A DNA stretch of 64,000 nucleotides from Sediminitomix flava (GTDB taxonomy: Bacteria > Bacteroidota > Bacteroidia > Cytophagales > Flammeovirgaceae), in assembly GCF_003149185.1 (NCBI RefSeq), contig NZ_QGDO01000004.1:1-64000 (forward strand). Reading direction: 5' to 3'. Positions within the stretch are counted from its first letter, which is position 1. Each line of letters opens with the position of its first letter. A model generated the notes under the pieces. The model made no database searches. It saw nothing but the letters and a program-made list of their open reading frames with translations, and had not been told where the DNA came from. Below, in pieces: positions 1 through 64,000 of the stretch. The translations under genes were made by a program, and so were the position numbers.

Positions 1-74
<74 letters not shown>

Positions 75-110
75 AAGATCCTTAACATGTATATTCCAAC
101 ATGTCGCTGT

Positions 111-174
111 GTAACTCTAAGGTTGACTTCGTGTTTTCGATAAAATAACCTTGAAGATTGCTCTCCAGAGTTAC
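111..174 (-). other. rRNA leader hairpin (likely 16S processing or antitermination region)
   Basis: GTAACTCT at 111-118 is the reverse complement of AGAGTTAC at 167-174, and AAGGTT at 119-124 pairs with AACCTT at 147-152, giving a long interrupted stem just upstream of the 16S 5' end. Such stems commonly frame 16S processing sites. The function here is inferred from position. Confidence 0.5.
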
Positions 175-197
175 TTACCTGATTACTACATAACTAT

Positions 198-210
198 TCT
201 TTCAAAGAAC
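198..210 (-). promoter_or_regulatory. boxA-like element in the rRNA leader
   Basis: On the minus strand this reads GTTCTTTGAAAGA, about 125 bases before the 16S start. It resembles the boxA antitermination element (core CTTT) found in rRNA leaders. Assignment is by position and partial similarity only. Confidence 0.4.
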
Positions 211-326
211 TTTTGAGACTTTCTTTAGGATTTTAAATCATTTAAAACCCTCAATCTCAATGTGAAAACTGACTTCTTCAGCTTCTATTATTTTGTTTTC
301 TGAGTTGCTTTCTCAGAAGGCGGATG

Positions 327-359
327 CAAAGGTAAGAACTTTTCTCTTTCAACTCCAAA
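327..359 (-). promoter_or_regulatory. rRNA promoter A (TTTG-N21-TAnnTTTG)
   Basis: On the minus strand TACCTTTG lies at 327-334, with TTTG at 356-359, 21 bases upstream. This matches the Bacteroidota sigma-ABfr promoter pattern. It is the promoter nearest the 16S gene. The transcript would begin near GCATCCGCC and immediately contain a CTGAG/CTCAG hairpin (arms at 312-316 and 300-304). Confidence 0.75.
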
Positions 360-469
360 ACTTTTTTCAAGTTTTTTTTTCGAAGAGTTTTAAGAAGCAT
401 TTCTTCAAAACCTTTACGTATTATACTATTTAACGTCTTTTCAGTGAACGTTTTCACTGAAGACGGCTG

Positions 470-502
470 CAAAGATAAGAGATTTAATTTAATCTTTCCA
501 AA
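470..502 (-). promoter_or_regulatory. rRNA promoter B (TTTG-N21-TAnnTTTG)
   Basis: TATCTTTG (minus strand) lies at 470-477 and TTTG at 499-502, the same 21-base spacing as promoter A. It is followed by GCAGCCGTCTTC and then a TCAGTGA/TCACTGA hairpin (441-447 with 454-460). Confidence 0.75.
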
Positions 503-639
503 TCTAATTTTGTTAAGTGATTTAAATAAAATGAACTGACTTCATTTTCAGTATTTAAGACTTAAACCCTTTCTTATTTTTTTAGCAAACTTGTGCTTGA
601 ATCTCGTTTTTCAAGCGTGCTTCTCGTTTGAAGCGGGTG

Positions 640-648
640 CAAAAGTGA
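640..648 (-). promoter_or_regulatory. Degenerate third rRNA promoter module C
   Basis: The minus strand reads TCACTTTTG, a poor match to TAnnTTTG. The flanks copy the layout of A and B: GCACCCGCTTC follows, then an imperfect hairpin with arms near 610-617 and 625-632. This suggests a duplicated but decayed or weaker promoter. Confidence 0.35.
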
Positions 649-667
649 GGGTTTTATTTGGACTGTG

Positions 668-704
668 CAAAGATAAAACAGACTTTTTATTAAATAAATT
701 CAAA
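668..704 (-). promoter_or_regulatory. rRNA promoter D, most distal
   Basis: TATCTTTG (minus strand) is at 668-675. The nearest upstream TTTG is at 701-704, spaced by 25 bases, longer than in A and B. No start-site hairpin follows. It is a likely additional rRNA promoter but weaker by spacing. Confidence 0.5.
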
Positions 705-825
705 CGCTTCTGGTTTTCAGAATAAAAAAATATATCACTCAAAAACTTGGTGCTAAAATAAGCTTACTATTATTTTTGGCACAGAATTGAATAACACAGC
801 GTAACAAACAACCAATTACTTTTTT

Positions 826-2343
826 ATGAACAGACTTCTTAGAATTGGGGTAGATGAGATAGGAGACATTTACCTTAAAGAAAAAGTATATACATCCAAT
901 ATAATTGCAGTAATCAGTATTACACTTTCCGTTCTTTACGGTATAATCGGTCACTTCTTTTTCCCTGCTGTCGTTCCTATTGCTGTTATTGGAACATTAG
1001 CATTGTTATGTGTACTTGCTCTGAATCATCTAAGGTGGTTTACATTATCACGATTAATTTGTGGATTAGCCACTCCATATTTGATGTATTTATTTCAGGC
1101 GGTACTAACAAGTAAAGAAGATGCTCTTATTGGGCCTATGGTAGCTTTTGGTATCACCTTTTCATTTTTCCCATTTTTCCTTTTTGACTTCAGAGAAAAA
1201 ACTAAACTGATCTTTATTTCATTTTTAGTCCTCATCCCTATTGTTTTTCAGGAAGACTTAATCAAAGCTATCGAAGTTGAAGGCATTGACAATAGTTTAT
1301 ATAGGAATCCTTATTTTGTTAGATTTTCCTATCTGTTATCAGGATTAACATTACTCTCATCCATTTGTATTTTTCTATACAGAAAATCTATAGTGGATTT
1401 AAAGAATACCAATCTTATTAGAAAAACCCAAGAGCAACATCAAGAGATATTATCTCAGAATGAAGAGTTGCATCAGCAAACAGAAGAACTTGTAGCCCAA
1501 CAAGAATTAGTAGAGGAAAGAAGTACAAAGCTTGAACATGCAAATAAAAAATTAGAAGAAGCTATGGATCAATTGAAAGTAAAAAATCAATTGATTTCAG
1601 AAAGTATTCATGCAGCTCAGACTATACAAGAAGCGATACTTCCTAATTCAACTACTTGTAGTAATATACTCGGCGAATATTTTATATTTAACCAACCTAA
1701 AGATATCGTATCTGGAGACTTCTATTGGAATTATAAAATAGACAATCAGATTTTTTTAGTAGTTGCAGATTGTACTGGACATGGAGTTCCTGCTGCATTT
1801 ATGACATTAATCGGTCATACTATTCTTGATCGGATCATTAAATATCAAGGTATACACGAACCAAACCTTATTCTTCACCATTTGCATGATGAAATCTTGA
1901 GGCTACTTAATCAGAAAGATGGAAGCAATAAAGATGGTATGGATTTATCGATTGTAAGGTACCACAAAACAGAAAAAGGAGCTTCAATCATTTTTGCAGG
2001 AGCCAAGACGACAATCTTCTACACAAAATCTGGGAAAATTCAGACCTTAAAAGGAGATAGAAAAGCTATTGGAGGATTTGAACTTCAGAAAGAATTCCAG
2101 TTTACAAATCACGAACTAGAGCTTCACTCCGATGAAATGTTCTATTTAATGTCTGATGGTTACGCTGATCAGCACAACCATGATCGTAAGAAATTTGGTA
2201 CAGCTAAACTGATAGAATTTCTAAATGAAATTAATTCGCTCGAAGTAAGTCAGCAAAAAGGCCTCTTAACTTCTGAAATGAATACTTTCCAAGGTTCTCA
2301 AGAACAACGAGACGATATGCTCATTATAGGAGTGAAAGTTTAG
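826..2343 (+). CDS. Membrane-anchored SpoIIE/PP2C-type serine phosphatase
   Basis: This 505-residue protein has about six hydrophobic segments in residues 20-190, a Glu/Gln-rich coiled coil around 200-270, and a C-terminal PPM-type SpoIIE phosphatase domain (about 285-505). Metal-binding motifs are visible: SGDFYWN, VADCTGHGVPAAFM, a DGMDLS segment, MSDGYADQ and a final RDDMLIIGV. The family removes phosphate from Ser/Thr, often on anti-sigma antagonists or other switch proteins. The target is not recognisable. It stands alone, divergent from the rRNA promoters, and ends before a hairpin at 2374. Two related phosphatases lie at 16792 and 18717. The domain call is firm; the pathway is unknown. 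Confidence 0.9.
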   Translation: MNRLLRIGVDEIGDIYLKEKVYTSNIIAVISITLSVLYGIIGHFFFPAVVPIAVIGTLALLCVLALNHLRWFTLSRLICGLATPYLMYLFQAVLTSKEDALIGPMVAFGITFSFFPFFLFDFREKTKLIFISFLVLIPIVFQEDLIKAIEVEGIDNSLYRNPYFVRFSYLLSGLTLLSSICIFLYRKSIVDLKNTNLIRKTQEQHQEILSQNEELHQQTEELVAQQELVEERSTKLEHANKKLEEAMDQLKVKNQLISESIHAAQTIQEAILPNSTTCSNILGEYFIFNQPKDIVSGDFYWNYKIDNQIFLVVADCTGHGVPAAFMTLIGHTILDRIIKYQGIHEPNLILHHLHDEILRLLNQKDGSNKDGMDLSIVRYHKTEKGASIIFAGAKTTIFYTKSGKIQTLKGDRKAIGGFELQKEFQFTNHELELHSDEMFYLMSDGYADQHNHDRKKFGTAKLIEFLNEINSLEVSQQKGLLTSEMNTFQGSQEQRDDMLIIGVKV

Positions 2344-2373
2344 CACAAAGAGTTATTATAATTGGCAGATTAA

Positions 2374-2405
2374 AACACCTTTAAGTATTATAACTTGAAG
2401 GTGTT
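2374..2405 (+). terminator. Hairpin after SpoIIE phosphatase gene
   Basis: AACACCTT (2374-2381) pairs with AAGGTGTT (2398-2405), with an inner AAGT/ACTT helix. No T-tract follows, so termination is less certain than for other hairpins in the window. Confidence 0.4.
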
Positions 2406-2449
2406 CCTTAAATTAGGGAAAAATTGTATCTCAACTATCTTACTTTTTC

Positions 2450-3478
2450 ATGGTACGTTTAATATCTATTTTATTTATTCTCCTATTTTTTTCACAATAC
2501 TCAAACGCTCAAGAATTTATTATTAGAGAGGGTAATAGACTTTTTCAAGAAGGATATTACGAAGAAGCCATAGAAAACTATTTGCAGGCAGAAGAATTAA
2601 AATTTAACGACCCTTCTCTCAACTATCAATTAGCCCTTTGTTATTTCTATGTTGAAAATTACTCCGATGCTATAAGATTCAGCAACAAAGTCATTGAATT
2701 CCCAGGTGCAAAAACTTTAGAAGCATATATCATAAAAGCTAAAGCTTTAGATATTCAAGGGAAAAGGAATAAATCTATCGCATTACTAGAAGAAGCTTCT
2801 GAACTTTCAGATAATCACTATGCTATCTTATATAATTTAGGTGAGCTATATTTTCAAGAAAAACAATATGAAGATACTGAAAGAGTATTATTAGAGGCAT
2901 TAGAAAAAAAACCTGCTCACATACAGTCGCATCTCATTTTAGGAAAAACACAAGAGCAATTAGAACACACTAGCACAAAACTTCTTGCTTATTACTTTTA
3001 CATTCTTTTGGACCCAACGTCTGAAGAAGGTGATAAAATAATAGAGCATTTACATCAAGTACTTTTTGGTGAAGTTGAAATTAAAGTGGCTCAAGTCGAT
3101 GATCTAATCTTAAACGCAAATACAAAAATAGAATTTGCAGGCTCTGATCTAGCTATTCAGGCTAATGCAAAAACATTCAAATCTGATTTAGGTAATGCTT
3201 CTGAAATGGAAATTTTTATAGCCAGTACAGATGCTTTCTTCAAAACCCTAGGAGAAATCAGAAAGCAAAATACAGGTATTTGGTGGTCTCTTTATGTCGA
3301 TTTTTTCTCCCGACTAGCAAACGAAGGACATACCGAAACATTCTGTCATTACATTCATCAAATGCATTCCGATGCTTCGCATGATTGGGTATCATCTGAA
3401 TTCCAGAAAGTACAAAACATGGTACAGTGGATGAACTCTTATCAAGAGCGTTACTACCAATATGAAGATGAGCAGTAA
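2450..3478 (+). CDS. Exported TPR-repeat protein of unknown function
   Basis: The 342-residue product starts with a signal peptide ending near YSNAQ (residue 21). Tetratricopeptide-like repeats follow in about residues 22-175, with the typical spacing of Tyr/Ala/Leu in segments such as GNRLFQEGYYEEAIENY and ILYNLGELYFQEKQYEDTE. The C-terminal half (about 190-342) matches no family I recognise. The TPR part suggests a periplasmic or outer-membrane-associated scaffold. The gene stands alone, and its stop codon sits inside a strong terminator hairpin. Confidence 0.75.
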   Translation: MVRLISILFILLFFSQYSNAQEFIIREGNRLFQEGYYEEAIENYLQAEELKFNDPSLNYQLALCYFYVENYSDAIRFSNKVIEFPGAKTLEAYIIKAKALDIQGKRNKSIALLEEASELSDNHYAILYNLGELYFQEKQYEDTERVLLEALEKKPAHIQSHLILGKTQEQLEHTSTKLLAYYFYILLDPTSEEGDKIIEHLHQVLFGEVEIKVAQVDDLILNANTKIEFAGSDLAIQANAKTFKSDLGNASEMEIFIASTDAFFKTLGEIRKQNTGIWWSLYVDFFSRLANEGHTETFCHYIHQMHSDASHDWVSSEFQKVQNMVQWMNSYQERYYQYEDEQ

Positions 3479-3496
3479 ATAAACTGCTCTTTTTTT
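3470..3496 (+). terminator. Rho-independent terminator overlapping the stop codon
   Basis: GAGCAGT (3470-3476) pairs with ACTGCTC (3483-3489), followed by seven T residues. The left arm contains the last codons and the first base of the stop codon of the TPR gene. Confidence 0.85.
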
Positions 3497-3561
3497 CAAT
3501 AATTTTAAATGTTAAAAAAGGGGTTTCCCTTAATACTTACTACTAACTATCTATTTTTTAC

Positions 3562-3569
3562 TATTTTTG
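3562..3569 (+). promoter_or_regulatory. Putative -7 element (TAnnTTTG) of the S46 peptidase gene
   Basis: TATTTTTG is a full match to the Bacteroidota -7 consensus. It lies about 125 bases before the ATG. No clear -33 TTTG is seen at the right spacing, so this is tentative. Confidence 0.35.
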
Positions 3570-3693
3570 GCTAGGATTGAAATAGTCTGGCCTGAAATGA
3601 TTTGAAACTACCAACTTTTTGTTCTTTTCAGAATACGTCCAGTCTTATTTGATACAATAATTTACAAAGATAGAAACAGACTAAAACACAGTT

Positions 3694-5919
3694 ATGTTGA
3701 AACGATTACTAGTGGCATTCCTTGCCATTACAACCAGTATGAGCGCCTTTGCAGCTAGCAGCAAAAGTGCTGAAGCTATTGACGAAGGTATGTGGCTTCT
3801 TATGTTCATTGATCGTCTGAACTACGACGACATGAAAGACAAAGGATTAAAACTAACTCCAGAAGAAATTTACTCTGTAAATAATGCTTCTCTAAAAGAT
3901 GCTATTGTTTCTTTCGGCGGTTTCTGTACTGCAGAAGTAATTTCAAGCAAAGGTCTTTTACTTACTAACCACCACTGTGGATACGATGCAATCCAAGGCG
4001 TAAGTACTGTTGAAAATGACTACTTAACAAACGGTTTTTGGGCTAAGTCTCATGACGAAGAATTCCCAATCGAAGGACTTCACGTAAACTTCCTAGTAGA
4101 AATGGGTGATGTTTCTGAGCAAGTGCTTGGAGCTACTACAGACGAAATGTCTCCAGAAGAGCGTGCTGAGAAAGTTGGCGAAGCAATTGCTGCAGCTAAA
4201 AAAGGATTGACTGAAAAGTTTGGTGAAGGATACGAAATCTCAATCAAGCCTTTCTTCGACAATAACGCATACTACTACTTCGTATATCAAAAATTCAACG
4301 ATATCCGTTTGGTAGGTACACCTCCAGAATCAATTGGTAAATACGGTGGAGATACTGACAACTGGATGTGGCCAAGACACACTGGTGACTTCTCTATGTT
4401 CCGTATCTACTCAGACAAAGATGGTAAACCAGCTCAGTTTGCAAAAGAGAACGTTCCTTACCAACCAAAACACCACTTGCCAATCTCATTGAATGGTGTG
4501 AAGAAGAATGACTACGCAATGGTATTGGGTTACCCAGGTTCTACTGACCGTTACCTTTCTTCATTTGGTGTAGCTCAAGGTATCGAAGTATTCAACCCTA
4601 CTTTCGTAGACCTACGTGATGTTCGTTTGAAATCTTGGAAGCGTTTCATGGATGCTGATCCTAAAGTTCGCCTTCAGTATGCTTCTAAATATGCGAGTAC
4701 TGCAAACTACTGGAAGTACTTTATCGGACAAACTAAAGGTTTGAAACGCCTAAACGTTTTAGAGAAAAAACAAGCGGAAGAAGCTGAATTCATGAATTGG
4801 GTAAATGCTTCTGAAGACCGTAAGAAATTATATGCAAATGCACTTAGCCTTATCGAAGAAGGTTACAACGCACAAGAAGAAGCTGTAAAAGCAAATCTTT
4901 ACTTCTCACAAGGTCTTTGGGCTATCGAGACTGTAAAGTTTGCATACCAAGCGACAGCTGCTCTTGAAAAAATGGATGAAAAAGAAGCTATTGCTTCTCT
5001 AGAAGAAAGCGGTAAAGGGTTCTACAAAGATTTCGATAAAGAAAACGACAAAGCACTTGCTTTAGTGATGTTGAACAAAGTATACAAAGACCTTAAAGGT
5101 TCTAAATACGAAGCTCAATTCTTGAGCAGTATCAAAACTGATAGCACTGATTTCCCTGCCTATATAGATAGCTTGTATGCTACTTCAATCTTCTCTTCAG
5201 AGGCTAGCTTCAACAACTTCTTGGCTAACTATGACAAAGAAGCCTTGAACGCTGACCCTGTAGTTGAGTTGAAAAACAATGTATTGGGCTGGTACCTAAG
5301 CGTAGTTCGTCCTGCAATGGCTGGACCAAATGCTAAAATTGCTGAAGGTAACCGTCTTTACACAAAAGGTCGCTTGGAAATGAATGGTGGAATGAGTGGT
5401 CAAAACACTTACTACCCGAACGCCAACTTCACAATGCGTCTGACTTACGGTCAAGTATTGGATTACTTCCCTGGCGATGCTATGTTCTACAGCTACTACA
5501 CAACTGATAAAGGTATCCTTCAAAAAGAAGACCCTACAAATCCTGAGTTTATCTTGAGACCAGAAATGAAAAAAGCCTTGGTTGAGAAAAACTTCGGAAA
5601 ATATGCGGATCAAAACGGAGACCTTCGTGTATGTTTCATCACAAACAACGATATCACAGGTGGTAACTCAGGTTCTCCTGTAATCAACGGAAACGGTGAA
5701 TTGATCGGTCTTGCTTTCGATGGTAACTGGGAAGCAATGAGTGGTGATATCGCTTTCGAACCAGAATTACAACGTTGTATCAATGTTGATATTCGTTACG
5801 TATTGTTCATCATTGACCAAGTATACGGAGCGAAAAACATCATTGAAGAATTGACTTTTGCTAAGGAAAAAGCTCCTAAAGGAAAGCCATTCGAAGCACT
5901 GATGCCTACAAAATACTAA
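3694..5919 (+). CDS. S46 family dipeptidyl-peptidase, DPP7-like
   Basis: This 741-residue protein has a signal peptide (to about FAASS) and full family length. The S46 chymotrypsin-like catalytic elements are visible: His in LTNHHCGYDAIQ (about residue 92) and Ser in GGNSGSPVING near residue 655. The residue that separates DPP7 from DPP11 is the one after FD in GLAFDGNWE. Here it is Gly, as in DPP7 (broad hydrophobic P1 specificity), rather than the Arg of the acidic-specific DPP11. The family releases dipeptides from oligopeptides in the periplasm of Bacteroidota. Codon use looks highly optimised, suggesting strong expression. The gene is monocistronic with its own terminator. Confidence 0.93.
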   Translation: MLKRLLVAFLAITTSMSAFAASSKSAEAIDEGMWLLMFIDRLNYDDMKDKGLKLTPEEIYSVNNASLKDAIVSFGGFCTAEVISSKGLLLTNHHCGYDAIQGVSTVENDYLTNGFWAKSHDEEFPIEGLHVNFLVEMGDVSEQVLGATTDEMSPEERAEKVGEAIAAAKKGLTEKFGEGYEISIKPFFDNNAYYYFVYQKFNDIRLVGTPPESIGKYGGDTDNWMWPRHTGDFSMFRIYSDKDGKPAQFAKENVPYQPKHHLPISLNGVKKNDYAMVLGYPGSTDRYLSSFGVAQGIEVFNPTFVDLRDVRLKSWKRFMDADPKVRLQYASKYASTANYWKYFIGQTKGLKRLNVLEKKQAEEAEFMNWVNASEDRKKLYANALSLIEEGYNAQEEAVKANLYFSQGLWAIETVKFAYQATAALEKMDEKEAIASLEESGKGFYKDFDKENDKALALVMLNKVYKDLKGSKYEAQFLSSIKTDSTDFPAYIDSLYATSIFSSEASFNNFLANYDKEALNADPVVELKNNVLGWYLSVVRPAMAGPNAKIAEGNRLYTKGRLEMNGGMSGQNTYYPNANFTMRLTYGQVLDYFPGDAMFYSYYTTDKGILQKEDPTNPEFILRPEMKKALVEKNFGKYADQNGDLRVCFITNNDITGGNSGSPVINGNGELIGLAFDGNWEAMSGDIAFEPELQRCINVDIRYVLFIIDQVYGAKNIIEELTFAKEKAPKGKPFEALMPTKY

Positions 5920-5953
5920 TAGTAATTTCTACAAAAGAATAATTAGTACAATT

Positions 5954-5994
5954 AACCCACTCATTTTTTATTTAAAATGAGTGGGTTCTTTTTT
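5954..5994 (+). terminator. Rho-independent terminator with a second copy of its left arm downstream
   Basis: AACCCACTCATTTT (5954-5967) pairs perfectly with AAAATGAGTGGGTT (5974-5987), followed by a T-rich run. A second copy of AACCCACTCA lies at 6003-6012, just before the next gene; see findings. Confidence 0.88.
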
Positions 5995-6027
5995 AACTAT
6001 ATAACCCACTCAAAATACAATATATAA

Positions 6028-6777
6028 ATGAAGAACTTTCTAATATTCTTTCTTACAATCATCTCTTTAAGCTCAAGTTGTCATAAAGTCGAAAAGAAAG
6101 CTGGTATTTGGCTTTCTTTTGATGATCAAAGTATAGATCAATGGTATGATTTAAAAACACTACTTGATAGCAATAGTGTTAAAGCAACTTTTTTCATTAG
6201 TTATCCACATTATTTAACTCCACAAAAAATTCAAAAACTAAAGAATTTAGAAAAAGATGGTCATGAAATAGGCTTCCATGGGTATCACCACGAACTTTCT
6301 GAATACTATATAAAAGAGCACGGATATCTCGATTATATCGAAAAAGAAATAAATCAAGGATTGAAAATTATGCAATCACATGGTTTTCAATGTACTTCTT
6401 TTGCCTATCCATTTGGTGCAAAATATTGGTTTACTGATTTTATCTTAAGTCAAAAATTCGAATTTACTCGTGGGGTTACTTCACTTAACCAAGAAAAAGA
6501 CCTTTCAAAAATGGAAGACATTTATTACAAATTCGATAATGATCGTTCACTTTCTGCTATTAGTTTCGATAACAATTCTGGTGTAAGTCTTCAAATGCTT
6601 GATATAGCTCTCCAAAGAGCATTAACACAAAACGAAGTTCTTATGCTATACGCTCACAAACCCACAAATACAGATCAAAAATCTTATACCTTTAACACAA
6701 CGACTTTAAAATACATCATTGATAAAGCCAATACATATCAACTTATGTTTTATACAACTAAAGATTTTGATAAATAA
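6028..6777 (+). CDS. Lipoprotein polysaccharide deacetylase (NodB/CE4 family)
   Basis: A 249-residue protein with a lipobox (SLSSSC, Cys about residue 18), so probably lipid-anchored. CE4 motifs are visible: motif 1 with two Asp in WLSFDDQS, motif 2 HGYHH (metal-binding His-x3-His) and motif 3 around FAYPFGA. Family members remove acetyl groups from N-acetyl sugars in polysaccharide or peptidoglycan. The substrate here is unknown. It follows the S46 gene after a terminator, and its translation start region may pair with that terminator. Confidence 0.85.
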   Translation: MKNFLIFFLTIISLSSSCHKVEKKAGIWLSFDDQSIDQWYDLKTLLDSNSVKATFFISYPHYLTPQKIQKLKNLEKDGHEIGFHGYHHELSEYYIKEHGYLDYIEKEINQGLKIMQSHGFQCTSFAYPFGAKYWFTDFILSQKFEFTRGVTSLNQEKDLSKMEDIYYKFDNDRSLSAISFDNNSGVSLQMLDIALQRALTQNEVLMLYAHKPTNTDQKSYTFNTTTLKYIIDKANTYQLMFYTTKDFDK

Positions 6778-6881
6778 GACATAATTTTTTTAGATATCAT
6801 TTACTTTTAACTATTCTAATACCGTATATAAATATTCATTCTTAACTTAGTCACTAATTAGAATAATTATAAATAACAAAC

Positions 6882-7739
6882 ATGAGAAATAAATCAATTC
6901 TATTACTCTCGCTATTATTCAGCCTTAGTTTTCCTGCTTTAGCGCAAAAGCCTGCCTACACAATTTTCAATGCAAAAGGGAAAAAGGTTTCTTATAAGAA
7001 AATGATGAAAGGCTTATCTGATAAAGAATTAATCTTCTTCGGAGAGTACCATAACAATCCAATCGCACACTGGCTACAATTTGAAGTAACCTCTGAGCTG
7101 AGTAAAAAAAGAGAATTGATTTTGGGAGCTGAGATGTTTGAAGCTGACAATCAAGACGCATTAGATCAATATTTAGCAGGAAAAATTGACGCAAAAGGGC
7201 TTGATTCTTTGGCTAGGTTATGGAATAATTACAAGACTGATTATGCTCCTCTAGTCAATATTGCAAAGAAAGAAAAACATCCATTCATTGCCACTAACAT
7301 TCCAAGAAGATATGCTCGCATTGTAAATTACAAAGACTTCGAAGGCTTGGATAGCTTAAATTCTGAGGAAAAAGCATGGATTGCACCACTACCAATTGTT
7401 TTTGACAGCGAACTGCCACAATACAAAAATATGCTAGAAATGATGGGCGGGCATGGCTCTGCTACAATGGTAAAGGCACAAGCCATCAAAGATGCTACTA
7501 TGGCTCATTTCATTTTGAAAAATCATAAAGATGGTGCATTATTTATTCATTACAACGGAGCTTATCATTCTGACTTTTATGAAGGCATTCTTTGGTATGT
7601 AAAACAACAAAAGCCAGAAGTCAATGCAGCAACTATCACTACGGTTTCTCAAAAAGACTTGAAAAAGCTAGAAAAAGAACATTTAGGCAGAGCTGACTTT
7701 ATTATTTGTGTAGATGAAAATATGACAACTACTTATTAA
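6882..7739 (+). CDS. ChaN family (DUF399) exported protein
   Basis: This 285-residue protein has a signal peptide ending in FPALAQ, without a lipobox Cys, unlike lipoprotein ChaN homologues. The family signature is seen in IFFGEYHNNPIAHWLQ and GAEMFEADNQ, with a C-terminal part matching the ChaN/EreA-like fold (FIHYNGAYHSDF). Campylobacter ChaN binds haem and is linked to iron uptake. Haem binding here is inferred from family only. It lies 104 bases after the deacetylase and may be independently transcribed. Confidence 0.8.
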   Translation: MRNKSILLLSLLFSLSFPALAQKPAYTIFNAKGKKVSYKKMMKGLSDKELIFFGEYHNNPIAHWLQFEVTSELSKKRELILGAEMFEADNQDALDQYLAGKIDAKGLDSLARLWNNYKTDYAPLVNIAKKEKHPFIATNIPRRYARIVNYKDFEGLDSLNSEEKAWIAPLPIVFDSELPQYKNMLEMMGGHGSATMVKAQAIKDATMAHFILKNHKDGALFIHYNGAYHSDFYEGILWYVKQQKPEVNAATITTVSQKDLKKLEKEHLGRADFIICVDENMTTTY

Positions 7740-7754
7740 TCAGAATGCTCTTTT

Positions 7755-7801
7755 TTCTGTTCGAAAGTTTAAAGAATGCTTTGCGAATTCTTCGAACAGA
7801 A
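7755..7801. repeat. 11-bp perfect inverted repeat in intergenic region
   Basis: TTCTGTTCGAA (7755-7765) is the exact reverse complement of TTCGAACAGAA (7791-7801), with a 25-base spacer that contains a shorter GAAT/ATTC pair. There is no T-tract after it. It could be a weak first terminator or a protein-binding site. Confidence 0.6.
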
Positions 7802-7831
7802 GTCCCAAATAAAATTTGTACTCGTACTCAC

Positions 7832-7872
7832 AAAACCTCACGATTTACACTAAAGTCAAATCGTGAGGTTTT
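7832..7872 (+). terminator. Strong hairpin terminator after ChaN-like gene
   Basis: A 15-bp perfect stem pairs AAAACCTCACGATTT (7832-7846) with its complement at 7858-7872. The right arm ends in TTTT. Confidence 0.75.
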
Positions 7873-7932
7873 CCTTTACAAGCATTACTAGCTATTCGTT
7901 CTTCTTAGCTATACTCCTACTTTTTCTTTTTG

Positions 7933-7940
7933 TACTTTTG
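7933..7940 (+). promoter_or_regulatory. Putative -7 element of the helicase gene
   Basis: TACTTTTG is a full match to TAnnTTTG, 36 bases before the helicase ATG. A -33 element is not obvious. Confidence 0.4.
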
Positions 7941-7975
7941 TGTGATCGACTGAAAAATAAATCACAAGCATAGGA

Positions 7976-9289
7976 ATGACGAACAACATTAGTTTTTCGA
8001 AAGAAGCTGAGAATATCATTGAGCTAATTCAAAATACAGATGAAAACTTATTTGTAACAGGGAAAGCAGGTACAGGTAAATCTACTCTACTAGAATATAT
8101 AGCAAAGCAAGATCATAGTATTATCGTATTAGCTCCTACAGGAATTGCAGCCATCAATGTAAAAGGAGAAACTATACATTCGTTTTTCAGACTTAAGCCA
8201 GGTTACGAACTTGACGAAGCAAAGCATGTGACCATCAATGACCGCATAAGAGCTAGATATACCAAAATTCATACGGTTATCATTGATGAAATCTCTATGG
8301 TAAGAGCTGATTTACTTGACGCCATTGACATCTTTCTTCAACGAACTAGAAGAAGCACAAAACCATTTGGTGGGGTTCGCATGATCTTCTTTGGTGATTT
8401 ATTCCAACTTCCACCTGTTCTACTTAATCAGCAGAAAGAAGAATTTTTAAGAAAATACAAGTCACCTTACTTCTTCTCTGCTCATACATTTATACAAAGA
8501 GACTTATTTTCTGAAGCTTTCAAACTCCGTAAATGTGAATTGAGAACAATTTACAGACAAAAAGACCCTGTCTTTACAAATCTACTGAATAGTGTTAGGG
8601 AAAATAGACTTGAAAATTCTCAACTTCAATTACTCAATCAGCAAGTACGAGTTAGTCCAACAACAGACAATCAATTCCAAATTAACTTGGTTTCTACAAA
8701 TGCCATTGCCAAGAGTATAAACTTAGATAATCTTAAACTGATCAAGTCGGAAGAGAAAACCTTTACGGCTAATCACACAGGAAATATCGAGAACTTACAA
8801 CCAAATGATCCTGAAGTCATTTTAAAAGTAGGAGCACAAGTCATGTTTCTAAATAATGACCCAAATAAAAGATGGGTGAATGGTACTGTAGGAAAAATCA
8901 CTGCTTTTGGAGAAGGAATTGATGAAGAAACCAATCAACCTTATCCTTATGTAGCGGTAGAATTAGAAGATGGTCATACTGTAAAAGCAGCTCCATTTAC
9001 ATGGGAAATTTCCAAATACAGTTTTAAAGCTGGTAATTTTGAGCGAGAACAGATCGGAACCTATACACAAATACCTCTAAAGCTAGCATGGGCAATTACG
9101 ATTCATAAAAGCCAAGGGAAAACTTTTAATAAGGTTAAGATAAACCTAGGAAGAGGTAGTTTCGCACACGGGCAAACCTATGTTGCTTTAAGTCGTTGTC
9201 GAACACTAGAAAATATAGCTCTCAGTCACCCAATAAAGCAATCAGATATTATTGTTGATCAAGACGTTCTTAACTTTATCAATTCATAA
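7976..9289 (+). CDS. PIF1/RecD-like superfamily 1 DNA helicase
   Basis: The 437-residue protein carries Walker A (GKAGTGKSTLL, about residue 30), Walker B (VIIDEISMVRADLLD), a GDLFQLPPV motif III, and C-terminal motifs AITIHKSQGKT and YVALSRC. This motif order and spacing match PIF1-family SF1B helicases, which unwind DNA 5' to 3' and act on replication blocks and G-quadruplexes in studied cases. It is shorter than eukaryotic PIF1, as is usual for the bacterial forms. It stands alone between two terminators. The exact cellular role is inferred. Confidence 0.9.
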   Translation: MTNNISFSKEAENIIELIQNTDENLFVTGKAGTGKSTLLEYIAKQDHSIIVLAPTGIAAINVKGETIHSFFRLKPGYELDEAKHVTINDRIRARYTKIHTVIIDEISMVRADLLDAIDIFLQRTRRSTKPFGGVRMIFFGDLFQLPPVLLNQQKEEFLRKYKSPYFFSAHTFIQRDLFSEAFKLRKCELRTIYRQKDPVFTNLLNSVRENRLENSQLQLLNQQVRVSPTTDNQFQINLVSTNAIAKSINLDNLKLIKSEEKTFTANHTGNIENLQPNDPEVILKVGAQVMFLNNDPNKRWVNGTVGKITAFGEGIDEETNQPYPYVAVELEDGHTVKAAPFTWEISKYSFKAGNFEREQIGTYTQIPLKLAWAITIHKSQGKTFNKVKINLGRGSFAHGQTYVALSRCRTLENIALSHPIKQSDIIVDQDVLNFINS

Positions 9290-9293
9290 AAAT

Positions 9294-9326
9294 AAAAACC
9301 TTCTAGTGTGAAACTAGGAGGTTTTT
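9294..9326 (+). terminator. Terminator after the helicase gene
   Basis: A 14-bp stem (9294-9307 with 9313-9326) has one G-T wobble and ends in TTTTT. It also lies just after the stop of the convergent DUF1573 gene and may serve both. Confidence 0.85.
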
Positions 9327-9347
9327 ATTTGCTCTGAGCTCAAAAAA

Positions 9348-9764
9348 TTACTCTCCATCTTTTTTAGGAGGTAATACATTTGCAAAAATCTTCAGTCGAT
9401 ACATCGATTCTGTCGCATTTGACATTACTGTAATAGTCTTATTCTGATAACCACTCTTTCCTCTAGAATTAAAAGTCACTTTAATATTTGCTTTCTCTCC
9501 TGGTTTAATAGCCTCTTTTGGCCACTCTGGAGCCGTACAACCACATGTCGTTTTCACATTTGACAAAAGTAAAGGTGCTGTACCTTGATTTTCGATCTCA
9601 AAAGTATGCGAAACCTTATCTCCTTGGTAGATATCACCAAAGTCATGAGTTGACGGCATTGCATAAATTTTCGGACCTTTTGAAGCTTCCTGCTCTTGTG
9701 CAAAAACCTGAGTAAATAGGCTTAAAGAGATAAAAATGGATAGGAATGTTATTATTTTTTTCAT
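9348..9764 (-). CDS. DUF1573 domain exported protein
   Basis: This 138-residue protein has a signal peptide (cleavage near QVFAQ) and one DUF1573 domain. The hallmark HDFGDIYQGDKVSHTFEI, the central KTTCGCTAPEW and the GKSGYQNKTITV segment are clear. DUF1573 is an Ig-like, MSP/ASH-related beta-sandwich, common in Bacteroidota secreted or periplasmic proteins. No enzymatic role is known to me. The gene is convergent with the helicase and divergent from the M14 peptidase gene. Confidence 0.9.
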   Translation of the reverse strand: MKKIITFLSIFISLSLFTQVFAQEQEASKGPKIYAMPSTHDFGDIYQGDKVSHTFEIENQGTAPLLLSNVKTTCGCTAPEWPKEAIKPGEKANIKVTFNSRGKSGYQNKTITVMSNATESMYRLKIFANVLPPKKDGE

Positions 9765-9939
9765 AGCTGAATATTACTTAAGTATTGATTCAAACTTCAA
9801 TTTACGAATTGAAAATAGATATTTTATAGAAAATAAGTGTTAGGAAGAATGAGAGATCCTTTGGTAGTTATCTGATGAAAGAAACAAAGATTCAAACAAG
9901 AATACCCAAGGATTCAGCCCAAATTCTAAATTGAATACC

Positions 9940-12411
9940 ATGAGGTATCCTACTATTTGTCTTCTTATTTTTCTACAACTCCTTGTCTTCTCTTCCAAGG
10001 CTCAAGAGGTCATTTCGCCCTCTGAATTTTTGGGATATCCTCTAGGGAGTCAATTTTCATTCCATCATCGTGTCATAGATTACTTCAATGAAGTTGCGAA
10101 TAACTCTACAAGAGTACAATTGGAATATTATGGGAAAAGCATTGAAGGAAGACCACTTGTTGCTGCGATTATTTCTTCAGAAGAGAATTTGAAGAACATT
10201 GATAAAATTCGAGCAAACCACTTAAAAACCAAGAAATCAAAATCGGATAACAGTCAAAATTCTGATCTGCCAATCGTTTGGCTAAACTACAACATACATG
10301 GCAATGAAGCTTCTTGTACTGAAACTGCCATGGAAGTACTTTACCATTTAGCCTCACTCAAAGCTCCCATACAAGATCATTGGCTAGATAACATGATCGT
10401 GATTATCGATCCTTGTGCCAATCCTGACGGGAGAGAAAGATATACCAATGGTTTTAAACAAAAGCTAGGTCAAACAGCCAATCCAAATGCAGATTCTTGG
10501 GAACATCAAGAAGAATGGCCTTCTGCCAGATTTAATCATTACCTCTTTGACTTGAACCGTGATTGGCTTTGGCAAACTCAAATAGAGTCTCAACAACGAA
10601 TAGCTTTATTCCAAAAGTGGCGTCCGCACGTACATGTTGACTTTCACGAAATGTACTACGAATCTCCTTATTTCTTTGGCCCTGCCGCAGAACCTATTCA
10701 TGAACAAGTTACTGGTTGGCAAAGGGAGTTTCATTATATAGTCAGTGAAAACAATCAGAGATATTTCGATAAAAACAATTGGGCATATTTTTCAGAAGAC
10801 TTATTTGACCTTCTATATCCAAGCTATGGCGATACATGGCCTCTATTCAATGGCAGTATTGGCTTTACGTATGAGCAAGGCGGACACGGAAAAGCAGGAT
10901 TGGTCATCAAGAAAAACAATGGAGAATTACTAACACTCAAACAACGTATTACACATCACTTTACCACAAGTATTGCAACTCTTGAAGTTGTAAGTCAACA
11001 AAAAGAAAAGCTATTAGAAGAATACACAGCATATTTTGAGCAAAAAAGTGAAGACGTTTACAAAAACTATATTCTCAAAACCAACGGTCAAGAAGACCAT
11101 GTCAAAGCACTTTTGAAGCTTCTTGATAAGCAAGAAATTGAATATCACTATGCGAGTGAGCAGAAAAAAATAAAAGGCTTCAGCTACGCATTTCAAGAAG
11201 ATTTCCCATATGATTTACAAAAGGGGGATGTTGTAGTTCCCGTAAAACAAACGTTAGGGAAATTGGTCACTGTCCTTTTTGAACCTCAGACAGTCCTCAC
11301 TGACTCGATGACCTATGACCTAACAGCTTGGGCGCTTCCTTTTGTTTATGGAATAGAAGCTTATGCTACCAAAGAAAATATTAAAACCAATTCGGATACT
11401 CCTTTTCATAAGGTAAAACCTTCTGATATAAAAGACAGTGAAGCTTATCTTTTACCATGGCAAAGTATAGAGGACGCTTCTTTCCTACAGGAATTATTCA
11501 AGTATCAGCTTAAAGTAAGGTACGTCGATCAAGCCTTTGTGACAAAGAATAATAGACGAGTTGATAATGGTACATTAATCTTTCTAAAAGAGGACAACCT
11601 ACAACAAGCAGATAAATTCTATTCCTTGCTTAAATATCATGCTGCAAAAAGAGGAAGACAACTAATTCATATCACTAAGAAAGATATGCCAAAGAAAAAA
11701 TTTCCTCTAGTACAAAAGCCCAATCCACTCATTATTATAAATGATAAAATCCAAGCTACTGCACTAGGCGAAGTTTGGCACTTCATGGAACAAACTCTCG
11801 GAGTTACTCCGACTATTATTCAAGAAAAACAATTGAGTATTCTCGATAGCCATAAATATAGTTGTATAATTCTGGTCAACGGACTGTACGATACTGCTAC
11901 CATAGAGAAATGCTTAAGGCTTATTCGTCAAGACGGAAAAAAAGTCATTGCCTTACAAAAAGCTATGCAACAATTTGCCGAAGTAAAGGAAACTGCACTG
12001 GCAAAATCGATCAGGGATGTTTCTTCTGAAAATAGCATTACCAAAGTTCAAGTGTTTTACCAAAACAGATCTTCGATCTCTGAAAATGTAGCAGGAAGTA
12101 TCTTTGCTGCACAAATTGATTCTGATCAACCTGTGGGTTACGGATACACTCGTCCTTTGTACTTACTCAAAAAATCTAATGACATCTATCCATTATTAAA
12201 TGGAGCAGACAATGTCGCATCTTTCGGAAATTACCCATACATGAGCGGGTTTGCAGGTCATCTATTCAAAGACCGTATTCGAAATACACTTAGCATTGGT
12301 TCAGAAAAACTCGGGAAAGGCAAGCTTATTTACTTTGTAGATTCTCCAATATTCAGAGCTTGTTGGTACGGAGGGATGCTCAGTTTTGCTAACGCAATCT
12401 ATTTTGAATAG
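9940..12411 (+). CDS. M14 family zinc carboxypeptidase
   Basis: An 823-residue exported protein (signal peptide ends near SSKAQ). The N-terminal M14 catalytic domain (about 25-340) shows the zinc ligands His and Glu in YNIHGNEAS, the substrate-binding Arg in FDLNRDWLW, the third zinc His in HVDFHEM, and a candidate catalytic Glu in FTYEQGGHG. The roughly 450-residue C-terminal extension is typical of long Bacteroidota M14 proteins and has no clear fold from sequence. I chose the ATG at 9940 over the in-frame TTG at 9931, since ATG directly precedes the signal peptide. Likely periplasmic or cell-surface peptide trimming. Confidence 0.9.
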   Translation: MRYPTICLLIFLQLLVFSSKAQEVISPSEFLGYPLGSQFSFHHRVIDYFNEVANNSTRVQLEYYGKSIEGRPLVAAIISSEENLKNIDKIRANHLKTKKSKSDNSQNSDLPIVWLNYNIHGNEASCTETAMEVLYHLASLKAPIQDHWLDNMIVIIDPCANPDGRERYTNGFKQKLGQTANPNADSWEHQEEWPSARFNHYLFDLNRDWLWQTQIESQQRIALFQKWRPHVHVDFHEMYYESPYFFGPAAEPIHEQVTGWQREFHYIVSENNQRYFDKNNWAYFSEDLFDLLYPSYGDTWPLFNGSIGFTYEQGGHGKAGLVIKKNNGELLTLKQRITHHFTTSIATLEVVSQQKEKLLEEYTAYFEQKSEDVYKNYILKTNGQEDHVKALLKLLDKQEIEYHYASEQKKIKGFSYAFQEDFPYDLQKGDVVVPVKQTLGKLVTVLFEPQTVLTDSMTYDLTAWALPFVYGIEAYATKENIKTNSDTPFHKVKPSDIKDSEAYLLPWQSIEDASFLQELFKYQLKVRYVDQAFVTKNNRRVDNGTLIFLKEDNLQQADKFYSLLKYHAAKRGRQLIHITKKDMPKKKFPLVQKPNPLIIINDKIQATALGEVWHFMEQTLGVTPTIIQEKQLSILDSHKYSCIILVNGLYDTATIEKCLRLIRQDGKKVIALQKAMQQFAEVKETALAKSIRDVSSENSITKVQVFYQNRSSISENVAGSIFAAQIDSDQPVGYGYTRPLYLLKKSNDIYPLLNGADNVASFGNYPYMSGFAGHLFKDRIRNTLSIGSEKLGKGKLIYFVDSPIFRACWYGGMLSFANAIYFE

Positions 12412-12466
12412 GCAAACCCTATCACTTACATAGAATATATTTTCTACGCTACTTAATCTATTATAT

Positions 12467-13195
12467 ATGAGTAATCATCACAACTTACCTTCTGATGACG
12501 CTTCAGATAAAAAAGAGAATAAACATAAAGACTGGAATCAGGTCAAGGGTTCTAACTCTTGGATGATATTCAAAGTCATGTCTGAATTTGTAGAAGGATT
12601 TGAAAAACTTACCAAAATAGGTCCTTGTGTTACTTTGTTTGGTTCGGCACGTACACCACAAGACCATCAGTATTATAAATTGGCAGAAGATATTGCTTAC
12701 AAACTCGTTTCACAGGGCTATGGTGTCATTACGGGTGGTGGACCTGGAATAATGGAAGCCGCAAACCGCGGAGCGAATAAAGGCAAAGGAACATCAGTAG
12801 GTTTAAATATTATGCTTCCTTTTGAACAAGGAGCCAATCAATATATAGATCAAGACAAACTGCTAACCTTTGATTTTTTCTTTGTCAGAAAAGTAATGTT
12901 CGTCAAATATGCTCAAGGATTTATCGTAATGCCTGGAGGTTTAGGTACCCTCGATGAACTTTTTGAGGCTTATACCCTCATTCAGACTAAAAAAATTGAC
13001 CGTTTCCCAATCGTGCTTGTTGGTTCATCTTTTTGGAAAGGGCTTATAGATTGGATAAAAGAAACACTTTTAGAAAAGGAAAAAAATATAAGTCCAGAAG
13101 ATTTGAACCTCATAAGTATAGTTGATACCGCAGATGAAGCGGTAAAAGTGATTGACGAATTCTATGCTAGATACCTACTATCTCCGAACTTCTAA
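12467..13195 (+). CDS. LOG family / TIGR00730 Rossmann-fold protein
   Basis: The 242-residue protein has the lysine-decarboxylase-like signature of the LOG family: GGGPGIMEAANRGA and MPGGLGTLDELFEA, with FGSARTP near the start of the domain. LOG enzymes cleave nucleoside monophosphates such as cytokinin riboside 5'-phosphate to the base and ribose 5-phosphate. In bacteria many remain uncharacterised nucleotide hydrolases. It follows the M14 gene by 55 bases and could be cotranscribed. It ends at a perfect bidirectional terminator. Confidence 0.88.
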   Translation: MSNHHNLPSDDASDKKENKHKDWNQVKGSNSWMIFKVMSEFVEGFEKLTKIGPCVTLFGSARTPQDHQYYKLAEDIAYKLVSQGYGVITGGGPGIMEAANRGANKGKGTSVGLNIMLPFEQGANQYIDQDKLLTFDFFFVRKVMFVKYAQGFIVMPGGLGTLDELFEAYTLIQTKKIDRFPIVLVGSSFWKGLIDWIKETLLEKEKNISPEDLNLISIVDTADEAVKVIDEFYARYLLSPNF

Positions 13196-13210
13196 TTGAC
13201 AACAACATAC

Positions 13211-13247
13211 AAAACGTAAAAATCAGTCATACTGATTTTTACGTTTT
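13211..13247. terminator. Bidirectional terminator between convergent genes
   Basis: A 17-bp perfect stem with a 3-base loop pairs AAAACGTAAAAATCAGT (13211-13227) with 13231-13247. Each arm supplies T residues in one direction, so it can serve the LOG gene and the convergent DUF427 gene. Confidence 0.88.
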
Positions 13248-13257
13248 GATAAAATAT

Positions 13258-13542
13258 TTATTCCTTCACGACCTCTACCCCTTTCCAAAAAGCTACATAG
13301 TTTTTAATATTCTTAGCCAACTCGCTTGGCTCTGGATAATACCAAGCTGCATCTTTATTTATTTTCCCATCTACCACCACATCAAAATAAGATGCTTGCC
13401 CCTTCCAAGGACAGGTAGAATGGGTCGAATTATCTTGAAAAAACTCTTTGTTCAAAGACTCAGGAGGGAAGTAGTGATTGTTCTCAATTATGATGGTTTT
13501 GTCACTTTCAGCTAATAATTTACTGTTCCAATACGCTTTCAT
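13258..13542 (-). CDS. DUF427 domain protein
   Basis: A 94-residue single-domain protein matching DUF427: ESDKTIIIENNHYFP, then STCPWKGQASYFDV and the terminal AWYYPEPSELAKNIKNYVAFW. The family is a small beta-barrel of unknown biochemical role. An overlapping 89-residue frame on the plus strand (13246-13515) was rejected because it has no family similarity. The gene is monocistronic. Confidence 0.9.
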   Translation of the reverse strand: MKAYWNSKLLAESDKTIIIENNHYFPPESLNKEFFQDNSTHSTCPWKGQASYFDVVVDGKINKDAAWYYPEPSELAKNIKNYVAFWKGVEVVKE

Positions 13543-13815
13543 TTGGAAATATTTTGTTTTTAAGATTTTTTAAACATATGTGTAAAATTTACACAACACC
13601 TTTTTAACTACCTAAAAACAAGCTTGTTATAAAAAAAGCTTACTAATATCGTTCAAAAGCGTGACGATAATATCCATTAAAGTTGACAAAGTTCATCTTT
13701 AAAAAATGAGACATTCCTTAACTAGTGCAAATAAATCATCCACTACTGGTGTTATGATGATTGATAGCATATAGATTCTATTAACACAACATCAAAAACT
13801 CTGTCTTTTAAAAAG

Positions 13816-16590
13816 ATGAACAAAAAGGAAAGTAAGACTACACTTGAGATCATTAAGGAAAAGGTTGGTAAACCTTATGACGACCTCACCTTCTTATTAA
13901 CTTGTTTAAAAGAAGTTTTAGAAGAAAATGGCGAAAAAGAGTTAGCTAACCAAGTGCCTTGGGTTAATGCTAATCCTTCATCTCAAGTTCTCGACGAACG
14001 TTTAATTCAATTATTCTCTTTGTGCTTCCAGTTACTGAACACTGTTGAAGAAAATGGCGAAGTACAAAACCGTAGAAAATCTGAATCCAAAAATGGATTG
14101 ACTACAGAAGGTCTATGGGGAGCAAGATTGAAAAATCTAAAAGACGCAGGCTATTCTGAAAAAGAAATTGCTGAACACTTAAAAAATATCACAATTGAGC
14201 CTGTTTTAACAGCTCACCCTACAGAGGCGAAGCGTACTACTGTCTTGGAGCATAATCGTAATATGTATCTGATGATGGTAAAACGTGAAAACCAAATGTA
14301 CAGCACGTACGAGCAAAATCAGATCAAAAAAGAGATCAAGACTATGCTTGATACCTTATGGCAAACAGGTGAAATCTTCATCGAAAAGCCAAAAGTATCT
14401 GATGAGCTTCGTAATATCCTTTACTACTTAACAAATATCTTCCCTACGGCTCTTCCGCTATTGGATATCCGTTTGGCTCAAGCTTGGGAAGATGCTGGTT
14501 TCGATAAAAAACTAATTGAAAAAGTTACAGACCGTCCTAAAATCTCATTTGGTGACTGGGTAGGTGGTGACCGCGATGGTAACCCATTTGTAACTGATAC
14601 AGTAACAAAACATACTCTTTCAGAGCTTAGATTGAACGCGATTATCCATATCCGTGAGTCTATGCTTGAGCTTATCAAACGTTTGAGTTATTCGAAAGAA
14701 TACACTGAAATGCCTAAGAAATTCATTGACCGTATCAATGAGATGCGTACAGAATTAGGTAGTCAAGCTGATAAAGCTCTTGAAAGAAACAGAGGTGAAG
14801 CTTACAGACAATTCTTAGGACTATGTCTTTTGAAACTTCCTATCAAGATTGATAACCACAATATCGAGCTTGCGGAGTCTGATACTTCATACTTCTACTC
14901 AAAAGATCTTTTGAACGACTTGAACTTGCTTCAAGATGTTCTTATCGAGAAAGGTGCTAGAAACGGAGCATTAGTTTATGTAAACAATACAATCCGTGTT
15001 GTTGATACTTTCGGTTTCCACCTTGCAAAACTTGATATTCGTCAAAACTCATCTTTCCACGACAAAGCAATCACTCAATTGATGAATGCTGCAGGTATCG
15101 AAGGTAACTTCGAGGAGTGGAACGAAGAGAAAAGACTTGTATTCTTGAACAACGAGCTTCAGTCTAACCGTCCATTCTCTTACAAAGGTGCTCCTCTTGA
15201 AAAAGAAGCGCAAACAGTAAAAGAGTGCTACGAAGTAATCGCTGATCAAGTAAACAAATACGGGTTGAACGGTATTGGTGCACTTATCGTAAGTATGACT
15301 CGTAGTGTATCTGACCTTCTTGCAGTATTCGTTCTTTGTAGAGAAGTTGGATTAACTGTTCAGACAGAAGAAGGACTTGTATGTAAATTACCAGTAGTTC
15401 CATTATTTGAAACTATCGAAGATTTACAACAATCTCCTCAGATCATGGAGAACTTCCTAGATCACCCACTTACTAAGCGTAGTCTTGAGTACCAACGTAA
15501 AGTGAACGAGTGGACCAAACCTCGTCAAATGATTATGGTTGGTTATTCTGACTCTAACAAAGATGGTGGTGTTATCGCGTCTCAATGGTCACTATTCCAC
15601 TCTCAAGACAGATTGTCTACCGTAGCCAAAAACAGAGGCTTACACATGACATTCTTCCATGGTAAGGGTGGTTCTATTAGCCGTGGTGCAGGACCAACTC
15701 ACATGTTCCTTGAGTCTCTTCCTCCATCATCTGTAAACGGTTATATGCGTTTGACAGAGCAAGGAGAAAGTATCGAGCAAAAATACTCGAACAAGATGAC
15801 TGCTTGTTACAACCTTGAGCTTCTTGCAGCTGGTTCTGCTGAGGTGACAATCAAAGGTGATAACGACAAAGAGAACATCTACCCTTATACGAAAACGTTC
15901 TCTTGGATGGCAGAAGAAAGTAAGAAAACTTACGTAGAACTTCTGAACCACCCTAACTTCATCAAGTACTTTGCTGAAGCAACTCCTATTGATGCAATTG
16001 AGTCAAGTAGAATTGGTTCAAGACCAGCTCGTCGTACTGGTAAACGTACACTAGGTGACTTGAGAGCTATTCCTTGGGTATTTAGCTGGAGTCAATCTCG
16101 TTGTAACCTTACATCTTGGTACGGTGTAGGTAGCACGCTAGAGAAATTGAAGAAAGAATTCCCATCAGAATTCAAAGCGATCAAAGATGGTGTGAAGAAA
16201 GATCCACTTTTGAAATATGTTTTCAATAACATCGACACTAGTTTGGAAGCTACAGATGAAGACATCATGAAAGCTTACTCTGAACTAGTAGAAGATGCTA
16301 AAGTGAAATCTTCAATCTTCAAATTGCTTTCTGCTGAGTTGAAGAAAACAAGAACAATGTTGAAAGAACTTCTTGTTGATTCATTCGAAGCTCGTAACCC
16401 TGAGTCTTTCTACACAAACAAGTTGAGAAAAGAGACTCTAGATCAAATTCACTACAAACAAATTGATTTGTTGAAGAAGTGGAGAGCTATGAAAGTGAAA
16501 GGAGATAGCCAAAAAGAGGAAGAGCAAATGCTATTCTATCTATTAGGTTCTATCAATGCGATTGCAACAGCACTTCGCACAACTGGTTGA
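13816..16590 (+). CDS. ppc: Phosphoenolpyruvate carboxylase
   Basis: This 924-residue enzyme carboxylates PEP with bicarbonate to oxaloacetate, replenishing the citric acid cycle. Family motifs are all present: catalytic His in VLTAHPTEAKRTT (about residue 138), GDWVGGDRDGNPFVT, MVGYSDSNKDGG, FFHGKGGSISRGAGP, and the FSWSQSRCNLTSWYG active-site stretch. The C-terminus is TTG; most family members end in NTG, and the essential terminal Gly is kept. The coding sequence is strongly codon-optimised. The gene is preceded by 273 bases without another gene and has its own terminator. Confidence 0.96.
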   Translation: MNKKESKTTLEIIKEKVGKPYDDLTFLLTCLKEVLEENGEKELANQVPWVNANPSSQVLDERLIQLFSLCFQLLNTVEENGEVQNRRKSESKNGLTTEGLWGARLKNLKDAGYSEKEIAEHLKNITIEPVLTAHPTEAKRTTVLEHNRNMYLMMVKRENQMYSTYEQNQIKKEIKTMLDTLWQTGEIFIEKPKVSDELRNILYYLTNIFPTALPLLDIRLAQAWEDAGFDKKLIEKVTDRPKISFGDWVGGDRDGNPFVTDTVTKHTLSELRLNAIIHIRESMLELIKRLSYSKEYTEMPKKFIDRINEMRTELGSQADKALERNRGEAYRQFLGLCLLKLPIKIDNHNIELAESDTSYFYSKDLLNDLNLLQDVLIEKGARNGALVYVNNTIRVVDTFGFHLAKLDIRQNSSFHDKAITQLMNAAGIEGNFEEWNEEKRLVFLNNELQSNRPFSYKGAPLEKEAQTVKECYEVIADQVNKYGLNGIGALIVSMTRSVSDLLAVFVLCREVGLTVQTEEGLVCKLPVVPLFETIEDLQQSPQIMENFLDHPLTKRSLEYQRKVNEWTKPRQMIMVGYSDSNKDGGVIASQWSLFHSQDRLSTVAKNRGLHMTFFHGKGGSISRGAGPTHMFLESLPPSSVNGYMRLTEQGESIEQKYSNKMTACYNLELLAAGSAEVTIKGDNDKENIYPYTKTFSWMAEESKKTYVELLNHPNFIKYFAEATPIDAIESSRIGSRPARRTGKRTLGDLRAIPWVFSWSQSRCNLTSWYGVGSTLEKLKKEFPSEFKAIKDGVKKDPLLKYVFNNIDTSLEATDEDIMKAYSELVEDAKVKSSIFKLLSAELKKTRTMLKELLVDSFEARNPESFYTNKLRKETLDQIHYKQIDLLKKWRAMKVKGDSQKEEEQMLFYLLGSINAIATALRTTG

Positions 16591-16614
16591 TACTTAACAA
16601 ATAAGTATAAATAT

Positions 16615-16646
16615 AAACCTAAGCCGCTTTGGCTTAGGTTTTTTTT
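16615..16646 (+). terminator. Terminator of ppc
   Basis: An 11-bp perfect stem pairs AAACCTAAGCC with GGCTTAGGTTT (16615-16625 with 16631-16641) around a GCTTT loop, with a run of eight T residues. Confidence 0.92.
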
Positions 16647-16703
16647 ATACTTAATTCTAATAATTTAGACTGTTAATATTATCATACTTTTTCTTTATTT
16701 AAT

Positions 16704-16711
16704 TATATTTG
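16704..16711 (+). promoter_or_regulatory. Putative -7 element before the second SpoIIE phosphatase
   Basis: TATATTTG matches TAnnTTTG, 80 bases before the ATG. No good -33 partner was found. Confidence 0.35.
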
Positions 16712-16791
16712 AGGGAAAACAAAGTGTACACATAGAGAGGGTATATACATTTTGTGACACTTACTACTTCATCATTTTTAGAAATCTCAAT

Positions 16792-18216
16792 ATGCCTAAT
16801 TCAAATAAGGTTCTACAAACGTATGACCTATCTAATCAGTTTGAATCTGATCAAGAACTAAAGAAAGCGGGCTTGCTAGATAACTCTCTTTTATCTTTAG
16901 GAGGGGCAAGTTCTCTGCACATTTTATTCTTTTACCTAACAAAAAACACTACTGGGGCAATTATCACGGCATCTTTTGCTGTAACGATGTTTTGCATTTT
17001 ACTTCTTTCGAAAAGAGGACTTATACCTTTTCGAATGCTTAAAACATTGTACCCACTACTTTTACACCTACTTGTAATGAGTATCATTGTCATTACGGGA
17101 GGACTGGCTTCACCTTTCATCATTTGGTACGGAATTGTCTTTAGTGTTTCCTATTTCTATGGCAGTCTCAGAAAAGGAGTAATGTGGGTAATTATTGGAC
17201 TTATACATATCTCTGCCATAGGGTTAATCGATTTCTTAGATGTATGGGAAATGAAAAACTATGGGCTAGCTCGTTATTACACAATCACGAATTACTACTC
17301 TGCTTTCCTTATGCTTTTATACCTAGGAAAAGCCTTTTATCAATACGAACAATGGCACATCAATAGTCAGCTAGAATTGACGGATTTAAATGATGAGGTT
17401 ATTGCCCAAAACGAAGAACTACAACAGCATAAGGAGGAAATTCAGACCCAAAATGAGCGCCTTGAAAAATCACAGACTACGCTAATTTCAAGTTTGAATT
17501 ATGGACGAAAAATTCAATCGACTTTACTGAACTTTCAGTTTAATTTAAAAAATAGTTTCGATGAGTCTTTTGTATTCCAACGCCCTAGAGATATTGTAAG
17601 TGGAGACTTTTACTGGTGTAAGGAAATTGACAATAAAGTAATCGTAGTAGTTGCTGACTGTACAGGACATGGTATTCCATCAGCATTCTTGACCATAATA
17701 GGTGCTACAAATCTCAACCAAACAGTAACGGGTTTTGGACTTACAGATCCTTCTAAGGTTTTAAAATCATTGGATAATATGATTATTCAAGATTTAAACC
17801 AAGACAGAGATGAAGGTATGGATATGGGTATTATAGTGCTTGACAAAACTAATGGCAATGTCACTTATAGTGGAGCAAACACTCCTCTTTACCTTATAAG
17901 AAACTCAGAAATTGAACAAATAAAAGGTACGAGAGCACCTCTTGGTGATACAAAAATTAAGGATAAGTCTTTTGAGAATATAAAAATCCAACTTCAGAAA
18001 GGAGATCAACTCTACCTTGCATCGGATGGATTCCAAGATCAATTTGGAGGCCCTAATGATCGAAAATATCTGAAAAAACGATTTAGAGAAATGCTATTAA
18101 AATATAGTGATCTTCCAATGAATCGTCAGAAAATGAAAATAGAACAAGAATTTACTCAGTGGAAAAATACTCAAAAACAAACTGACGATATTCTAGTTCT
18201 TGGTATTAAATATTAA
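16792..18216 (+). CDS. Membrane SpoIIE/PP2C-type serine phosphatase
   Basis: A 474-residue protein with six or so hydrophobic helices in about residues 35-190, a coiled coil at about 195-230 (NDEVIAQNEELQQHKEEI), and a SpoIIE phosphatase domain to the end. Motifs include SGDFYWCKEID, VVADCTGHGIPSAFLT, EGMDMGI, LASDGFQDQFGG and QTDDILVLGI. The architecture closely parallels the protein at 826, with the same TM-coil-phosphatase order, so the two are probably paralogues. The N-terminal membrane part probably senses a signal or anchors the protein; its ligand is unknown. Confidence 0.9.
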   Translation: MPNSNKVLQTYDLSNQFESDQELKKAGLLDNSLLSLGGASSLHILFFYLTKNTTGAIITASFAVTMFCILLLSKRGLIPFRMLKTLYPLLLHLLVMSIIVITGGLASPFIIWYGIVFSVSYFYGSLRKGVMWVIIGLIHISAIGLIDFLDVWEMKNYGLARYYTITNYYSAFLMLLYLGKAFYQYEQWHINSQLELTDLNDEVIAQNEELQQHKEEIQTQNERLEKSQTTLISSLNYGRKIQSTLLNFQFNLKNSFDESFVFQRPRDIVSGDFYWCKEIDNKVIVVVADCTGHGIPSAFLTIIGATNLNQTVTGFGLTDPSKVLKSLDNMIIQDLNQDRDEGMDMGIIVLDKTNGNVTYSGANTPLYLIRNSEIEQIKGTRAPLGDTKIKDKSFENIKIQLQKGDQLYLASDGFQDQFGGPNDRKYLKKRFREMLLKYSDLPMNRQKMKIEQEFTQWKNTQKQTDDILVLGIKY

Positions 18217-18369
18217 ATAGCTAACAACAGACTTACAGGGAGTTATAAAACACAAGAGTCTCTGACACTCACAATAAAATTTAATAATTCAAATATTTTT
18301 AAAATTTCATTGTCTATATAGCTCTACGAGTTGTCTATAAAGTAGGAGAAAGATAAATACAATAGTGTG

Positions 18370-18546
18370 ATGACATTCAGATTAAAAAAAAATAAGCAAT
18401 TGCCTCTTTCATTTGAGAATGCACAGAGAGCAAAAACATACAATGTAAACTTCGAAGACGTGGTAAAAAAAGTTGAATCTTTCATTGAAGAGGAATCAAC
18501 TAGAAATAGCCAAGAGCTTAAGAAGAAGTTTGCATCTTACTGCTAA
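18370..18546 (+). CDS. Small hypothetical protein, 58 residues
   Basis: A short ORF starts ATGACATTCAGATTA and ends TGCTAA. The product is basic at both ends, with a central acidic stretch (VKKVESFIEEEST), and looks soluble and mostly helical. It sits alone between the SpoIIE gene at 16792 and a terminator at 18580, which supports it being a transcribed gene. I do not recognise a family. Confidence 0.5.
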   Translation: MTFRLKKNKQLPLSFENAQRAKTYNVNFEDVVKKVESFIEEESTRNSQELKKKFASYC

Positions 18547-18579
18547 GAAGAGAATAACCGTTTATGAGAAAAACAAAAC

Positions 18580-18627
18580 AAAAGCCTTTAGACAACTCCA
18601 ATCCTAACAAATGTCTAAGGCTTTTTT
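18580..18627 (+). terminator. Terminator after the small ORF
   Basis: AAAGCCTTTAGACA (to 18594) pairs with TGTCTAAGGCTTT (from 18612) with one bulged T. A run of six T residues follows. Confidence 0.8.
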
Positions 18628-18658
18628 CTACTTGAAAATTACAAAGCACTAAAAAATT

Positions 18659-18689
18659 AAAGCACCAAGAATATTCTTGGTGCTTTTTT
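18659..18689. terminator. Perfect palindromic terminator before the four-GAF phosphatase stop
   Basis: A 28-base perfect palindrome (18659-18686) is centred between 18672 and 18673, with T residues on its right and A residues on its left. It probably terminates the minus-strand gene ending at 18717 and backs up the plus-strand terminator at 18580. Confidence 0.8.
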
Positions 18690-18716
18690 ATTTATGATCA
18701 ATTCGAAAATCCTATT

Positions 18717-21700
18717 TTATGCTTCAGCCTCTTCTATAACTACGGTCTCCCCTAGTTCTTCTTCAGAAAAACGCATACCTACTACCAAGATATCATCCGT
18801 TTGAACAGACTGTCTTTCCATCCATTCCATCAAGTTACGACGAAGCATTGTACGTTGCTTGTCCATTGGTTTAGATGAGTTATCAATCAATAATTGCTTG
18901 AAGTTTTTCATCATAAACTTACGACCATCTTCACCACCAAACTGATCGGCGTAACCATCTGAGAACATGTAATAGTTCGCTTCAGGATCAATAGTCAATG
19001 TATGTTTTGTAAAGCTTTTACCTTCATGATATTTCTGAAGACCACCAATAGGCATTTTATCACCTTTGATTACTTCTAGCTCACCATTCTTAATGATGAA
19101 TAAAGGATTTTTCGCTCCTGCAAACTCAAGTGTGCTTTCTTTTTTATTGATCACACAAAGCGTCATATCCATACCATCTCGGCTTTGGCTATCAGCATCA
19201 TTCTGATTCAAACGCTCATTGACTTCTTTATTCAGCATGTCCAAAACAAGCTCAGGAGATTCAATACCTCGAATATTGATTGTTTCATTCAACAGGTCAT
19301 TACCAATTACGGACATGAATGCACCTGGAACCCCGTGACCTGTACAGTCAACCGTAGCCATAAAGATTTTATCACCACGCTCACTAAACCACAAGAAGTC
19401 TCCGCTTACAATATCTTTTGGTTTAAAGAATACAAAAGATTCATTAATCAACTTCTTCACCATAATACGGTTTGGCAATACCGCATTTTGGATACGTTTT
19501 GCATACTTGATACTTGATGTTACTTTCTGAGAAGTAGCATGTAGTTCATCTTTCTGACGTTCAATTTTCTCATATGACTCTGCATTCACAATTGCTGTTG
19601 CTGCGTAAATTGCCATATTTCGAAGAATGTCTAGGTGATAACTGTTATAAGCATTCGGATTGAAACTTTGTACAGTCATTACACCAATAATCTTATCCTT
19701 TGTTTCTAGAGGTAAATAGATCAAAGATTGTGTATCTCTACCTTGAACAGGTTTTGCTGCTGTCTCAATGTAATTATGATACTCCTCAATATGATTATTC
19801 ATAAACACCTCTTTTCTGTTCTTCACAGACCAAACAGAATAGCGTAACATATCATTGAGATCATGATAGAAGAATGGAAGCTCCGTTCCATTTTCCATTG
19901 CACCATTGAAATCAATTCTATTTTTGACAGGGTTTAAGATACCAATACCGAAAGCCGATACATCCATGATTTCTTGAAGCTTGTCATATACTGTTCGGAT
20001 AATCGCTGAAGTAGAAAGTGTCGTCGAAATTGTAAGACCAATTGTTGAAAGCATCTTTACATCACTAAATGATCTTTCTACACGGTCTCTTTGCGCTTCG
20101 ATTTCCTCTTTTTGGTTCAGGATTTCCGAAGTACGCTCCATTACAATTTCCTCCAAGCTTTCATAAACAAGGGCGTTATCTAGGGCAATACCAACGTACA
20201 TACTCATTGTACGGATGATATTGATCTCTTTTTCTGAAAACGCATTCGTTCTAAAATCTTGTACCGTGATTACCCCTACAACTCCTTCTTTACCTCTTAG
20301 AGGAATAAAGATAGCTGATGATGGTATCTCACTCTCGTCTCTGTTTGGAAGGGTCGCTTCTGGGAGATAACGATTCAATTCTTCTTCCAAGTCACGAATG
20401 ACAATCTCCTTACCTTCTGAGAATGCAAGTACCGACAAACGATCCTTTTTAGAAATATCATAATAGAATGGAGATACTCGCTTACCGTTTTCAAAAGTAA
20501 TTGGAACATCAATACGATTGTGCTTTTCATTGTAAATACCCAATGAGAACAATGGCATTTTAATGAGATGACTAAGGTGTTTATAAACCGTCTCTACAAT
20601 CGTTTCAATAGAAAGGTGAGAAGTAATATCCTGTCCAATTTCACCAAGCTGCTTGATGGTATTGTAAGCATCTTCCAATTCCTTTCTATAATCCTCATTC
20701 TTTTGTGTCTGAATATCAAGAAGAGAAGCATTTTCCAAGGCTATTCCTACGAACTTAGAAAGAACCTTAAGCATTTCAACATCTCTTGCCGAATATGCAT
20801 TCTTCTCGACACTCTGCGTTGTGATTACTCCAATCTTACGATTTCTGTAAGTAATCGGAATATAAATAATAGATTGAGCTGACTGCCCAACCACAGGTGT
20901 TATCTTTTCTTGATTTGGTAGATAATAGTTAAGTTCTTCTGCAATATCTCCAATCAGAATTTCTTGTTGTTTCTTCCAACAAAGAACTGCCAATTGGTTT
21001 TCATCATCTAATGAAACCGCATTGTGAGGAAGTACCTCACCTTGTTCAATTGTTGAAGGAAACTCAATTGTATTTTTGCTCTCATCAACGAGTCCAATAT
21101 CAAAAATATTGGCATCCATCAATGAGTTCACCTTATTATAAGAGGTACGAGTCAACATCTCCATTGACTCACAGTTGATAATATCTTCACCAAGAGAGGC
21201 GAACAATTTGAATTGTTCTTCTATTGCTTTAGCCTCTTGCTCTTCACCTGTTTTTACTTCTTTTTTCTTAGGAATGTAAACTGGATTATTGAAACTCGCA
21301 GTCTCACTATCCCTTAAGCTTTCATTGATCAGAACATTTTGTAGAGTAATAGCGATCTGAGGAGACAGCATTTCAAGCAATGCAAATTCTTCATCAGCTA
21401 TTGGCGTTTTCTGACTGTTCTCTACATAAATATATCCTACATTAAGATGCTCGTTTGTCAGAGGAAGACAACCTACCGTATGAGGTTTTTTCAACTTGAT
21501 ATACGGGTCATTACTGAAATGAACAGTAAGCTGTGTCTTTGTCAATAAGACTGGACGAGGTTTACGGTGCAACTGAGAAATAATACTCAATGGCAGATCA
21601 TCTGGCAATGCAGGAAAAGAACGCTCCATAAGTACTGGCAACTCATCTTTATTCTGATAAGCTTGAATCAGAAAATGGTCACCAGAGCGAGTGATCAATT

Positions 21701-21827
21701 TAATTTTCTCAATGTTAGTGTGAGACAGTATGTTTCCTAAAACAGACTTAGTAAGTCCTTCTAGAGATACTTCCCTCGAAAACTGCTGATATAGCTTGAG
21801 TACATCATTTAGTTGCCCGTTCTTCAT
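18717..21827 (-). CDS. Four-GAF SpoIIE/PP2C serine phosphatase
   Basis: A 1036-residue soluble protein. Four GAF-like domains occur at about residues 15-165, 205-385, 405-575 and 605-765, each ending in an ALEN/ALDN-type helix that leads into a coiled coil. A SpoIIE phosphatase domain fills about 795-1020, with SGDFLWFSERGD, VDCTGHGVPGAFMS, RDGMDMTL, FSDGYADQFGGEDG and QTDDILVVGM. GAF domains bind small molecules or dimerise, so this looks like a cytoplasmic multi-input phosphatase. It is the only one of the three SpoIIE proteins here without membrane helices. It ends in a short acidic tail. Targets are unknown. Confidence 0.92.
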   Translation of the reverse strand: MKNGQLNDVLKLYQQFSREVSLEGLTKSVLGNILSHTNIEKIKLITRSGDHFLIQAYQNKDELPVLMERSFPALPDDLPLSIISQLHRKPRPVLLTKTQLTVHFSNDPYIKLKKPHTVGCLPLTNEHLNVGYIYVENSQKTPIADEEFALLEMLSPQIAITLQNVLINESLRDSETASFNNPVYIPKKKEVKTGEEQEAKAIEEQFKLFASLGEDIINCESMEMLTRTSYNKVNSLMDANIFDIGLVDESKNTIEFPSTIEQGEVLPHNAVSLDDENQLAVLCWKKQQEILIGDIAEELNYYLPNQEKITPVVGQSAQSIIYIPITYRNRKIGVITTQSVEKNAYSARDVEMLKVLSKFVGIALENASLLDIQTQKNEDYRKELEDAYNTIKQLGEIGQDITSHLSIETIVETVYKHLSHLIKMPLFSLGIYNEKHNRIDVPITFENGKRVSPFYYDISKKDRLSVLAFSEGKEIVIRDLEEELNRYLPEATLPNRDESEIPSSAIFIPLRGKEGVVGVITVQDFRTNAFSEKEINIIRTMSMYVGIALDNALVYESLEEIVMERTSEILNQKEEIEAQRDRVERSFSDVKMLSTIGLTISTTLSTSAIIRTVYDKLQEIMDVSAFGIGILNPVKNRIDFNGAMENGTELPFFYHDLNDMLRYSVWSVKNRKEVFMNNHIEEYHNYIETAAKPVQGRDTQSLIYLPLETKDKIIGVMTVQSFNPNAYNSYHLDILRNMAIYAATAIVNAESYEKIERQKDELHATSQKVTSSIKYAKRIQNAVLPNRIMVKKLINESFVFFKPKDIVSGDFLWFSERGDKIFMATVDCTGHGVPGAFMSVIGNDLLNETINIRGIESPELVLDMLNKEVNERLNQNDADSQSRDGMDMTLCVINKKESTLEFAGAKNPLFIIKNGELEVIKGDKMPIGGLQKYHEGKSFTKHTLTIDPEANYYMFSDGYADQFGGEDGRKFMMKNFKQLLIDNSSKPMDKQRTMLRRNLMEWMERQSVQTDDILVVGMRFSEEELGETVVIEEAEA

Positions 21828-22331
21828 CTATTTATAGTTTATCTAATGGTTCTAGCCTTTGTAAAAAATACCTTCTCTTACTTAGTACCTAACGTTAAGA
21901 GACTTTAAAATAGTGTAATAATGATATTGAATATATGAAGAATTCAAAAAGATAAAAAGATGAAACCCAATTAGCTTACGAAATAATTTCACCTAAATAA
22001 GTGATAATCACAGAAAAACACATTTAATTTAATGTAATACAATTTTAAAATAAACATAAACGTATTCGGTAAAACACCTTAACACAACCTAATTACGCAC
22101 TGAAAATCAACAATGTGTAATTAAATATTTGAGAATAATCAAACTAAAAAACATCGTATTTACTCTCAAAAAGAATAAATTTTCACTCAAAAAAAGTATA
22201 AATATAAAATAGTAAGTTTTATTGTCGACTACATAATGTTAGGAGATGTTTCAATGAAATATTCTGTTATTTTTTTAGTCTACTCACCATAAAAAAGTGT
22301 TTTAGGGGAAATAAAATCACTACAAAAAAGA
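21828..22331. other. AT-rich intergenic region of about 500 bases
   Basis: No coding frame, RNA gene or repeat array could be supported. It is very AT-rich and must hold the promoter of the four-GAF phosphatase gene on the minus strand, but I found no clean TAnnTTTG element. A weak inverted repeat (TAATTAC with GTAATTA near 22090-22125) is present. Confidence 0.5.
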
Positions 22332-22367
22332 AACTCCCCTATCCTAATAAATAAGAATAGAGGAGTT
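22332..22367 (-). terminator. Terminator of the cyd operon
   Basis: AACTCCCCTAT (22332-22342) pairs with ATAGAGGAGTT (22357-22367) with one mismatch. On the minus strand it is followed by TTTCTTTTTT. Confidence 0.75.
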
Positions 22368-22390
22368 AAAATTTATATCAAATATATCTT

Positions 22391-23467
22391 TTAATAACTG
22401 TTTTCATCTAGTTGTGTCTTACCTCTAAATACCCAATAAATTGCAATGGTATAAGACAACACAAAAGGAATTCCGACTAATGCGATATAGAACATGGTCT
22501 TCAGAGTCTTTTGAGATGACGAAGCATTGTAAATATCCAAACTATAAGTCGGATCAAATGTAGATACAATCATATTTGGGAAAATCCCTAGTGCAAATAG
22601 ACCTACCATCGCTCCAATAGATAAAGCTGAAGAAATAAAACCTTGATGCTCTAGACCTTTCACCAAACAACGATGGATGTTCAATACTGCAAGCCCATTA
22701 AGAATCACAATAATCCAAGCTGTTATTGAAACGAATGTATCGTAATGATCGATCAGTTCATGTCTACCTCCTATATAATTGATTTTCCCAAATGAAAAGT
22801 TTGCAATCATTTCTGGATGTAGAAACAGTGTATAGCCTGTCACAATGATATAGAAAATGATAAAAATCCAGTAGACTTTCATAGCCCATTGTTTCACTTG
22901 TTTTTGAAGTTCTCCCTCTGTCTTAATGATCAGATAAAGCGATCCATGTAAAGTGAATACAGTCAAGACAAAGAAACCAATCATAAGTGCATAAGGATTT
23001 AATAGCTCCATAAGCGTACCCTGATATTCTTTATCTGCACCTATATTTATACCTGTAACGGCATTACCGATAGTAACACCAAAAAGTGTAGCTGCAATTG
23101 CCGAACTGATTGAAAATGCAGCATCCCAAAATTGACGCCAGCGTCTGTGCGGTTCTTTAGACCTAAATTCCATGGCTACAGCCCGAAAAATTAGAGCTGC
23201 CAAAAGAAGCATAAAAGGAATATAAAAACCAGAAAAGGCAGTAGCATAGACATGTGGAAAAGCCGCAAATACAGCACCACCAGCCGTAATAAGCCAAACC
23301 TCATTACCATCCCAAACAGGGCCTATACTATTCATCACAATGCGTCGGTTATGATCTCCTTTGGCTAAAAGGTGCAATGCTCCAACTCCCAAGTCAAACC
23401 CATCAAGTATGGCGTATCCAATAAGTAAAACACCAACTAAAATGTACCAAATTACATTATAATCCAT
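22391..23467 (-). CDS. cydB: Cytochrome bd ubiquinol oxidase subunit II
   Basis: A 358-residue membrane protein with about nine transmembrane helices. The N-terminus (YAILDGFDLGVGALH) and the GPVWDGNEVWLITAGGA motif are diagnostic of CydB/CydB-like subunits. It pairs with CydA in the high-oxygen-affinity quinol oxidase of the inner membrane. It lies 42 bases after cydA in the same operon and ends at a terminator. The two-subunit bd type lets the cell respire at low oxygen. Confidence 0.95.
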   Translation of the reverse strand: MDYNVIWYILVGVLLIGYAILDGFDLGVGALHLLAKGDHNRRIVMNSIGPVWDGNEVWLITAGGAVFAAFPHVYATAFSGFYIPFMLLLAALIFRAVAMEFRSKEPHRRWRQFWDAAFSISSAIAATLFGVTIGNAVTGINIGADKEYQGTLMELLNPYALMIGFFVLTVFTLHGSLYLIIKTEGELQKQVKQWAMKVYWIFIIFYIIVTGYTLFLHPEMIANFSFGKINYIGGRHELIDHYDTFVSITAWIIVILNGLAVLNIHRCLVKGLEHQGFISSALSIGAMVGLFALGIFPNMIVSTFDPTYSLDIYNASSSQKTLKTMFYIALVGIPFVLSYTIAIYWVFRGKTQLDENSY

Positions 23468-23509
23468 TTGCCGAATTGTTTTTGTCTTAAAATAATACCG
23501 TCTAGCTTC

Positions 23510-24889
23510 TTACTCTTCATCTTTATCTTCAAACATGTCCAATCTTTCTTTTCTGTGCGAGTAACTTGTTACCGCATCTTCTGGTCCATGTTTAATTTCT
23601 TTATCTAGGATGTATATCCATGCAAAAAACAAGAGAAGGTAAATACAGAAAAACATGATAAGAGAGAATAAAACCTCTTCTGCTTTTACTGCTTTTGAGA
23701 GTGCATCACTTGTACGCAAAATATCTTGTACAATCCAAGGCTGTCGCCCTGCTTCTGCCGAAACCCAACCAGCTTGGTTAGCGATTACAGGTAATGGCAC
23801 CGAGAAAATCAGAATATAAATGAGCCATTTCTTTTCATGTAAATTCTTACGTTTCAGTGCTAGAATAGAAAAAGCTGTAAGTGCGATGAACAACATTCCT
23901 AGCCCCACCATAATGTGGTAGGTCTGAAAAACGAGATTGACATTGGGCCAATCTTCTTTCGGAAATTCTTTTAAGCCAGGTACTTTATGATCAAAATCAA
24001 AAGCGATCAAGAAACTAAGCATTCCTGGTATCTCAATTCCGTATGTTTTTTCAGTTTCAGGATCCGTCCAACCAATCACATACATTGATGCATGATCCGT
24101 TGATTCATACAATCCTTCATAAGCTGCTAGTTTAGCAGGTTGATATTCTGCTACCACATTTGCATGCTCATGCCCAAGAACGGGTTGAAGAAGTGAAGCC
24201 ACTAGCGCTACACCCAATGCTATTTTTATAGATTTATATGCTAGATCTAAATGACGATTTTTAATGATGTAATAAGCAGAAATACTTATGACTAGGAATG
24301 CTCCCTGTACAAATGCACCATTTACGGTATGAGCAAAACGAATAAGGGATGAAGGGTTGAAAACCATTGCCCAGAAATCTGTAATCTCAGCTCTTGCTTC
24401 AAGTCCTGTACCTACAATTTCGTAAGCTGTAGGTGTTTGCATCCATGAGTTAGCTACTACAATCCAGAAAGCTGACATAGTAGAACCAAGCGCCACCATA
24501 CATGTTGAAAAGAAGTGAGTTCGCTTAGAAACCCTATTCCATCCGAACAGCAGAACTGCCAAAAATCCTGATTCTAAGAAAAAGGCAAAGATACCTTCTG
24601 CTGCTAGTGGCGACCCAAAAATATCACCTACATACCTTGAATATGTAGCCCAGTTTGTTCCAAACTCAAATTCCATCACAATACCTGTGGCCACACCAAT
24701 AGAGAAAGTTGTCGCAAAGATTTTTGTCCAAAATCTCGCCATATTTTCATACACTTTCTCATCAGTTTTCAGATACATTCCTTCACAAATCACCATAATT
24801 AAACCCAAACCAATACTAAATGGTGGGTAGATATAATGGAACATGATTGTGAAGGCAAATTGGATTCGGGAAAGTATTTCTACATCCAT
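23510..24889 (-). CDS. cydA: Cytochrome bd ubiquinol oxidase subunit I
   Basis: A 459-residue subunit carrying the haem groups and the quinol site. It starts with the typical SRIQFAFTIMFHYIYPPFSIGLG, whose His lies in the haem-binding region. Other family segments are EFGTNWATYSRYVGDIFGSPLAAEG and GWVSAEAGRQPWIVQ. The periplasmic quinol loop is of the short type, as in many Bacteroidota and Gram-positive enzymes. About nine membrane helices. It follows an unknown small gene by 39 bases and precedes cydB. Confidence 0.95.
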   Translation of the reverse strand: MDVEILSRIQFAFTIMFHYIYPPFSIGLGLIMVICEGMYLKTDEKVYENMARFWTKIFATTFSIGVATGIVMEFEFGTNWATYSRYVGDIFGSPLAAEGIFAFFLESGFLAVLLFGWNRVSKRTHFFSTCMVALGSTMSAFWIVVANSWMQTPTAYEIVGTGLEARAEITDFWAMVFNPSSLIRFAHTVNGAFVQGAFLVISISAYYIIKNRHLDLAYKSIKIALGVALVASLLQPVLGHEHANVVAEYQPAKLAAYEGLYESTDHASMYVIGWTDPETEKTYGIEIPGMLSFLIAFDFDHKVPGLKEFPKEDWPNVNLVFQTYHIMVGLGMLFIALTAFSILALKRKNLHEKKWLIYILIFSVPLPVIANQAGWVSAEAGRQPWIVQDILRTSDALSKAVKAEEVLFSLIMFFCIYLLLFFAWIYILDKEIKHGPEDAVTSYSHRKERLDMFEDKDEE

Positions 24890-24928
24890 TTCAAAAAAGG
24901 TTAAATGTTAATTTAATTGGAGTTGAGT

Positions 24929-25384
24929 TTATACGTTTTCTATAAGTTCTTGAAGTTTCTTAAGTACTTCTTTGGACTGGAATATGAGTTCATTAGGATA
25001 TGTAGGAAGTTGTATCTCATGTTTAGTTTGTTCGTTTATTACTAAAAGATGTTGTCCATTTGTGGCTACCAACTCTTTCCATAAGAATTTGAGTTCATTG
25101 AAACTCGTCCCCTCAGAAGGATTGATTACAACCCACACGTTCTTTTCCGACCTTAGAATTTCCTTGACATGCTGGAGTAAAAGATCATCAGAGAAATTGT
25201 CAACATCCAATACTGTTAATTGAGGAAAATTCTCTTTTAAAGACTTCACCAACTCAGACCCAAATACCATTTCATTCTCTTTCAATAAATGGATATGAAG
25301 TAGAAGATCAGGTTTTAGAATCGAAATCGGTGATACCTTCTTCTGAGAAGTCCTCTTGGATACGAAATTGTATTTCGATTTCAT
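24929..25384 (-). CDS. Hypothetical protein heading the cydAB operon
   Basis: A 151-residue soluble protein of unknown family. Alternating hydrophobic strands and helices (LLLHIHLL, LTVLDVDNF, VWVVINPSE, HLLVINEQ, LIFQSKEVL) suggest a small Rossmann-like or receiver-like alpha/beta fold, but no diagnostic motif is seen. I chose the ATG at 25384 over an upstream in-frame GTG at 25417, because the extra residues add nothing structured. It is 39 bases upstream of cydA on the same strand, so it probably shares the operon, and a role linked to oxidase regulation or assembly is possible but unproven. Confidence 0.6.
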   Translation of the reverse strand: MKSKYNFVSKRTSQKKVSPISILKPDLLLHIHLLKENEMVFGSELVKSLKENFPQLTVLDVDNFSDDLLLQHVKEILRSEKNVWVVINPSEGTSFNELKFLWKELVATNGQHLLVINEQTKHEIQLPTYPNELIFQSKEVLKKLQELIENV

Positions 25385-25781
25385 GTGAATAACATTTTTA
25401 CAATAAATATATCCCACGAACCATATGATAAAGGCTAAGTATCTTAAAGATTCTTTTTATCATACAATTCGATGTGGTGCTGAGAATAATTGCGCAAATC
25501 TCTAAATTTATTCTCATTTTAATCGTACACATTTAAATTATTGTAAGATCTTTATTTTTTATTGTCCATTTCTTAGACTTAATTGTCTTTTCATAGAATG
25601 ATTGAAGGAAGTTTTTCAACAGACAACTTTTAATAATTCACTCAATCATCTACGTCTGTAATAAGCAATGTTCTTTCTGCATAAAAATCAGTGAAGTTCT
25701 GTCTAATATTGTCTCTGTTACAGATCAAAGTGGGGATGGAATAATCATAATGAATATCGAAATAATTACTAGCAAATTGAA
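25385..25781. other. Divergent intergenic region between the cyd operon and the CAP gene
   Basis: About 400 AT-rich bases should hold promoters for both directions. No clear TAnnTTTG element, hairpin or small ORF could be supported. Confidence 0.4.
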
Positions 25782-26336
25782 ATGAAGTCTTTTTTCTTAA
25801 AAAGAATAGGGTATTTCTTATTACTAATACAACTAGCTGGGTGTGGCGAGTTGCTCTTTGAGAGTGATGAACTGATTAGCCATCAAGGTTGTGCTACCGG
25901 AGATGAATTTCCGAGTAGTGAGTTTGAATCAAAAGAATTAAATCTTTTTGACCAAATCAATGCATTGAGAGCATCTGAAGGTTTGGCTACATTTACTTGG
26001 GATGAAGGACTTGTACGTTCGGCAAGGTATCATGCACAAGACATGGCGAAAGATGATTATTTCAATGTGGATACTTATGACCGCGTTGATGGACAATTAG
26101 AATTGCAATGTACCCTCTCCGAAAGAATTGTGCGTTTCAACCAAAACGCAAAGGGTGAAAATATAGCTTTTCTTTTAAGCTCTCCTACAGAAGTCATTCA
26201 AACATGGTTAGACGAGGAAGGCTTTCGCGAAAATCTTTTATCACCAGTTTACCAAGCTGTAGGTATCGGGTATTACTCGGTCACTCATCAGTCTAAAGAG
26301 ATTCAATATTGGGTTATGGATGTTGGTATCCGATAG
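25782..26336 (+). CDS. CAP-domain (SCP/PR-1) lipoprotein with altered active-site residues
   Basis: The 184-residue protein has a lipobox (LIQLAGCG, Cys about residue 21) and a CAP domain in about residues 45-184. The family shape is clear: FDQINALRASEGL, TWDEGLVRSARYHAQDMA, KGENIAF and VIQTWLDEEGFRENLLSP. The usual cavity His in the yF-H segment and in GHR-N are not found; the corresponding stretches read YFNVDT and EGFREN. The GENIA Glu is kept. Function of bacterial CAP proteins is largely unknown. Monocistronic, with a terminator. Confidence 0.85.
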   Translation: MKSFFLKRIGYFLLLIQLAGCGELLFESDELISHQGCATGDEFPSSEFESKELNLFDQINALRASEGLATFTWDEGLVRSARYHAQDMAKDDYFNVDTYDRVDGQLELQCTLSERIVRFNQNAKGENIAFLLSSPTEVIQTWLDEEGFRENLLSPVYQAVGIGYYSVTHQSKEIQYWVMDVGIR

Positions 26337-26363
26337 CCAAAAGTTTATAAATGATATTTATTG

Positions 26364-26396
26364 ACCTTCCTAATTCTTATTAGGGAGGTTTTTTTT
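26364..26396 (+). terminator. Terminator of the CAP gene
   Basis: ACCTTCCTAAT (26364-26374) pairs with ATTAGGGAGGT (26379-26389) with one wobble, followed by about eight T residues. Confidence 0.88.
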
Positions 26397-26528
26397 GTGA
26401 ATGTGTGTGAACTATTTAGAAACAATAGTATCCAAAGCCGTTTTTATTTGTGAACAGACTAAATAGAGCAAACACCACATTTGTATTTCATACAGAAATC
26501 ATAGTTAGAAACAGTAAAACGAATTAAA

Positions 26529-26981
26529 ATGATAGCAGTAATTCAACGAGTTAGTGAAGCAAGTGTGCGTATAGAAGGTAGTGTGAAAGGACAAATCAAT
26601 CAAGGTTTTATGATTCTTCTTGGTATTGGTCACGACGATACTGAAGAAGATATTGATTGGTTAACCAAGAAAATCACCAACCTACGTATTTTTCAAGATG
26701 ATGCAGGAAAAATGAATTGCTCACTTATTGATATTTCTGGAGAAATATTACTAATCAGTCAGTTCACGCTTCATGCTAGTACCAAAAAAGGTAACAGACC
26801 ATCTTTCATAGAGGCTGCAAAACCAGAAATTGCAATTCCTCTTTATGAACAGATGATCAAAACTCTTGAAGCAAAACTGGGCAAATCCATTCAAACAGGT
26901 GAGTTTGGAGCTGATATGAAAGTTTCACTTGTGAATGATGGCCCTGTGACCATTACGATTGACACAAAAAACAAAAAATAA
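26529..26981 (+). CDS. dtd: D-aminoacyl-tRNA deacylase
   Basis: The 150-residue protein is a full-length Dtd. It has the N-terminal MIAVIQRVSEASV, the catalytic-site motif SQFTLHASTKKGNRPSF and the cross-subunit NDGPVTI (Gly-cisPro) motif. The enzyme hydrolyses D-amino acids mischarged on tRNA, and also glycine on tRNA-Ala, keeping translation homochiral. It is upstream of the sigma-factor gene with a 71-base gap. Confidence 0.96.
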   Translation: MIAVIQRVSEASVRIEGSVKGQINQGFMILLGIGHDDTEEDIDWLTKKITNLRIFQDDAGKMNCSLIDISGEILLISQFTLHASTKKGNRPSFIEAAKPEIAIPLYEQMIKTLEAKLGKSIQTGEFGADMKVSLVNDGPVTITIDTKNKK

Positions 26982-27052
26982 CTACGAACCCACTCCAACG
27001 CTTTATGGATGAAGCGTGTCTATATCAGTGACTAAGGGGAAGATGAATCATT

Positions 27053-27628
27053 ATGACAGATATGCAAGTAAGCAATGGCTACACCGAAGAGCAGATTCTG
27101 GAAGGCTGTAAAAATAACAGCCGAAAATTTCAGAAAGCACTTTACGATTTGTACTCGGCCCGACTTATGGCCGTAGCCGCTCGTTATGCTCATACAGATG
27201 AAGATGCTCATGATATCTTACAAGAAGCTTTTATTAAAATCTTCAAAAAGATAGATACTTTCAGAGCAGAGTCACATCTATATGCTTGGATGAAACGTAT
27301 CGTTGTCAATACAGCGTTAAACTTTCATAGGAGCAAGCTGTATACACAGCCAATGGTAGACGTGAACGAAATGTATGATCTTGCTGAGAAGGAGTATACC
27401 ATTAGTCATTTCAGTTATAATGAGTTGAAGGATATGCTTCAAAGTTTACCCGATGGTTGTAGAATGGTTTTTAACCTCTATGCCATTGAAGGATATAAGC
27501 ATAAAGAAATTTCTTCTATGTTGGACATTAGTGAAGGCACTTCAAAGTCTCAGTATGCGAGAGCAAAGAAGTTGTTACAGGAGTTGATTGAAAAGGCGAA
27601 TCGTAGTTATGAATACAGCCAAAGATAA
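27053..27628 (+). CDS. ECF-type RNA polymerase sigma factor
   Basis: A 191-residue sigma-70 family protein. Region 2 is at about residues 25-95 (YDLYSARLMAVAARY, DAHDILQEAFIKIFKKI, HLYAWMKRIVVNTALNF) and region 4 at about 120-180 (LPDGCRMVFNLYAIEGYKHKEISSMLDISEGTSKSQ). It lacks regions 1 and 3, as ECF sigmas do. The gene overlaps the next by 20 bases, a translational coupling typical of sigma/anti-sigma pairs, although the downstream product is unusual. Its promoter targets cannot be read from the sequence. Confidence 0.93.
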   Translation: MTDMQVSNGYTEEQILEGCKNNSRKFQKALYDLYSARLMAVAARYAHTDEDAHDILQEAFIKIFKKIDTFRAESHLYAWMKRIVVNTALNFHRSKLYTQPMVDVNEMYDLAEKEYTISHFSYNELKDMLQSLPDGCRMVFNLYAIEGYKHKEISSMLDISEGTSKSQYARAKKLLQELIEKANRSYEYSQR

Positions 27629-29369
27629 TTTCGGAAAAATATGGAAAGAGGCATGTGAAAATGCCAAACTTCCTCCCGATGAGTCTTTGTGGAATCTCGT
27701 ACTTGATCGTTTATCTAATAGTAAATGGCAAAAAGCACTTGAGGAAGGAAAGATTCCTCCAAATCAGGAGCTATGGAAAGAAATCACACATCAACTAGAA
27801 GCCATCAAATGGCAAAAGACAGTTGAAGAAGCTGACCTTAAACCCAAAAAGGATTTATGGGATAGCATCAGTGATGAATTGGATGCCTCTGAATGGAGTG
27901 AAAAACTTGAGGGAGAGAATAAAATCCCTAAAAAGGATTTGTGGACTAGCATCAGTAACGAACTTGACGCATCCGAATGGAGCGAGAAGTTTGAAGATGA
28001 GCAATTACAGCCTAAAGATGGAATGTGGGCAGCTATTTCCGATGACTTGGAAACTTCTGAATGGTCTGAAAAACTTGAAAATGAAGAGTTACAACCAGAT
28101 TCTTCACTTTGGAATAAAATCGAATCAGAATTACCTCAGGAGTCAAAATCAAAGGTAGTTGTATTCCCATGGTGGAAAAGTATGGCTGCCGCTGTAACCT
28201 TGATTGCAGTTGGTACAATAGGCGTGCGCTCTTTAACAGGAGATAAAATAGAACCTGCTATTTCTACACAAGAAGTTGTAAAAGAAAATCATCATCATCA
28301 GATTGTAGAACCTATGTCTGCTCCTATCATTGAGGAGAAAGCATTAGAGTCTGCAATCAAAGAAAATGAATATGTAAAGGTTGCCTCAGCTAAACCTCTA
28401 AACACAGTAAATACGCCAGTAGCTTCTCAGAAAGCTAGACAGGCATTTACTCAAAACAATGATGCTGAACCTCCAATTTTTACAGATTCTAATGATATAC
28501 TCGCTCAAGCTTCTTCAAACCCTCAAGAAAATACACTTGCGGTAAATAAAGTGGAAAAAGCGAACCTTAGAGAAATCGTTCTTTATAAAAGGTATTCGCT
28601 CCAGTCATCTGAAGCAGCACAAGTAAATGCTAATGCCTATTATTCGGCTTTAGATCGACTTGAAAAAGTAAATGAAGAAAACAAAGATGGTAAGTTCTAT
28701 GCTGGTCTAAACCTAAACTCAACCGCTTTTGATTCTAAACTTACTGGTGGTAATTCCTCTGTAGTCATGGCGACTTCAAATATGCCCGAAACATCGGCTT
28801 ACGGAACACCAATGCTGACAGAAGTTAACCAGAGTACGAAGCCAGCAATATCAATGAGGTATGGACTAGAAGCAGGTATGCACTTGTCTAAAAAGTGGGT
28901 TGTAGAGACAGGGCTTATCTATGGTAACCTTGGTACGACAGGTACTTCTGAAGCAGTTTCTACATTTAGAGCTAGTAGCGAGGGTGCTGAACAATTTTCA
29001 GTGACAAATACCACAAGTTACGATTATGTATACAACTCATTCTCTGTTCCATTGAAAGTTGGATATGTCATCGGGAATAAGAAACTGAGAATGATCGTAA
29101 AATCGGGTATCAATACCGAAATCATCTCAGGAAATGAATTAAAGGTTAATAGTTTAACATATCAGAACGGGGCACCCGAGTTAAAACCTTATTATTTCAA
29201 TGGTGTTATCGGTAATGAAATCAACTACCGATTTGATCAGCGATTTAACATTGGTATAGAAGCCAATTATGAATTCGGATTTGATAGAATTACAGAGAGT
29301 AATTTCGACTCATATGGTAATCCAAATGCCTATAACTTTGGGGTAAAACTCAAATACCTTATTCATTAA
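27609..29369 (+). CDS. Sigma-linked protein: Trp-repeat cytoplasmic domain, one TM helix and predicted outer-membrane barrel
   Basis: This 586-residue protein starts inside the ECF sigma gene. Residues 21-176 contain about five and a half copies of a 27-29-residue repeat, each with the frame P..xLW..I...L....W.e.lE; copies start near 21, 49, 77, 106, 133 and 161. A single hydrophobic helix follows at about 187-208 (AAAVTLIAVGTIGV), then a Pro/Ser-rich linker, and from about 355 a beta-rich C-terminus (GKFYAGLNLNSTAF, GLEAGMHLSKKWVVETGL, NYRFDQRFNIGIEANYEFG) resembling outer-membrane beta-barrel domains. I infer an envelope-spanning regulator that could hold the sigma factor through the repeats. 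The start ATG at 27609 was chosen over the TTG at 27588. Confidence 0.75.
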   Translation: MNTAKDNFGKIWKEACENAKLPPDESLWNLVLDRLSNSKWQKALEEGKIPPNQELWKEITHQLEAIKWQKTVEEADLKPKKDLWDSISDELDASEWSEKLEGENKIPKKDLWTSISNELDASEWSEKFEDEQLQPKDGMWAAISDDLETSEWSEKLENEELQPDSSLWNKIESELPQESKSKVVVFPWWKSMAAAVTLIAVGTIGVRSLTGDKIEPAISTQEVVKENHHHQIVEPMSAPIIEEKALESAIKENEYVKVASAKPLNTVNTPVASQKARQAFTQNNDAEPPIFTDSNDILAQASSNPQENTLAVNKVEKANLREIVLYKRYSLQSSEAAQVNANAYYSALDRLEKVNEENKDGKFYAGLNLNSTAFDSKLTGGNSSVVMATSNMPETSAYGTPMLTEVNQSTKPAISMRYGLEAGMHLSKKWVVETGLIYGNLGTTGTSEAVSTFRASSEGAEQFSVTNTTSYDYVYNSFSVPLKVGYVIGNKKLRMIVKSGINTEIISGNELKVNSLTYQNGAPELKPYYFNGVIGNEINYRFDQRFNIGIEANYEFGFDRITESNFDSYGNPNAYNFGVKLKYLIH

Positions 29370-29393
29370 TTAATATCAAATTATATAAAAATG

Positions 29394-29429
29394 AAGTGAA
29401 AATTACAGATGTAGTTTTCACTTTTTTTT
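29394..29429 (+). terminator. Terminator of the sigma/barrel operon
   Basis: AAGTGAAAA (29394-29402) pairs with TTTTCACTT (29415-29423), followed by an eight-T run. Confidence 0.85.
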
Positions 29430-29653
29430 GTGCCTTATTCTATCTAAACGTAATTATTTCTATAGAATAATGTATGATTTTAAGCAGCTGAATTGAATTT
29501 CAATCATTTGTAATTATCACAGCAATAGAATGATTTATTTTCGGGCACAGAGAAAATTACAAATTACACCAAATAGTACAAGACAAGAGTTTCTAACTAT
29601 AGATATAACTATTACAAGCCTAAGAATTCAACTCTTTAAAATCAAATAGAAAA

Positions 29654-32536
29654 ATGAAGACCCATTTTTGCCTAATTGTTATTCTGTGTATTCTTACAGT
29701 ATCACCTGCCTTTGCTCAAAAAAAAGTTGAGAGAAAATTAAAAACAGCAGAACAATTTCTAGATCTCCAAGAGTTTCATAACGTGGAAATTTTGATGGAG
29801 GAAATATTAGAAATGAACCCTGAAAACCCTAAGAGCAACTATCTTATGGGGATAGCTAAGTTATTTGCTGCAGGAAGTAATCCACTTCACTCATTATCAT
29901 ATTTCACCAAAGCTTATGATTCGGGTTTACCTTTCCCACATATAGATTATTACATGGGAAGAGGGCTACATTTAAATAATGAATTTGAAAAAGCAATCAA
30001 GTTCTATAACAAAGAATACTTGATGGCTAAACCCGATGCAGAATTAGATTATGATACAGAGTCTTCACACTTCGATGTTATTGTCTCTAAAGAAAAAATA
30101 AGTCAACTTATTGAGAACTGTCAAAATGGTATTTTACTATCAAAAAGTAAAGGACATGAGATGATCTCAAATATGGCAGCTCTAAATACTCACTCTCCAG
30201 ATATGTCACCTGTTCTTTCAGAAGATGAATCTGTTATACTATTCACTGCTCAATCTAAAAAGCGTACAAAATTTAATGTTGACCTCACAACAAATCTACC
30301 CGATCAAGATATTTACATGAGTAGAAAAGATGAGAATGGTAATTGGAGCACAGCTAGTCCTTTCTCAAAGATAAATACCAACGATCACGATGCGGCAGTA
30401 TCTTTAAGCAATAGAGACCAGACTTTATATTTATATAGAGAAGAAGCTACTCATAAGCTTCATTCGGGAAGTATATATAAAATGGAGGCTGAAAATGGCA
30501 AATGGTCTAAACCAGAAAGATTACCCGAAGGTATTAATACCGACTATTGGGAAACGCATATCACAATGTCCCAAGACGGAAAATCTATGGTTATTGTGAG
30601 TGATAGAGAAGGTGGTGAAGGAAAAAGGGATTTATATTATATCAGAAAACTGCCAAATGGTGAATGGGCTAATCCTCAAAACTTAGGGGCAGAAATTAAT
30701 ACTGAACTTGATGAAGAATCGCCATTCTTAACCGACAACGGTGAAACTCTTTACTTCAGTTCTAAAGGACATAACTCAATCGGTGGATTTGATATTTATA
30801 AGGCTAAGAAAGATCCTGATACAGGTTTATTCACGGCTCCAATAAACATGGGTATTCCTACAAACTCAGCTAGTGATGATGTTTTCTATATTGTCTCTAA
30901 AGATGGTAGCCATGCTTACTTCTCATCAATTAGAGAAGACACAAAAGGTTCTTTCGATATCTATTCTTCTACTCTACCAGAAGACGAAAATCATGTAGCG
31001 ACTATCAGAGGAGTTGTAATGGATAAAGAAACATTACAACCCATGAATGCTGAAATTAGAATTATCGATTTAAAAACACATCAACAGGTTTTCGATATCT
31101 ATTCAAGTGCTGAAACAGGGCATTATTCTGCTACTCTCCTACCCAATAGAGCTTATGCTATAAATGTTCTTCACAAAGACTATTTGATGAAATCATATCA
31201 TCTGAATGCTATGGAATTATTTGAAGACATTGAAATCGTTCATGACTTTTCAATGCAGCCAATAGCTGATCAAAGGTTTGAGCCTTTAAATAATGTATTC
31301 CTTGATGAAAGAACATCTGATGTACTTGAAGTTTCAGAACCAGAACTTAGAAACTTAATCGACTTCCTTGAGCAAAATCCTAATATTGTTGTTCAAATTG
31401 GTACACACTTAGCGCCTAAAAGAAGCGATGATGACAATCTGACCCTAGTCAAAACAAAAGCGAAAACCGCATCGGTAAATGTCAGACTAAAAGAACTAGG
31501 TATCGACCTTGAAAGGTTTCAAGAAAGGCATTTAGGTTTCGGTAAAGATCATATTGCATTAGGTGAGCAACAAAGGATCGAATACTTTGTAAAAGACCTC
31601 ACTAAAAAAGAAGAACCAATAGTCTATCCCAACCTTCCAGAGTCTGAAGATATTTATGCGATCATGCCAGATTGCTTAGAAAAAGGTAAGAAACAGAAAT
31701 TGGAAGAGCGGATTGTTTTTTCTGAGATGGATCATGCGCTAACCAGTTCTGATAAAGTTGCTATTAATAGAGTATTGGCCATGCTTATGGAATGTAGCGA
31801 AATGGAACTTCAAATTGTAGGACATACAAACGTAGACGGAGGAGAAACACTAAAAGATGCTTTAAAATTAAAGAGTGCAAATACAGTCGCTCAGTATTTT
31901 ATTCTACAAGGAATAGCCAAAGAACGCCTTCATGTAATTGCTGATAAAGAAAGTCCAATAGAGCTTAATGGCAAAAACTGGATAGACTTCTTTGCTTTAG
32001 GCGGTGGTTCTTACAGAGAAAATCCGCTTGAAGAGCCTAAACTCATGGTTTCTAATTCTTCTGATTTTATAGCTGAAGATCTTGAGGAAGATATAGCCGC
32101 TAGAGGTGAGTCTACAGGAATAAAAGCATCGGCGATGGGGTCTGCTGAAAAACTTGAAAAAGCCGTTAAAGTATATAGACATGGTGAATTTATTGGAATC
32201 TCTATTTACTTCGACTTTGACTCTGATAAGATCAAAGAATCAGAAAAGAAAGCGATTACAACACTCGTAAAAATACTTGAAAATGATCCTCTGATGAAAA
32301 TGGAAGTAATTGGTCATACCGATAATGTAGGTTCTGATAACTACAATGAGAAGTTGGGTAAAAAGAGAGCTAAATCGGTAGAACAATTCCTTTTGCTAAA
32401 AGCCGTTGATAAAGATAGGATCATCATCAAATCTATGGGAGAAGGTCAGCCAGTAATGGGGAATGAAACTTCTGAAGGAAGACAAAAAAATAGACGTACT
32501 GAATTCAAAGTTGTAAAAGAAACAGATTTACAATAA
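29654..32536 (+). CDS. PorE-like TPR/PD40/OmpA-domain protein with three OmpA-like modules
   Basis: A 960-residue exported protein (signal peptide to VSPAFAQ). Order: TPR-like helices (about 25-130), WD40-like PD40 beta-propeller repeats (about 175-440; SPVLSEDESVILFTAQS, HITMSQDGKSMVIVSD, ESPFLTDNGETLYFSS), a CarboxypepD-regulatory-like domain (about 450-530), then OmpA-like domains. The last one (about 850-960) is canonical, with IGHTDNVGSDNYNEKLGKKR. Two earlier stretches (about 545-660 and 690-790) resemble OmpA domains but lack the key Asp and Arg. TPR-PD40-CRD-OmpA is the layout of P. gingivalis PorE, a T9SS component anchored to peptidoglycan. Such an envelope role is inferred. Monocistronic with a terminator. 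Confidence 0.87.
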   Translation: MKTHFCLIVILCILTVSPAFAQKKVERKLKTAEQFLDLQEFHNVEILMEEILEMNPENPKSNYLMGIAKLFAAGSNPLHSLSYFTKAYDSGLPFPHIDYYMGRGLHLNNEFEKAIKFYNKEYLMAKPDAELDYDTESSHFDVIVSKEKISQLIENCQNGILLSKSKGHEMISNMAALNTHSPDMSPVLSEDESVILFTAQSKKRTKFNVDLTTNLPDQDIYMSRKDENGNWSTASPFSKINTNDHDAAVSLSNRDQTLYLYREEATHKLHSGSIYKMEAENGKWSKPERLPEGINTDYWETHITMSQDGKSMVIVSDREGGEGKRDLYYIRKLPNGEWANPQNLGAEINTELDEESPFLTDNGETLYFSSKGHNSIGGFDIYKAKKDPDTGLFTAPINMGIPTNSASDDVFYIVSKDGSHAYFSSIREDTKGSFDIYSSTLPEDENHVATIRGVVMDKETLQPMNAEIRIIDLKTHQQVFDIYSSAETGHYSATLLPNRAYAINVLHKDYLMKSYHLNAMELFEDIEIVHDFSMQPIADQRFEPLNNVFLDERTSDVLEVSEPELRNLIDFLEQNPNIVVQIGTHLAPKRSDDDNLTLVKTKAKTASVNVRLKELGIDLERFQERHLGFGKDHIALGEQQRIEYFVKDLTKKEEPIVYPNLPESEDIYAIMPDCLEKGKKQKLEERIVFSEMDHALTSSDKVAINRVLAMLMECSEMELQIVGHTNVDGGETLKDALKLKSANTVAQYFILQGIAKERLHVIADKESPIELNGKNWIDFFALGGGSYRENPLEEPKLMVSNSSDFIAEDLEEDIAARGESTGIKASAMGSAEKLEKAVKVYRHGEFIGISIYFDFDSDKIKESEKKAITTLVKILENDPLMKMEVIGHTDNVGSDNYNEKLGKKRAKSVEQFLLLKAVDKDRIIIKSMGEGQPVMGNETSEGRQKNRRTEFKVVKETDLQ

Positions 32537-32548
32537 TTACACTTTTCC

Positions 32549-32586
32549 AAAAACACTGAAAGAACACCCTCTTTCAGTGTTTTTTT
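32549..32586 (+). terminator. Terminator of the PorE-like gene
   Basis: A 14-bp stem pairs AAAAACACTGAAAG (32549-32562) with CTTTCAGTGTTTTT (32571-32584), in a T-rich tail. Confidence 0.9.
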
Positions 32587-32724
32587 ATACTCATTTGGCT
32601 CCCTGCCTAACACATACTTATCTCCTTGATTTCAATAAATCTAATTTATTAATACCTCAGTGTTCAATATTCGCTATTGGATTGTTATGGAATCAAAGTC
32701 TATATAAACGAAAGTGAATCAAGT

Positions 32725-33243
32725 ATGGCACAGAACAATTCATCACATGTTTACCCAAAAACATTTTCTCATATTGGCATCACAGTCCCAGACCTAGATG
32801 CCGCTGTAAAATTCTATTCAGAAGTAATGGGATTTTACATTATCATGCCTCCCACATTAGTTACCGAAGAAAAAGAGACTGCAATTGGTCAAATGTGTCT
32901 AGATGTCTTTGGTGAAGGTTGGGGTACTTTCCGTATTGCTCACATGTCTACAGGTGATAAAATTGGGATCGAGCTTTTCGAGTTTAAAGAGAGTAAAGAT
33001 CAAAAACCTGTCTTCAATCCATACAGAAGTGGTTTATTTCATTTCTGTATTCAAGACCCCGATGTAGAAGGTTTAGTAGAAAAAATTGTAGCAGCAGGAG
33101 GTAAACAACGCATGCCTATCCGTGAGTACTATCCTGGCGAAAAACCTTACCGCATGTGCTATGTAGAAGACCCATTCGGAACTGTATTTGAAGTTTATTC
33201 CCACTCCTACGAATTACATTATTCAGCAGGAGCATACAAATAA
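32725..33243 (+). CDS. VOC superfamily (glyoxalase/dioxygenase-like) protein
   Basis: A 172-residue protein with two beta-alpha-beta-beta-beta modules. Likely metal ligands are His in FSHIGITVPDL, Glu in IGIELFEFKE, His in LFHFCIQDP and Glu in TVFEVYSHS. This pattern suits a metal-dependent lyase, isomerase or dioxygenase of the VOC superfamily; substrate unknown. The ATG at 32725 is preferred to the in-frame TTG at 32677, since the VOC domain starts only after it. It ends in a hairpin shared with the convergent membrane-protein gene. Confidence 0.82.
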   Translation: MAQNNSSHVYPKTFSHIGITVPDLDAAVKFYSEVMGFYIIMPPTLVTEEKETAIGQMCLDVFGEGWGTFRIAHMSTGDKIGIELFEFKESKDQKPVFNPYRSGLFHFCIQDPDVEGLVEKIVAAGGKQRMPIREYYPGEKPYRMCYVEDPFGTVFEVYSHSYELHYSAGAYK

Positions 33244-33276
33244 GAATCATTCATTTGTGTTCTTATTTTATAAATC

Positions 33277-33316
33277 AGGTTCACCATATTCAAGAATATG
33301 GTGAACCTAGTTTTTT
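33277..33316. terminator. Bidirectional terminator between VOC and membrane-protein genes
   Basis: A 15-bp arm (33277-33291) is the perfect reverse complement of 33294-33308. A six-T run follows on the plus strand. Confidence 0.82.
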
Positions 33317-33342
33317 AATTGTAAAGTACACTAAACCAACCC

Positions 33343-33711
33343 CTACTGATTAAAATATCTTTTGACAGGTTTTGTGAAAGACAATACAATAGAAAGAATT
33401 GAAATCACGAAACCTATATAAGCCGAAGTTGGAATAGAAATGGCAAAATCAATCACAATGAATAAGCGCATTAACCATATCTTTCTTTTAATGATTGAAG
33501 TAACAATTCCTCCAAACATAAACATATAACCGATAGCGGTATAAAGAATCTGCTCAGGACCAAAAGCTCCAATCTGCGAACCTTTTAAAGTGAATACGGT
33601 GTAAAAAGTAAAAGCAAGTAAAATCTTAAGTGCATTTGAGATAAAGATCACTCGCAATAAGGCTGGCTTCTTAACTACATTTTCTCCAAGTACATTTACA
33701 TTTGAACTCAT
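33343..33711 (-). CDS. Small integral membrane protein, unknown
   Basis: A 122-residue protein with about four hydrophobic helices (VIFISNALKILLAFTFY, ILYTAIGYMFMFGGIVTSII, LMRLFIVIDFAISIP, AYIGFVISILSIVLSF). No family recognised. The ATG at 33711 is chosen over a TTG at 33795, which would add 28 non-hydrophobic residues. The next gene upstream on this strand ends 110 bases away, so operon membership is unclear. Confidence 0.65.
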   Translation of the reverse strand: MSSNVNVLGENVVKKPALLRVIFISNALKILLAFTFYTVFTLKGSQIGAFGPEQILYTAIGYMFMFGGIVTSIIKRKIWLMRLFIVIDFAISIPTSAYIGFVISILSIVLSFTKPVKRYFNQ

Positions 33712-33822
33712 AATATATCTCAGTTTTTGGTTTTGATTATAGAACAATACAAAGGTCTCAAATACCCTTTTGACGTATTGGGATGATCGGTTCAAAGACT
33801 TGGAGATTTAGCTCAAAACATC

Positions 33823-34170
33823 TTATCCTATTTCTTCTCTTAATTTCTTAGGCAATTTATCATAGACTAATTGATAGGAATGATCTATCCATTCACAAAC
33901 CTCCTTATCGTTCATATCTTGATTTGGGTATACCGAATTCCAATGCTTTTTATTCATATGATAACCAGGAGTAACAGAATTATACTGTTCGCGTAACTCC
34001 ATAGCCTTTTCGGGGTCACACTTTAAGTTGATATATTGAAAATTATCAAGATCAGTGAGGGCAAACATTTTCCCACCTACTTTAAACACTAATGTACTTT
34101 CATCAAAAGGGAGGTGTTCTGTTACACCCTTTTTAGCCATGCAGTAATTTCTAACAAACTCTAAATCCAT
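33823..34170 (-). CDS. MmcQ/YjbR family protein
   Basis: A 115-residue protein with the YjbR/MmcQ CyaY-like fold signature: HLPFDESTLVFKVGGKMFALT, NLKCDPEKAMELRE, TPGYHMNKKHWNSV and DHSYQLVYDKLPKK. The family has been called DNA-binding from structural work, but its role is not settled. The ATG at 34170 is preferred over the TTG at 34191. Probably monocistronic. Confidence 0.9.
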   Translation of the reverse strand: MDLEFVRNYCMAKKGVTEHLPFDESTLVFKVGGKMFALTDLDNFQYINLKCDPEKAMELREQYNSVTPGYHMNKKHWNSVYPNQDMNDKEVCEWIDHSYQLVYDKLPKKLREEIG

Positions 34171-34264
34171 AGTTCTTGGTTTTTGAAACAATTTATTGAA
34201 GATATTAATAAAAATTGACGCAGTCAGAAAATTTCCATTTAGAGTTCATCTCTATCTAATGGTA

Positions 34265-34300
34265 AAAAAATAGCCCATTCAGTAAGTACTGAATGGGCTA
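34265..34300 (-). terminator. Terminator of the GH31 gene
   Basis: TAGCCCATTCAGTA (34271-34284) pairs perfectly with 34287-34300. On the minus strand it is followed by TATTTTTTTACC. Confidence 0.88.
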
Positions 34301-34321
34301 TACTATTTGAATAGCTAAAAA

Positions 34322-36763
34322 TTACTGCAACTCAATTTTCAATGGTTGGTGATCCCACTCAAATTTAATTGTAAGCGTCTTAGTTTCTTCATTCACCAAA
34401 ATACCTTTGCTCATTTTATCAAATTTCTTTTGGCTATCTGTATGTTTCAATTTCAAGCTATTGAAAGATGCTTTCTTCAAGTCTTTATCAAAGTTATGAA
34501 CTTCAATAGTGATTGATCTTGTATTTGGCATTCCGTCATAGCTTCTTGCGCCTCTTGCTAGTTCAATATTTAAACCTTCTTCAGTTTGTTTTGAAGAGAA
34601 GCCTAACATTTCGTAAAGACCTTTGCTACGAGCATCAAATGTTTTACCATCATCTTCATACATTTTACTCTTAGATGATTTTACTGACTCATCTGCATAG
34701 AAGTGAATTGTCAAATCTTCAGAAGAATAATCTTTTGTAGACATGATATCGTCAATCATCGGAATGAAAGCACCAGCTCTTACGAATACAGGAATAGTCT
34801 CGTAATTTACTGCTACTGTATGCTTTTGACCACCTTCGTAACGCTCACCCGTCCAGAAGTCAAACCAAACACCTTTAGGGAATACTACATCTTTCTGTTT
34901 TACACCTGCACTAACGATTGGCGCTACTAAGAAATCATCACCCCATAGGTATGCATCTTTGTAATCAACCAAGTCCATATTTGTCTCATCTTCGAAGAAC
35001 AATGGACGCATCAATGGCATACCCGTTACCGAGTTGTCATAAGCAATTGTGTAGATATATGGCAATAGACGGTAACGTAGTTTTACAAACTTACGAACGA
35101 TGTCCTTTGTCTTTTCATCATGGAAAATTGGCTCTGGTGCAATTTCCTCTTGAGCGTGAGGTCTGTAAACTGGTTGGAATACACCGTATTGTAACCAACG
35201 TGTGTACATCTCGGCATCAAACTCTCCGCCACCAGCAAATCCACCAAGATCAGAGTGTGTATAAGACATACCTAACAATGACATTGATAAACTCAATTGT
35301 ACTTGTGGTTTTAATCCACCCCAAGAACGGCTCACATCACCAGTCCAAGGAATCATACCGTAACGTTGAGAACCTGCAAACCCAGAACGCATCATAATAA
35401 ACGGACGCTTCTCAGGGTATACTTTTCTGTGGTTCTCAAATACCAATTTAGCCCACTCGTGGCCATATGCATTGTGTACTTCATTTGCTGTACCAATCGC
35501 ATGGATAGCTTCTTTAGGATGAACTTCTGGCTCACCTAAATCACCCCACCATCCTTCTACTCCTTGCCCCATCAAGCCTTCATAGATATTCCAGAACCAA
35601 TCTTTTCCTTCTGGCAAGAAAACATCTACAAGTCCTGTATGTCCGAAGAAGAAATCGAATTCAATTGGATTATCAGTCGAATCTAATGCCAATACACCTT
35701 TTGCCACTGCATCATCCCAACGCTTAGAAGTTGTCAAGATAAATGGCTCAGTAATCAAGATTGTATTTACACCTTCTTCTTTGAAGTCAGAGATCATATT
35801 TTCAGGAGTTGGGAATGCGTTCTTATCCCAATCCAACGTACCCATATTTCCTTGGATTTCCTTTCCGAACCAATAAAGGTCAAAGATAATCGCATCTAAT
35901 GGGAAGTCTTCTTCTTTGAATTTAGCAACAACCTCACGAGCTTCTTGCTCAGTGTGATATCCGAAACGTGAAGCGTAGTTACCAAATGCCCAACGTGGAG
36001 GAAGTGGTTGTTTTCCTGTAATATCTGTATAGTTACTGATCAAGTCTGGGTAAGTATCTCCAGCCATCACAAGGTAAGATGTGCGTCCGCCTTCAGCTTC
36101 AAAGTGAAGAATGTTTTCTTCTTCGCTTGCTACATCCATGAATCCTGCTGCTGAGTTATCAAATAATACAATGTATTTCTTTGTAGAAACTAATGCAGGA
36201 ATACCAAAATACATTTGATTAGACTCCGTAGTGTAACCATAATGCGCTCTATTATATAGAGGCAAACGGTTTCCTCTTACATCCATACCCAATACACGTT
36301 CTCCTCCACCAAGTAATTTCTCATTGTCATCCAATTTGAAACGGAATACTCTTGAAGAATCGGTGTTGACAAAACCCTTCTCTTCTTTAAGAATTGGGTT
36401 TCCTTTGTACTCATAAGAAATTTGGAAAGGTGATTTCTGGATCACAGCCTTCAAGCCTGGTGTCGCATACTCTAGGTACGATCCTTTATCATAGAAAGTA
36501 ATTTCAGTTCCTTTTGGTGTATGATCTACAGCAAAAGAAGGAAGCTGTTTCATAGAATCTTGTTCATAGAACACCTCCATGACATCTTCCTGATGGACTG
36601 TAATGGTTACTTTCCCATTTGTTGTCATAATTTTAAGAGCATTAGGTTCAAGACTATGCTCTTCATAACTGTTGTTTGTCTGTGCGAAGACGTTGATGCC
36701 CATAGAGAAGACCAACGCCATAATAAGCGCAAATCCGAATTTGGACTCTTTGTTGATTTTCAT
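34322..36763 (-). CDS. Glycoside hydrolase family 31 alpha-glucosidase
   Basis: An 813-residue exported enzyme (signal peptide to NVFAQ). An N-terminal beta-sandwich (galactose mutarotase-like, about 30-240) precedes the GH31 barrel (about 245-570), with the catalytic nucleophile Asp in GWWGDLGEPEVHP and the acid/base Asp in IPWTGDVSRSWGG. A C-terminal DUF5110 domain follows. GH31 enzymes cleave terminal alpha-glucosidic bonds. Together with the GH13 enzyme at 59850 it suggests periplasmic alpha-glucan use, though they are not clustered. Highly optimised codon use. Confidence 0.92.
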   Translation of the reverse strand: MKINKESKFGFALIMALVFSMGINVFAQTNNSYEEHSLEPNALKIMTTNGKVTITVHQEDVMEVFYEQDSMKQLPSFAVDHTPKGTEITFYDKGSYLEYATPGLKAVIQKSPFQISYEYKGNPILKEEKGFVNTDSSRVFRFKLDDNEKLLGGGERVLGMDVRGNRLPLYNRAHYGYTTESNQMYFGIPALVSTKKYIVLFDNSAAGFMDVASEEENILHFEAEGGRTSYLVMAGDTYPDLISNYTDITGKQPLPPRWAFGNYASRFGYHTEQEAREVVAKFKEEDFPLDAIIFDLYWFGKEIQGNMGTLDWDKNAFPTPENMISDFKEEGVNTILITEPFILTTSKRWDDAVAKGVLALDSTDNPIEFDFFFGHTGLVDVFLPEGKDWFWNIYEGLMGQGVEGWWGDLGEPEVHPKEAIHAIGTANEVHNAYGHEWAKLVFENHRKVYPEKRPFIMMRSGFAGSQRYGMIPWTGDVSRSWGGLKPQVQLSLSMSLLGMSYTHSDLGGFAGGGEFDAEMYTRWLQYGVFQPVYRPHAQEEIAPEPIFHDEKTKDIVRKFVKLRYRLLPYIYTIAYDNSVTGMPLMRPLFFEDETNMDLVDYKDAYLWGDDFLVAPIVSAGVKQKDVVFPKGVWFDFWTGERYEGGQKHTVAVNYETIPVFVRAGAFIPMIDDIMSTKDYSSEDLTIHFYADESVKSSKSKMYEDDGKTFDARSKGLYEMLGFSSKQTEEGLNIELARGARSYDGMPNTRSITIEVHNFDKDLKKASFNSLKLKHTDSQKKFDKMSKGILVNEETKTLTIKFEWDHQPLKIELQ

Positions 36764-36926
36764 ATTTACTCTACAATTAGTGAGTGTTGGTTTTAATCTG
36801 GTAACAAAAAAATGCTTAGAACTAACAATCCGTGTGCATTTTGGGGAAGATACGATGAGTTTTCTTAAAATTCATTTTATAAATGTAAATTCCACATTGC
36901 AACGGATTGCGAATTTAAAAATAAAA

Positions 36927-36966
36927 AAAAAGGTTGTTCAATTACATACAATTGAACAACCTTTTT
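36927..36966 (-). terminator. Terminator of gcvH
   Basis: A 17-bp perfect stem pairs 36927-36943 with 36950-36966 around an ACATAC loop. The minus strand continues into an eight-T run. Confidence 0.92.
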
Positions 36967-36984
36967 GGAAGAGCATAAATTCAA

Positions 36985-37365
36985 TTATGCATTAATTTCT
37001 TCTTTATATGCTGCAGCATCCATCAATGTCTCAACTTCAGCCATATCAGAGATCTTGATTTTCACCATCCAACCATCTCCGTAAGGATCGCTGTTTACAG
37101 TTTCTGGAGCATCTTCCAATGCTTCGTTTACTTCTACGATTTCACCAGAAATTGGCATGAATAGATCAGATACTGTTTTTACAGCCTCAACTGAACCAAA
37201 AACCTCACCTTCAGCTACTTCTTCGCCTTCTTCAGTGATATCAACATAAACAATGTCACCAAGCTCTTTTTGTGCAAATTCTGTGATACCAACGTATCCG
37301 AATTCACCTTCTACGCGTACCCACTCGTGGTCTTTAGTGTACTTCAATTCCTCTGGAAAGTTCAT
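36985..37365 (-). CDS. gcvH: Glycine cleavage system H protein
   Basis: A 126-residue lipoyl carrier of the glycine cleavage system, which shuttles the aminomethyl group between the P and T proteins. The lipoylated Lys is in [20 protein letters not shown] (about residue 64), and the protein has the usual N-terminal [12 protein letters not shown] and the C-terminal DGWMVKIKI. The gene is alone; gcvP and gcvT are not in the window. A good promoter is seen at 37418-37446. Confidence 0.97.
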
Positions 37366-37417
37366 ATCCTATGTGTATTTAGTAAATGGAAAAAAGATTT
37401 ACTCCTCGTACGTGCGC

Positions 37418-37446
37418 CAAATTTAGTAATAATTTTAAATTATCAA
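37418..37446 (-). promoter_or_regulatory. Promoter of gcvH
   Basis: On the minus strand TAAATTTG (37418-37425) is a full -7 match, and TTG at 37444-37446 lies 18 bases upstream. The ATG is about 53 bases downstream. Confidence 0.6.
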
Positions 37447-37463
37447 TGACTATACAACCTACT

Positions 37464-38237
37464 TTACCAAATGATTTTTTCTTTGGCTAAAAATGCCGCA
37501 ATTCCTCTCTTACAATCCAAACTATTTCGTTCTTTAGCATTTTTTTCGGCAGCATAATCTAAGGCATCAACCAAATTAAGACCTTGAATCTCTGCAATCA
37601 TCCTTTTTGTTGTCGAAATCGACTGCTCAGAGTTTTCTTTTGACAACTTTTCTGCAAAATTGATGACAAATTCATTCAGTTCTGCATGTGTCAAAACATG
37701 GTTAATTAATCCATATTCATGAGCCCTTTCAGCATCGATCAGATTCCCCGTCAGTAATAATTCTTTTGCTTTTGATTCTCCTATTTTTCGAATCAAAAAA
37801 ATCATTACTATGGCTGGAATAAAACCAATTTTCACTTCTGTATATCCCAACTTTGCTTGATTAGAACAAAAAGCAAAATCACATACCGATACCAATCCGC
37901 AACCTCCTGCAATAGCATGTCCATGTATTTCAGCTATGATTACTTTGGGATGCATATACATGAGGTAGAATAAATCTCTCAAGTTTCGGGAGTCAACCAG
38001 GTTTTCTTCATAAGAATAATCTTGAAGGTCCTTCATGTATGCCAAATCTGCTCCTGCACAGAATACTGTTCCATTAGCTTGTAATACAATTACTCTGGCT
38101 TCCTCATCTGATTTTGCATAAATAAAAGCTTGCTTCAAGTCATGAATCATTTCTGGGTTAAGAGCATTTCGCTTTTCTGGTCGATTGAGCGTCACGTATG
38201 CCACTCTATTTTTGACGGTATAATCTACCAAAGACAT
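37464..38237 (-). CDS. Enoyl-CoA hydratase/isomerase family protein
   Basis: A 257-residue crotonase-fold enzyme. The oxyanion-hole motifs are at ANGTVFCAGADLAYM and IHGHAIAGGCGLVSVCDF, and the active-site helix GYTEVKIGFIPAIVM contains the Glu typical of hydratases. The substrate could be enoyl-CoA or methylglutaconyl-CoA, but sequence alone cannot decide. It sits alone between gcvH and mutS. Confidence 0.9.
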   Translation of the reverse strand: MSLVDYTVKNRVAYVTLNRPEKRNALNPEMIHDLKQAFIYAKSDEEARVIVLQANGTVFCAGADLAYMKDLQDYSYEENLVDSRNLRDLFYLMYMHPKVIIAEIHGHAIAGGCGLVSVCDFAFCSNQAKLGYTEVKIGFIPAIVMIFLIRKIGESKAKELLLTGNLIDAERAHEYGLINHVLTHAELNEFVINFAEKLSKENSEQSISTTKRMIAEIQGLNLVDALDYAAEKNAKERNSLDCKRGIAAFLAKEKIIW

Positions 38238-38334
38238 GTAATTATTGGGTTAGTGGTTGTTTTAGCAATCTTATCTTAAGTTATAAAACTTATTGATTAT
38301 CAAAAGAAATAATTAGGTAAACAAATTGATCTCA

Positions 38335-38384
38335 GACGAAAAAAAGAACCTTCCAGAAGGTTGTCATCTTCTGAAAGGTTCTTT
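38335..38384 (-). terminator. Terminator of mutS
   Basis: AAAAGAACCTT..AGAAG (38342-38359) pairs with CTTCTGAAAGGTTCTTTT (38367-38384) with one mismatch. On the minus strand it is followed by a T run. Confidence 0.85.
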
Positions 38385-38419
38385 TCTGAAAAGCTTATTT
38401 TTTGTACTTATCACATAAA

Positions 38420-41068
38420 TTATGACAGCATTTTTTTCAATTCATTCAACTTGAGCAAAGCATCAATTGGAGTGAGTGCGTTTACATCTAGTTGTTCCAA
38501 AGCATCTTTGATTTGCTCAGACTTCGGATCGGCAGCATTGAAGATCGTCAACTGACTTGCCTGAGGTACTTCTTTGAGCTTCTGCTTATTCTTTGTGTGG
38601 ATTTTATCTTTTTCCAAATGAGAAAGAATCTCGTTGGCTCTGCTGACTACCGTTGGAGGCATACCTGCCAATTGCGCGACATGAATACCAAAACTGTGCT
38701 CGCTTCCACCTTCTTTCAATTTTCTAAGGAAGATGACTTTTCCGCCAACTTCTTTTACTGCTACATTGAAATTGTGAATTCGTGGAAAATCTGTTGCCAA
38801 CTGATTCAATTCGTGGTAGTGCGTAGCGAAAAGTGTTTTTGCTCTACTTCCTTTCTGATTATGCAAATGTTCTACAATAGACCAAGCAATAGAAATACCG
38901 TCGTAAGTACTTGTACCACGACCAATTTCATCCATCAAGACAAGGCTTCGGTCTGAAAGGTTATTCAAAATACTAGCCGTCTCAATCATCTCAACCATAA
39001 AGGTAGATTCCCCTTTAGATAAGTTGTCAGATGCACCTACACGGGTAAAGACTTTATCCACGATACCTACTTCGGCTGCTTTCGCTGGTACGAAACATCC
39101 CATTTGAGCCATCAAGACAATCAAAGCTGTCTGACGAAGCAATGCCGACTTACCCGCCATGTTCGGACCTGTGATAATCATGATTTGCTGTTCCGAATCA
39201 TTCAGATTGACATCGTTCGGGATATATTCTTCTCCGATAGGGAGATTTCTTTCAATCACTGGGTGACGTCCTTCTGTGATTTGAAGGTTGCGTGTATCAT
39301 TGATACTTGGCGCAGCATAATTGTACTCATTGGCGATGTTGGCAAAAGACAACAAACAGTCAAGCGTCGCGATAACGGCTGCGTTTTGTTGAATTTGTGC
39401 TACATAATCAGCAGCGAGTAAGACCAAGTTTTGAAAAATCTGTTGTTCCAAAACATTGATTTGAGACTCAGCATGAAGAATTTTCTCCTCATAGGTTTTC
39501 AGTTCTTCGGTGATATAACGCTCAGCATTCACCAAAGTCTGTTTTCTGATCCAAGTCTCAGGTACTTTATCTTTATGTACATTTCGAACTTCTAGGTAAT
39601 AACCAAAGACCTTGTTGTAAGCAATCTTTAGTGAAGAAATTCCTGTACTTTCTATTTCTCTTTCAAGAATTTGGTTGAGGTAATCTTTCCCCGAAAAGGC
39701 AATTTTGCGAAGCTCGTCCAATTCTTCATTCACACCTTCATTCACCATTCCGCCTTGCGTAGCATTTAGTGGCGGATTGTTCTGCAATTCTTTCTCGATC
39801 TTATCCATTAGGAGTTCACAAGAATGCAGACGGTCGTTTAGGGTTTTCAACTCAGGTACATCACACTTTGCTAGTGCTTCTTTGACTGGCAACGAATGTT
39901 GAAGCGCTCTTTTTAGCTGTACCATCTCACGAGGATTGATACGTCCTACTGCAACTTTGGAGATCAGACGTTCCATATCTCCGACCTGTTGCATGCTATC
40001 AACCAAGGTGTCTAGTACATCTTCTTCCTCTTTGAAATAACGAACCACGTTGAGTCTTTCCTCAATCTTGCGTTTGTCTTTGAGTGGAAGAAGCACCCAT
40101 TTTTTGAGTAAACGTGCGCCCATTGGTGTCACACATTTATCCAAAATCTGAATCAGTGGTACACCGCCTTCGTGCTGTGGCGAAAGTAATTCGAGGTTTC
40201 TGATGGTAAACTTATCCAGCCAAACATATTTGTCTTCCTCAATTCGTCCGATGGTCGAGATATGGCTGACATTTTTATGCTCAGTTGCTTCAAGGTAATA
40301 CAAGACTGCTCCTGCGGCTACAATACCAGCTTCTAGGTTTTGGATACCATATCCTTTCATGGAGTTGGTTCCGAAATGCTTCAAGAGCTTATCGTATCCG
40401 TATTCGTGGGTGTACACCCAATCGTCTAGTTGGAAAGAGTTGAAATCATCTCTGAAAGCAGCTTCATACTGCTCTTTTTGTACTCGACAATAGATCACCT
40501 CTGAAGGCATAAAGCTTTGCATCAGTTTATCGATGTAAGCTTGGTCGCCTTGTGCGGTCAAGAACTCACCTGTAGAAACATCAAGGAAAGAAACACCTAC
40601 CGTTTGTTTTAGAAAATAAACCGAAGCGAGGTAGTTGTTCTTTTTGACATTAAGAACATTGTCATTGAAAGAAACTCCCGGAGTCACAAGCTCGGTCACG
40701 CCTCTTTTCACGACTCCTTTTACAGATTTCGGGTCTTCCAACTGATCGCAGATTGCAACACGTTGTCCAGCTTTTACAAGTCTTGGCAAATAGGTATCCA
40801 AAGCATGGTGAGGGAATCCTGCCAATTCCATAGCCGATGCCGCACCGTTTGATCTTTTGGTCAGTACAATCTCCAAGATTTGACTTGCCTTGATTGCATC
40901 TTCTCCAAAAGTCTCATAAAAGTCCCCTACGCGGAATAGTAATAATGCCCCCGGATGTTTCGCCTTGATCGCATTATACTGCTTCATCATTGGGGTTTCC
41001 TTCTCCTTCTTTACCGATTTCTTTGCCAAAGTTCCTGATTTTGATGGTTTACCATTTTCAAAAAGCAT
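38420..41068 (-). CDS. mutS: DNA mismatch repair protein MutS
   Basis: An 882-residue, full-length MutS. The N-terminal mismatch-binding FYETFGEDA motif has the key Phe and Glu. The ABC-type ATPase shows Walker [14 protein letters not shown], the signature region STFMVEM, Walker [16 protein letters not shown] and [10 protein letters not shown]. It recognises mismatches and recruits MutL. I set the start at the ATG at 41068, seven residues after a TTG at 41089. Not in an obvious operon. Confidence 0.97.
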
Positions 41069-41200
41069 ACAAAAATAGTAAAAATTCAAGGATTTGAAGT
41101 GCTATTTGGGAAAGTAGAACAAGTCTATTAACAAATCACTAACTTCAAGAAGTACAGAATTGATACCTAAAACTCATCGACATAGCTACTTAAGAGACTT

Positions 41201-43549
41201 ATGAGCCAAGAAAAACAGCCTTCTGATCAATCTCCTAAAAAATCACTTTTTTCTTTAAGGACTCAACTCGTATGGAGTATTATAATTTCAGGACTTTTTG
41301 CCGCTGTGGTTATCGGGTGGATTGGATACAGTCATGCAAAACAAAGCGTTTTAGAAGCCTCAAAAGTAAAACTTGGGGCAATCAGAGATTGTAAAAAAGA
41401 TGCTTTGGAAAGTTACCTTAACGACACACAAGAATCTTTACAAACTATTGCTCAGAGTAGTTTTACTTTAGCAGCTTTTTTAGGTTTTCAAACGGCCTTT
41501 CACGATAGTATTTTTCAAAATGACAATTTCGATTTCTCGAATGGTCTAGAAGAAATGTATATGGACGACAAACTGAGTTATTCAGATAGTTTTTCTTTAG
41601 CTCAGAAACAAAAGGAAATAGCAGCACTACTCGAAAGTCCATCTAATACACAGTATTTACATTATCATTATCTCTTACAAAATCCGAATCCAAAAAGTGA
41701 TCGCTTTCAATTTGTGGGTGATGAACCTTCAGAATACGGTAAAAAACATCGCCGATTTCATAGCTCATTTGCAAAAAAAGTAATAGGCTTAAAATGGAAA
41801 GATTTGGCGTTAATTGATGCCAAGAATGGAGATATTTTATACACTGTTAAAAAGGCTACAGACTTAGGGACAAATCTACTTCATGGTCCTTATCAAGATA
41901 GTGGTATGGCTGAGATTTTTCAGAAAGTACGTTTTTCTGAGTCAAAAACGTTAGTTGTTCATAGCGAAGTCAAAGAATTCATTCTTTCCCCCGAAGAGAA
42001 TGTAATTTTTTGGGCTACTCCAATCGTCCAAGAACAAGAAATTGTAGCTGTACTAATGTGCCAAACAGGTATAGAGCAAATAGATCAGATTATAGATGCT
42101 CCAGTAGAAGGTCAAAATCAAGCTTCGGCAAGTCAGAGTACTTATTTGGTTGGTCATGATTTTAAAATACAGACTAACCTCCAACGCTTTAAATCAAAAC
42201 CCAAAGAATTTATTCAGCAACTCACAAAATCGGGAACTGATATTTCGCAAATACATCTCCTAGAAAATCATCATAGTACTTCTTTAATTCTTGAAGCTAA
42301 TACCGAAGCTGCGGTCTTAGCTTTCAATGAAAAACAAGGAGCTAGTGTACACAAAAATGCACTTGGGGAAGAGGTACTTATAGCTTATTCGTCTTTGCAA
42401 TTCAATAATGAAAATTCATGGAGTATTTTCACGGAGCAAACTACTGAAGAAATATATATACCTATTTCAACATTAAAGAATAATTTACTGATTGCAATTG
42501 CAGTTGTATTGTTCCTTTTAATAGTGGTAGGAGATTTATATGCCCGACAGCAAGCTGTTCCTTTAAATTTACTGCTCGATAACCTTGAAGCAGTATCGGA
42601 AGGTCAGCTAAAAACAAAAATGGCTCAAGGACAGCATAAAATAAATCATACCATTACGGCTCTAAATCACCTTATAGAACACCTTAATCAAGCCACAGAG
42701 TTTGTACATCAAATAGGAAAAGGTAACTATGAAATGGCTTTCTCTCCTCTAGGAAAAAGCGATATGCTAGGGCATGCATTACTTGACATGCGTGATAGAG
42801 TTAAACACTTTACCGAAGAGGAAGAAATTAGAAATTGGAGTATAGAAGGCAAAAATCAGTTCATTGAAGTTTGCAGGCAAAATGATCATGACCTTTATGA
42901 TTTTGCAGAACAAAACCTTCAACAATTCATGCTTTATCTTGAGGCATATGCTAGTGCATTTTATGTCATCAGAGAAGAGGAAGAAACAGGGGGAAAAAGA
43001 GAATACCTTCAGAGCGTTGGATGCTTTTCACTTGATCGGAAAAAGTATATGAATAAAAAGATATACAAAGGTGAAGGGCTTGTCGGGGTCACTTGGACGG
43101 AAGGCAAATACCATTACATTGAAGATATCCCTGAAGGCTTCAAAATGATCAATTTAGGACTTGGTCAAGCTCCTCCAGTATCTTTATTATTAATTCCTAT
43201 CCGATTCAGCGAACAAGTATTGGGAGTTGTTGAATTACTCTTTTTGCGAAAGCTTAAAAAACACGAAATCAAATTTTGCTGTGAAGTCACAGATTCTTTT
43301 GCTTCTTATGGACAACTTCTAGGTGTAGACGTTTCTCATGGAAATTATACACATTTCAAACAAAAAGCTGAAGAATTAGAAGGGCAAAACAATCAGCTTA
43401 AAAAAGAATTGGAACACCAACAAAGTACTTTGCTACTACAACTTAAACAGAAGAAAGATGAGGCGTTATTCTACAAAGAACAGCTTCACCAATTGACTTC
43501 AAGTAAAGGAGATAATCTCAATCCTCCTCCACAAGAAAGTACGGAATAA
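41201..43549 (+). CDS. Cache/HAMP/GAF sensor protein lacking a recognised output domain
   Basis: A 782-residue inner-membrane protein. One helix at about 24-45 and a second at about 425-448 frame a large periplasmic sensor region that looks like a dCache domain. After the second helix comes a HAMP-like stretch (about 450-510), then a GAF-like domain at about 560-705 (VCRQNDHDLYDFAEQ, GEGLVGVTWTEGKYHYIEDIP, LLLIPIRFSEQVLGVVELLF), and a C-terminal Gln-rich coiled coil (about 720-765). No kinase, phosphatase, cyclase or methyl-accepting signalling domain is visible. The coil could dimerise it or dock a partner. Confidence 0.75.
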   Translation: MSQEKQPSDQSPKKSLFSLRTQLVWSIIISGLFAAVVIGWIGYSHAKQSVLEASKVKLGAIRDCKKDALESYLNDTQESLQTIAQSSFTLAAFLGFQTAFHDSIFQNDNFDFSNGLEEMYMDDKLSYSDSFSLAQKQKEIAALLESPSNTQYLHYHYLLQNPNPKSDRFQFVGDEPSEYGKKHRRFHSSFAKKVIGLKWKDLALIDAKNGDILYTVKKATDLGTNLLHGPYQDSGMAEIFQKVRFSESKTLVVHSEVKEFILSPEENVIFWATPIVQEQEIVAVLMCQTGIEQIDQIIDAPVEGQNQASASQSTYLVGHDFKIQTNLQRFKSKPKEFIQQLTKSGTDISQIHLLENHHSTSLILEANTEAAVLAFNEKQGASVHKNALGEEVLIAYSSLQFNNENSWSIFTEQTTEEIYIPISTLKNNLLIAIAVVLFLLIVVGDLYARQQAVPLNLLLDNLEAVSEGQLKTKMAQGQHKINHTITALNHLIEHLNQATEFVHQIGKGNYEMAFSPLGKSDMLGHALLDMRDRVKHFTEEEEIRNWSIEGKNQFIEVCRQNDHDLYDFAEQNLQQFMLYLEAYASAFYVIREEEETGGKREYLQSVGCFSLDRKKYMNKKIYKGEGLVGVTWTEGKYHYIEDIPEGFKMINLGLGQAPPVSLLLIPIRFSEQVLGVVELLFLRKLKKHEIKFCCEVTDSFASYGQLLGVDVSHGNYTHFKQKAEELEGQNNQLKKELEHQQSTLLLQLKQKKDEALFYKEQLHQLTSSKGDNLNPPPQESTE

Positions 43550-43550
43550 A

Positions 43551-43580
43551 AAAAAGCGTTCTTCTCGAAGAACGCTTTTT
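43551..43580. terminator. Bidirectional terminator between the sensor gene and tig
   Basis: A 13-bp perfect stem pairs 43551-43563 with 43568-43580 around a CTCG loop. It supplies T-runs on both strands. Confidence 0.9.
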
Positions 43581-43599
43581 ATATTTTCTAAAGTAGAAA

Positions 43600-44952
43600 T
43601 TACTTGTTTGTAGCTTCTTTAAGAATTTCTTCAAACTCTCCTAAGTCAACTACTTTCTCGTCTACTTTCACTTTATCTTTCACGTAATCCAAAAGTTTTT
43701 GATCGTTTACTTGAGAAGCGATCTCATTGTACTTTTGTCCGTTTTCGTATGAAAGGTAGTTTTGAACATATCCTTTCAACTGATCAGCAGGAATTTCACC
43801 CATACCGAACTGTCTGAATTGAGCGATGATTTGCTTCTCAGCTTCAGCCTCGATATCCTCGTGACCTACTTTGATTTCACCGTCTCTTGAGATACGTCCA
43901 GCAATAGCTCTCCATTTCACTGCTTCAGTAAAGTCAGCCAATTTCTCAGCAACTTCCTCGTCAGTTACTTCTTTCTCTGAAGTTTGCTTGTATACTTTTG
44001 TCAATAACTCTTCTGAGATCTCAACATCGATTTTCTTCATCAATGCTTTTTGTACCTCATTTGACAATAGTGAATCAGCAGCAGTGCTATTTGCATCTGC
44101 AATAACAACTTTCAATTCAGCTTTGAAAGACTCTTCGCTATCCGCTTTACCTTCACCCAATACTTTGTCGAAGAATTCTTGATCTAAAGCAGGCTCTTCG
44201 TTACGAGTGATTTTAGTGATAGTAGCCTCATAAGCTCCTTTGAAGTCAGCAGCAGCATCCTCTTCCATTGGGAAGATTACACGGATATCTTTTGCATCAA
44301 CAAAGATGTCTTCAACGTTGATAGCTACAACATCACCAACTTTTTTACCTTCGAACAAAGCTACTGTTGCTTCCTTAACTTTTTCGTCAAGAACTACAAC
44401 AGACTCTTTTGGCTCTTCTTCGCCTTCTACAGCTTTGAAGTTAGCTTTGATGAAGTCACCTTTAGCAGCAGCTTCTACGTCAACTGCATTTGGATAGCTT
44501 TCTTTCAATTTGTTGATTGTGTTCTCAACATCATTGTCAGAAATTTCCAACTGGTAACCTTGTACTGAAGTTCTTTTATCTAGTGTATAGTCAAATTCTG
44601 GCTCGATGATCAAGTCAAAAGATACCTCTACTTCTTTAGAAGCATCCAATTGCTCAGGAGTCAAGAATTCGCCTACATACATAGGTGCGAACAACAAATG
44701 TAGGTCGTTTTCTTTAACGTAGTTGTCAACTGCGTTAGAAACTGTTTTATTGAAAATATCTTGTTTCAAGTCTTTTCCGTACATCTTTTTTACCAAAGAT
44801 GTAGGTACTTTACCTGGACGGAAACCTTTGAAGTTAGCTCTTTTTGCTTGCGCCTTCAATTGTGCGTCAAATTCTGTCTTGTAATCCGCCTCTGAAACTT
44901 TAAGGCTTAAAAGACCGTGTGCGCTTTCCTTTTTTTCGAAATTGAATTCCAA
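43600..44952 (-). CDS. tig: Trigger factor, probably with a TTG start
   Basis: A 450-residue ribosome-associated chaperone. The N-terminal ribosome-binding domain has FKGFRPGKVPTSLVKKMYG, containing the signature loop. The middle PPIase-like domain (about 150-260) is degenerate in sequence, as in other Bacteroidota, and the C-terminal chaperone arms follow. The reading frame opens with TTG at 44952; no in-frame ATG occurs for about 57 codons, while the residues after TTG (EFNFEKKE) align with the family N-terminus, so TTG is the likely start. Highly expressed-type codon use. Confidence 0.93.
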   Translation of the reverse strand: MEFNFEKKESAHGLLSLKVSEADYKTEFDAQLKAQAKRANFKGFRPGKVPTSLVKKMYGKDLKQDIFNKTVSNAVDNYVKENDLHLLFAPMYVGEFLTPEQLDASKEVEVSFDLIIEPEFDYTLDKRTSVQGYQLEISDNDVENTINKLKESYPNAVDVEAAAKGDFIKANFKAVEGEEEPKESVVVLDEKVKEATVALFEGKKVGDVVAINVEDIFVDAKDIRVIFPMEEDAAADFKGAYEATITKITRNEEPALDQEFFDKVLGEGKADSEESFKAELKVVIADANSTAADSLLSNEVQKALMKKIDVEISEELLTKVYKQTSEKEVTDEEVAEKLADFTEAVKWRAIAGRISRDGEIKVGHEDIEAEAEKQIIAQFRQFGMGEIPADQLKGYVQNYLSYENGQKYNEIASQVNDQKLLDYVKDKVKVDEKVVDLGEFEEILKEATNK

Positions 44953-45083
44953 GGTTCTAAATGTTTAGAGTTATACAAATCGACCTATTTCCTTTTTCCC
45001 GTTACAGAGGTGGGAAATCATACAGAACGATTTAAACAAAAAATTCCCAACCCCTGAAAAGATTGAGAATTAGTTTTCATTTG

Positions 45084-45165
45084 TGCGGATGGAGGGAGTC
45101 GAACCCCCACGCCTTGCGGCGCTAGATCCTAAGTCTAGTGCGTCTACCAATTTCGCCACATCCGC
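45084..45165 (-). tRNA. tRNA-Leu (anticodon TAG)
   Basis: The minus strand folds into a type II tRNA. The acceptor stem GCGGATG pairs with CATCCGC, followed by discriminator A. The anticodon arm CTAGA-CTTAGGA-TCTAG gives anticodon TAG (reads CUA and CUN). A long variable arm CGCCGCAAGGCG and the T loop GTTCGACTC are present. The CCA end is not encoded. It is a lone tRNA, between tig and the rel gene. Confidence 0.96.
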
Positions 45166-45198
45166 AACTTTCAGTGCACATTTTATTTAAATGCGGTG

Positions 45199-45228
45199 CA
45201 AAGGTAAGTTCTTTTTTTGAATCTGCAA
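45199..45228 (-). promoter_or_regulatory. Promoter of tRNA-Leu with GC-rich discriminator
   Basis: On the minus strand TACCTTTG (45199-45206) is a full -7 match, with TTG at 45226-45228, 19 bases upstream. The discriminator reads GCACCGC, closely like those of the rRNA promoters. Confidence 0.65.
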
Positions 45229-45479
45229 GATTTTATCAGCTATTTTTCAAAAAAAGTCAGCTCTATTTACCTACTAATTTCTCTTAAGCTCTTTTACATA
45301 CTCCATAACAATGTTAGGATGTAGAATAGTCCAATTAAAATTTGATTTTAACTTCTAACTTCCTTTCCTTGTAAAGTGCAACAAGAGCTATTGCAACCTT
45401 GTTGTATAAAAAAGAGTAATCAAGTTACCGATAATTGTGCAATTATCTCTACAAATAGAGTCGAAATAGATAGGCTGTG

Positions 45480-47690
45480 ATGGAAATCAACATCGAAAAG
45501 GAAAATCAAACACTGGTGAGGATGTACAGGGCTTTGATACAAAAAGCAGAGCCTTATATAAAAGAAGGGGATGAGACTATCATTCGTAAGGCATTCAAGT
45601 TTGCAGTCAATGCTCACAAAGATGTTCGCAGACGATCGGGCGAACCTTATATTTATCACCCAGTAGCTGTAGCTACCATTGTAGTAGAAGAAATTGGTTT
45701 AGGTACTACGTCTATTGTAGCTGCCCTTCTTCATGATGTGGTTGAAGATACAGACTATACATTACAAGATATTGAAGAGCGTTTTGGTCCTAAAGTAGCT
45801 CGTATAATCGACGGCTTGACCAAAATCACAGAAACAACTTCTAAGAGTGAGTCTATTCAAGCGGAAAACTTCCGTAAGATGCTCCTAACAATATCAGAAG
45901 ACATCAGAGTAGTGCTCGTAAAGCTTGCAGACCGTTTGCACAATATGCGTACACTCTCTAGTATGTCATTGGACAAACAATTAAAGATTAAGTCTGAGAC
46001 AGAATATATTTATGCACCACTGGCACACCGCTTGGGGCTATACAATATTAAATCCGAACTTGAAGACCTTTCATTGCGCTATTCTAATAGAAAAGTTTAC
46101 AATGAAATTTCTGAGAAGCTAGAGGAAACGGAAGAGCAACGTAAGCGATTTACCAAAAGCTTTGTAAAACCTCTTGAGAAAGACCTTAAAAAGCACAACT
46201 TTGAGTTTAGGATTAAAGCAAGAACAAAGTCTGTAACTTCCATCTATAAAAAGATGCGAAAACAAGGCATTCCTTTTGAAGAAGTTTTTGACTTGTTTGC
46301 CATCCGAATCATTTTCGATTCACCTCTTCCAGAAGAAAAATCTGTCTGTTGGCGTATTTATTCGATCGTAACAGATCACTATACCCCAAATGTCAAAAGA
46401 CTTCGTGATTGGATTAGTGTCCCAAAGGCTAACGGATATGAGTCTTTACATACCACTGTAATGGGTCCTGACGGGCATTGGGTTGAGGTGCAGATCAGAA
46501 GTTCTCGAATGGACGAAATTGCAGAAAAAGGATATGCTGCTCACTGGAAATACAAAGAAGGCTCTGGAAAAGGGGGGATAAATAAAGAAAGAGGAATTGA
46601 GCAATGGCTTAACGAGGTTCGAGATATTCTTGAAGATGATAAATCAAATGCAATTGAATTCTTAGATGATTTCCGATCTAACTTATTCAATAAAGAAGTA
46701 TTTGTATTTACCCCAAATGGAGATCTTCGTGTTTTTCCACACAGTGCCACAGTTCTTGACTTTGCCTTTGAAATCCACACCGAAGTTGGAGCAAAATGTC
46801 TTGGAGCAAAAATTAACGGCAAGTTAGTTCCACTGAACCATGAACTTAAAAACGGTGACCAAGTTGAAATCCTGACTGCCAATAAATCTAAAGCGAATGA
46901 AGATTGGCTCAAGTTTGTCAAGACTTCAAAAGCTCGAAAGAAAATAAAAGACTACCTCAGAGAAGATAAAAAGCAAGTTGCTTCTCTAGGGCGTGAAGTA
47001 GTTGAAAGGAAGTTCAAACAGATGAAAGAGCCTTTCAATGATAAAACAGTCAGTCAACTGAGAGAGTATTTTGGACTTCGTACTGAACTTGATCTGTATT
47101 TTAAAATAGGGAATGGAGACATAGACCATACTGAGATCAAGAAATTTAGGGAGATGAAAGAGGAGAATCAGAAATCTCCAAAGTATGTTCCTGAAGATGC
47201 AAAAGAGTTCAAGCAAAAAATTCGTCAAATTCGTAAAGAAGGAGACGAATTAGTGATAGGCGAAGACATGGATAGCGTACATTATAGTATTGCACCTTGT
47301 TGTAACCCTATTGCAGGCGATGATATTTTTGGATTTATCACGATCAATAGTGGTATCAAAATTCACCGTACAGATTGCCCTAACGCAGTATCTCTAATGG
47401 CAAATTATGGATACAGAATCATTAAAGCTCGTTGGGCATCCCAAAAGGATGAAGAATACGATGTATTGCTTTACATTGAAGGCACTGATCGTATAGGCTT
47501 GGTAAATGATGTAACCAAAATGATTTCTACTCAGCTAAGAGTAAATATCAAAGCCATATCAATTGATACACATAGTAGTATTTTTAAAGGACACATAACA
47601 TTGTCAGTTAGGGATTCTAGAGAAGCTGAAAAAATGATTGCTAAACTGAAAGAAATTGACGGAATCATCCGTATCAATAGAGAAGTTTAG
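45480..47690 (+). CDS. Bifunctional (p)ppGpp synthetase/hydrolase (Rel/SpoT)
   Basis: A 736-residue RelA/SpoT homologue. The hydrolase HD domain (about 45-190) has the HDVVEDTDY motif, so hydrolysis is probably active. The synthetase (about 230-350) shows YESLHTTVMG. TGS (about 390-455), helical and C-terminal ACT domains (about 660-736) are present, with a CCNPIAGDD zinc-finger-like stretch before ACT. It makes and degrades the starvation alarmone. I chose the ATG at 45480 rather than the adjacent GTG at 45477. Located next to the tRNA-Leu, on the opposite strand. Confidence 0.96.
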   Translation: MEINIEKENQTLVRMYRALIQKAEPYIKEGDETIIRKAFKFAVNAHKDVRRRSGEPYIYHPVAVATIVVEEIGLGTTSIVAALLHDVVEDTDYTLQDIEERFGPKVARIIDGLTKITETTSKSESIQAENFRKMLLTISEDIRVVLVKLADRLHNMRTLSSMSLDKQLKIKSETEYIYAPLAHRLGLYNIKSELEDLSLRYSNRKVYNEISEKLEETEEQRKRFTKSFVKPLEKDLKKHNFEFRIKARTKSVTSIYKKMRKQGIPFEEVFDLFAIRIIFDSPLPEEKSVCWRIYSIVTDHYTPNVKRLRDWISVPKANGYESLHTTVMGPDGHWVEVQIRSSRMDEIAEKGYAAHWKYKEGSGKGGINKERGIEQWLNEVRDILEDDKSNAIEFLDDFRSNLFNKEVFVFTPNGDLRVFPHSATVLDFAFEIHTEVGAKCLGAKINGKLVPLNHELKNGDQVEILTANKSKANEDWLKFVKTSKARKKIKDYLREDKKQVASLGREVVERKFKQMKEPFNDKTVSQLREYFGLRTELDLYFKIGNGDIDHTEIKKFREMKEENQKSPKYVPEDAKEFKQKIRQIRKEGDELVIGEDMDSVHYSIAPCCNPIAGDDIFGFITINSGIKIHRTDCPNAVSLMANYGYRIIKARWASQKDEEYDVLLYIEGTDRIGLVNDVTKMISTQLRVNIKAISIDTHSSIFKGHITLSVRDSREAEKMIAKLKEIDGIIRINREV

Positions 47691-47710
47691 AATTTTAGTT
47701 AAACATAAAA

Positions 47711-47739
47711 AAGAGGCATCCTTTTACAGGATGCCTCTT
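47711..47739. terminator. Bidirectional terminator between rel and the CNNM/CBS gene
   Basis: A 12-bp perfect stem pairs AAGAGGCATCCT (47711-47722) with 47728-47739. On the minus strand the arm is followed by TTTTTTATG. Confidence 0.88.
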
Positions 47740-47771
47740 CTCATTTCAATAAAATCAGAAATGAAAGATCT

Positions 47772-49073
47772 TTACTGACCTTGCTTTTCTTCATTACCTT
47801 TCAAAGTCAGATGGATTTCATCTATACGTACTTCTTCCATTGACTTTACAACAAACTTGAATCGATCTGTTTCGATGGCTTGACCAATACTAGGAATATC
47901 ATGGTAAATCGATAAAATATACCCTCCTAGTGTTTCATAATCACCATCAGGTAAATTCCAATCATTATTTTCATTCAGGTAGTCAATTTCATGACGAGCA
48001 CTTAACAGGAAGTTACTATCATCAATTTTCTGGAAAAGTAATTCTTCCTCATCATGTTCATCTTCAATCTCTCCGATGATTTCTTCCATCACATCTTCAA
48101 CCGTCACAATTCCTGAAGTTCCTCCAAATTCATCAATTACCAACGCCATACTCTTTTTCTGAGTGTTGAATTTGATCATCAACTCATTGGCTAGCATTGC
48201 TTCTGGTACTGTAATGATTTCAGTAATGATATCAGTAATCTTTTCTGGCTTATTATACATATGAAATACATGACAATAACCTATGATATTATCAATGCTA
48301 TCTTCATAAATAGGAATTTTAGAATGTCCACTTTCCATAAAGGCCTGCTTCAATTCCTCAATTGTTTCCTTCTTTTCACAAGCAATCACCTCTTTTCTAG
48401 GAATCATACACTCCCTTACTTGAATAGACTTGAATTCTAAGGCATTACTCAGAATTTTGGTATCTACATCCATTTGCTCATTTTGATCGTCTTTCTGAAG
48501 CATATGACGCTCAATGTAATCAGACAAATCCGAAAGCTTAAAAGGAGGGTGTTCTTCCGAATACTTCACCTTCAGTACTTTTGTGATAAATACATTCGAT
48601 AACTTTTCTACAACCCAAACCAAAGGAAAACAAAGCGTGTAAATAATATTCATAGGGAAAGAACTCACCGCAAGAAACCCTTCTGGATTACTCAATGAAA
48701 TACTTTTCGGAATAAATTCCGCTGTAGCCAATACTATGATTGTTGATATAATTGTTTGTATCAGAAGGGTTAAGACATCTACAGTACTTTCCAACAGATG
48801 AAACTTTTCAAGATAAGCTTCAATAGGTGGTTCTAGCATTGCGGCACTAAAAATACCATAGATAACAAGCGCTACTGTATTTCCGACCAAACAAGTAGAA
48901 ATAAAGTGCGATCTATTTTCATAAAATTTAGATAAAATCGTTCCTGTTAAGGTCTCTTTCTTTTTTTGGAGAGCAACATAAAGGCGACTTGAAGAAACAA
49001 ATGCAATTTCTACGGCTGAGAAAAAAGCCGAAAAAATTAACGAAATAACAACTGCAACCAGATTAATGTCCAT
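47772..49073 (-). CDS. CNNM/CBS/CorC-family membrane protein
   Basis: A 433-residue protein with an N-terminal DUF21 (CNNM) membrane domain of about four helices (1-180), a CBS-domain pair (about 200-335; IQVRECMIPRKEVIACEK, SMALVIDEFGGTSGIVTVEDVMEEIIGEI) and a C-terminal CorC_HlyC transporter-associated domain. Related proteins move or sense Mg2+ and Co2+, and older annotations call them hemolysins; metal transport is the likelier role. Divergent from purM. Confidence 0.92.
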   Translation of the reverse strand: MDINLVAVVISLIFSAFFSAVEIAFVSSSRLYVALQKKKETLTGTILSKFYENRSHFISTCLVGNTVALVIYGIFSAAMLEPPIEAYLEKFHLLESTVDVLTLLIQTIISTIIVLATAEFIPKSISLSNPEGFLAVSSFPMNIIYTLCFPLVWVVEKLSNVFITKVLKVKYSEEHPPFKLSDLSDYIERHMLQKDDQNEQMDVDTKILSNALEFKSIQVRECMIPRKEVIACEKKETIEELKQAFMESGHSKIPIYEDSIDNIIGYCHVFHMYNKPEKITDIITEIITVPEAMLANELMIKFNTQKKSMALVIDEFGGTSGIVTVEDVMEEIIGEIEDEHDEEELLFQKIDDSNFLLSARHEIDYLNENNDWNLPDGDYETLGGYILSIYHDIPSIGQAIETDRFKFVVKSMEEVRIDEIHLTLKGNEEKQGQ

Positions 49074-49237
49074 AAGTGATCTATTTCTAAACGCTTCTCC
49101 TCGAAAAATATGTTCTTACTTATGAATTTGGGTCTGATTTAGACCCATTTTCTAGATATTTCATATTCTCTCACAGAATTATTCTAAACAATTATACAAA
49201 TATTCAAAAAACAGAAGGACTTTTAAAGGTAGTCTTC

Positions 49238-49245
49238 TATTTTTG
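49238..49245 (+). promoter_or_regulatory. Putative -7 element of the PurM gene
   Basis: TATTTTTG is a full match to TAnnTTTG, 36 bases before the ATG. Confidence 0.4.
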
Positions 49246-49281
49246 TGCCTTAAAGCTAACCTTCTAATTCTTTAAACAGTC

Positions 49282-50445
49282 ATGCAAGAAAGATACGCAC
49301 AGCGAGGTGTTTCAGCATCTAAGGAAGATATTCATAACGCTATCCAAAATTTGGACAAAGGAGTATTTCCTAAAGCATTTTGTAAAATTGTACCTGACTT
49401 CCTAGTAGGAGACGAAAAATATTGCAACATCATGCACGCTGACGGTGCTGGCACAAAATCTTCTCTAGCCTATTTGTATTGGAAAGAGACTGGTGACATG
49501 TCAGTGTGGAAAGGCATTGCGCAAGATGCCATCATCATGAACACAGATGACTTACTTTGTGTTGGGGCAACTGATAACATTCTACTTTCTTCTACAATCG
49601 GAAGAAATAAGAACCTAATTCCTGGTGAAGTTATTTCTGCGATTATCAATGGTACAGAAGAAGTTCTTCAAATGCTTCGTGATAATGGAATGAACATTAT
49701 CAGTACTGGAGGTGAAACTGCTGATGTTGGAGACTTAGTAAGAACAATCATTGTAGACAGTACAGTTACTGCTCGAATGAAAAGAGAAGACGTAATTGAC
49801 AATGCCAATATCTCTGAGGGAGATGTGATCATTGGTCTTTCTTCATTCGGTCAAGCAACTTACGAAACAGAGTACAACGGAGGAATGGGTAGTAATGGCC
49901 TTACTTCTGCTCGTCATGATGTATTTGCTCATTACCTTGCAGAAAAGTACCCTGAAAGTTTTGACCCAAGCGTTCCTAGAGATTTGGTATACAGTGGAAA
50001 CAAAAAACTAGTAGATACAATTGCCGACGTCACTCTAGATGCTGGTAAACTAGTTCTTTCTCCTACGCGTACTTATGCTCCAGTAATCAGCAAAATTCTT
50101 AAAGAATATAGAAAGGTAATCAACGGAATGGTACACTGTAGTGGTGGTGCTCAAACTAAGATCCTTCACTTTGTTGATAACTTGCACATCATTAAGGATA
50201 ACTTATTTGAGATTCCTCCTTTGTTCAAGCTTATCCAAGAAGAAAGTAAAACAGATTGGAAAGAAATGTATAAAGTTTTCAATATGGGGCATAGAATGGA
50301 AATTTATGTACCTCAACAATATGCTGAAGACATTATCTCAATTTCTAAGTCATTCAATATAGACGCTCAAATTATTGGTAGAGTTGAAGCTGCTGAGACT
50401 AAAAAGTTAACACTTACTAGTCCTCATGGAGAGTATATCTACTAG
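49282..50445 (+). CDS. purM: Phosphoribosylformylglycinamidine cyclo-ligase (AIR synthase)
   Basis: A 387-residue PurM-family enzyme, which closes the imidazole ring of AIR in purine synthesis using ATP. The family shape is seen in HADGAGTKSSLAY, DDLLCVGATDNILLSS, GGETADVGDLV, SFGQATYETEYNGGMGSNGLT and a C-terminal FNMGHRMEIYV. It is about 40 residues longer than E. coli PurM, as is common in Bacteroidota. The gene is monocistronic. Confidence 0.94.
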   Translation: MQERYAQRGVSASKEDIHNAIQNLDKGVFPKAFCKIVPDFLVGDEKYCNIMHADGAGTKSSLAYLYWKETGDMSVWKGIAQDAIIMNTDDLLCVGATDNILLSSTIGRNKNLIPGEVISAIINGTEEVLQMLRDNGMNIISTGGETADVGDLVRTIIVDSTVTARMKREDVIDNANISEGDVIIGLSSFGQATYETEYNGGMGSNGLTSARHDVFAHYLAEKYPESFDPSVPRDLVYSGNKKLVDTIADVTLDAGKLVLSPTRTYAPVISKILKEYRKVINGMVHCSGGAQTKILHFVDNLHIIKDNLFEIPPLFKLIQEESKTDWKEMYKVFNMGHRMEIYVPQQYAEDIISISKSFNIDAQIIGRVEAAETKKLTLTSPHGEYIY

Positions 50446-50466
50446 TATTTAATCGAGACCAAATAG

Positions 50467-50506
50467 AAAGCGATCCACTACTTAAAATAGAGGATCGCTT
50501 TTTTTT
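50467..50506 (+). terminator. Terminator of purM
   Basis: AAAGCGATCC (50467-50476) pairs with GGATCGCTTT (50492-50501), extended by an inner CTA/TAG helix, and is followed by a T run. Confidence 0.87.
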
Positions 50507-50533
50507 GTATACAAGAAAAAGGTAAAAAATAAT

Positions 50534-50569
50534 GTAAAAAGGCTTTCTCAAATAAATTGAGAAAGCCTT
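50534..50569 (-). terminator. Terminator of the gld operon
   Basis: AAGGCTTTCTCAA (50539-50551) pairs with TTGAGAAAGCCTT (50557-50569) in 13 bp. On the minus strand it is followed by TTTTTA. Confidence 0.88.
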
Positions 50570-50594
50570 CAAATTACCTTAGATAATCTAAGAA

Positions 50595-51383
50595 TTAGTT
50601 AGACCAAAGATTAGCCTCATACTCAACTAATTCCATTTGGTAATCCAAGCCTTTATAAAGGGCTGTCTTAGGATCAGTATAGATATCTTGGATAAATTCA
50701 TCTCTTGCAGTCGTGAACTTCAATACACGAGCATTGAATAGTCTTAGATCAAAAGATTCCTCTAAGTTTCTGTTTTCAGATAAGTTCGCTTCGTTATACC
50801 AGATTGCAAACTTGTTATCTTTGAATAAGTTGTCTACAAGCTCTTTATAACTGAAAGATGCAATTACTTTTTCGTAACCACCTTCACTGAATTCAGCAGG
50901 AACAGTTAGAGAGATTGCTTGAATATCATTTTTCCAAACACCTCTACGTTTATCGTAGATTACATCTTCTTTTACATCTACTAATAAGATTTTTTGAAGA
51001 TCAATCTCTGAGTCGGCTCCTCCGCCCCAGTCTCCCCATTCGTCGTCGCCTCCACCACTGTCTTCTTCCTTAAGACGGTTTCTGAACTCTTGGTCAGACA
51101 TACGAGTTTGAAGAGAATCGTTGATAAATGGTCTTACCATTCCATCTTTAGCTGCTTGAATGATCAAATCAGGTAAACGGTTACCTCTTGCATTATAAGG
51201 CTCGTTTATTTTTTCTCTTAGATCAATTCTAAGCCACATTGTTCTTTTGAACATAATATCTGCACTACGTATAGGTCTTACTGAGTAAGGATTCACTTCG
51301 TGTGCATCAATTTCTTGAGCAGAAGCATTAAACGCTCCAATCAAGAAAGTAAAAAGTATAAGACATTTTCTAAGCTCGCGCAT
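50595..51383 (-). CDS. gldN: Gliding motility / T9SS protein GldN
   Basis: A 262-residue periplasmic protein with a signal peptide (to NASAQ). It is the last gene of the gldKLMN cluster, with the family's YSVRPIRSADIMFKRTMWLRIDLREKIN N-terminal segment. GldN forms rings with GldK that couple the GldLM motor to the outer-membrane translocon. A Gly/Asp/Trp-rich stretch (GGGDDEWGDWGGG, about residues 115-125) is unusual. I use the ATG at 51383, not the TTG at 51407 that would overlap gldM. Confidence 0.93.
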   Translation of the reverse strand: MRELRKCLILFTFLIGAFNASAQEIDAHEVNPYSVRPIRSADIMFKRTMWLRIDLREKINEPYNARGNRLPDLIIQAAKDGMVRPFINDSLQTRMSDQEFRNRLKEEDSGGGDDEWGDWGGGADSEIDLQKILLVDVKEDVIYDKRRGVWKNDIQAISLTVPAEFSEGGYEKVIASFSYKELVDNLFKDNKFAIWYNEANLSENRNLEESFDLRLFNARVLKFTTARDEFIQDIYTDPKTALYKGLDYQMELVEYEANLWSN

Positions 51384-51396
51384 AATAGAACTCGTT

Positions 51397-53097
51397 TTAA
51401 TTCGCAATAGGCACCGGATAAACCGATGGTACGCTAACAGGTAGTTTTTGTCCTTTAGAGTTTACACGGTAAACTTTCTTAACTTCAACCACCAAGCGAG
51501 TATTTCCTTTCTTTGCATCCATCGACCATTTTTTAAGAGAAGCAGCAGCCATACCATTTTTAGTATTAAGCTTTAGCTTTTGTCTTCCTATTGGACGATT
51601 ACCTTTTACAAAGATCACCTCAGCTTCAGCAACCTGATAACGTGCCTCTTTTGGTAATGTATTTTTAAACTCTTCGTCAGATTTAGCTTCTACGATCAAC
51701 ATTTTCATGTCATTCACCGCCAAACCTTTCATCAAATCAATAGCTTTTCCTCTTGAATCTTTCACTACAACTGTAGGCTTAGGTACTGCTTTAGTTGTGA
51801 AACTTTGCTTACCAATATAGTCGCTACCGTTATATACAGAAAGATCAACTTTTTTAGCCTTAGCACCTGGGTAGATAGTTACTAGACTACCTTGACCTTT
51901 GATTGCTTCAGCATTTGTAGTTTTGAAAGTAGGATTGTACGCTTGTCCTAGAGCAGGTACTTTTACATTCAATGTATTTGCACAACCTCTATACAATGTA
52001 TTTACTGTTGTAGATTGAATTTCAATACTTGGTTTAACTACATAATACTCAGTATTAACATCAATCGTTTTAGGTCCAAATGGAGTAGAATATGTGATTG
52101 AACCAGACCATGATTTTTTAGCTTGACCGTTCTTATCATAGTCTTTATCTGAAGCTCTTGCTACAAACTCTACAGAACCTTTACCATCCTCAACTTTGAT
52201 ATTCGATTTACCAAACTTCATGTCTGGATCTTTCGAAGAAGAAGATGCAGCAATAAACATTTTTGCTTTATACTTAGTACCAGCAGCAACATATCTAGAC
52301 TCAGGCATAACCATTGCCTCAACTCTATCAAAGTCAGTTTTAGCATCTGCCTTCTTAGCTAAATAAGCTAGAGCTTGACTCTCATACTTATAAACATCTG
52401 CTTTCAATTGCTCAATAAGAGCAAAACAAGCTACGTTAGGAGTATGATCAAATTGTAAATGAGCGAAATCCTTTTTACGGTTTTCGATATTTTTAGGATG
52501 GTCATTGTCATTGAATGCTTCAATATCACCACCATCTTTTGCAATTTTATCGTCAAACTGCTTAAGAACAGCTTCTACTTCCTCTGGCTTAATTTCAGGA
52601 TCTGCCTCAAGGTTCTTTTTAATTACCCCTTTTACAAATGATGCATACTCATTTAATTTAGTTTGCATCGTGTAAGCTTCACCTTTACCATTTACTTCAT
52701 TACCAATGGTATAAACCATTTGATCATCATACTTATCTAAATAAGTAATCTCTTGAGTTACAGGATCGTAACCTGCAATCTCTTTCAACTTCTCAACAAC
52801 AACAGCATCGATATAGTCTTGAACTAATCCATCTGTTTTTTGCTGAATTGATTTAGCATCAGCATATACCTCTTTGATTTTCTTCTCAGTAGATTTAGCA
52901 GCTGCAGCTTCAATCATAGATACTGTCTCGGCGTTCTTGTAGATTGCTTGATCGTTACTTGCTTGTAAACTATCACGCATGAACATGAACTTTTCCAATA
53001 CAGTAGAACTAACGTTAATTGCAAGCATGGCCATAAGTACAAGGTACATTAGGCCGATCATCTTCTGTCTTGGGGTTTCTTTAGCACCTCCTGCCAT
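51397..53097 (-). CDS. gldM: T9SS motor protein GldM
   Basis: A 566-residue inner-membrane protein. The N-terminus (GGAKETPRQKMIGLMYLVLMAMLAINVS) is diagnostic, with a single transmembrane helix at about 14-32 and a long periplasmic part of repeated Ig-like domains. GldM and GldL form the proton-driven rotary motor of the type IX secretion system and of gliding. It is 13 bases upstream of gldN's ATG and 47 bases downstream of gldL. Confidence 0.96.
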   Translation of the reverse strand: MAGGAKETPRQKMIGLMYLVLMAMLAINVSSTVLEKFMFMRDSLQASNDQAIYKNAETVSMIEAAAAKSTEKKIKEVYADAKSIQQKTDGLVQDYIDAVVVEKLKEIAGYDPVTQEITYLDKYDDQMVYTIGNEVNGKGEAYTMQTKLNEYASFVKGVIKKNLEADPEIKPEEVEAVLKQFDDKIAKDGGDIEAFNDNDHPKNIENRKKDFAHLQFDHTPNVACFALIEQLKADVYKYESQALAYLAKKADAKTDFDRVEAMVMPESRYVAAGTKYKAKMFIAASSSSKDPDMKFGKSNIKVEDGKGSVEFVARASDKDYDKNGQAKKSWSGSITYSTPFGPKTIDVNTEYYVVKPSIEIQSTTVNTLYRGCANTLNVKVPALGQAYNPTFKTTNAEAIKGQGSLVTIYPGAKAKKVDLSVYNGSDYIGKQSFTTKAVPKPTVVVKDSRGKAIDLMKGLAVNDMKMLIVEAKSDEEFKNTLPKEARYQVAEAEVIFVKGNRPIGRQKLKLNTKNGMAAASLKKWSMDAKKGNTRLVVEVKKVYRVNSKGQKLPVSVPSVYPVPIAN

Positions 53098-53144
53098 GTC
53101 TTAAAATTTAAGGTTGAACAATTATAAATTTCAGAAAAGGATGA

Positions 53145-53921
53145 TTATCCTTTCATGGCTGACAGCATTTTGCCATAAACGCTATTCAATGACGTCAAGT
53201 TTGTAGTCAACTTCGTCATTTCTGACTTGAATTTCTCTGATTCCTTGCTTGCTTCTGACATACCTTCCATAGCAGTAGTTAAGTTGCCATAGAACTTGTT
53301 CATTTGCTTCAAGTGATTGTTCGTATCTTTTAACTCAATATCATAAAGTGCATTCAACGCACTAAGATTCTTATTGATATTTTGGATTTGTACGTGATAC
53401 TCTTTTGCATCTTTTGCAGTGCTAGCCATTTCATTCATAGCACCCAAAGTTGTCGAGTATGCCTTGTTCAAATCACCCATAGACTTAGTTGCAGTCTGAA
53501 GAGTTTTAGTATATTCTGATGATGCTGTTGCAGCAGCACTAACGTCTTGAATTTGTTTAACACTAGTGTTCAACTTTTTGATGTTGTCACCTAGAGTTTC
53601 AAATGCAGCATCAGGAAGAGCTGGCATATTTGATTGCGTTGGAGCTACAGCTTTTACTGCTTCACCTTCTCCTGCCAACAACTGAGGATATACATTTTCC
53701 CAATTGTAATGCTTTTCTGGAGCAGGGATTGGAGCAACAGCTCCTAAGAAGAATAGAATTGCTTCAACACTAAGACCGATTGGAAGAATAACTCCCGCAC
53801 CAGGATAGTGCATGATCTTAAACATCGCACCAATGATTACAACACCTGCACCAACGTTTGTCAAGATAGGCGCAACGACTCTAAAGAATTTTTCTCTTCC
53901 AGTTTCTTGATGTCTACCCAT
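53145..53921 (-). CDS. gldL: T9SS motor protein GldL
   Basis: A 258-residue protein with two transmembrane helices at about 15-35 and 42-62 (VVAPILTNVGAGVVIIGAMF, VILPIGLSVEAILFFLGAV) bracketing KIMHYPGAG. A long coiled coil fills the cytoplasmic C-terminal part. GldL pentamers surround GldM and harvest the proton-motive force; the charged residue in the membrane part is family knowledge. It starts 108 bases after gldK. Confidence 0.96.
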   Translation of the reverse strand: MGRHQETGREKFFRVVAPILTNVGAGVVIIGAMFKIMHYPGAGVILPIGLSVEAILFFLGAVAPIPAPEKHYNWENVYPQLLAGEGEAVKAVAPTQSNMPALPDAAFETLGDNIKKLNTSVKQIQDVSAAATASSEYTKTLQTATKSMGDLNKAYSTTLGAMNEMASTAKDAKEYHVQIQNINKNLSALNALYDIELKDTNNHLKQMNKFYGNLTTAMEGMSEASKESEKFKSEMTKLTTNLTSLNSVYGKMLSAMKG

Positions 53922-54028
53922 TTTGTAAGAATTTAAATCTTAATAATTTGTTTTAGAATTAGAATTAGGTTTATATAATTCAGCTCCCCACTGAATAATA
54001 ATTCCCTTTAGTATGAAATAATAGTATA

Positions 54029-55075
54029 TTACTGGAATTCGTATCCTGATGATCGGCCTAAGCTAATCATTACACAACGGAATCCAATGTATGAACGAGC
54101 TTGAGTTTCATACTCATACGAACGAGTTCCTGTTTGAACAAAGAAAGGGATATCTTTCCAAGAGCCACCTCTTACTACTTTTCTAGATTCGTTTGGATCT
54201 CTGAAAGTAGGGTTCAAATCCCAAACAACAGGGTAACTTGAAGGTGAATATGCGTCATCACACCACTCTGCTACATTTCCTGACATATCATAAAGTCCAT
54301 ATCCATTAGGGAAATATGATGCAACAGGTGCAGTATAAGCAAAACCATCATCATAATAATTACCACGTCCTGGTTTAAAGTTAGCTAAAGCACATCCTTT
54401 ACCATTTCTGATATAAGGACCACCCCATGGGTACTTAGCCATATCTAGACCACCTCTGGCAGCATATTCCCACTCAGCTTCAGAAGGAAGTCTGAATGCA
54501 GGCATTTCATACATACCATTTTCAATGCGGTAATTATTATAATATTCTGTTCTCCAGTTTGTAAACTCTACTGCAGCTTTACGGCTTACACCAACTACTG
54601 GATAATCATCAAATGCAGGATGGCTGTAGTAATACTCTTGCATTGGTTCACCCATATGATAAGCGAAGTCCTTCTGCCAAACTGTAGTATCTGGCTTAAG
54701 TTCATTCTCAATTCTATCGGCATCCCAATCAGCACTAGTATCTGCTGCCTCAAGCATTTTCACGATAAACTGACGGTACTCATTATTTGTAACTTCAGTT
54801 TCATCCATGAAGAAGCCACTAATAGTGATCTGCTTATTCATATTGATTTTAGAAGATGTAATATCTTCATCTGCTTGTCCCATATGAAAAGTACCAGGAG
54901 GTACTACTGTCATTCCATAAGGAATAGTTTGTGAATCCCACTCTGGCCTATCCAATACACCAGTCAGTTCTCCACCATCGCCTTGTTCAGAACCAAAGGC
55001 TCCACAGCCCTGAAGCAAGATGGAGCTAGCCATTACAGCGATAATAAATCTCGTAAAGACAAATGAGCTATTCAT
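54029..55075 (-). CDS. gldK: T9SS lipoprotein GldK
   Basis: A 348-residue lipoprotein (lipobox SILLQGC, Cys about residue 24) with an FGE-sulfatase-type domain (about 55-345), shown by PPGTFHMGQADED, RLPSEAEWEYAARGG, LYDMSGNVAEWCDDAY and KVVRGGSWKD. GldK builds the periplasmic ring with GldN. The start ATG at 55075 puts the lipobox directly behind a short hydrophobic stretch, while longer upstream frames lack this. About 310 bases separate it from porP, room for an internal promoter. Confidence 0.95.
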   Translation of the reverse strand: MNSSFVFTRFIIAVMASSILLQGCGAFGSEQGDGGELTGVLDRPEWDSQTIPYGMTVVPPGTFHMGQADEDITSSKINMNKQITISGFFMDETEVTNNEYRQFIVKMLEAADTSADWDADRIENELKPDTTVWQKDFAYHMGEPMQEYYYSHPAFDDYPVVGVSRKAAVEFTNWRTEYYNNYRIENGMYEMPAFRLPSEAEWEYAARGGLDMAKYPWGGPYIRNGKGCALANFKPGRGNYYDDGFAYTAPVASYFPNGYGLYDMSGNVAEWCDDAYSPSSYPVVWDLNPTFRDPNESRKVVRGGSWKDIPFFVQTGTRSYEYETQARSYIGFRCVMISLGRSSGYEFQ

Positions 55076-55386
55076 AATTTTAGATTTTCGCACGGAATCT
55101 ACGATTTTCAATTCGTATATGACTACTTGAAAATTTTTACAAAAACATAAAAGGGCTTTTAAACCCATACAGAAAAAAGTGTAAACAAAAATGAATCCAA
55201 ATCTCAAACAAGTAGAAAATTTTCCTAAGTTTTATTCTAAGGTCTCGTATTCATGCTTACTACCCTGTTATAAATTGTAGTTCACGAATTACAAAATTCG
55301 ATCCTAAATGAAGTAAAGACGTTAAGTTTTTATAAAAATATTCGTAAACACACTTTATAACTTGTGCAAAGTACGAAAAAAGGCTG
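55076..55386. other. Spacer between porP and gldK
   Basis: About 310 AT-rich bases without a coding frame that I trust. On the minus strand TACTTTG near 55365-55375 resembles a -7 box but with one base less than TAnnTTTG. An internal gldK promoter is possible. Confidence 0.35.
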
Positions 55387-56340
55387 TTAATGTCTAAATC
55401 TTGGTGTGCGGATTATTGATGGTTCTTGCTCATACGGTGCAAATAATCTAAATGATAACATGATCTCATGGGAAGACCTTTGTTTAGCATTCACTTGTTT
55501 CAATGTATAATCATAAGCATACCCTACTCTTAATCGGTTATGGTCCATGAAATACATCCCAGCAATTAAAGCCATTGCTTCATCTTCCCTCAAGGATAAT
55601 CCTCCATATATCTTTTCATTATAAGTAGCTATCGTACTCAATTCAAAAGAATAGGCATTGAGGTCACTCTTTACCAATACTGAAGGTTGAAGCTCAATAT
55701 TTTTCCCCAAATTAAAATTCAAACCTGCTATTACATTATAATGTAAGCTCAAAGAAGATAACCCTATACCTTCAGATTCAAGATCAGTCTGCTGTAAATG
55801 TGTTGCCCCAACTCCCGCAAACCACAAAGGGGTTTGATAATACAACCCTGCTCCTAAATCATAAGTAACCACCCCATCTACTCCAGTATTTTGTGCTAAA
55901 GGATCATTGGGATCTACAAATCGCAATACATCATAGTCAATCTGATAATTAACAGCTGATAAACGCATACCAAAAGATAGCTTGCCATTCTTTATAGGAA
56001 TATAATAAGCTGCTGAAAGACCTATTTCTTGATTTGTTTGTCCTCCTAATTTATCATTAAGAAGATTTAGTCCTATACCGAAATTATTTCTTGAAAAAGG
56101 GAGTGATAAAGTAAAGACTTGTGTTTCTGGGGCTCCTCCTTCATCAAAACTTCCTTGGTAATTTGCCCACTGGGTTCGGTGAATCAAGCTTGCTTCCATC
56201 CATTTAGATACATTCCCTGCTAATGCAGGATTCAGATAAAACTGATTAAACATATACTGACTAAACTGTGGTTGTTGTTGAGCGGAAACACTCCCGACAG
56301 AAGTTAATAGCAAGAGCAAACAGAAAAGATTTCTTTTCAT
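55387..56340 (-). CDS. PorP/SprF family T9SS outer-membrane protein
   Basis: A 317-residue outer-membrane protein with a signal peptide (to SVSAQ) and the PorP/SprF N-terminal QPQFSQYMFNQFYLNPALAG, then a beta-rich barrel ending in an aromatic C-terminus (FRLFAPYEQEPS). PorP-type proteins are part of or assist the T9SS envelope complex and link to C-terminal-domain cargo. It heads the gldKLMN run and precedes gldK by about 310 bases on the same strand. Confidence 0.93.
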   Translation of the reverse strand: MKRNLFCLLLLLTSVGSVSAQQQPQFSQYMFNQFYLNPALAGNVSKWMEASLIHRTQWANYQGSFDEGGAPETQVFTLSLPFSRNNFGIGLNLLNDKLGGQTNQEIGLSAAYYIPIKNGKLSFGMRLSAVNYQIDYDVLRFVDPNDPLAQNTGVDGVVTYDLGAGLYYQTPLWFAGVGATHLQQTDLESEGIGLSSLSLHYNVIAGLNFNLGKNIELQPSVLVKSDLNAYSFELSTIATYNEKIYGGLSLREDEAMALIAGMYFMDHNRLRVGYAYDYTLKQVNAKQRSSHEIMLSFRLFAPYEQEPSIIRTPRFRH

Positions 56341-56541
56341 GATGTTATGTTAAGGAGTTAATTGGGTCTGGGTTATGGGTTAAAGGCTAAATTTTGTACT
56401 ATTTTCAGCAAAAGCTTTCATCAAAATAGTTGCAACACCTTATCTTAATTCCATGATGGAAAACATAAATAAGTTATAAAAAAACTATTAGAGCTAGTCA
56501 TAAAAAGTAAAGTGATAATTGCACAATTCGAATAAAATAAA

Positions 56542-56577
56542 AAAAGGCTATTGAGATAAGTATCTCAATAGCCTTTT
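56542..56577 (-). terminator. Terminator of hemD
   Basis: AAAAGGCTATTGAGATA (56542-56558) pairs perfectly with 56561-56577. The minus strand goes on with T-rich sequence. It separates hemD from porP. Confidence 0.88.
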
Positions 56578-56598
56578 CAGTGTTTTTTTGACCTGGAA

Positions 56599-57390
56599 TT
56601 AATCCAATCCATTCACCTCTTTTACATATAATTCAATAGCACCAGTCATTGAAGGCGCATTTGGCATAGGAGCTTCAATATCTAACTCTAAGCCATGCTC
56701 TCTTACTGCACTTGCGGTTGTTGGGCCGAAAGCTGCTATTCTTGTTTCATTTTGAGCAAAATCAGGGAAGTTCTGGAATAAAGATTTAATACCAGAAGGA
56801 CTGAAGAACGCAATAATATCGTAATAGATATCGCGAAGATCTGACAAATCACTCGCTACTGTTCTATAAATTACTGCTTCGCTGAAAGTACAGTTTTGTT
56901 CCTCCATAAATGTAGGGATATCATCTTTGCGGATATCAGAACATGGGAACAAGAACTTCTCTTTCTTGTGCTTTTTGATTACTTCCAAAAGATCCTTAGC
57001 GGTTTTTGTACCTGTAAAAATCTTTCTCTTACGAATTACAATGTACTTTTGAAGATAATTTGCGGTCTGCTCTGAGATACAGAAATACTTCATATCAGCA
57101 GGCATTTCGATCTTGAGCTCCTTGCAAATTCTGAAAAAATGGTCAATTGAATTTCGACTTGTAAAAATCACAGCTGTGTGTGCTAAAATATCGATCTTTT
57201 GTTGACGGAACTCTTTTACTGAGACTCCTTGTACCTCAATAAAAGGTCTAAAATCCACTTTCAGATCGTACTTCTGAGCCAATTTATGATATGGTGAGTC
57301 TTGATTGGCTGGTTCTGGTTGTGAAACTAAGATACTTTTGACCATTTTGGGTTTTTCTCTTCCACTGTCTTTCGCTGTTACGTTTGCCAT
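56599..57390 (-). CDS. hemD: Uroporphyrinogen-III synthase (HemD)
   Basis: A 263-residue protein of the HemD fold: ILVSQPEPANQDSPYHKLA, VIFTSRNSIDHFF, FCISEQTANYLQK and the second-lobe FFSPSGIKSLFQNF and AAFGPTTASAVREHG. It cyclises hydroxymethylbilane in haem synthesis. Its low similarity to E. coli HemD is normal for the family. It lies 29 bases after the DUF4271 gene on the same strand, and is separated from the porP-gld cluster by a terminator. Confidence 0.88.
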   Translation of the reverse strand: MANVTAKDSGREKPKMVKSILVSQPEPANQDSPYHKLAQKYDLKVDFRPFIEVQGVSVKEFRQQKIDILAHTAVIFTSRNSIDHFFRICKELKIEMPADMKYFCISEQTANYLQKYIVIRKRKIFTGTKTAKDLLEVIKKHKKEKFLFPCSDIRKDDIPTFMEEQNCTFSEAVIYRTVASDLSDLRDIYYDIIAFFSPSGIKSLFQNFPDFAQNETRIAAFGPTTASAVREHGLELDIEAPMPNAPSMTGAIELYVKEVNGLD

Positions 57391-57419
57391 GCTTTAATTA
57401 TTAATATTAGAAAAACCGA

Positions 57420-58562
57420 TCAGAATTGAATAAATATTTTTACAATCAATAGTGTAGGTAAAAATTCTGCACCACAAAAGTACGAAAATAAATAGTTCTT
57501 TTGAAGTGGTAGCTGTCTATAAACTGAAAAAGTTATAAAAAATGCTTTTAATAAGAGACTGATTACCACCAATAGCTCTAAAAATTCACGAGAACCTGGG
57601 AAAGGATTAAACAGTATAAACGCGAAACACATCAATACAATACTCATAAATACCTTAGTGAGTTCAACGTACTCTAAAAGATGTATTACTTGTAACTGTT
57701 TATTTCCTGTTATTTTTGATAAAGTCCACATTAAAGCCAAACGGGCTAACTCGATAGCAGTCGTAAACAAGAAGAAACCAATTGTCTTGATCCATAGATT
57801 TGGCTCCCAAAACAACTGATCCACCCATAAAACGCCCGAGTTATTTCCTTCATCACTTATTGTCACAAGTACCAATGTACTCATAATAATATACCCTAAG
57901 AAGAACAAAGAAATAGCTACTCCACTGTAACTATGTTGTTTCATCCTACGGAACGTGATCAGATCAAAAAAATGAGAAAATGACTGTGTATCAAACCTTA
58001 AACCTACTCGCCTAAATAGGAAAGTTAAAACAATAAACAAACTAATACATATCAACAAAATCTCCTGTCGTTGAGTATCGTCTGGTCTTGTTTTTAACAA
58101 AACATTTTCTTGAGTTTCGACCCTAAAGGCATCGTCTGTCAATCTTGTTGATAATACCTGTGCTAAAGGTGGTTTTGCCTGAAATAGTGCACTATTCACT
58201 ACTAAAAGGACATCATCGTTTTTTTCTATTCTTAAATCACCAATTCGTCTTCTCCAAGTTTCAGTTGAATCTATAGTGGTAAATAATAAAACATCACCGA
58301 TAAATACATCTGTTTTCTTTGGTACTTTAATTTCGATATAGTCTTCGGAATGAAATGATGAAGAAATATTGAGAAAAAACTGTTTTTGCCCTTGGTGACG
58401 TTTTGGCGTAAAAGGAATCAAGCCTTCCCATTTATGAGAATAAACTTTCCAATCATCTTCTAATGAATAGACTGCATGCAGCTTGCTTTGCTGTGCTACT
58501 AATAATTGAGTCTGTAAAAGAATGATTAAAGTAAGAAGCTGTTTCCACATACCAAACGCCAT
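57420..58562 (-). CDS. DUF4271 membrane protein
   Basis: A 380-residue protein with a signal-like N-terminus (to LLVAQ), a soluble region (about 25-165) and about six transmembrane helices in the C-terminal 215 residues. The pattern matches DUF4271, a Bacteroidota-specific membrane family often found next to hemD in my memory of these genomes. Function unknown. It is likely cotranscribed with hemD, 29 bases downstream. Confidence 0.82.
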   Translation of the reverse strand: MAFGMWKQLLTLIILLQTQLLVAQQSKLHAVYSLEDDWKVYSHKWEGLIPFTPKRHQGQKQFFLNISSSFHSEDYIEIKVPKKTDVFIGDVLLFTTIDSTETWRRRIGDLRIEKNDDVLLVVNSALFQAKPPLAQVLSTRLTDDAFRVETQENVLLKTRPDDTQRQEILLICISLFIVLTFLFRRVGLRFDTQSFSHFFDLITFRRMKQHSYSGVAISLFFLGYIIMSTLVLVTISDEGNNSGVLWVDQLFWEPNLWIKTIGFFLFTTAIELARLALMWTLSKITGNKQLQVIHLLEYVELTKVFMSIVLMCFAFILFNPFPGSREFLELLVVISLLLKAFFITFSVYRQLPLQKNYLFSYFCGAEFLPTLLIVKIFIQF

Positions 58563-58642
58563 TTCAATTTTCTGTCGGTCTAAAATACAAACTTACTGTA
58601 TAGTCACCTACTTTTAAAATAAAGTGATAAAGAGATTTTTAT

Positions 58643-58650
58643 TACTTTCG
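58643..58650 (+). promoter_or_regulatory. Putative -7 element of the DUF423 gene
   Basis: TACTTTCG differs from TAnnTTTG at one base and is 31 bases before the ATG. Confidence 0.3.
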
Positions 58651-58680
58651 GGTTATAAACTTTTAAAACTAAAATCAACT

Positions 58681-59055
58681 ATGAATAAACAACAAACTTT
58701 ATTCTTAGCAAGTATACTTGGTGCTTTAGCCGTTAGTATCGGTGCTTTTGGTGCTCATGGGCTGGAAAGTACCTTAGTAGCCAACGGACGTGTAGAGACT
58801 TTTGAAGTTGGAACAAAGTACTTCTTTTATCATACCATTGCCCTATTTATTACAGGCTTATTGATGAAAGAAAAAGAAAATGCTTGGTTCAAAAGAGCTT
58901 CTATACTATTTACAGTTGGTATTATAATTTTCTCAGGAAGTCTTTTTACACTTTCTATAACTAATATCAGATGGCTAGGAGCTATCACTCCTATTGGTGG
59001 TGTTGGTTTTATTTTGGGTTGGTTATTTTTAGCCTTAGGCGTAAATAAAAAGTAA
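58681..59055 (+). CDS. DUF423 (YwdK-type) small membrane protein
   Basis: A 124-residue protein with four hydrophobic helices. The DUF423 hallmark is ALAVSIGAFGAHGL followed by the FEVGTKYFFYHTIAL segment and ITPIGGVGFILGWL. The function of the family is unknown. The ATG at 58681 is preferred over GTG at 58624, because the family N-terminal helix starts just after it. Confidence 0.9.
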   Translation: MNKQQTLFLASILGALAVSIGAFGAHGLESTLVANGRVETFEVGTKYFFYHTIALFITGLLMKEKENAWFKRASILFTVGIIIFSGSLFTLSITNIRWLGAITPIGGVGFILGWLFLALGVNKK

Positions 59056-59059
59056 ATTA

Positions 59060-59097
59060 AAAATGCTTTAGGTTTCTTCTTTTACCTAAAGCATTTT
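59060..59097. terminator. Bidirectional terminator between DUF423 and fRMsr genes
   Basis: A 14-bp perfect stem (59060-59073 with 59084-59097) has a 10-base loop and ends in T residues on the plus strand and A-rich on the other. Confidence 0.87.
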
Positions 59098-59102
59098 TCT
59101 TA

Positions 59103-59585
59103 TTAGAACTTCTCTCCTACAAGCCTTCCTATTTCAGTAAGGAATTTCTCATCTACTTCATTAAAATCTGACAGTTCTTTGCTGTCTACATCTAGAACAG
59201 CAACAACCTCTTCACCCTTAAAGATAGGTACTACAACTTCAGATTTTGAAAGCGAACTACAAGCTATATGTCCAGGAAAACTCTCAACATCGTCTACAAC
59301 CAAGGTTTTTCGTTGTGTATAAGCAGCTCCACAAACTCCTTTTGTAAAAGGAATTCTTGTACAAGCTACAGGCCCTTGAAATGGCCCTAGTACCAACTGA
59401 TTTTCTTTAGTTAGATAAAAACCTACCCAAAAGAAATCAAAAGCTTCTTTCAAAACTGCTGCTACATTAGCCAAGTTTGCAGTCAAATCTGTTTCATAAG
59501 TGATTAATCCTTTGATTTGAGGAAGAATCGCTTCATATATCTCTGTTTTATCTTGAGTCTTTGGTAAAATTAAATCTTCTGCCAT
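59103..59585 (-). CDS. msrC: Free methionine-(R)-sulfoxide reductase (GAF-fold)
   Basis: A 160-residue GAF-fold protein that matches fRMsr (MsrC/YebR) closely. The three redox Cys are all present, in VACTRIPF, GVCGAAY and GHIACSS. The FPGHIAC and SEVVVPIF segments are family-specific. The enzyme reduces free methionine-R-sulfoxide with thioredoxin. Single gene, convergent with DUF423. Confidence 0.93.
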   Translation of the reverse strand: MAEDLILPKTQDKTEIYEAILPQIKGLITYETDLTANLANVAAVLKEAFDFFWVGFYLTKENQLVLGPFQGPVACTRIPFTKGVCGAAYTQRKTLVVDDVESFPGHIACSSLSKSEVVVPIFKGEEVVAVLDVDSKELSDFNEVDEKFLTEIGRLVGEKF

Positions 59586-59767
59586 ATCACTTTCTTTTTT
59601 CGTCCTTGTATTACAAAAATAACGGCTAATTGTTTTAATTCCTTCACTTTCTTTAGCTTTCAGAAAATAGGATTATTATCATCAAAAAATGGATTGCTTT
59701 TAAAGTCATTGTTTTGTTGATTTGTATGACTTTCAAAACACAGCACATCTTAACCTCCTCAACACAC

Positions 59768-59775
59768 TAATTTTG
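59768..59775 (+). promoter_or_regulatory. Putative -7 element of the GH13 gene
   Basis: TAATTTTG is a full match to TAnnTTTG, 75 bases before the ATG. No -33 partner is clear. Confidence 0.35.
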
Positions 59776-59849
59776 CTCAAGACGAGCAGACGAAAATGAA
59801 ATCATAATCTGTGTATATGATACATAGAACTACACTATAATAATTAAAT

Positions 59850-62537
59850 ATGAAAATGAGAACGTTGAGCATGTCGCTAGCAATTTTACTTTGCACTTTT
59901 GCGACTAATGTCTTCGCACAATCTTTTACAGGCCCTCAAAAAACACAGGGCTACGCCGATTTTGGAGACAAAATCACATTCATCTTCGATGAAGCACTTT
60001 ATGGTATCAAACCTCAAGAAAAAGTAACTGTAACAGGTGAATTTAGAGGATGGGATGCCGATATGGATAATCAAGAATGGCAATTGAAAAAGACAGGTGA
60101 AGCTTGGATGCTTACCATCGACAATGCCGATTTTGGGAAAATCAAACCTAATACCGAATTCAAGTTTAGAGTCGATGATGGTGCTTGGATTGATCCTGCA
60201 GATGGTATTGACAATGTAAGAAATGGAAACTTGGTTTTCATGATCGAACGCATCACAAAAAGTCTTCGTGCCGAACTTCGCTCTGACCGTCTAATTTGGG
60301 CAGAAATTCAAGGAGACAGGGTTCTGGTTCCTTCTGAATATAAAATCTTCGATAGCAAAGGCAAAGAAATCAAAGTTGCTGGTGTTTTACCAAACGAATC
60401 TCGTTCTACACTCATCGTTCCTGCTGAAGAACTTGACAAAAGACGAGTTTATTACCTAGAAATTCCAGCTTTAGGTCTTAGAGCCGAATGTTCTTACGAT
60501 GGTTGGTTCCGCGAACTTTATTCTACAAAAGAGCTAGGAGCCAATATCGATAATGACACAACAGCAATCCGTATTTTTTCTCCTCGTGCCGACTTGGTGA
60601 AATTATACCTTTACAAAGGCAGATACGATGAAAATGCTTATGAGACCATTGAGATGGCTCAAGATAAAGACGGTGTTTGGGAAACAATCATTCCTGAAAA
60701 CCTTCATGGTATCTACTACGACTTCACTGTACATGGAGCTGTAGAAAAGGGAAACAATTTCTACGAATCTATTCCTGTTCATATTTCTGACCCTTACACT
60801 CGTGTGAGTGACAATACTTTTGGAAAAGGACGTATTTGGGAAAGAACAACTCCTGCTTCGCCATTGAAAAATGGAATTCCAGCCATGGAAGATGTGATTT
60901 CTTACGAAGTCCATGTTCAAGATTTCACAGATCAACTTCCTGTTTCTGATGATATCAAAGGTCGTTTCCCTGCCATGATAAAATCTGGATTAAAAAATGA
61001 TAGAGGAGAGAAAATTGGTTTCGATTATTTGGTAGACTTAGGTATCAATACCGTTCACCTTATGCCTGTCCAAGAATATCTTCATTTCCCTGATGAAGAT
61101 TGGAAAGCATCATTCAAAGATGATCCTTATATGATTGAACAAGGGATCAGTGAAGAAAACTACCAATGGGGTTACCGTACATCTCATGCTTTTGCCGTAG
61201 AATCTAAATACAGAACGAAAGGAAAAGAGCCAGGAGAAGAAAGAGATGAGTTCCGTGATTTGGTTCAAGCCTTTCACGACAAAGACATTGCCGTAATTAT
61301 TGACATTGTGCCAAACCACACACATGAAGATATGGCTAGTAAAACATTCTACCATCACTTCAATGTATTGGACAAACAATATTACTATCGTACCAAAGAC
61401 TATGAGCATATTGGTGCTTATGGTAATGAGGTAAAAACAGAAGATCGCCCGATGACTCAACGTTGGTTGATTGAACAATGCCAATACTACATCAATGAAT
61501 TTGGTATTGATGGTTTCCGTATTGACTTGGCAGGACAGATTGATGAGCAAACTTTAAAAGCCTTAAAAGATGCTCTAGGCCACGATAAAATCATTTATGG
61601 AGAAGCTTGGATTGCCTCAAACGATCCGAATTATGAAAACAATCCAGATTGGGATTGGTACAAAGAAGATGCTCCGATCACTTTCTTCCAAGATGATTCT
61701 CGTGGAGCTTACAAAGGTCCTGTTTTTGAATTGAAGGATAAAGCAAAACACCGTGGATGGGCTGGTGGAAAATTTGATGAGCGTGACAATGTGATGCTCG
61801 GATTGGCTGCCAAATTCAAAGATGACAAAACACCAAACAGTGGTATTACATACTTGGACATCCATGATAACTTTGCTTTGGCAGATCAGTTTGGTTCAAA
61901 AGATTTTGATGGTCGCTACGGTGTAGATCAAGACGAATATAAAATTGCAACTACTTTGATGTACACAACACTTGGTCCAATTGTAACTCATGGTGGTTCT
62001 GAAATCATGCGTTCGAAAGCTCATGCACCACTTATGGAAGTAGAGAAAGAAACTAAAGAAGGTTACAAAGTTTATATGCACGGTTTTCGTGACAGCTACA
62101 ACCACCGTATAGCCAACCAATTTGTATGGTCTCAAGTAGGGCAAAAGCCTCAAGAAGGAAATACAAATGATTATGCCAATATGCATGCATACTGGAAAGG
62201 GATGAATGAATTCCGTTTATCTGAATATGGTGAAGTATTCCGTGTAGCTGATGCTGTTTCTGATGACTACTACCAATTCTTCACACCTGAATCAACAACG
62301 ATGTTGGGATATTTAGTAGATGAAAAAGTATTTGTTCTTCTGAATGCAGGTCAAGAAGCTGGAACTTTCGAAAACATCACTCTTCCTGAAGGAAAATGGA
62401 AATTGATCGCAAATACAAAAGAAATCGATCACAAAAAAGGAATAAGAGATAGCAAAGACAAAATGAAACTGAAAACAGGCCAAGCCATCAACATTGATGT
62501 GGAGCCAACTTCAGTATACATTTGGGTTAAACAATAA
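59850..62537 (+). CDS. GH13 pullulanase-like alpha-glucan hydrolase
   Basis: An 895-residue exported enzyme (signal peptide to NVFAQ). N-terminal beta domains (about 30-330) include a CBM48-like region near 215-310. The GH13 barrel (about 350-780) has the four conserved regions: DIVPNHTHED, GFRIDLAG (nucleophile Asp), IIYGEAW (acid/base Glu) and YLDIHDN. The type I pullulanase motif YNWGYDP appears as YQWGYRT, so debranching specificity is uncertain. A beta-sandwich C-domain ends the protein. It suggests periplasmic starch or glycogen breakdown. Confidence 0.9.
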   Translation: MKMRTLSMSLAILLCTFATNVFAQSFTGPQKTQGYADFGDKITFIFDEALYGIKPQEKVTVTGEFRGWDADMDNQEWQLKKTGEAWMLTIDNADFGKIKPNTEFKFRVDDGAWIDPADGIDNVRNGNLVFMIERITKSLRAELRSDRLIWAEIQGDRVLVPSEYKIFDSKGKEIKVAGVLPNESRSTLIVPAEELDKRRVYYLEIPALGLRAECSYDGWFRELYSTKELGANIDNDTTAIRIFSPRADLVKLYLYKGRYDENAYETIEMAQDKDGVWETIIPENLHGIYYDFTVHGAVEKGNNFYESIPVHISDPYTRVSDNTFGKGRIWERTTPASPLKNGIPAMEDVISYEVHVQDFTDQLPVSDDIKGRFPAMIKSGLKNDRGEKIGFDYLVDLGINTVHLMPVQEYLHFPDEDWKASFKDDPYMIEQGISEENYQWGYRTSHAFAVESKYRTKGKEPGEERDEFRDLVQAFHDKDIAVIIDIVPNHTHEDMASKTFYHHFNVLDKQYYYRTKDYEHIGAYGNEVKTEDRPMTQRWLIEQCQYYINEFGIDGFRIDLAGQIDEQTLKALKDALGHDKIIYGEAWIASNDPNYENNPDWDWYKEDAPITFFQDDSRGAYKGPVFELKDKAKHRGWAGGKFDERDNVMLGLAAKFKDDKTPNSGITYLDIHDNFALADQFGSKDFDGRYGVDQDEYKIATTLMYTTLGPIVTHGGSEIMRSKAHAPLMEVEKETKEGYKVYMHGFRDSYNHRIANQFVWSQVGQKPQEGNTNDYANMHAYWKGMNEFRLSEYGEVFRVADAVSDDYYQFFTPESTTMLGYLVDEKVFVLLNAGQEAGTFENITLPEGKWKLIANTKEIDHKKGIRDSKDKMKLKTGQAINIDVEPTSVYIWVKQ

Positions 62538-62563
62538 TCTTATTTTATAAATAAAATTAAACG

Positions 62564-62597
62564 TAAGGGTAGGCAATTTGTCTGCCCTTATTTTTTG
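62564..62597 (+). terminator. Likely terminator of the GH13 gene
   Basis: TAAGGG (62564-62569) pairs with CCCTTA (62585-62590), followed by TTTTTT. The inner stem is imperfect. Confidence 0.6.
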
Positions 62598-62776
62598 TCT
62601 CAACTAATTTTCAATTGAAATATTAAAAGTCACACACCCAAACTACTCACACTCAATAACAATGTATAAAAACACAATTCGTCAAGTACTTTTTTATCAA
62701 TACAACTGTATAAAAACATTGTATTAAAGTATCCCTAACATATTCTAACGCTACATTTCTTGTCTATTTTTCAACT

Positions 62777-62784
62777 TATATTTG
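62777..62784 (+). promoter_or_regulatory. Putative -7 element of the TM2-like gene
   Basis: TATATTTG is a full match to TAnnTTTG, 87 bases before the ATG. The rest of the 62598-62870 gap is AT-rich with nothing else I can support. Confidence 0.35.
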
Positions 62785-62870
62785 ACCTTAACCTTATTTT
62801 AATGAAAGCCATTTTCTCATTCGATATAAGAAAGAAAGTACTTTCAAGCTAAATAACTACAATCAAAAAG

Positions 62871-63137
62871 ATGGATACAAACAAGCTTTTAGCTTACGAG
62901 AGTCGTAAAGCTAACCCTACTACAATCTGGTTACTATTTTTATTCTTAGGCTGGTCGTATGGCTCTCTAGACAAAATGGGAAAACAAATCTTTTACTACC
63001 TTACTTTAGGTGGACTAGGTTTTTGGGCTCTTATCCGATTGTTCACACTTCATGGTTCTATCAAAGAGTATAATAGAGGAGTTGCTGAGCAAGTCGGGTT
63101 GAATGAAGAAGAAATGTTTACCCTCAACCTTATTTAG
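62871..63137 (+). CDS. TM2-like small membrane protein
   Basis: An 88-residue protein with two transmembrane helices (PTTIWLLFLFLGWSYGSLDK, FYYLTLGGLGFWALIRLFTL) joined by a short loop with Asp and Gly. The helix-loop-helix and GGLGFW pattern resemble TM2-domain proteins. Function unknown. The short C-terminal tail is polar. A terminator follows. Confidence 0.7.
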   Translation: MDTNKLLAYESRKANPTTIWLLFLFLGWSYGSLDKMGKQIFYYLTLGGLGFWALIRLFTLHGSIKEYNRGVAEQVGLNEEEMFTLNLI

Positions 63138-63167
63138 TACTCTGATAATTCACTATCAAATCACTAT

Positions 63168-63200
63168 AGGCTATTCTATTAAATTAGAGTAGCCTTTTTC
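63168..63200 (+). terminator. Terminator of the TM2-like gene
   Basis: AGGCTATTCT (63168-63177) pairs with AGAGTAGCCT (63186-63195) with one wobble, followed by TTTTT. Confidence 0.8.
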
Positions 63201-63252
63201 TTTTTATCTCGTATACAACAATATATTTTTACTCTAAATAATTTTTCAACTA

Positions 63253-63822
63253 ATGAAAAGTAATACCTACAAACCTCGCTTTAAGCCGTTTTACTTCACA
63301 TTTTGCCTATTTATTTTGTTATTCTCTGTAACCGTGAGTGTTCGAGTTGTTCGTGTATTTTTCTCTGAACTTAAAGAGTTAGATACTACAATAATTTTAG
63401 GTAGCAGTCTTATTCTTTTTGTTCTTCTAGCACTTTCCCTAATTTCTTTTCACTTCATAATAAATTCCATAAAAACTATAAAGTTCAGTGATCAAGGTAT
63501 TTATTATAGAGACTTTCTAAAGAACAAATCAGAGAAAATAAAATGGAAATATATTAAAGGTTATAGTACAGGGGAAGTAAGTGGGAATATCTCATACGAG
63601 TTTCTTATAATACAGATGCATAATTCTAGTTTAGAAATAGAATTGAATAGTCTCAATTATTGGAAATTCTCTGAAATTGAACCTTATCTCAAGTCTAAAA
63701 CTAAATTCTTAGGTACCGTTTCTTGTAAACAAAATATTTTAGGACAAAATATCTACACATACCATACTAAAAATCAATTCAAAAATACGAAGTCAAAGCA
63801 CAAGATTTTGAGAGCAAAATGA
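63253..63822 (+). CDS. Two-helix membrane protein with a possible PH-like domain, unknown
   Basis: A 189-residue protein with two membrane helices near residues 14-33 and 46-70, then a soluble part with alternating strands (IKTIKFSDQGIYYRDF, KIKWKYIKGYSTGE, EFLIIQMHNSSLEIEL) that looks like a bacterial PH-type barrel. No firm family match from sequence. The last residues are strongly basic. The DNA after 63822 up to the window end shows no gene I can support. Confidence 0.6.
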   Translation: MKSNTYKPRFKPFYFTFCLFILLFSVTVSVRVVRVFFSELKELDTTIILGSSLILFVLLALSLISFHFIINSIKTIKFSDQGIYYRDFLKNKSEKIKWKYIKGYSTGEVSGNISYEFLIIQMHNSSLEIELNSLNYWKFSEIEPYLKSKTKFLGTVSCKQNILGQNIYTYHTKNQFKNTKSKHKILRAK

Positions 63823-64000
63823 AAAAAGAATAGGCTATTTCGGAAAAAATGAATCGTTTGATTACGATTCCCACAAACACTCTAGAAACTCATTTTCAAC
63901 CAAATACAACCCCATTAAATTATCCCCTTTGTTTATCCGTTCATCTTCTACCTACTTTTTAGATTTTGATCGTTCCCAAAATTCTCTCAATATAAAGTAG
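63823..64000. other. Right-edge intergenic sequence
   Basis: No coding frame longer than about 20 codons with an ATG was found in either strand. Nothing else is supported here. Confidence 0.4.

Follow-up and report, generated by a model that had tools for sequence, protein, structure and literature searches.

A probable Dma-type anti-sigma factor with six tandem copies of a predicted sigma-binding unit, encoded beside an ECF sigma gene of Sediminitomix flava

The window, i.e., the whole stretch of 64,000 nucleotides of Sediminitomix flava DNA analysed here, contains an ECF sigma factor gene overlapped by a gene whose 586-aa product carries six tandem copies of a predicted sigma-binding unit. 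We believe that the whole is probably best explained as a Dma-type (dual membrane-spanning anti-sigma) factor with a tandemly multiplied anti-sigma domain. That the protein is the Dma-type anti-sigma factor of the adjacent sigma factor is very likely by analogy, and by the same analogy we infer its anti-sigma activity and outer-membrane signalling. The trans-envelope layout is already known from the Dma family. The tandem multiplication of the predicted unit appears to be undescribed: nothing relevant on tandem repeats in ECF anti-sigma factors was found in the literature searched, which did not cover most subscription journals.

The gene pair and the end of its transcript are as follows.

27053..27628, + strand: ECF sigma factor gene, 191 aa; Pfam Sigma70_r2 and Sigma70_r4_2 above the cut-off
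27609..29369, + strand: Dma-like (dual membrane-spanning anti-sigma-like) gene, 586 aa; ATG start, 20-base overlap with the sigma gene
29393..29424, + strand: terminator-like hairpin with a 14-pair stem and a T run, 3' of the 586-aa gene

The sigma protein also has profile matches to solved ECF sigma factors, and it lies below the cut-off of every listed NCBIfam equivalog. The mechanical list of open reading frames starts the second gene at TTG 27588; we rejected this start for ATG 27609, which gives the 20-base overlap proposed in the first-pass annotation. To judge from the hairpin, the pair appears to form the 3' end of a single transcript. Overlaps of 8-29 bases at the related loci nearly always keep one relative frame (8, 11, 14, 17, 20, 23, 26, 29), in steps of whole codons; those of only 1 or 4 bases lie in the other frame.

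The neighbours of the pair have no counterpart at 19 related loci, which rules out a conserved operon partner. Upstream of the sigma gene (25782-26336) lies a 184-aa protein of the CAP superfamily (PF00188) with a lipoprotein-like N-terminus; directly downstream, past the hairpin (29654-32536), is a protein of 960 aa that combines PD40 propeller repeats with two OmpA domains. Seven loci of the Roseivirga and Cyclobacteriaceae type (L033-L038, L041) have in common a divergent gene of roughly 420 aa upstream of the sigma gene, and some of them also a roughly 446-aa LVIVD-repeat protein downstream of it. Both are absent near the window's pair and could be regulon members.

The architecture of the 586-aa protein was taken from an AlphaFold2 model based on an alignment with 29 relatives. 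The repeat region is predicted to form pairs of short helices, one pair per unit, with low confidence for units 4 and 5; the rest of the chain is as follows.

28170..28235, + strand: inner-membrane TM helix, residues 188-209 (AlphaFold2 helix; the hydrophobic stretch begins at about residue 182)
28239..28601, + strand: disordered periplasmic tether, residues 211-331 (AlphaFold2, pLDDT under 50 throughout)
28683..29366, + strand: outer-membrane beta-barrel of 8 main strands, about residues 359-586 (AlphaFold2, fold comparison, sub-threshold PF13505)

The eight main strands span residues 363 to 585, with pLDDT mostly over 90. In the fold comparison (Foldseek, VIA-align) residues 357-586 match OmpA, NspA and OmpW with Z of 16-18, the best being OmpA (Z 18.1). 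The Pfam family OMP_b-brl (PF13505) scores 23.3 bits against a cut-off of 28.7 and is thus sub-threshold here; a seven-unit homologue, L084, passes the cut-off. Both the single TM helix and the C-terminal barrel of the first-pass annotation are therefore borne out, the former by the model and hydrophobicity, the latter by the strands and the fold matches.

This layout is that of the Dma family of Bacteroidota, represented by Dma1 and Dma2 (PMC13088901). Like the window protein, Dma proteins consist of an N-terminal sigma-binding region (predicted in the window protein), one TM helix, a long disordered tether and a C-terminal beta-barrel, and their genes lie beside an ECF sigma gene. The cognate sigma factors of the family belong to ECF21. 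In B. thetaiotaomicron vesicle production rises on deletion of dma2, an effect that depends on the cognate sigma gene das2; for Dma1, direct control of Das1 is reported (PMC13088901). Since the layout is homologous, the window protein should retain its sigma factor at the inner membrane while monitoring the outer one. There is good support for the earlier idea of a single chain reaching from the cytoplasm to the outer membrane as the anti-sigma factor of the overlapping ECF gene, although Dma1 and Dma2 place it in a class already described. The difference is in the N-terminal region: a single anti-sigma domain is described for Dma, whereas the window protein has six tandem copies of the predicted unit.

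The nature of the unit follows from the relatives. Beside related sigma genes, most of them carry a single short motif at the N-terminus, of the approximate form F/W..xW..AF..AE..P...VW..I...L, followed by a TM helix. A unit profile was made from 52 such single-unit relatives, excluding the window protein; applied to the latter, it gave six domains with per-domain E from 4e-4 to 6e-10.

27630..27713, + strand: anti-sigma unit 1, residues 8-35 (unit profile 13.6 bits)
27714..27797, + strand: anti-sigma unit 2, residues 36-63 (13.5 bits)
27798..27881, + strand: anti-sigma unit 3, residues 64-91 (8.0 bits)
27882..27965, + strand: anti-sigma unit 4, residues 92-119 (6.3 bits)
27966..28049, + strand: anti-sigma unit 5, residues 120-147 (12.1 bits)
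28050..28133, + strand: anti-sigma unit 6, residues 148-175, membrane-proximal (24.9 bits, the highest of the six)

Because a profile of single-unit relatives recovers six copies at a 28-residue spacing, the repeat appears to be the ordinary two-helix N-terminal anti-sigma module of the Bacteroidota Dma-type family, tandemly multiplied, and on these sequence grounds each unit is likely a sigma-binding module. The association with ECF sigma genes, first noticed in the window, holds on a wider search: the units lie directly 3' of the ECF sigma gene in nearly all relatives recovered. Sequence searches of Pfam, NCBIfam and the PDB gave no noteworthy match to the repeat region, which together with the recovery of six copies by the single-unit profile argues against a known unrelated domain. 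The class I zinc motif (ZAS, Hx3Cx2C) is absent from residues 1-182, where the sole cysteine is C16 in unit 1, and the unit profile matches neither CnrY nor another solved anti-sigma factor. The first-pass annotation called repeat-based sigma binding non-standard; this stands in that the unit is not a zinc or RseA-like domain and that a sixfold tandem is unusual, but the unit itself is the ordinary module of its family.

CnrY offers a precedent, by analogy, for a two-helix clasp of a sigma factor: its class II domain on CnrH is short, two-helix and zinc-free, as is predicted for the unit, with helix 1 on sigma4 and helix 2 on sigma2 (PMC7406223). The comparison is of the works-like kind only; unlike the window protein, CnrY lacks a barrel and is not described as having tandem units, and the two have no sequence match. 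A class I anti-sigma domain is found nearby in only 6% of Bacteroidetes ECF sigma factors (PMC7406223), so the unit of roughly 30 residues may be a common anti-sigma module of Bacteroidota. The unit profile makes such proteins easier to find, the repeat region here having been missed by Pfam and NCBIfam.

The second Trp falls at residues 28, 56, 84, 112, 140 and 168, always in steps of 28, so that the spacing noted earlier stands and the earlier count of five and a half repeats becomes six full units. A chance pattern is ruled out by 200 shuffles of the repeat region, in which two profile matches occurred in one shuffle and never more. W5, P16, L/M20, W21, I/V24 and L28 are kept in 6/6 units. 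The description of the central copies as near-identical was too strong: in the Trp-to-Trp register the best pair is identical at 19/28 positions, adjacent copies within units 3-6 share 50-57% identity in the other register, and identity between units within the protein is 25-57% overall. Between units pS is mostly 0.6-1.0, i.e., near saturation, versus a pN of 0.30-0.57, which is mostly the lower of the two. Purifying selection on the protein sequence of the units, as proposed earlier, is thus supported; considering the kept core residues and the near-saturated synonymous sites, the copies are old and maintained by selection on the protein.

The number of units varies among the relatives. A set of 73 scored loci, picked by sigma similarity alone, contains 63 with one unit, eight with two, one with three and one with seven. 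Searches with a two-unit profile, together with earlier matches, added further proteins of 2 to 7 units, each encoded next to an ECF sigma gene; the resulting set of 146 loci ranges from 1 to 7 units, and its multi-unit share is enriched by these targeted searches and is not a prevalence. Seven units are found at L084 and L191, six at L179, five at L009, four at L007 and L132, and three at L055, L164, L168, L169 and L114. On a FastTree tree of the 146 sigma factors, the state of three or more units requires at least 9 changes, 7 of them forced by well-supported branches; that of two or more requires 16 changes, 8 of them forced. The sister of the window's sigma factor, with 97% local support, is the L024 sigma from a genome of the same family, and its partner has one unit. 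The nearest neighbour of a unit comes from the same protein in 31 of 44 cases against a shuffled mean of 3.8; the Trp pattern used for this test took one false unit in G001 (G001_3), which leaves the result unchanged. Taken together, the changes on the sigma tree, the one-unit sister partner and the similarity of units within a protein lead us to favour repeated, lineage-specific duplication of units, to judge from sequence; homogenisation between copies could add to the within-protein similarity.

Multiplication is not confined to proteins with a barrel. Some Bacteroidota ECF anti-sigma proteins with a single TM helix and no barrel (L015, L019, L020) have a window-type N-terminal unit and a sigma neighbour, as does L114, and L120 with apparently two or more units; unlike the window protein, these five measure only about 245-270 aa, which leaves no room for a barrel. 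Since multiplied units occur in such short proteins (L114, L132 and apparently L120), multiplication is a property of the cytoplasmic module, not of the barrel.

We propose the following mechanism. The cytoplasmic part would consist of six two-helix copies, all of them homologous to the unit that the relatives have once, and the chain would then cross the inner membrane once and continue through the disordered periplasmic tether to the outer-membrane barrel. At rest the co-transcribed ECF sigma factor would be kept at the inner membrane by the units, to be set free when the outer membrane or the tether undergoes a change. Most relatives have one unit, so one is probably enough, and six should alter capacity, avidity or threshold. 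With six units in place of one, the capacity or avidity of sigma binding is most likely higher (several sigma factors per chain, or fast rebinding of one), which would give a tighter off state and a sharper threshold. That copy number acts via valency or avidity has, in our estimate, about an even chance. The fuller version, a multivalent array in which an outer-membrane-linked receptor stores several sigma factors or rebinds one with high avidity while evolution tunes the threshold by gain and loss of units, is more tentative, and we put it somewhat below even. Only a few residues join the units, so neighbouring ones may not be occupied together. For AlphaFold2 the sigma factor was also fused to the six units by reading through the gene overlap with a +1 step. 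The fusion has a pTM of 0.56, with the sigma factor folded well and units 4 and 5 under 50; a clear rise in confidence is confined to the surroundings of unit 1, whose junction with the C-terminal helix of the sigma factor exists by construction.

The most serious alternative is that sigma binding is confined to a single unit, probably unit 6 next to the membrane, the other five being a spacer or drift after slippage duplication. Unit 6 scores 24.9 bits versus 6-14 for the others and is the copy most like the single units of the relatives, which align to it; most relatives work with one unit, and AlphaFold models units 4 and 5 with low confidence. Nevertheless, we consider this unlikely. Both Trp, the Pro, the Ile/Val and the Leu are kept in six units despite near-saturated synonymous sites, and a mere spacer would not keep a common core; also, the top score in other multi-unit proteins often falls on the first unit or on one in the middle.

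It is distinctly less probable that different units bind different sigma factors and so integrate several regulators. About a dozen ECF-like sigma genes of the genome reach the search threshold, and the units do differ from one another; however, the only other unit-bearing locus found in the genome adjoins its own sigma gene, and units within a protein are more alike than units of other proteins, as expected of duplication with the same partner. Least probable is that the repeats have another binding target (e.g., RNA polymerase, a membrane partner or one another) with sigma control elsewhere in the protein: the sequence search finds no solved sigma-unit complex for the unit family, but the unit is the sole cytoplasmic part of single-unit relatives that match the Dma architecture, the anti-sigma role of Dma proteins is genetically supported (PMC13088901), and neither Pfam nor NCBIfam recognises another domain in the window protein.

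If the array reading is true, an envelope stress threshold is tuned by adding or losing 28-residue units. The natural series of one to seven copies is ready-made for a study of how the threshold of an envelope response depends on anti-sigma valency.

Some minor observations were made on the related loci. The second related ECF sigma gene of the same genome (G000 contig C1, about 1585300-1586250; L002, L120) is followed by a 256-aa single-TM protein with apparently two or three units, too short for a barrel. At L006 (G198 contig C1) the homologous anti-sigma gene has an in-frame TAG before the barrel, which may be a sequencing error or a true truncation; a barrel-less product of 334 aa would remain. 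Finally, L191, L179, L193 and L194 form a separate group, whose 4 to 7 units are highly regular (KF.NYEAEP....SW..I) and make up the most uniform arrays of all those seen.
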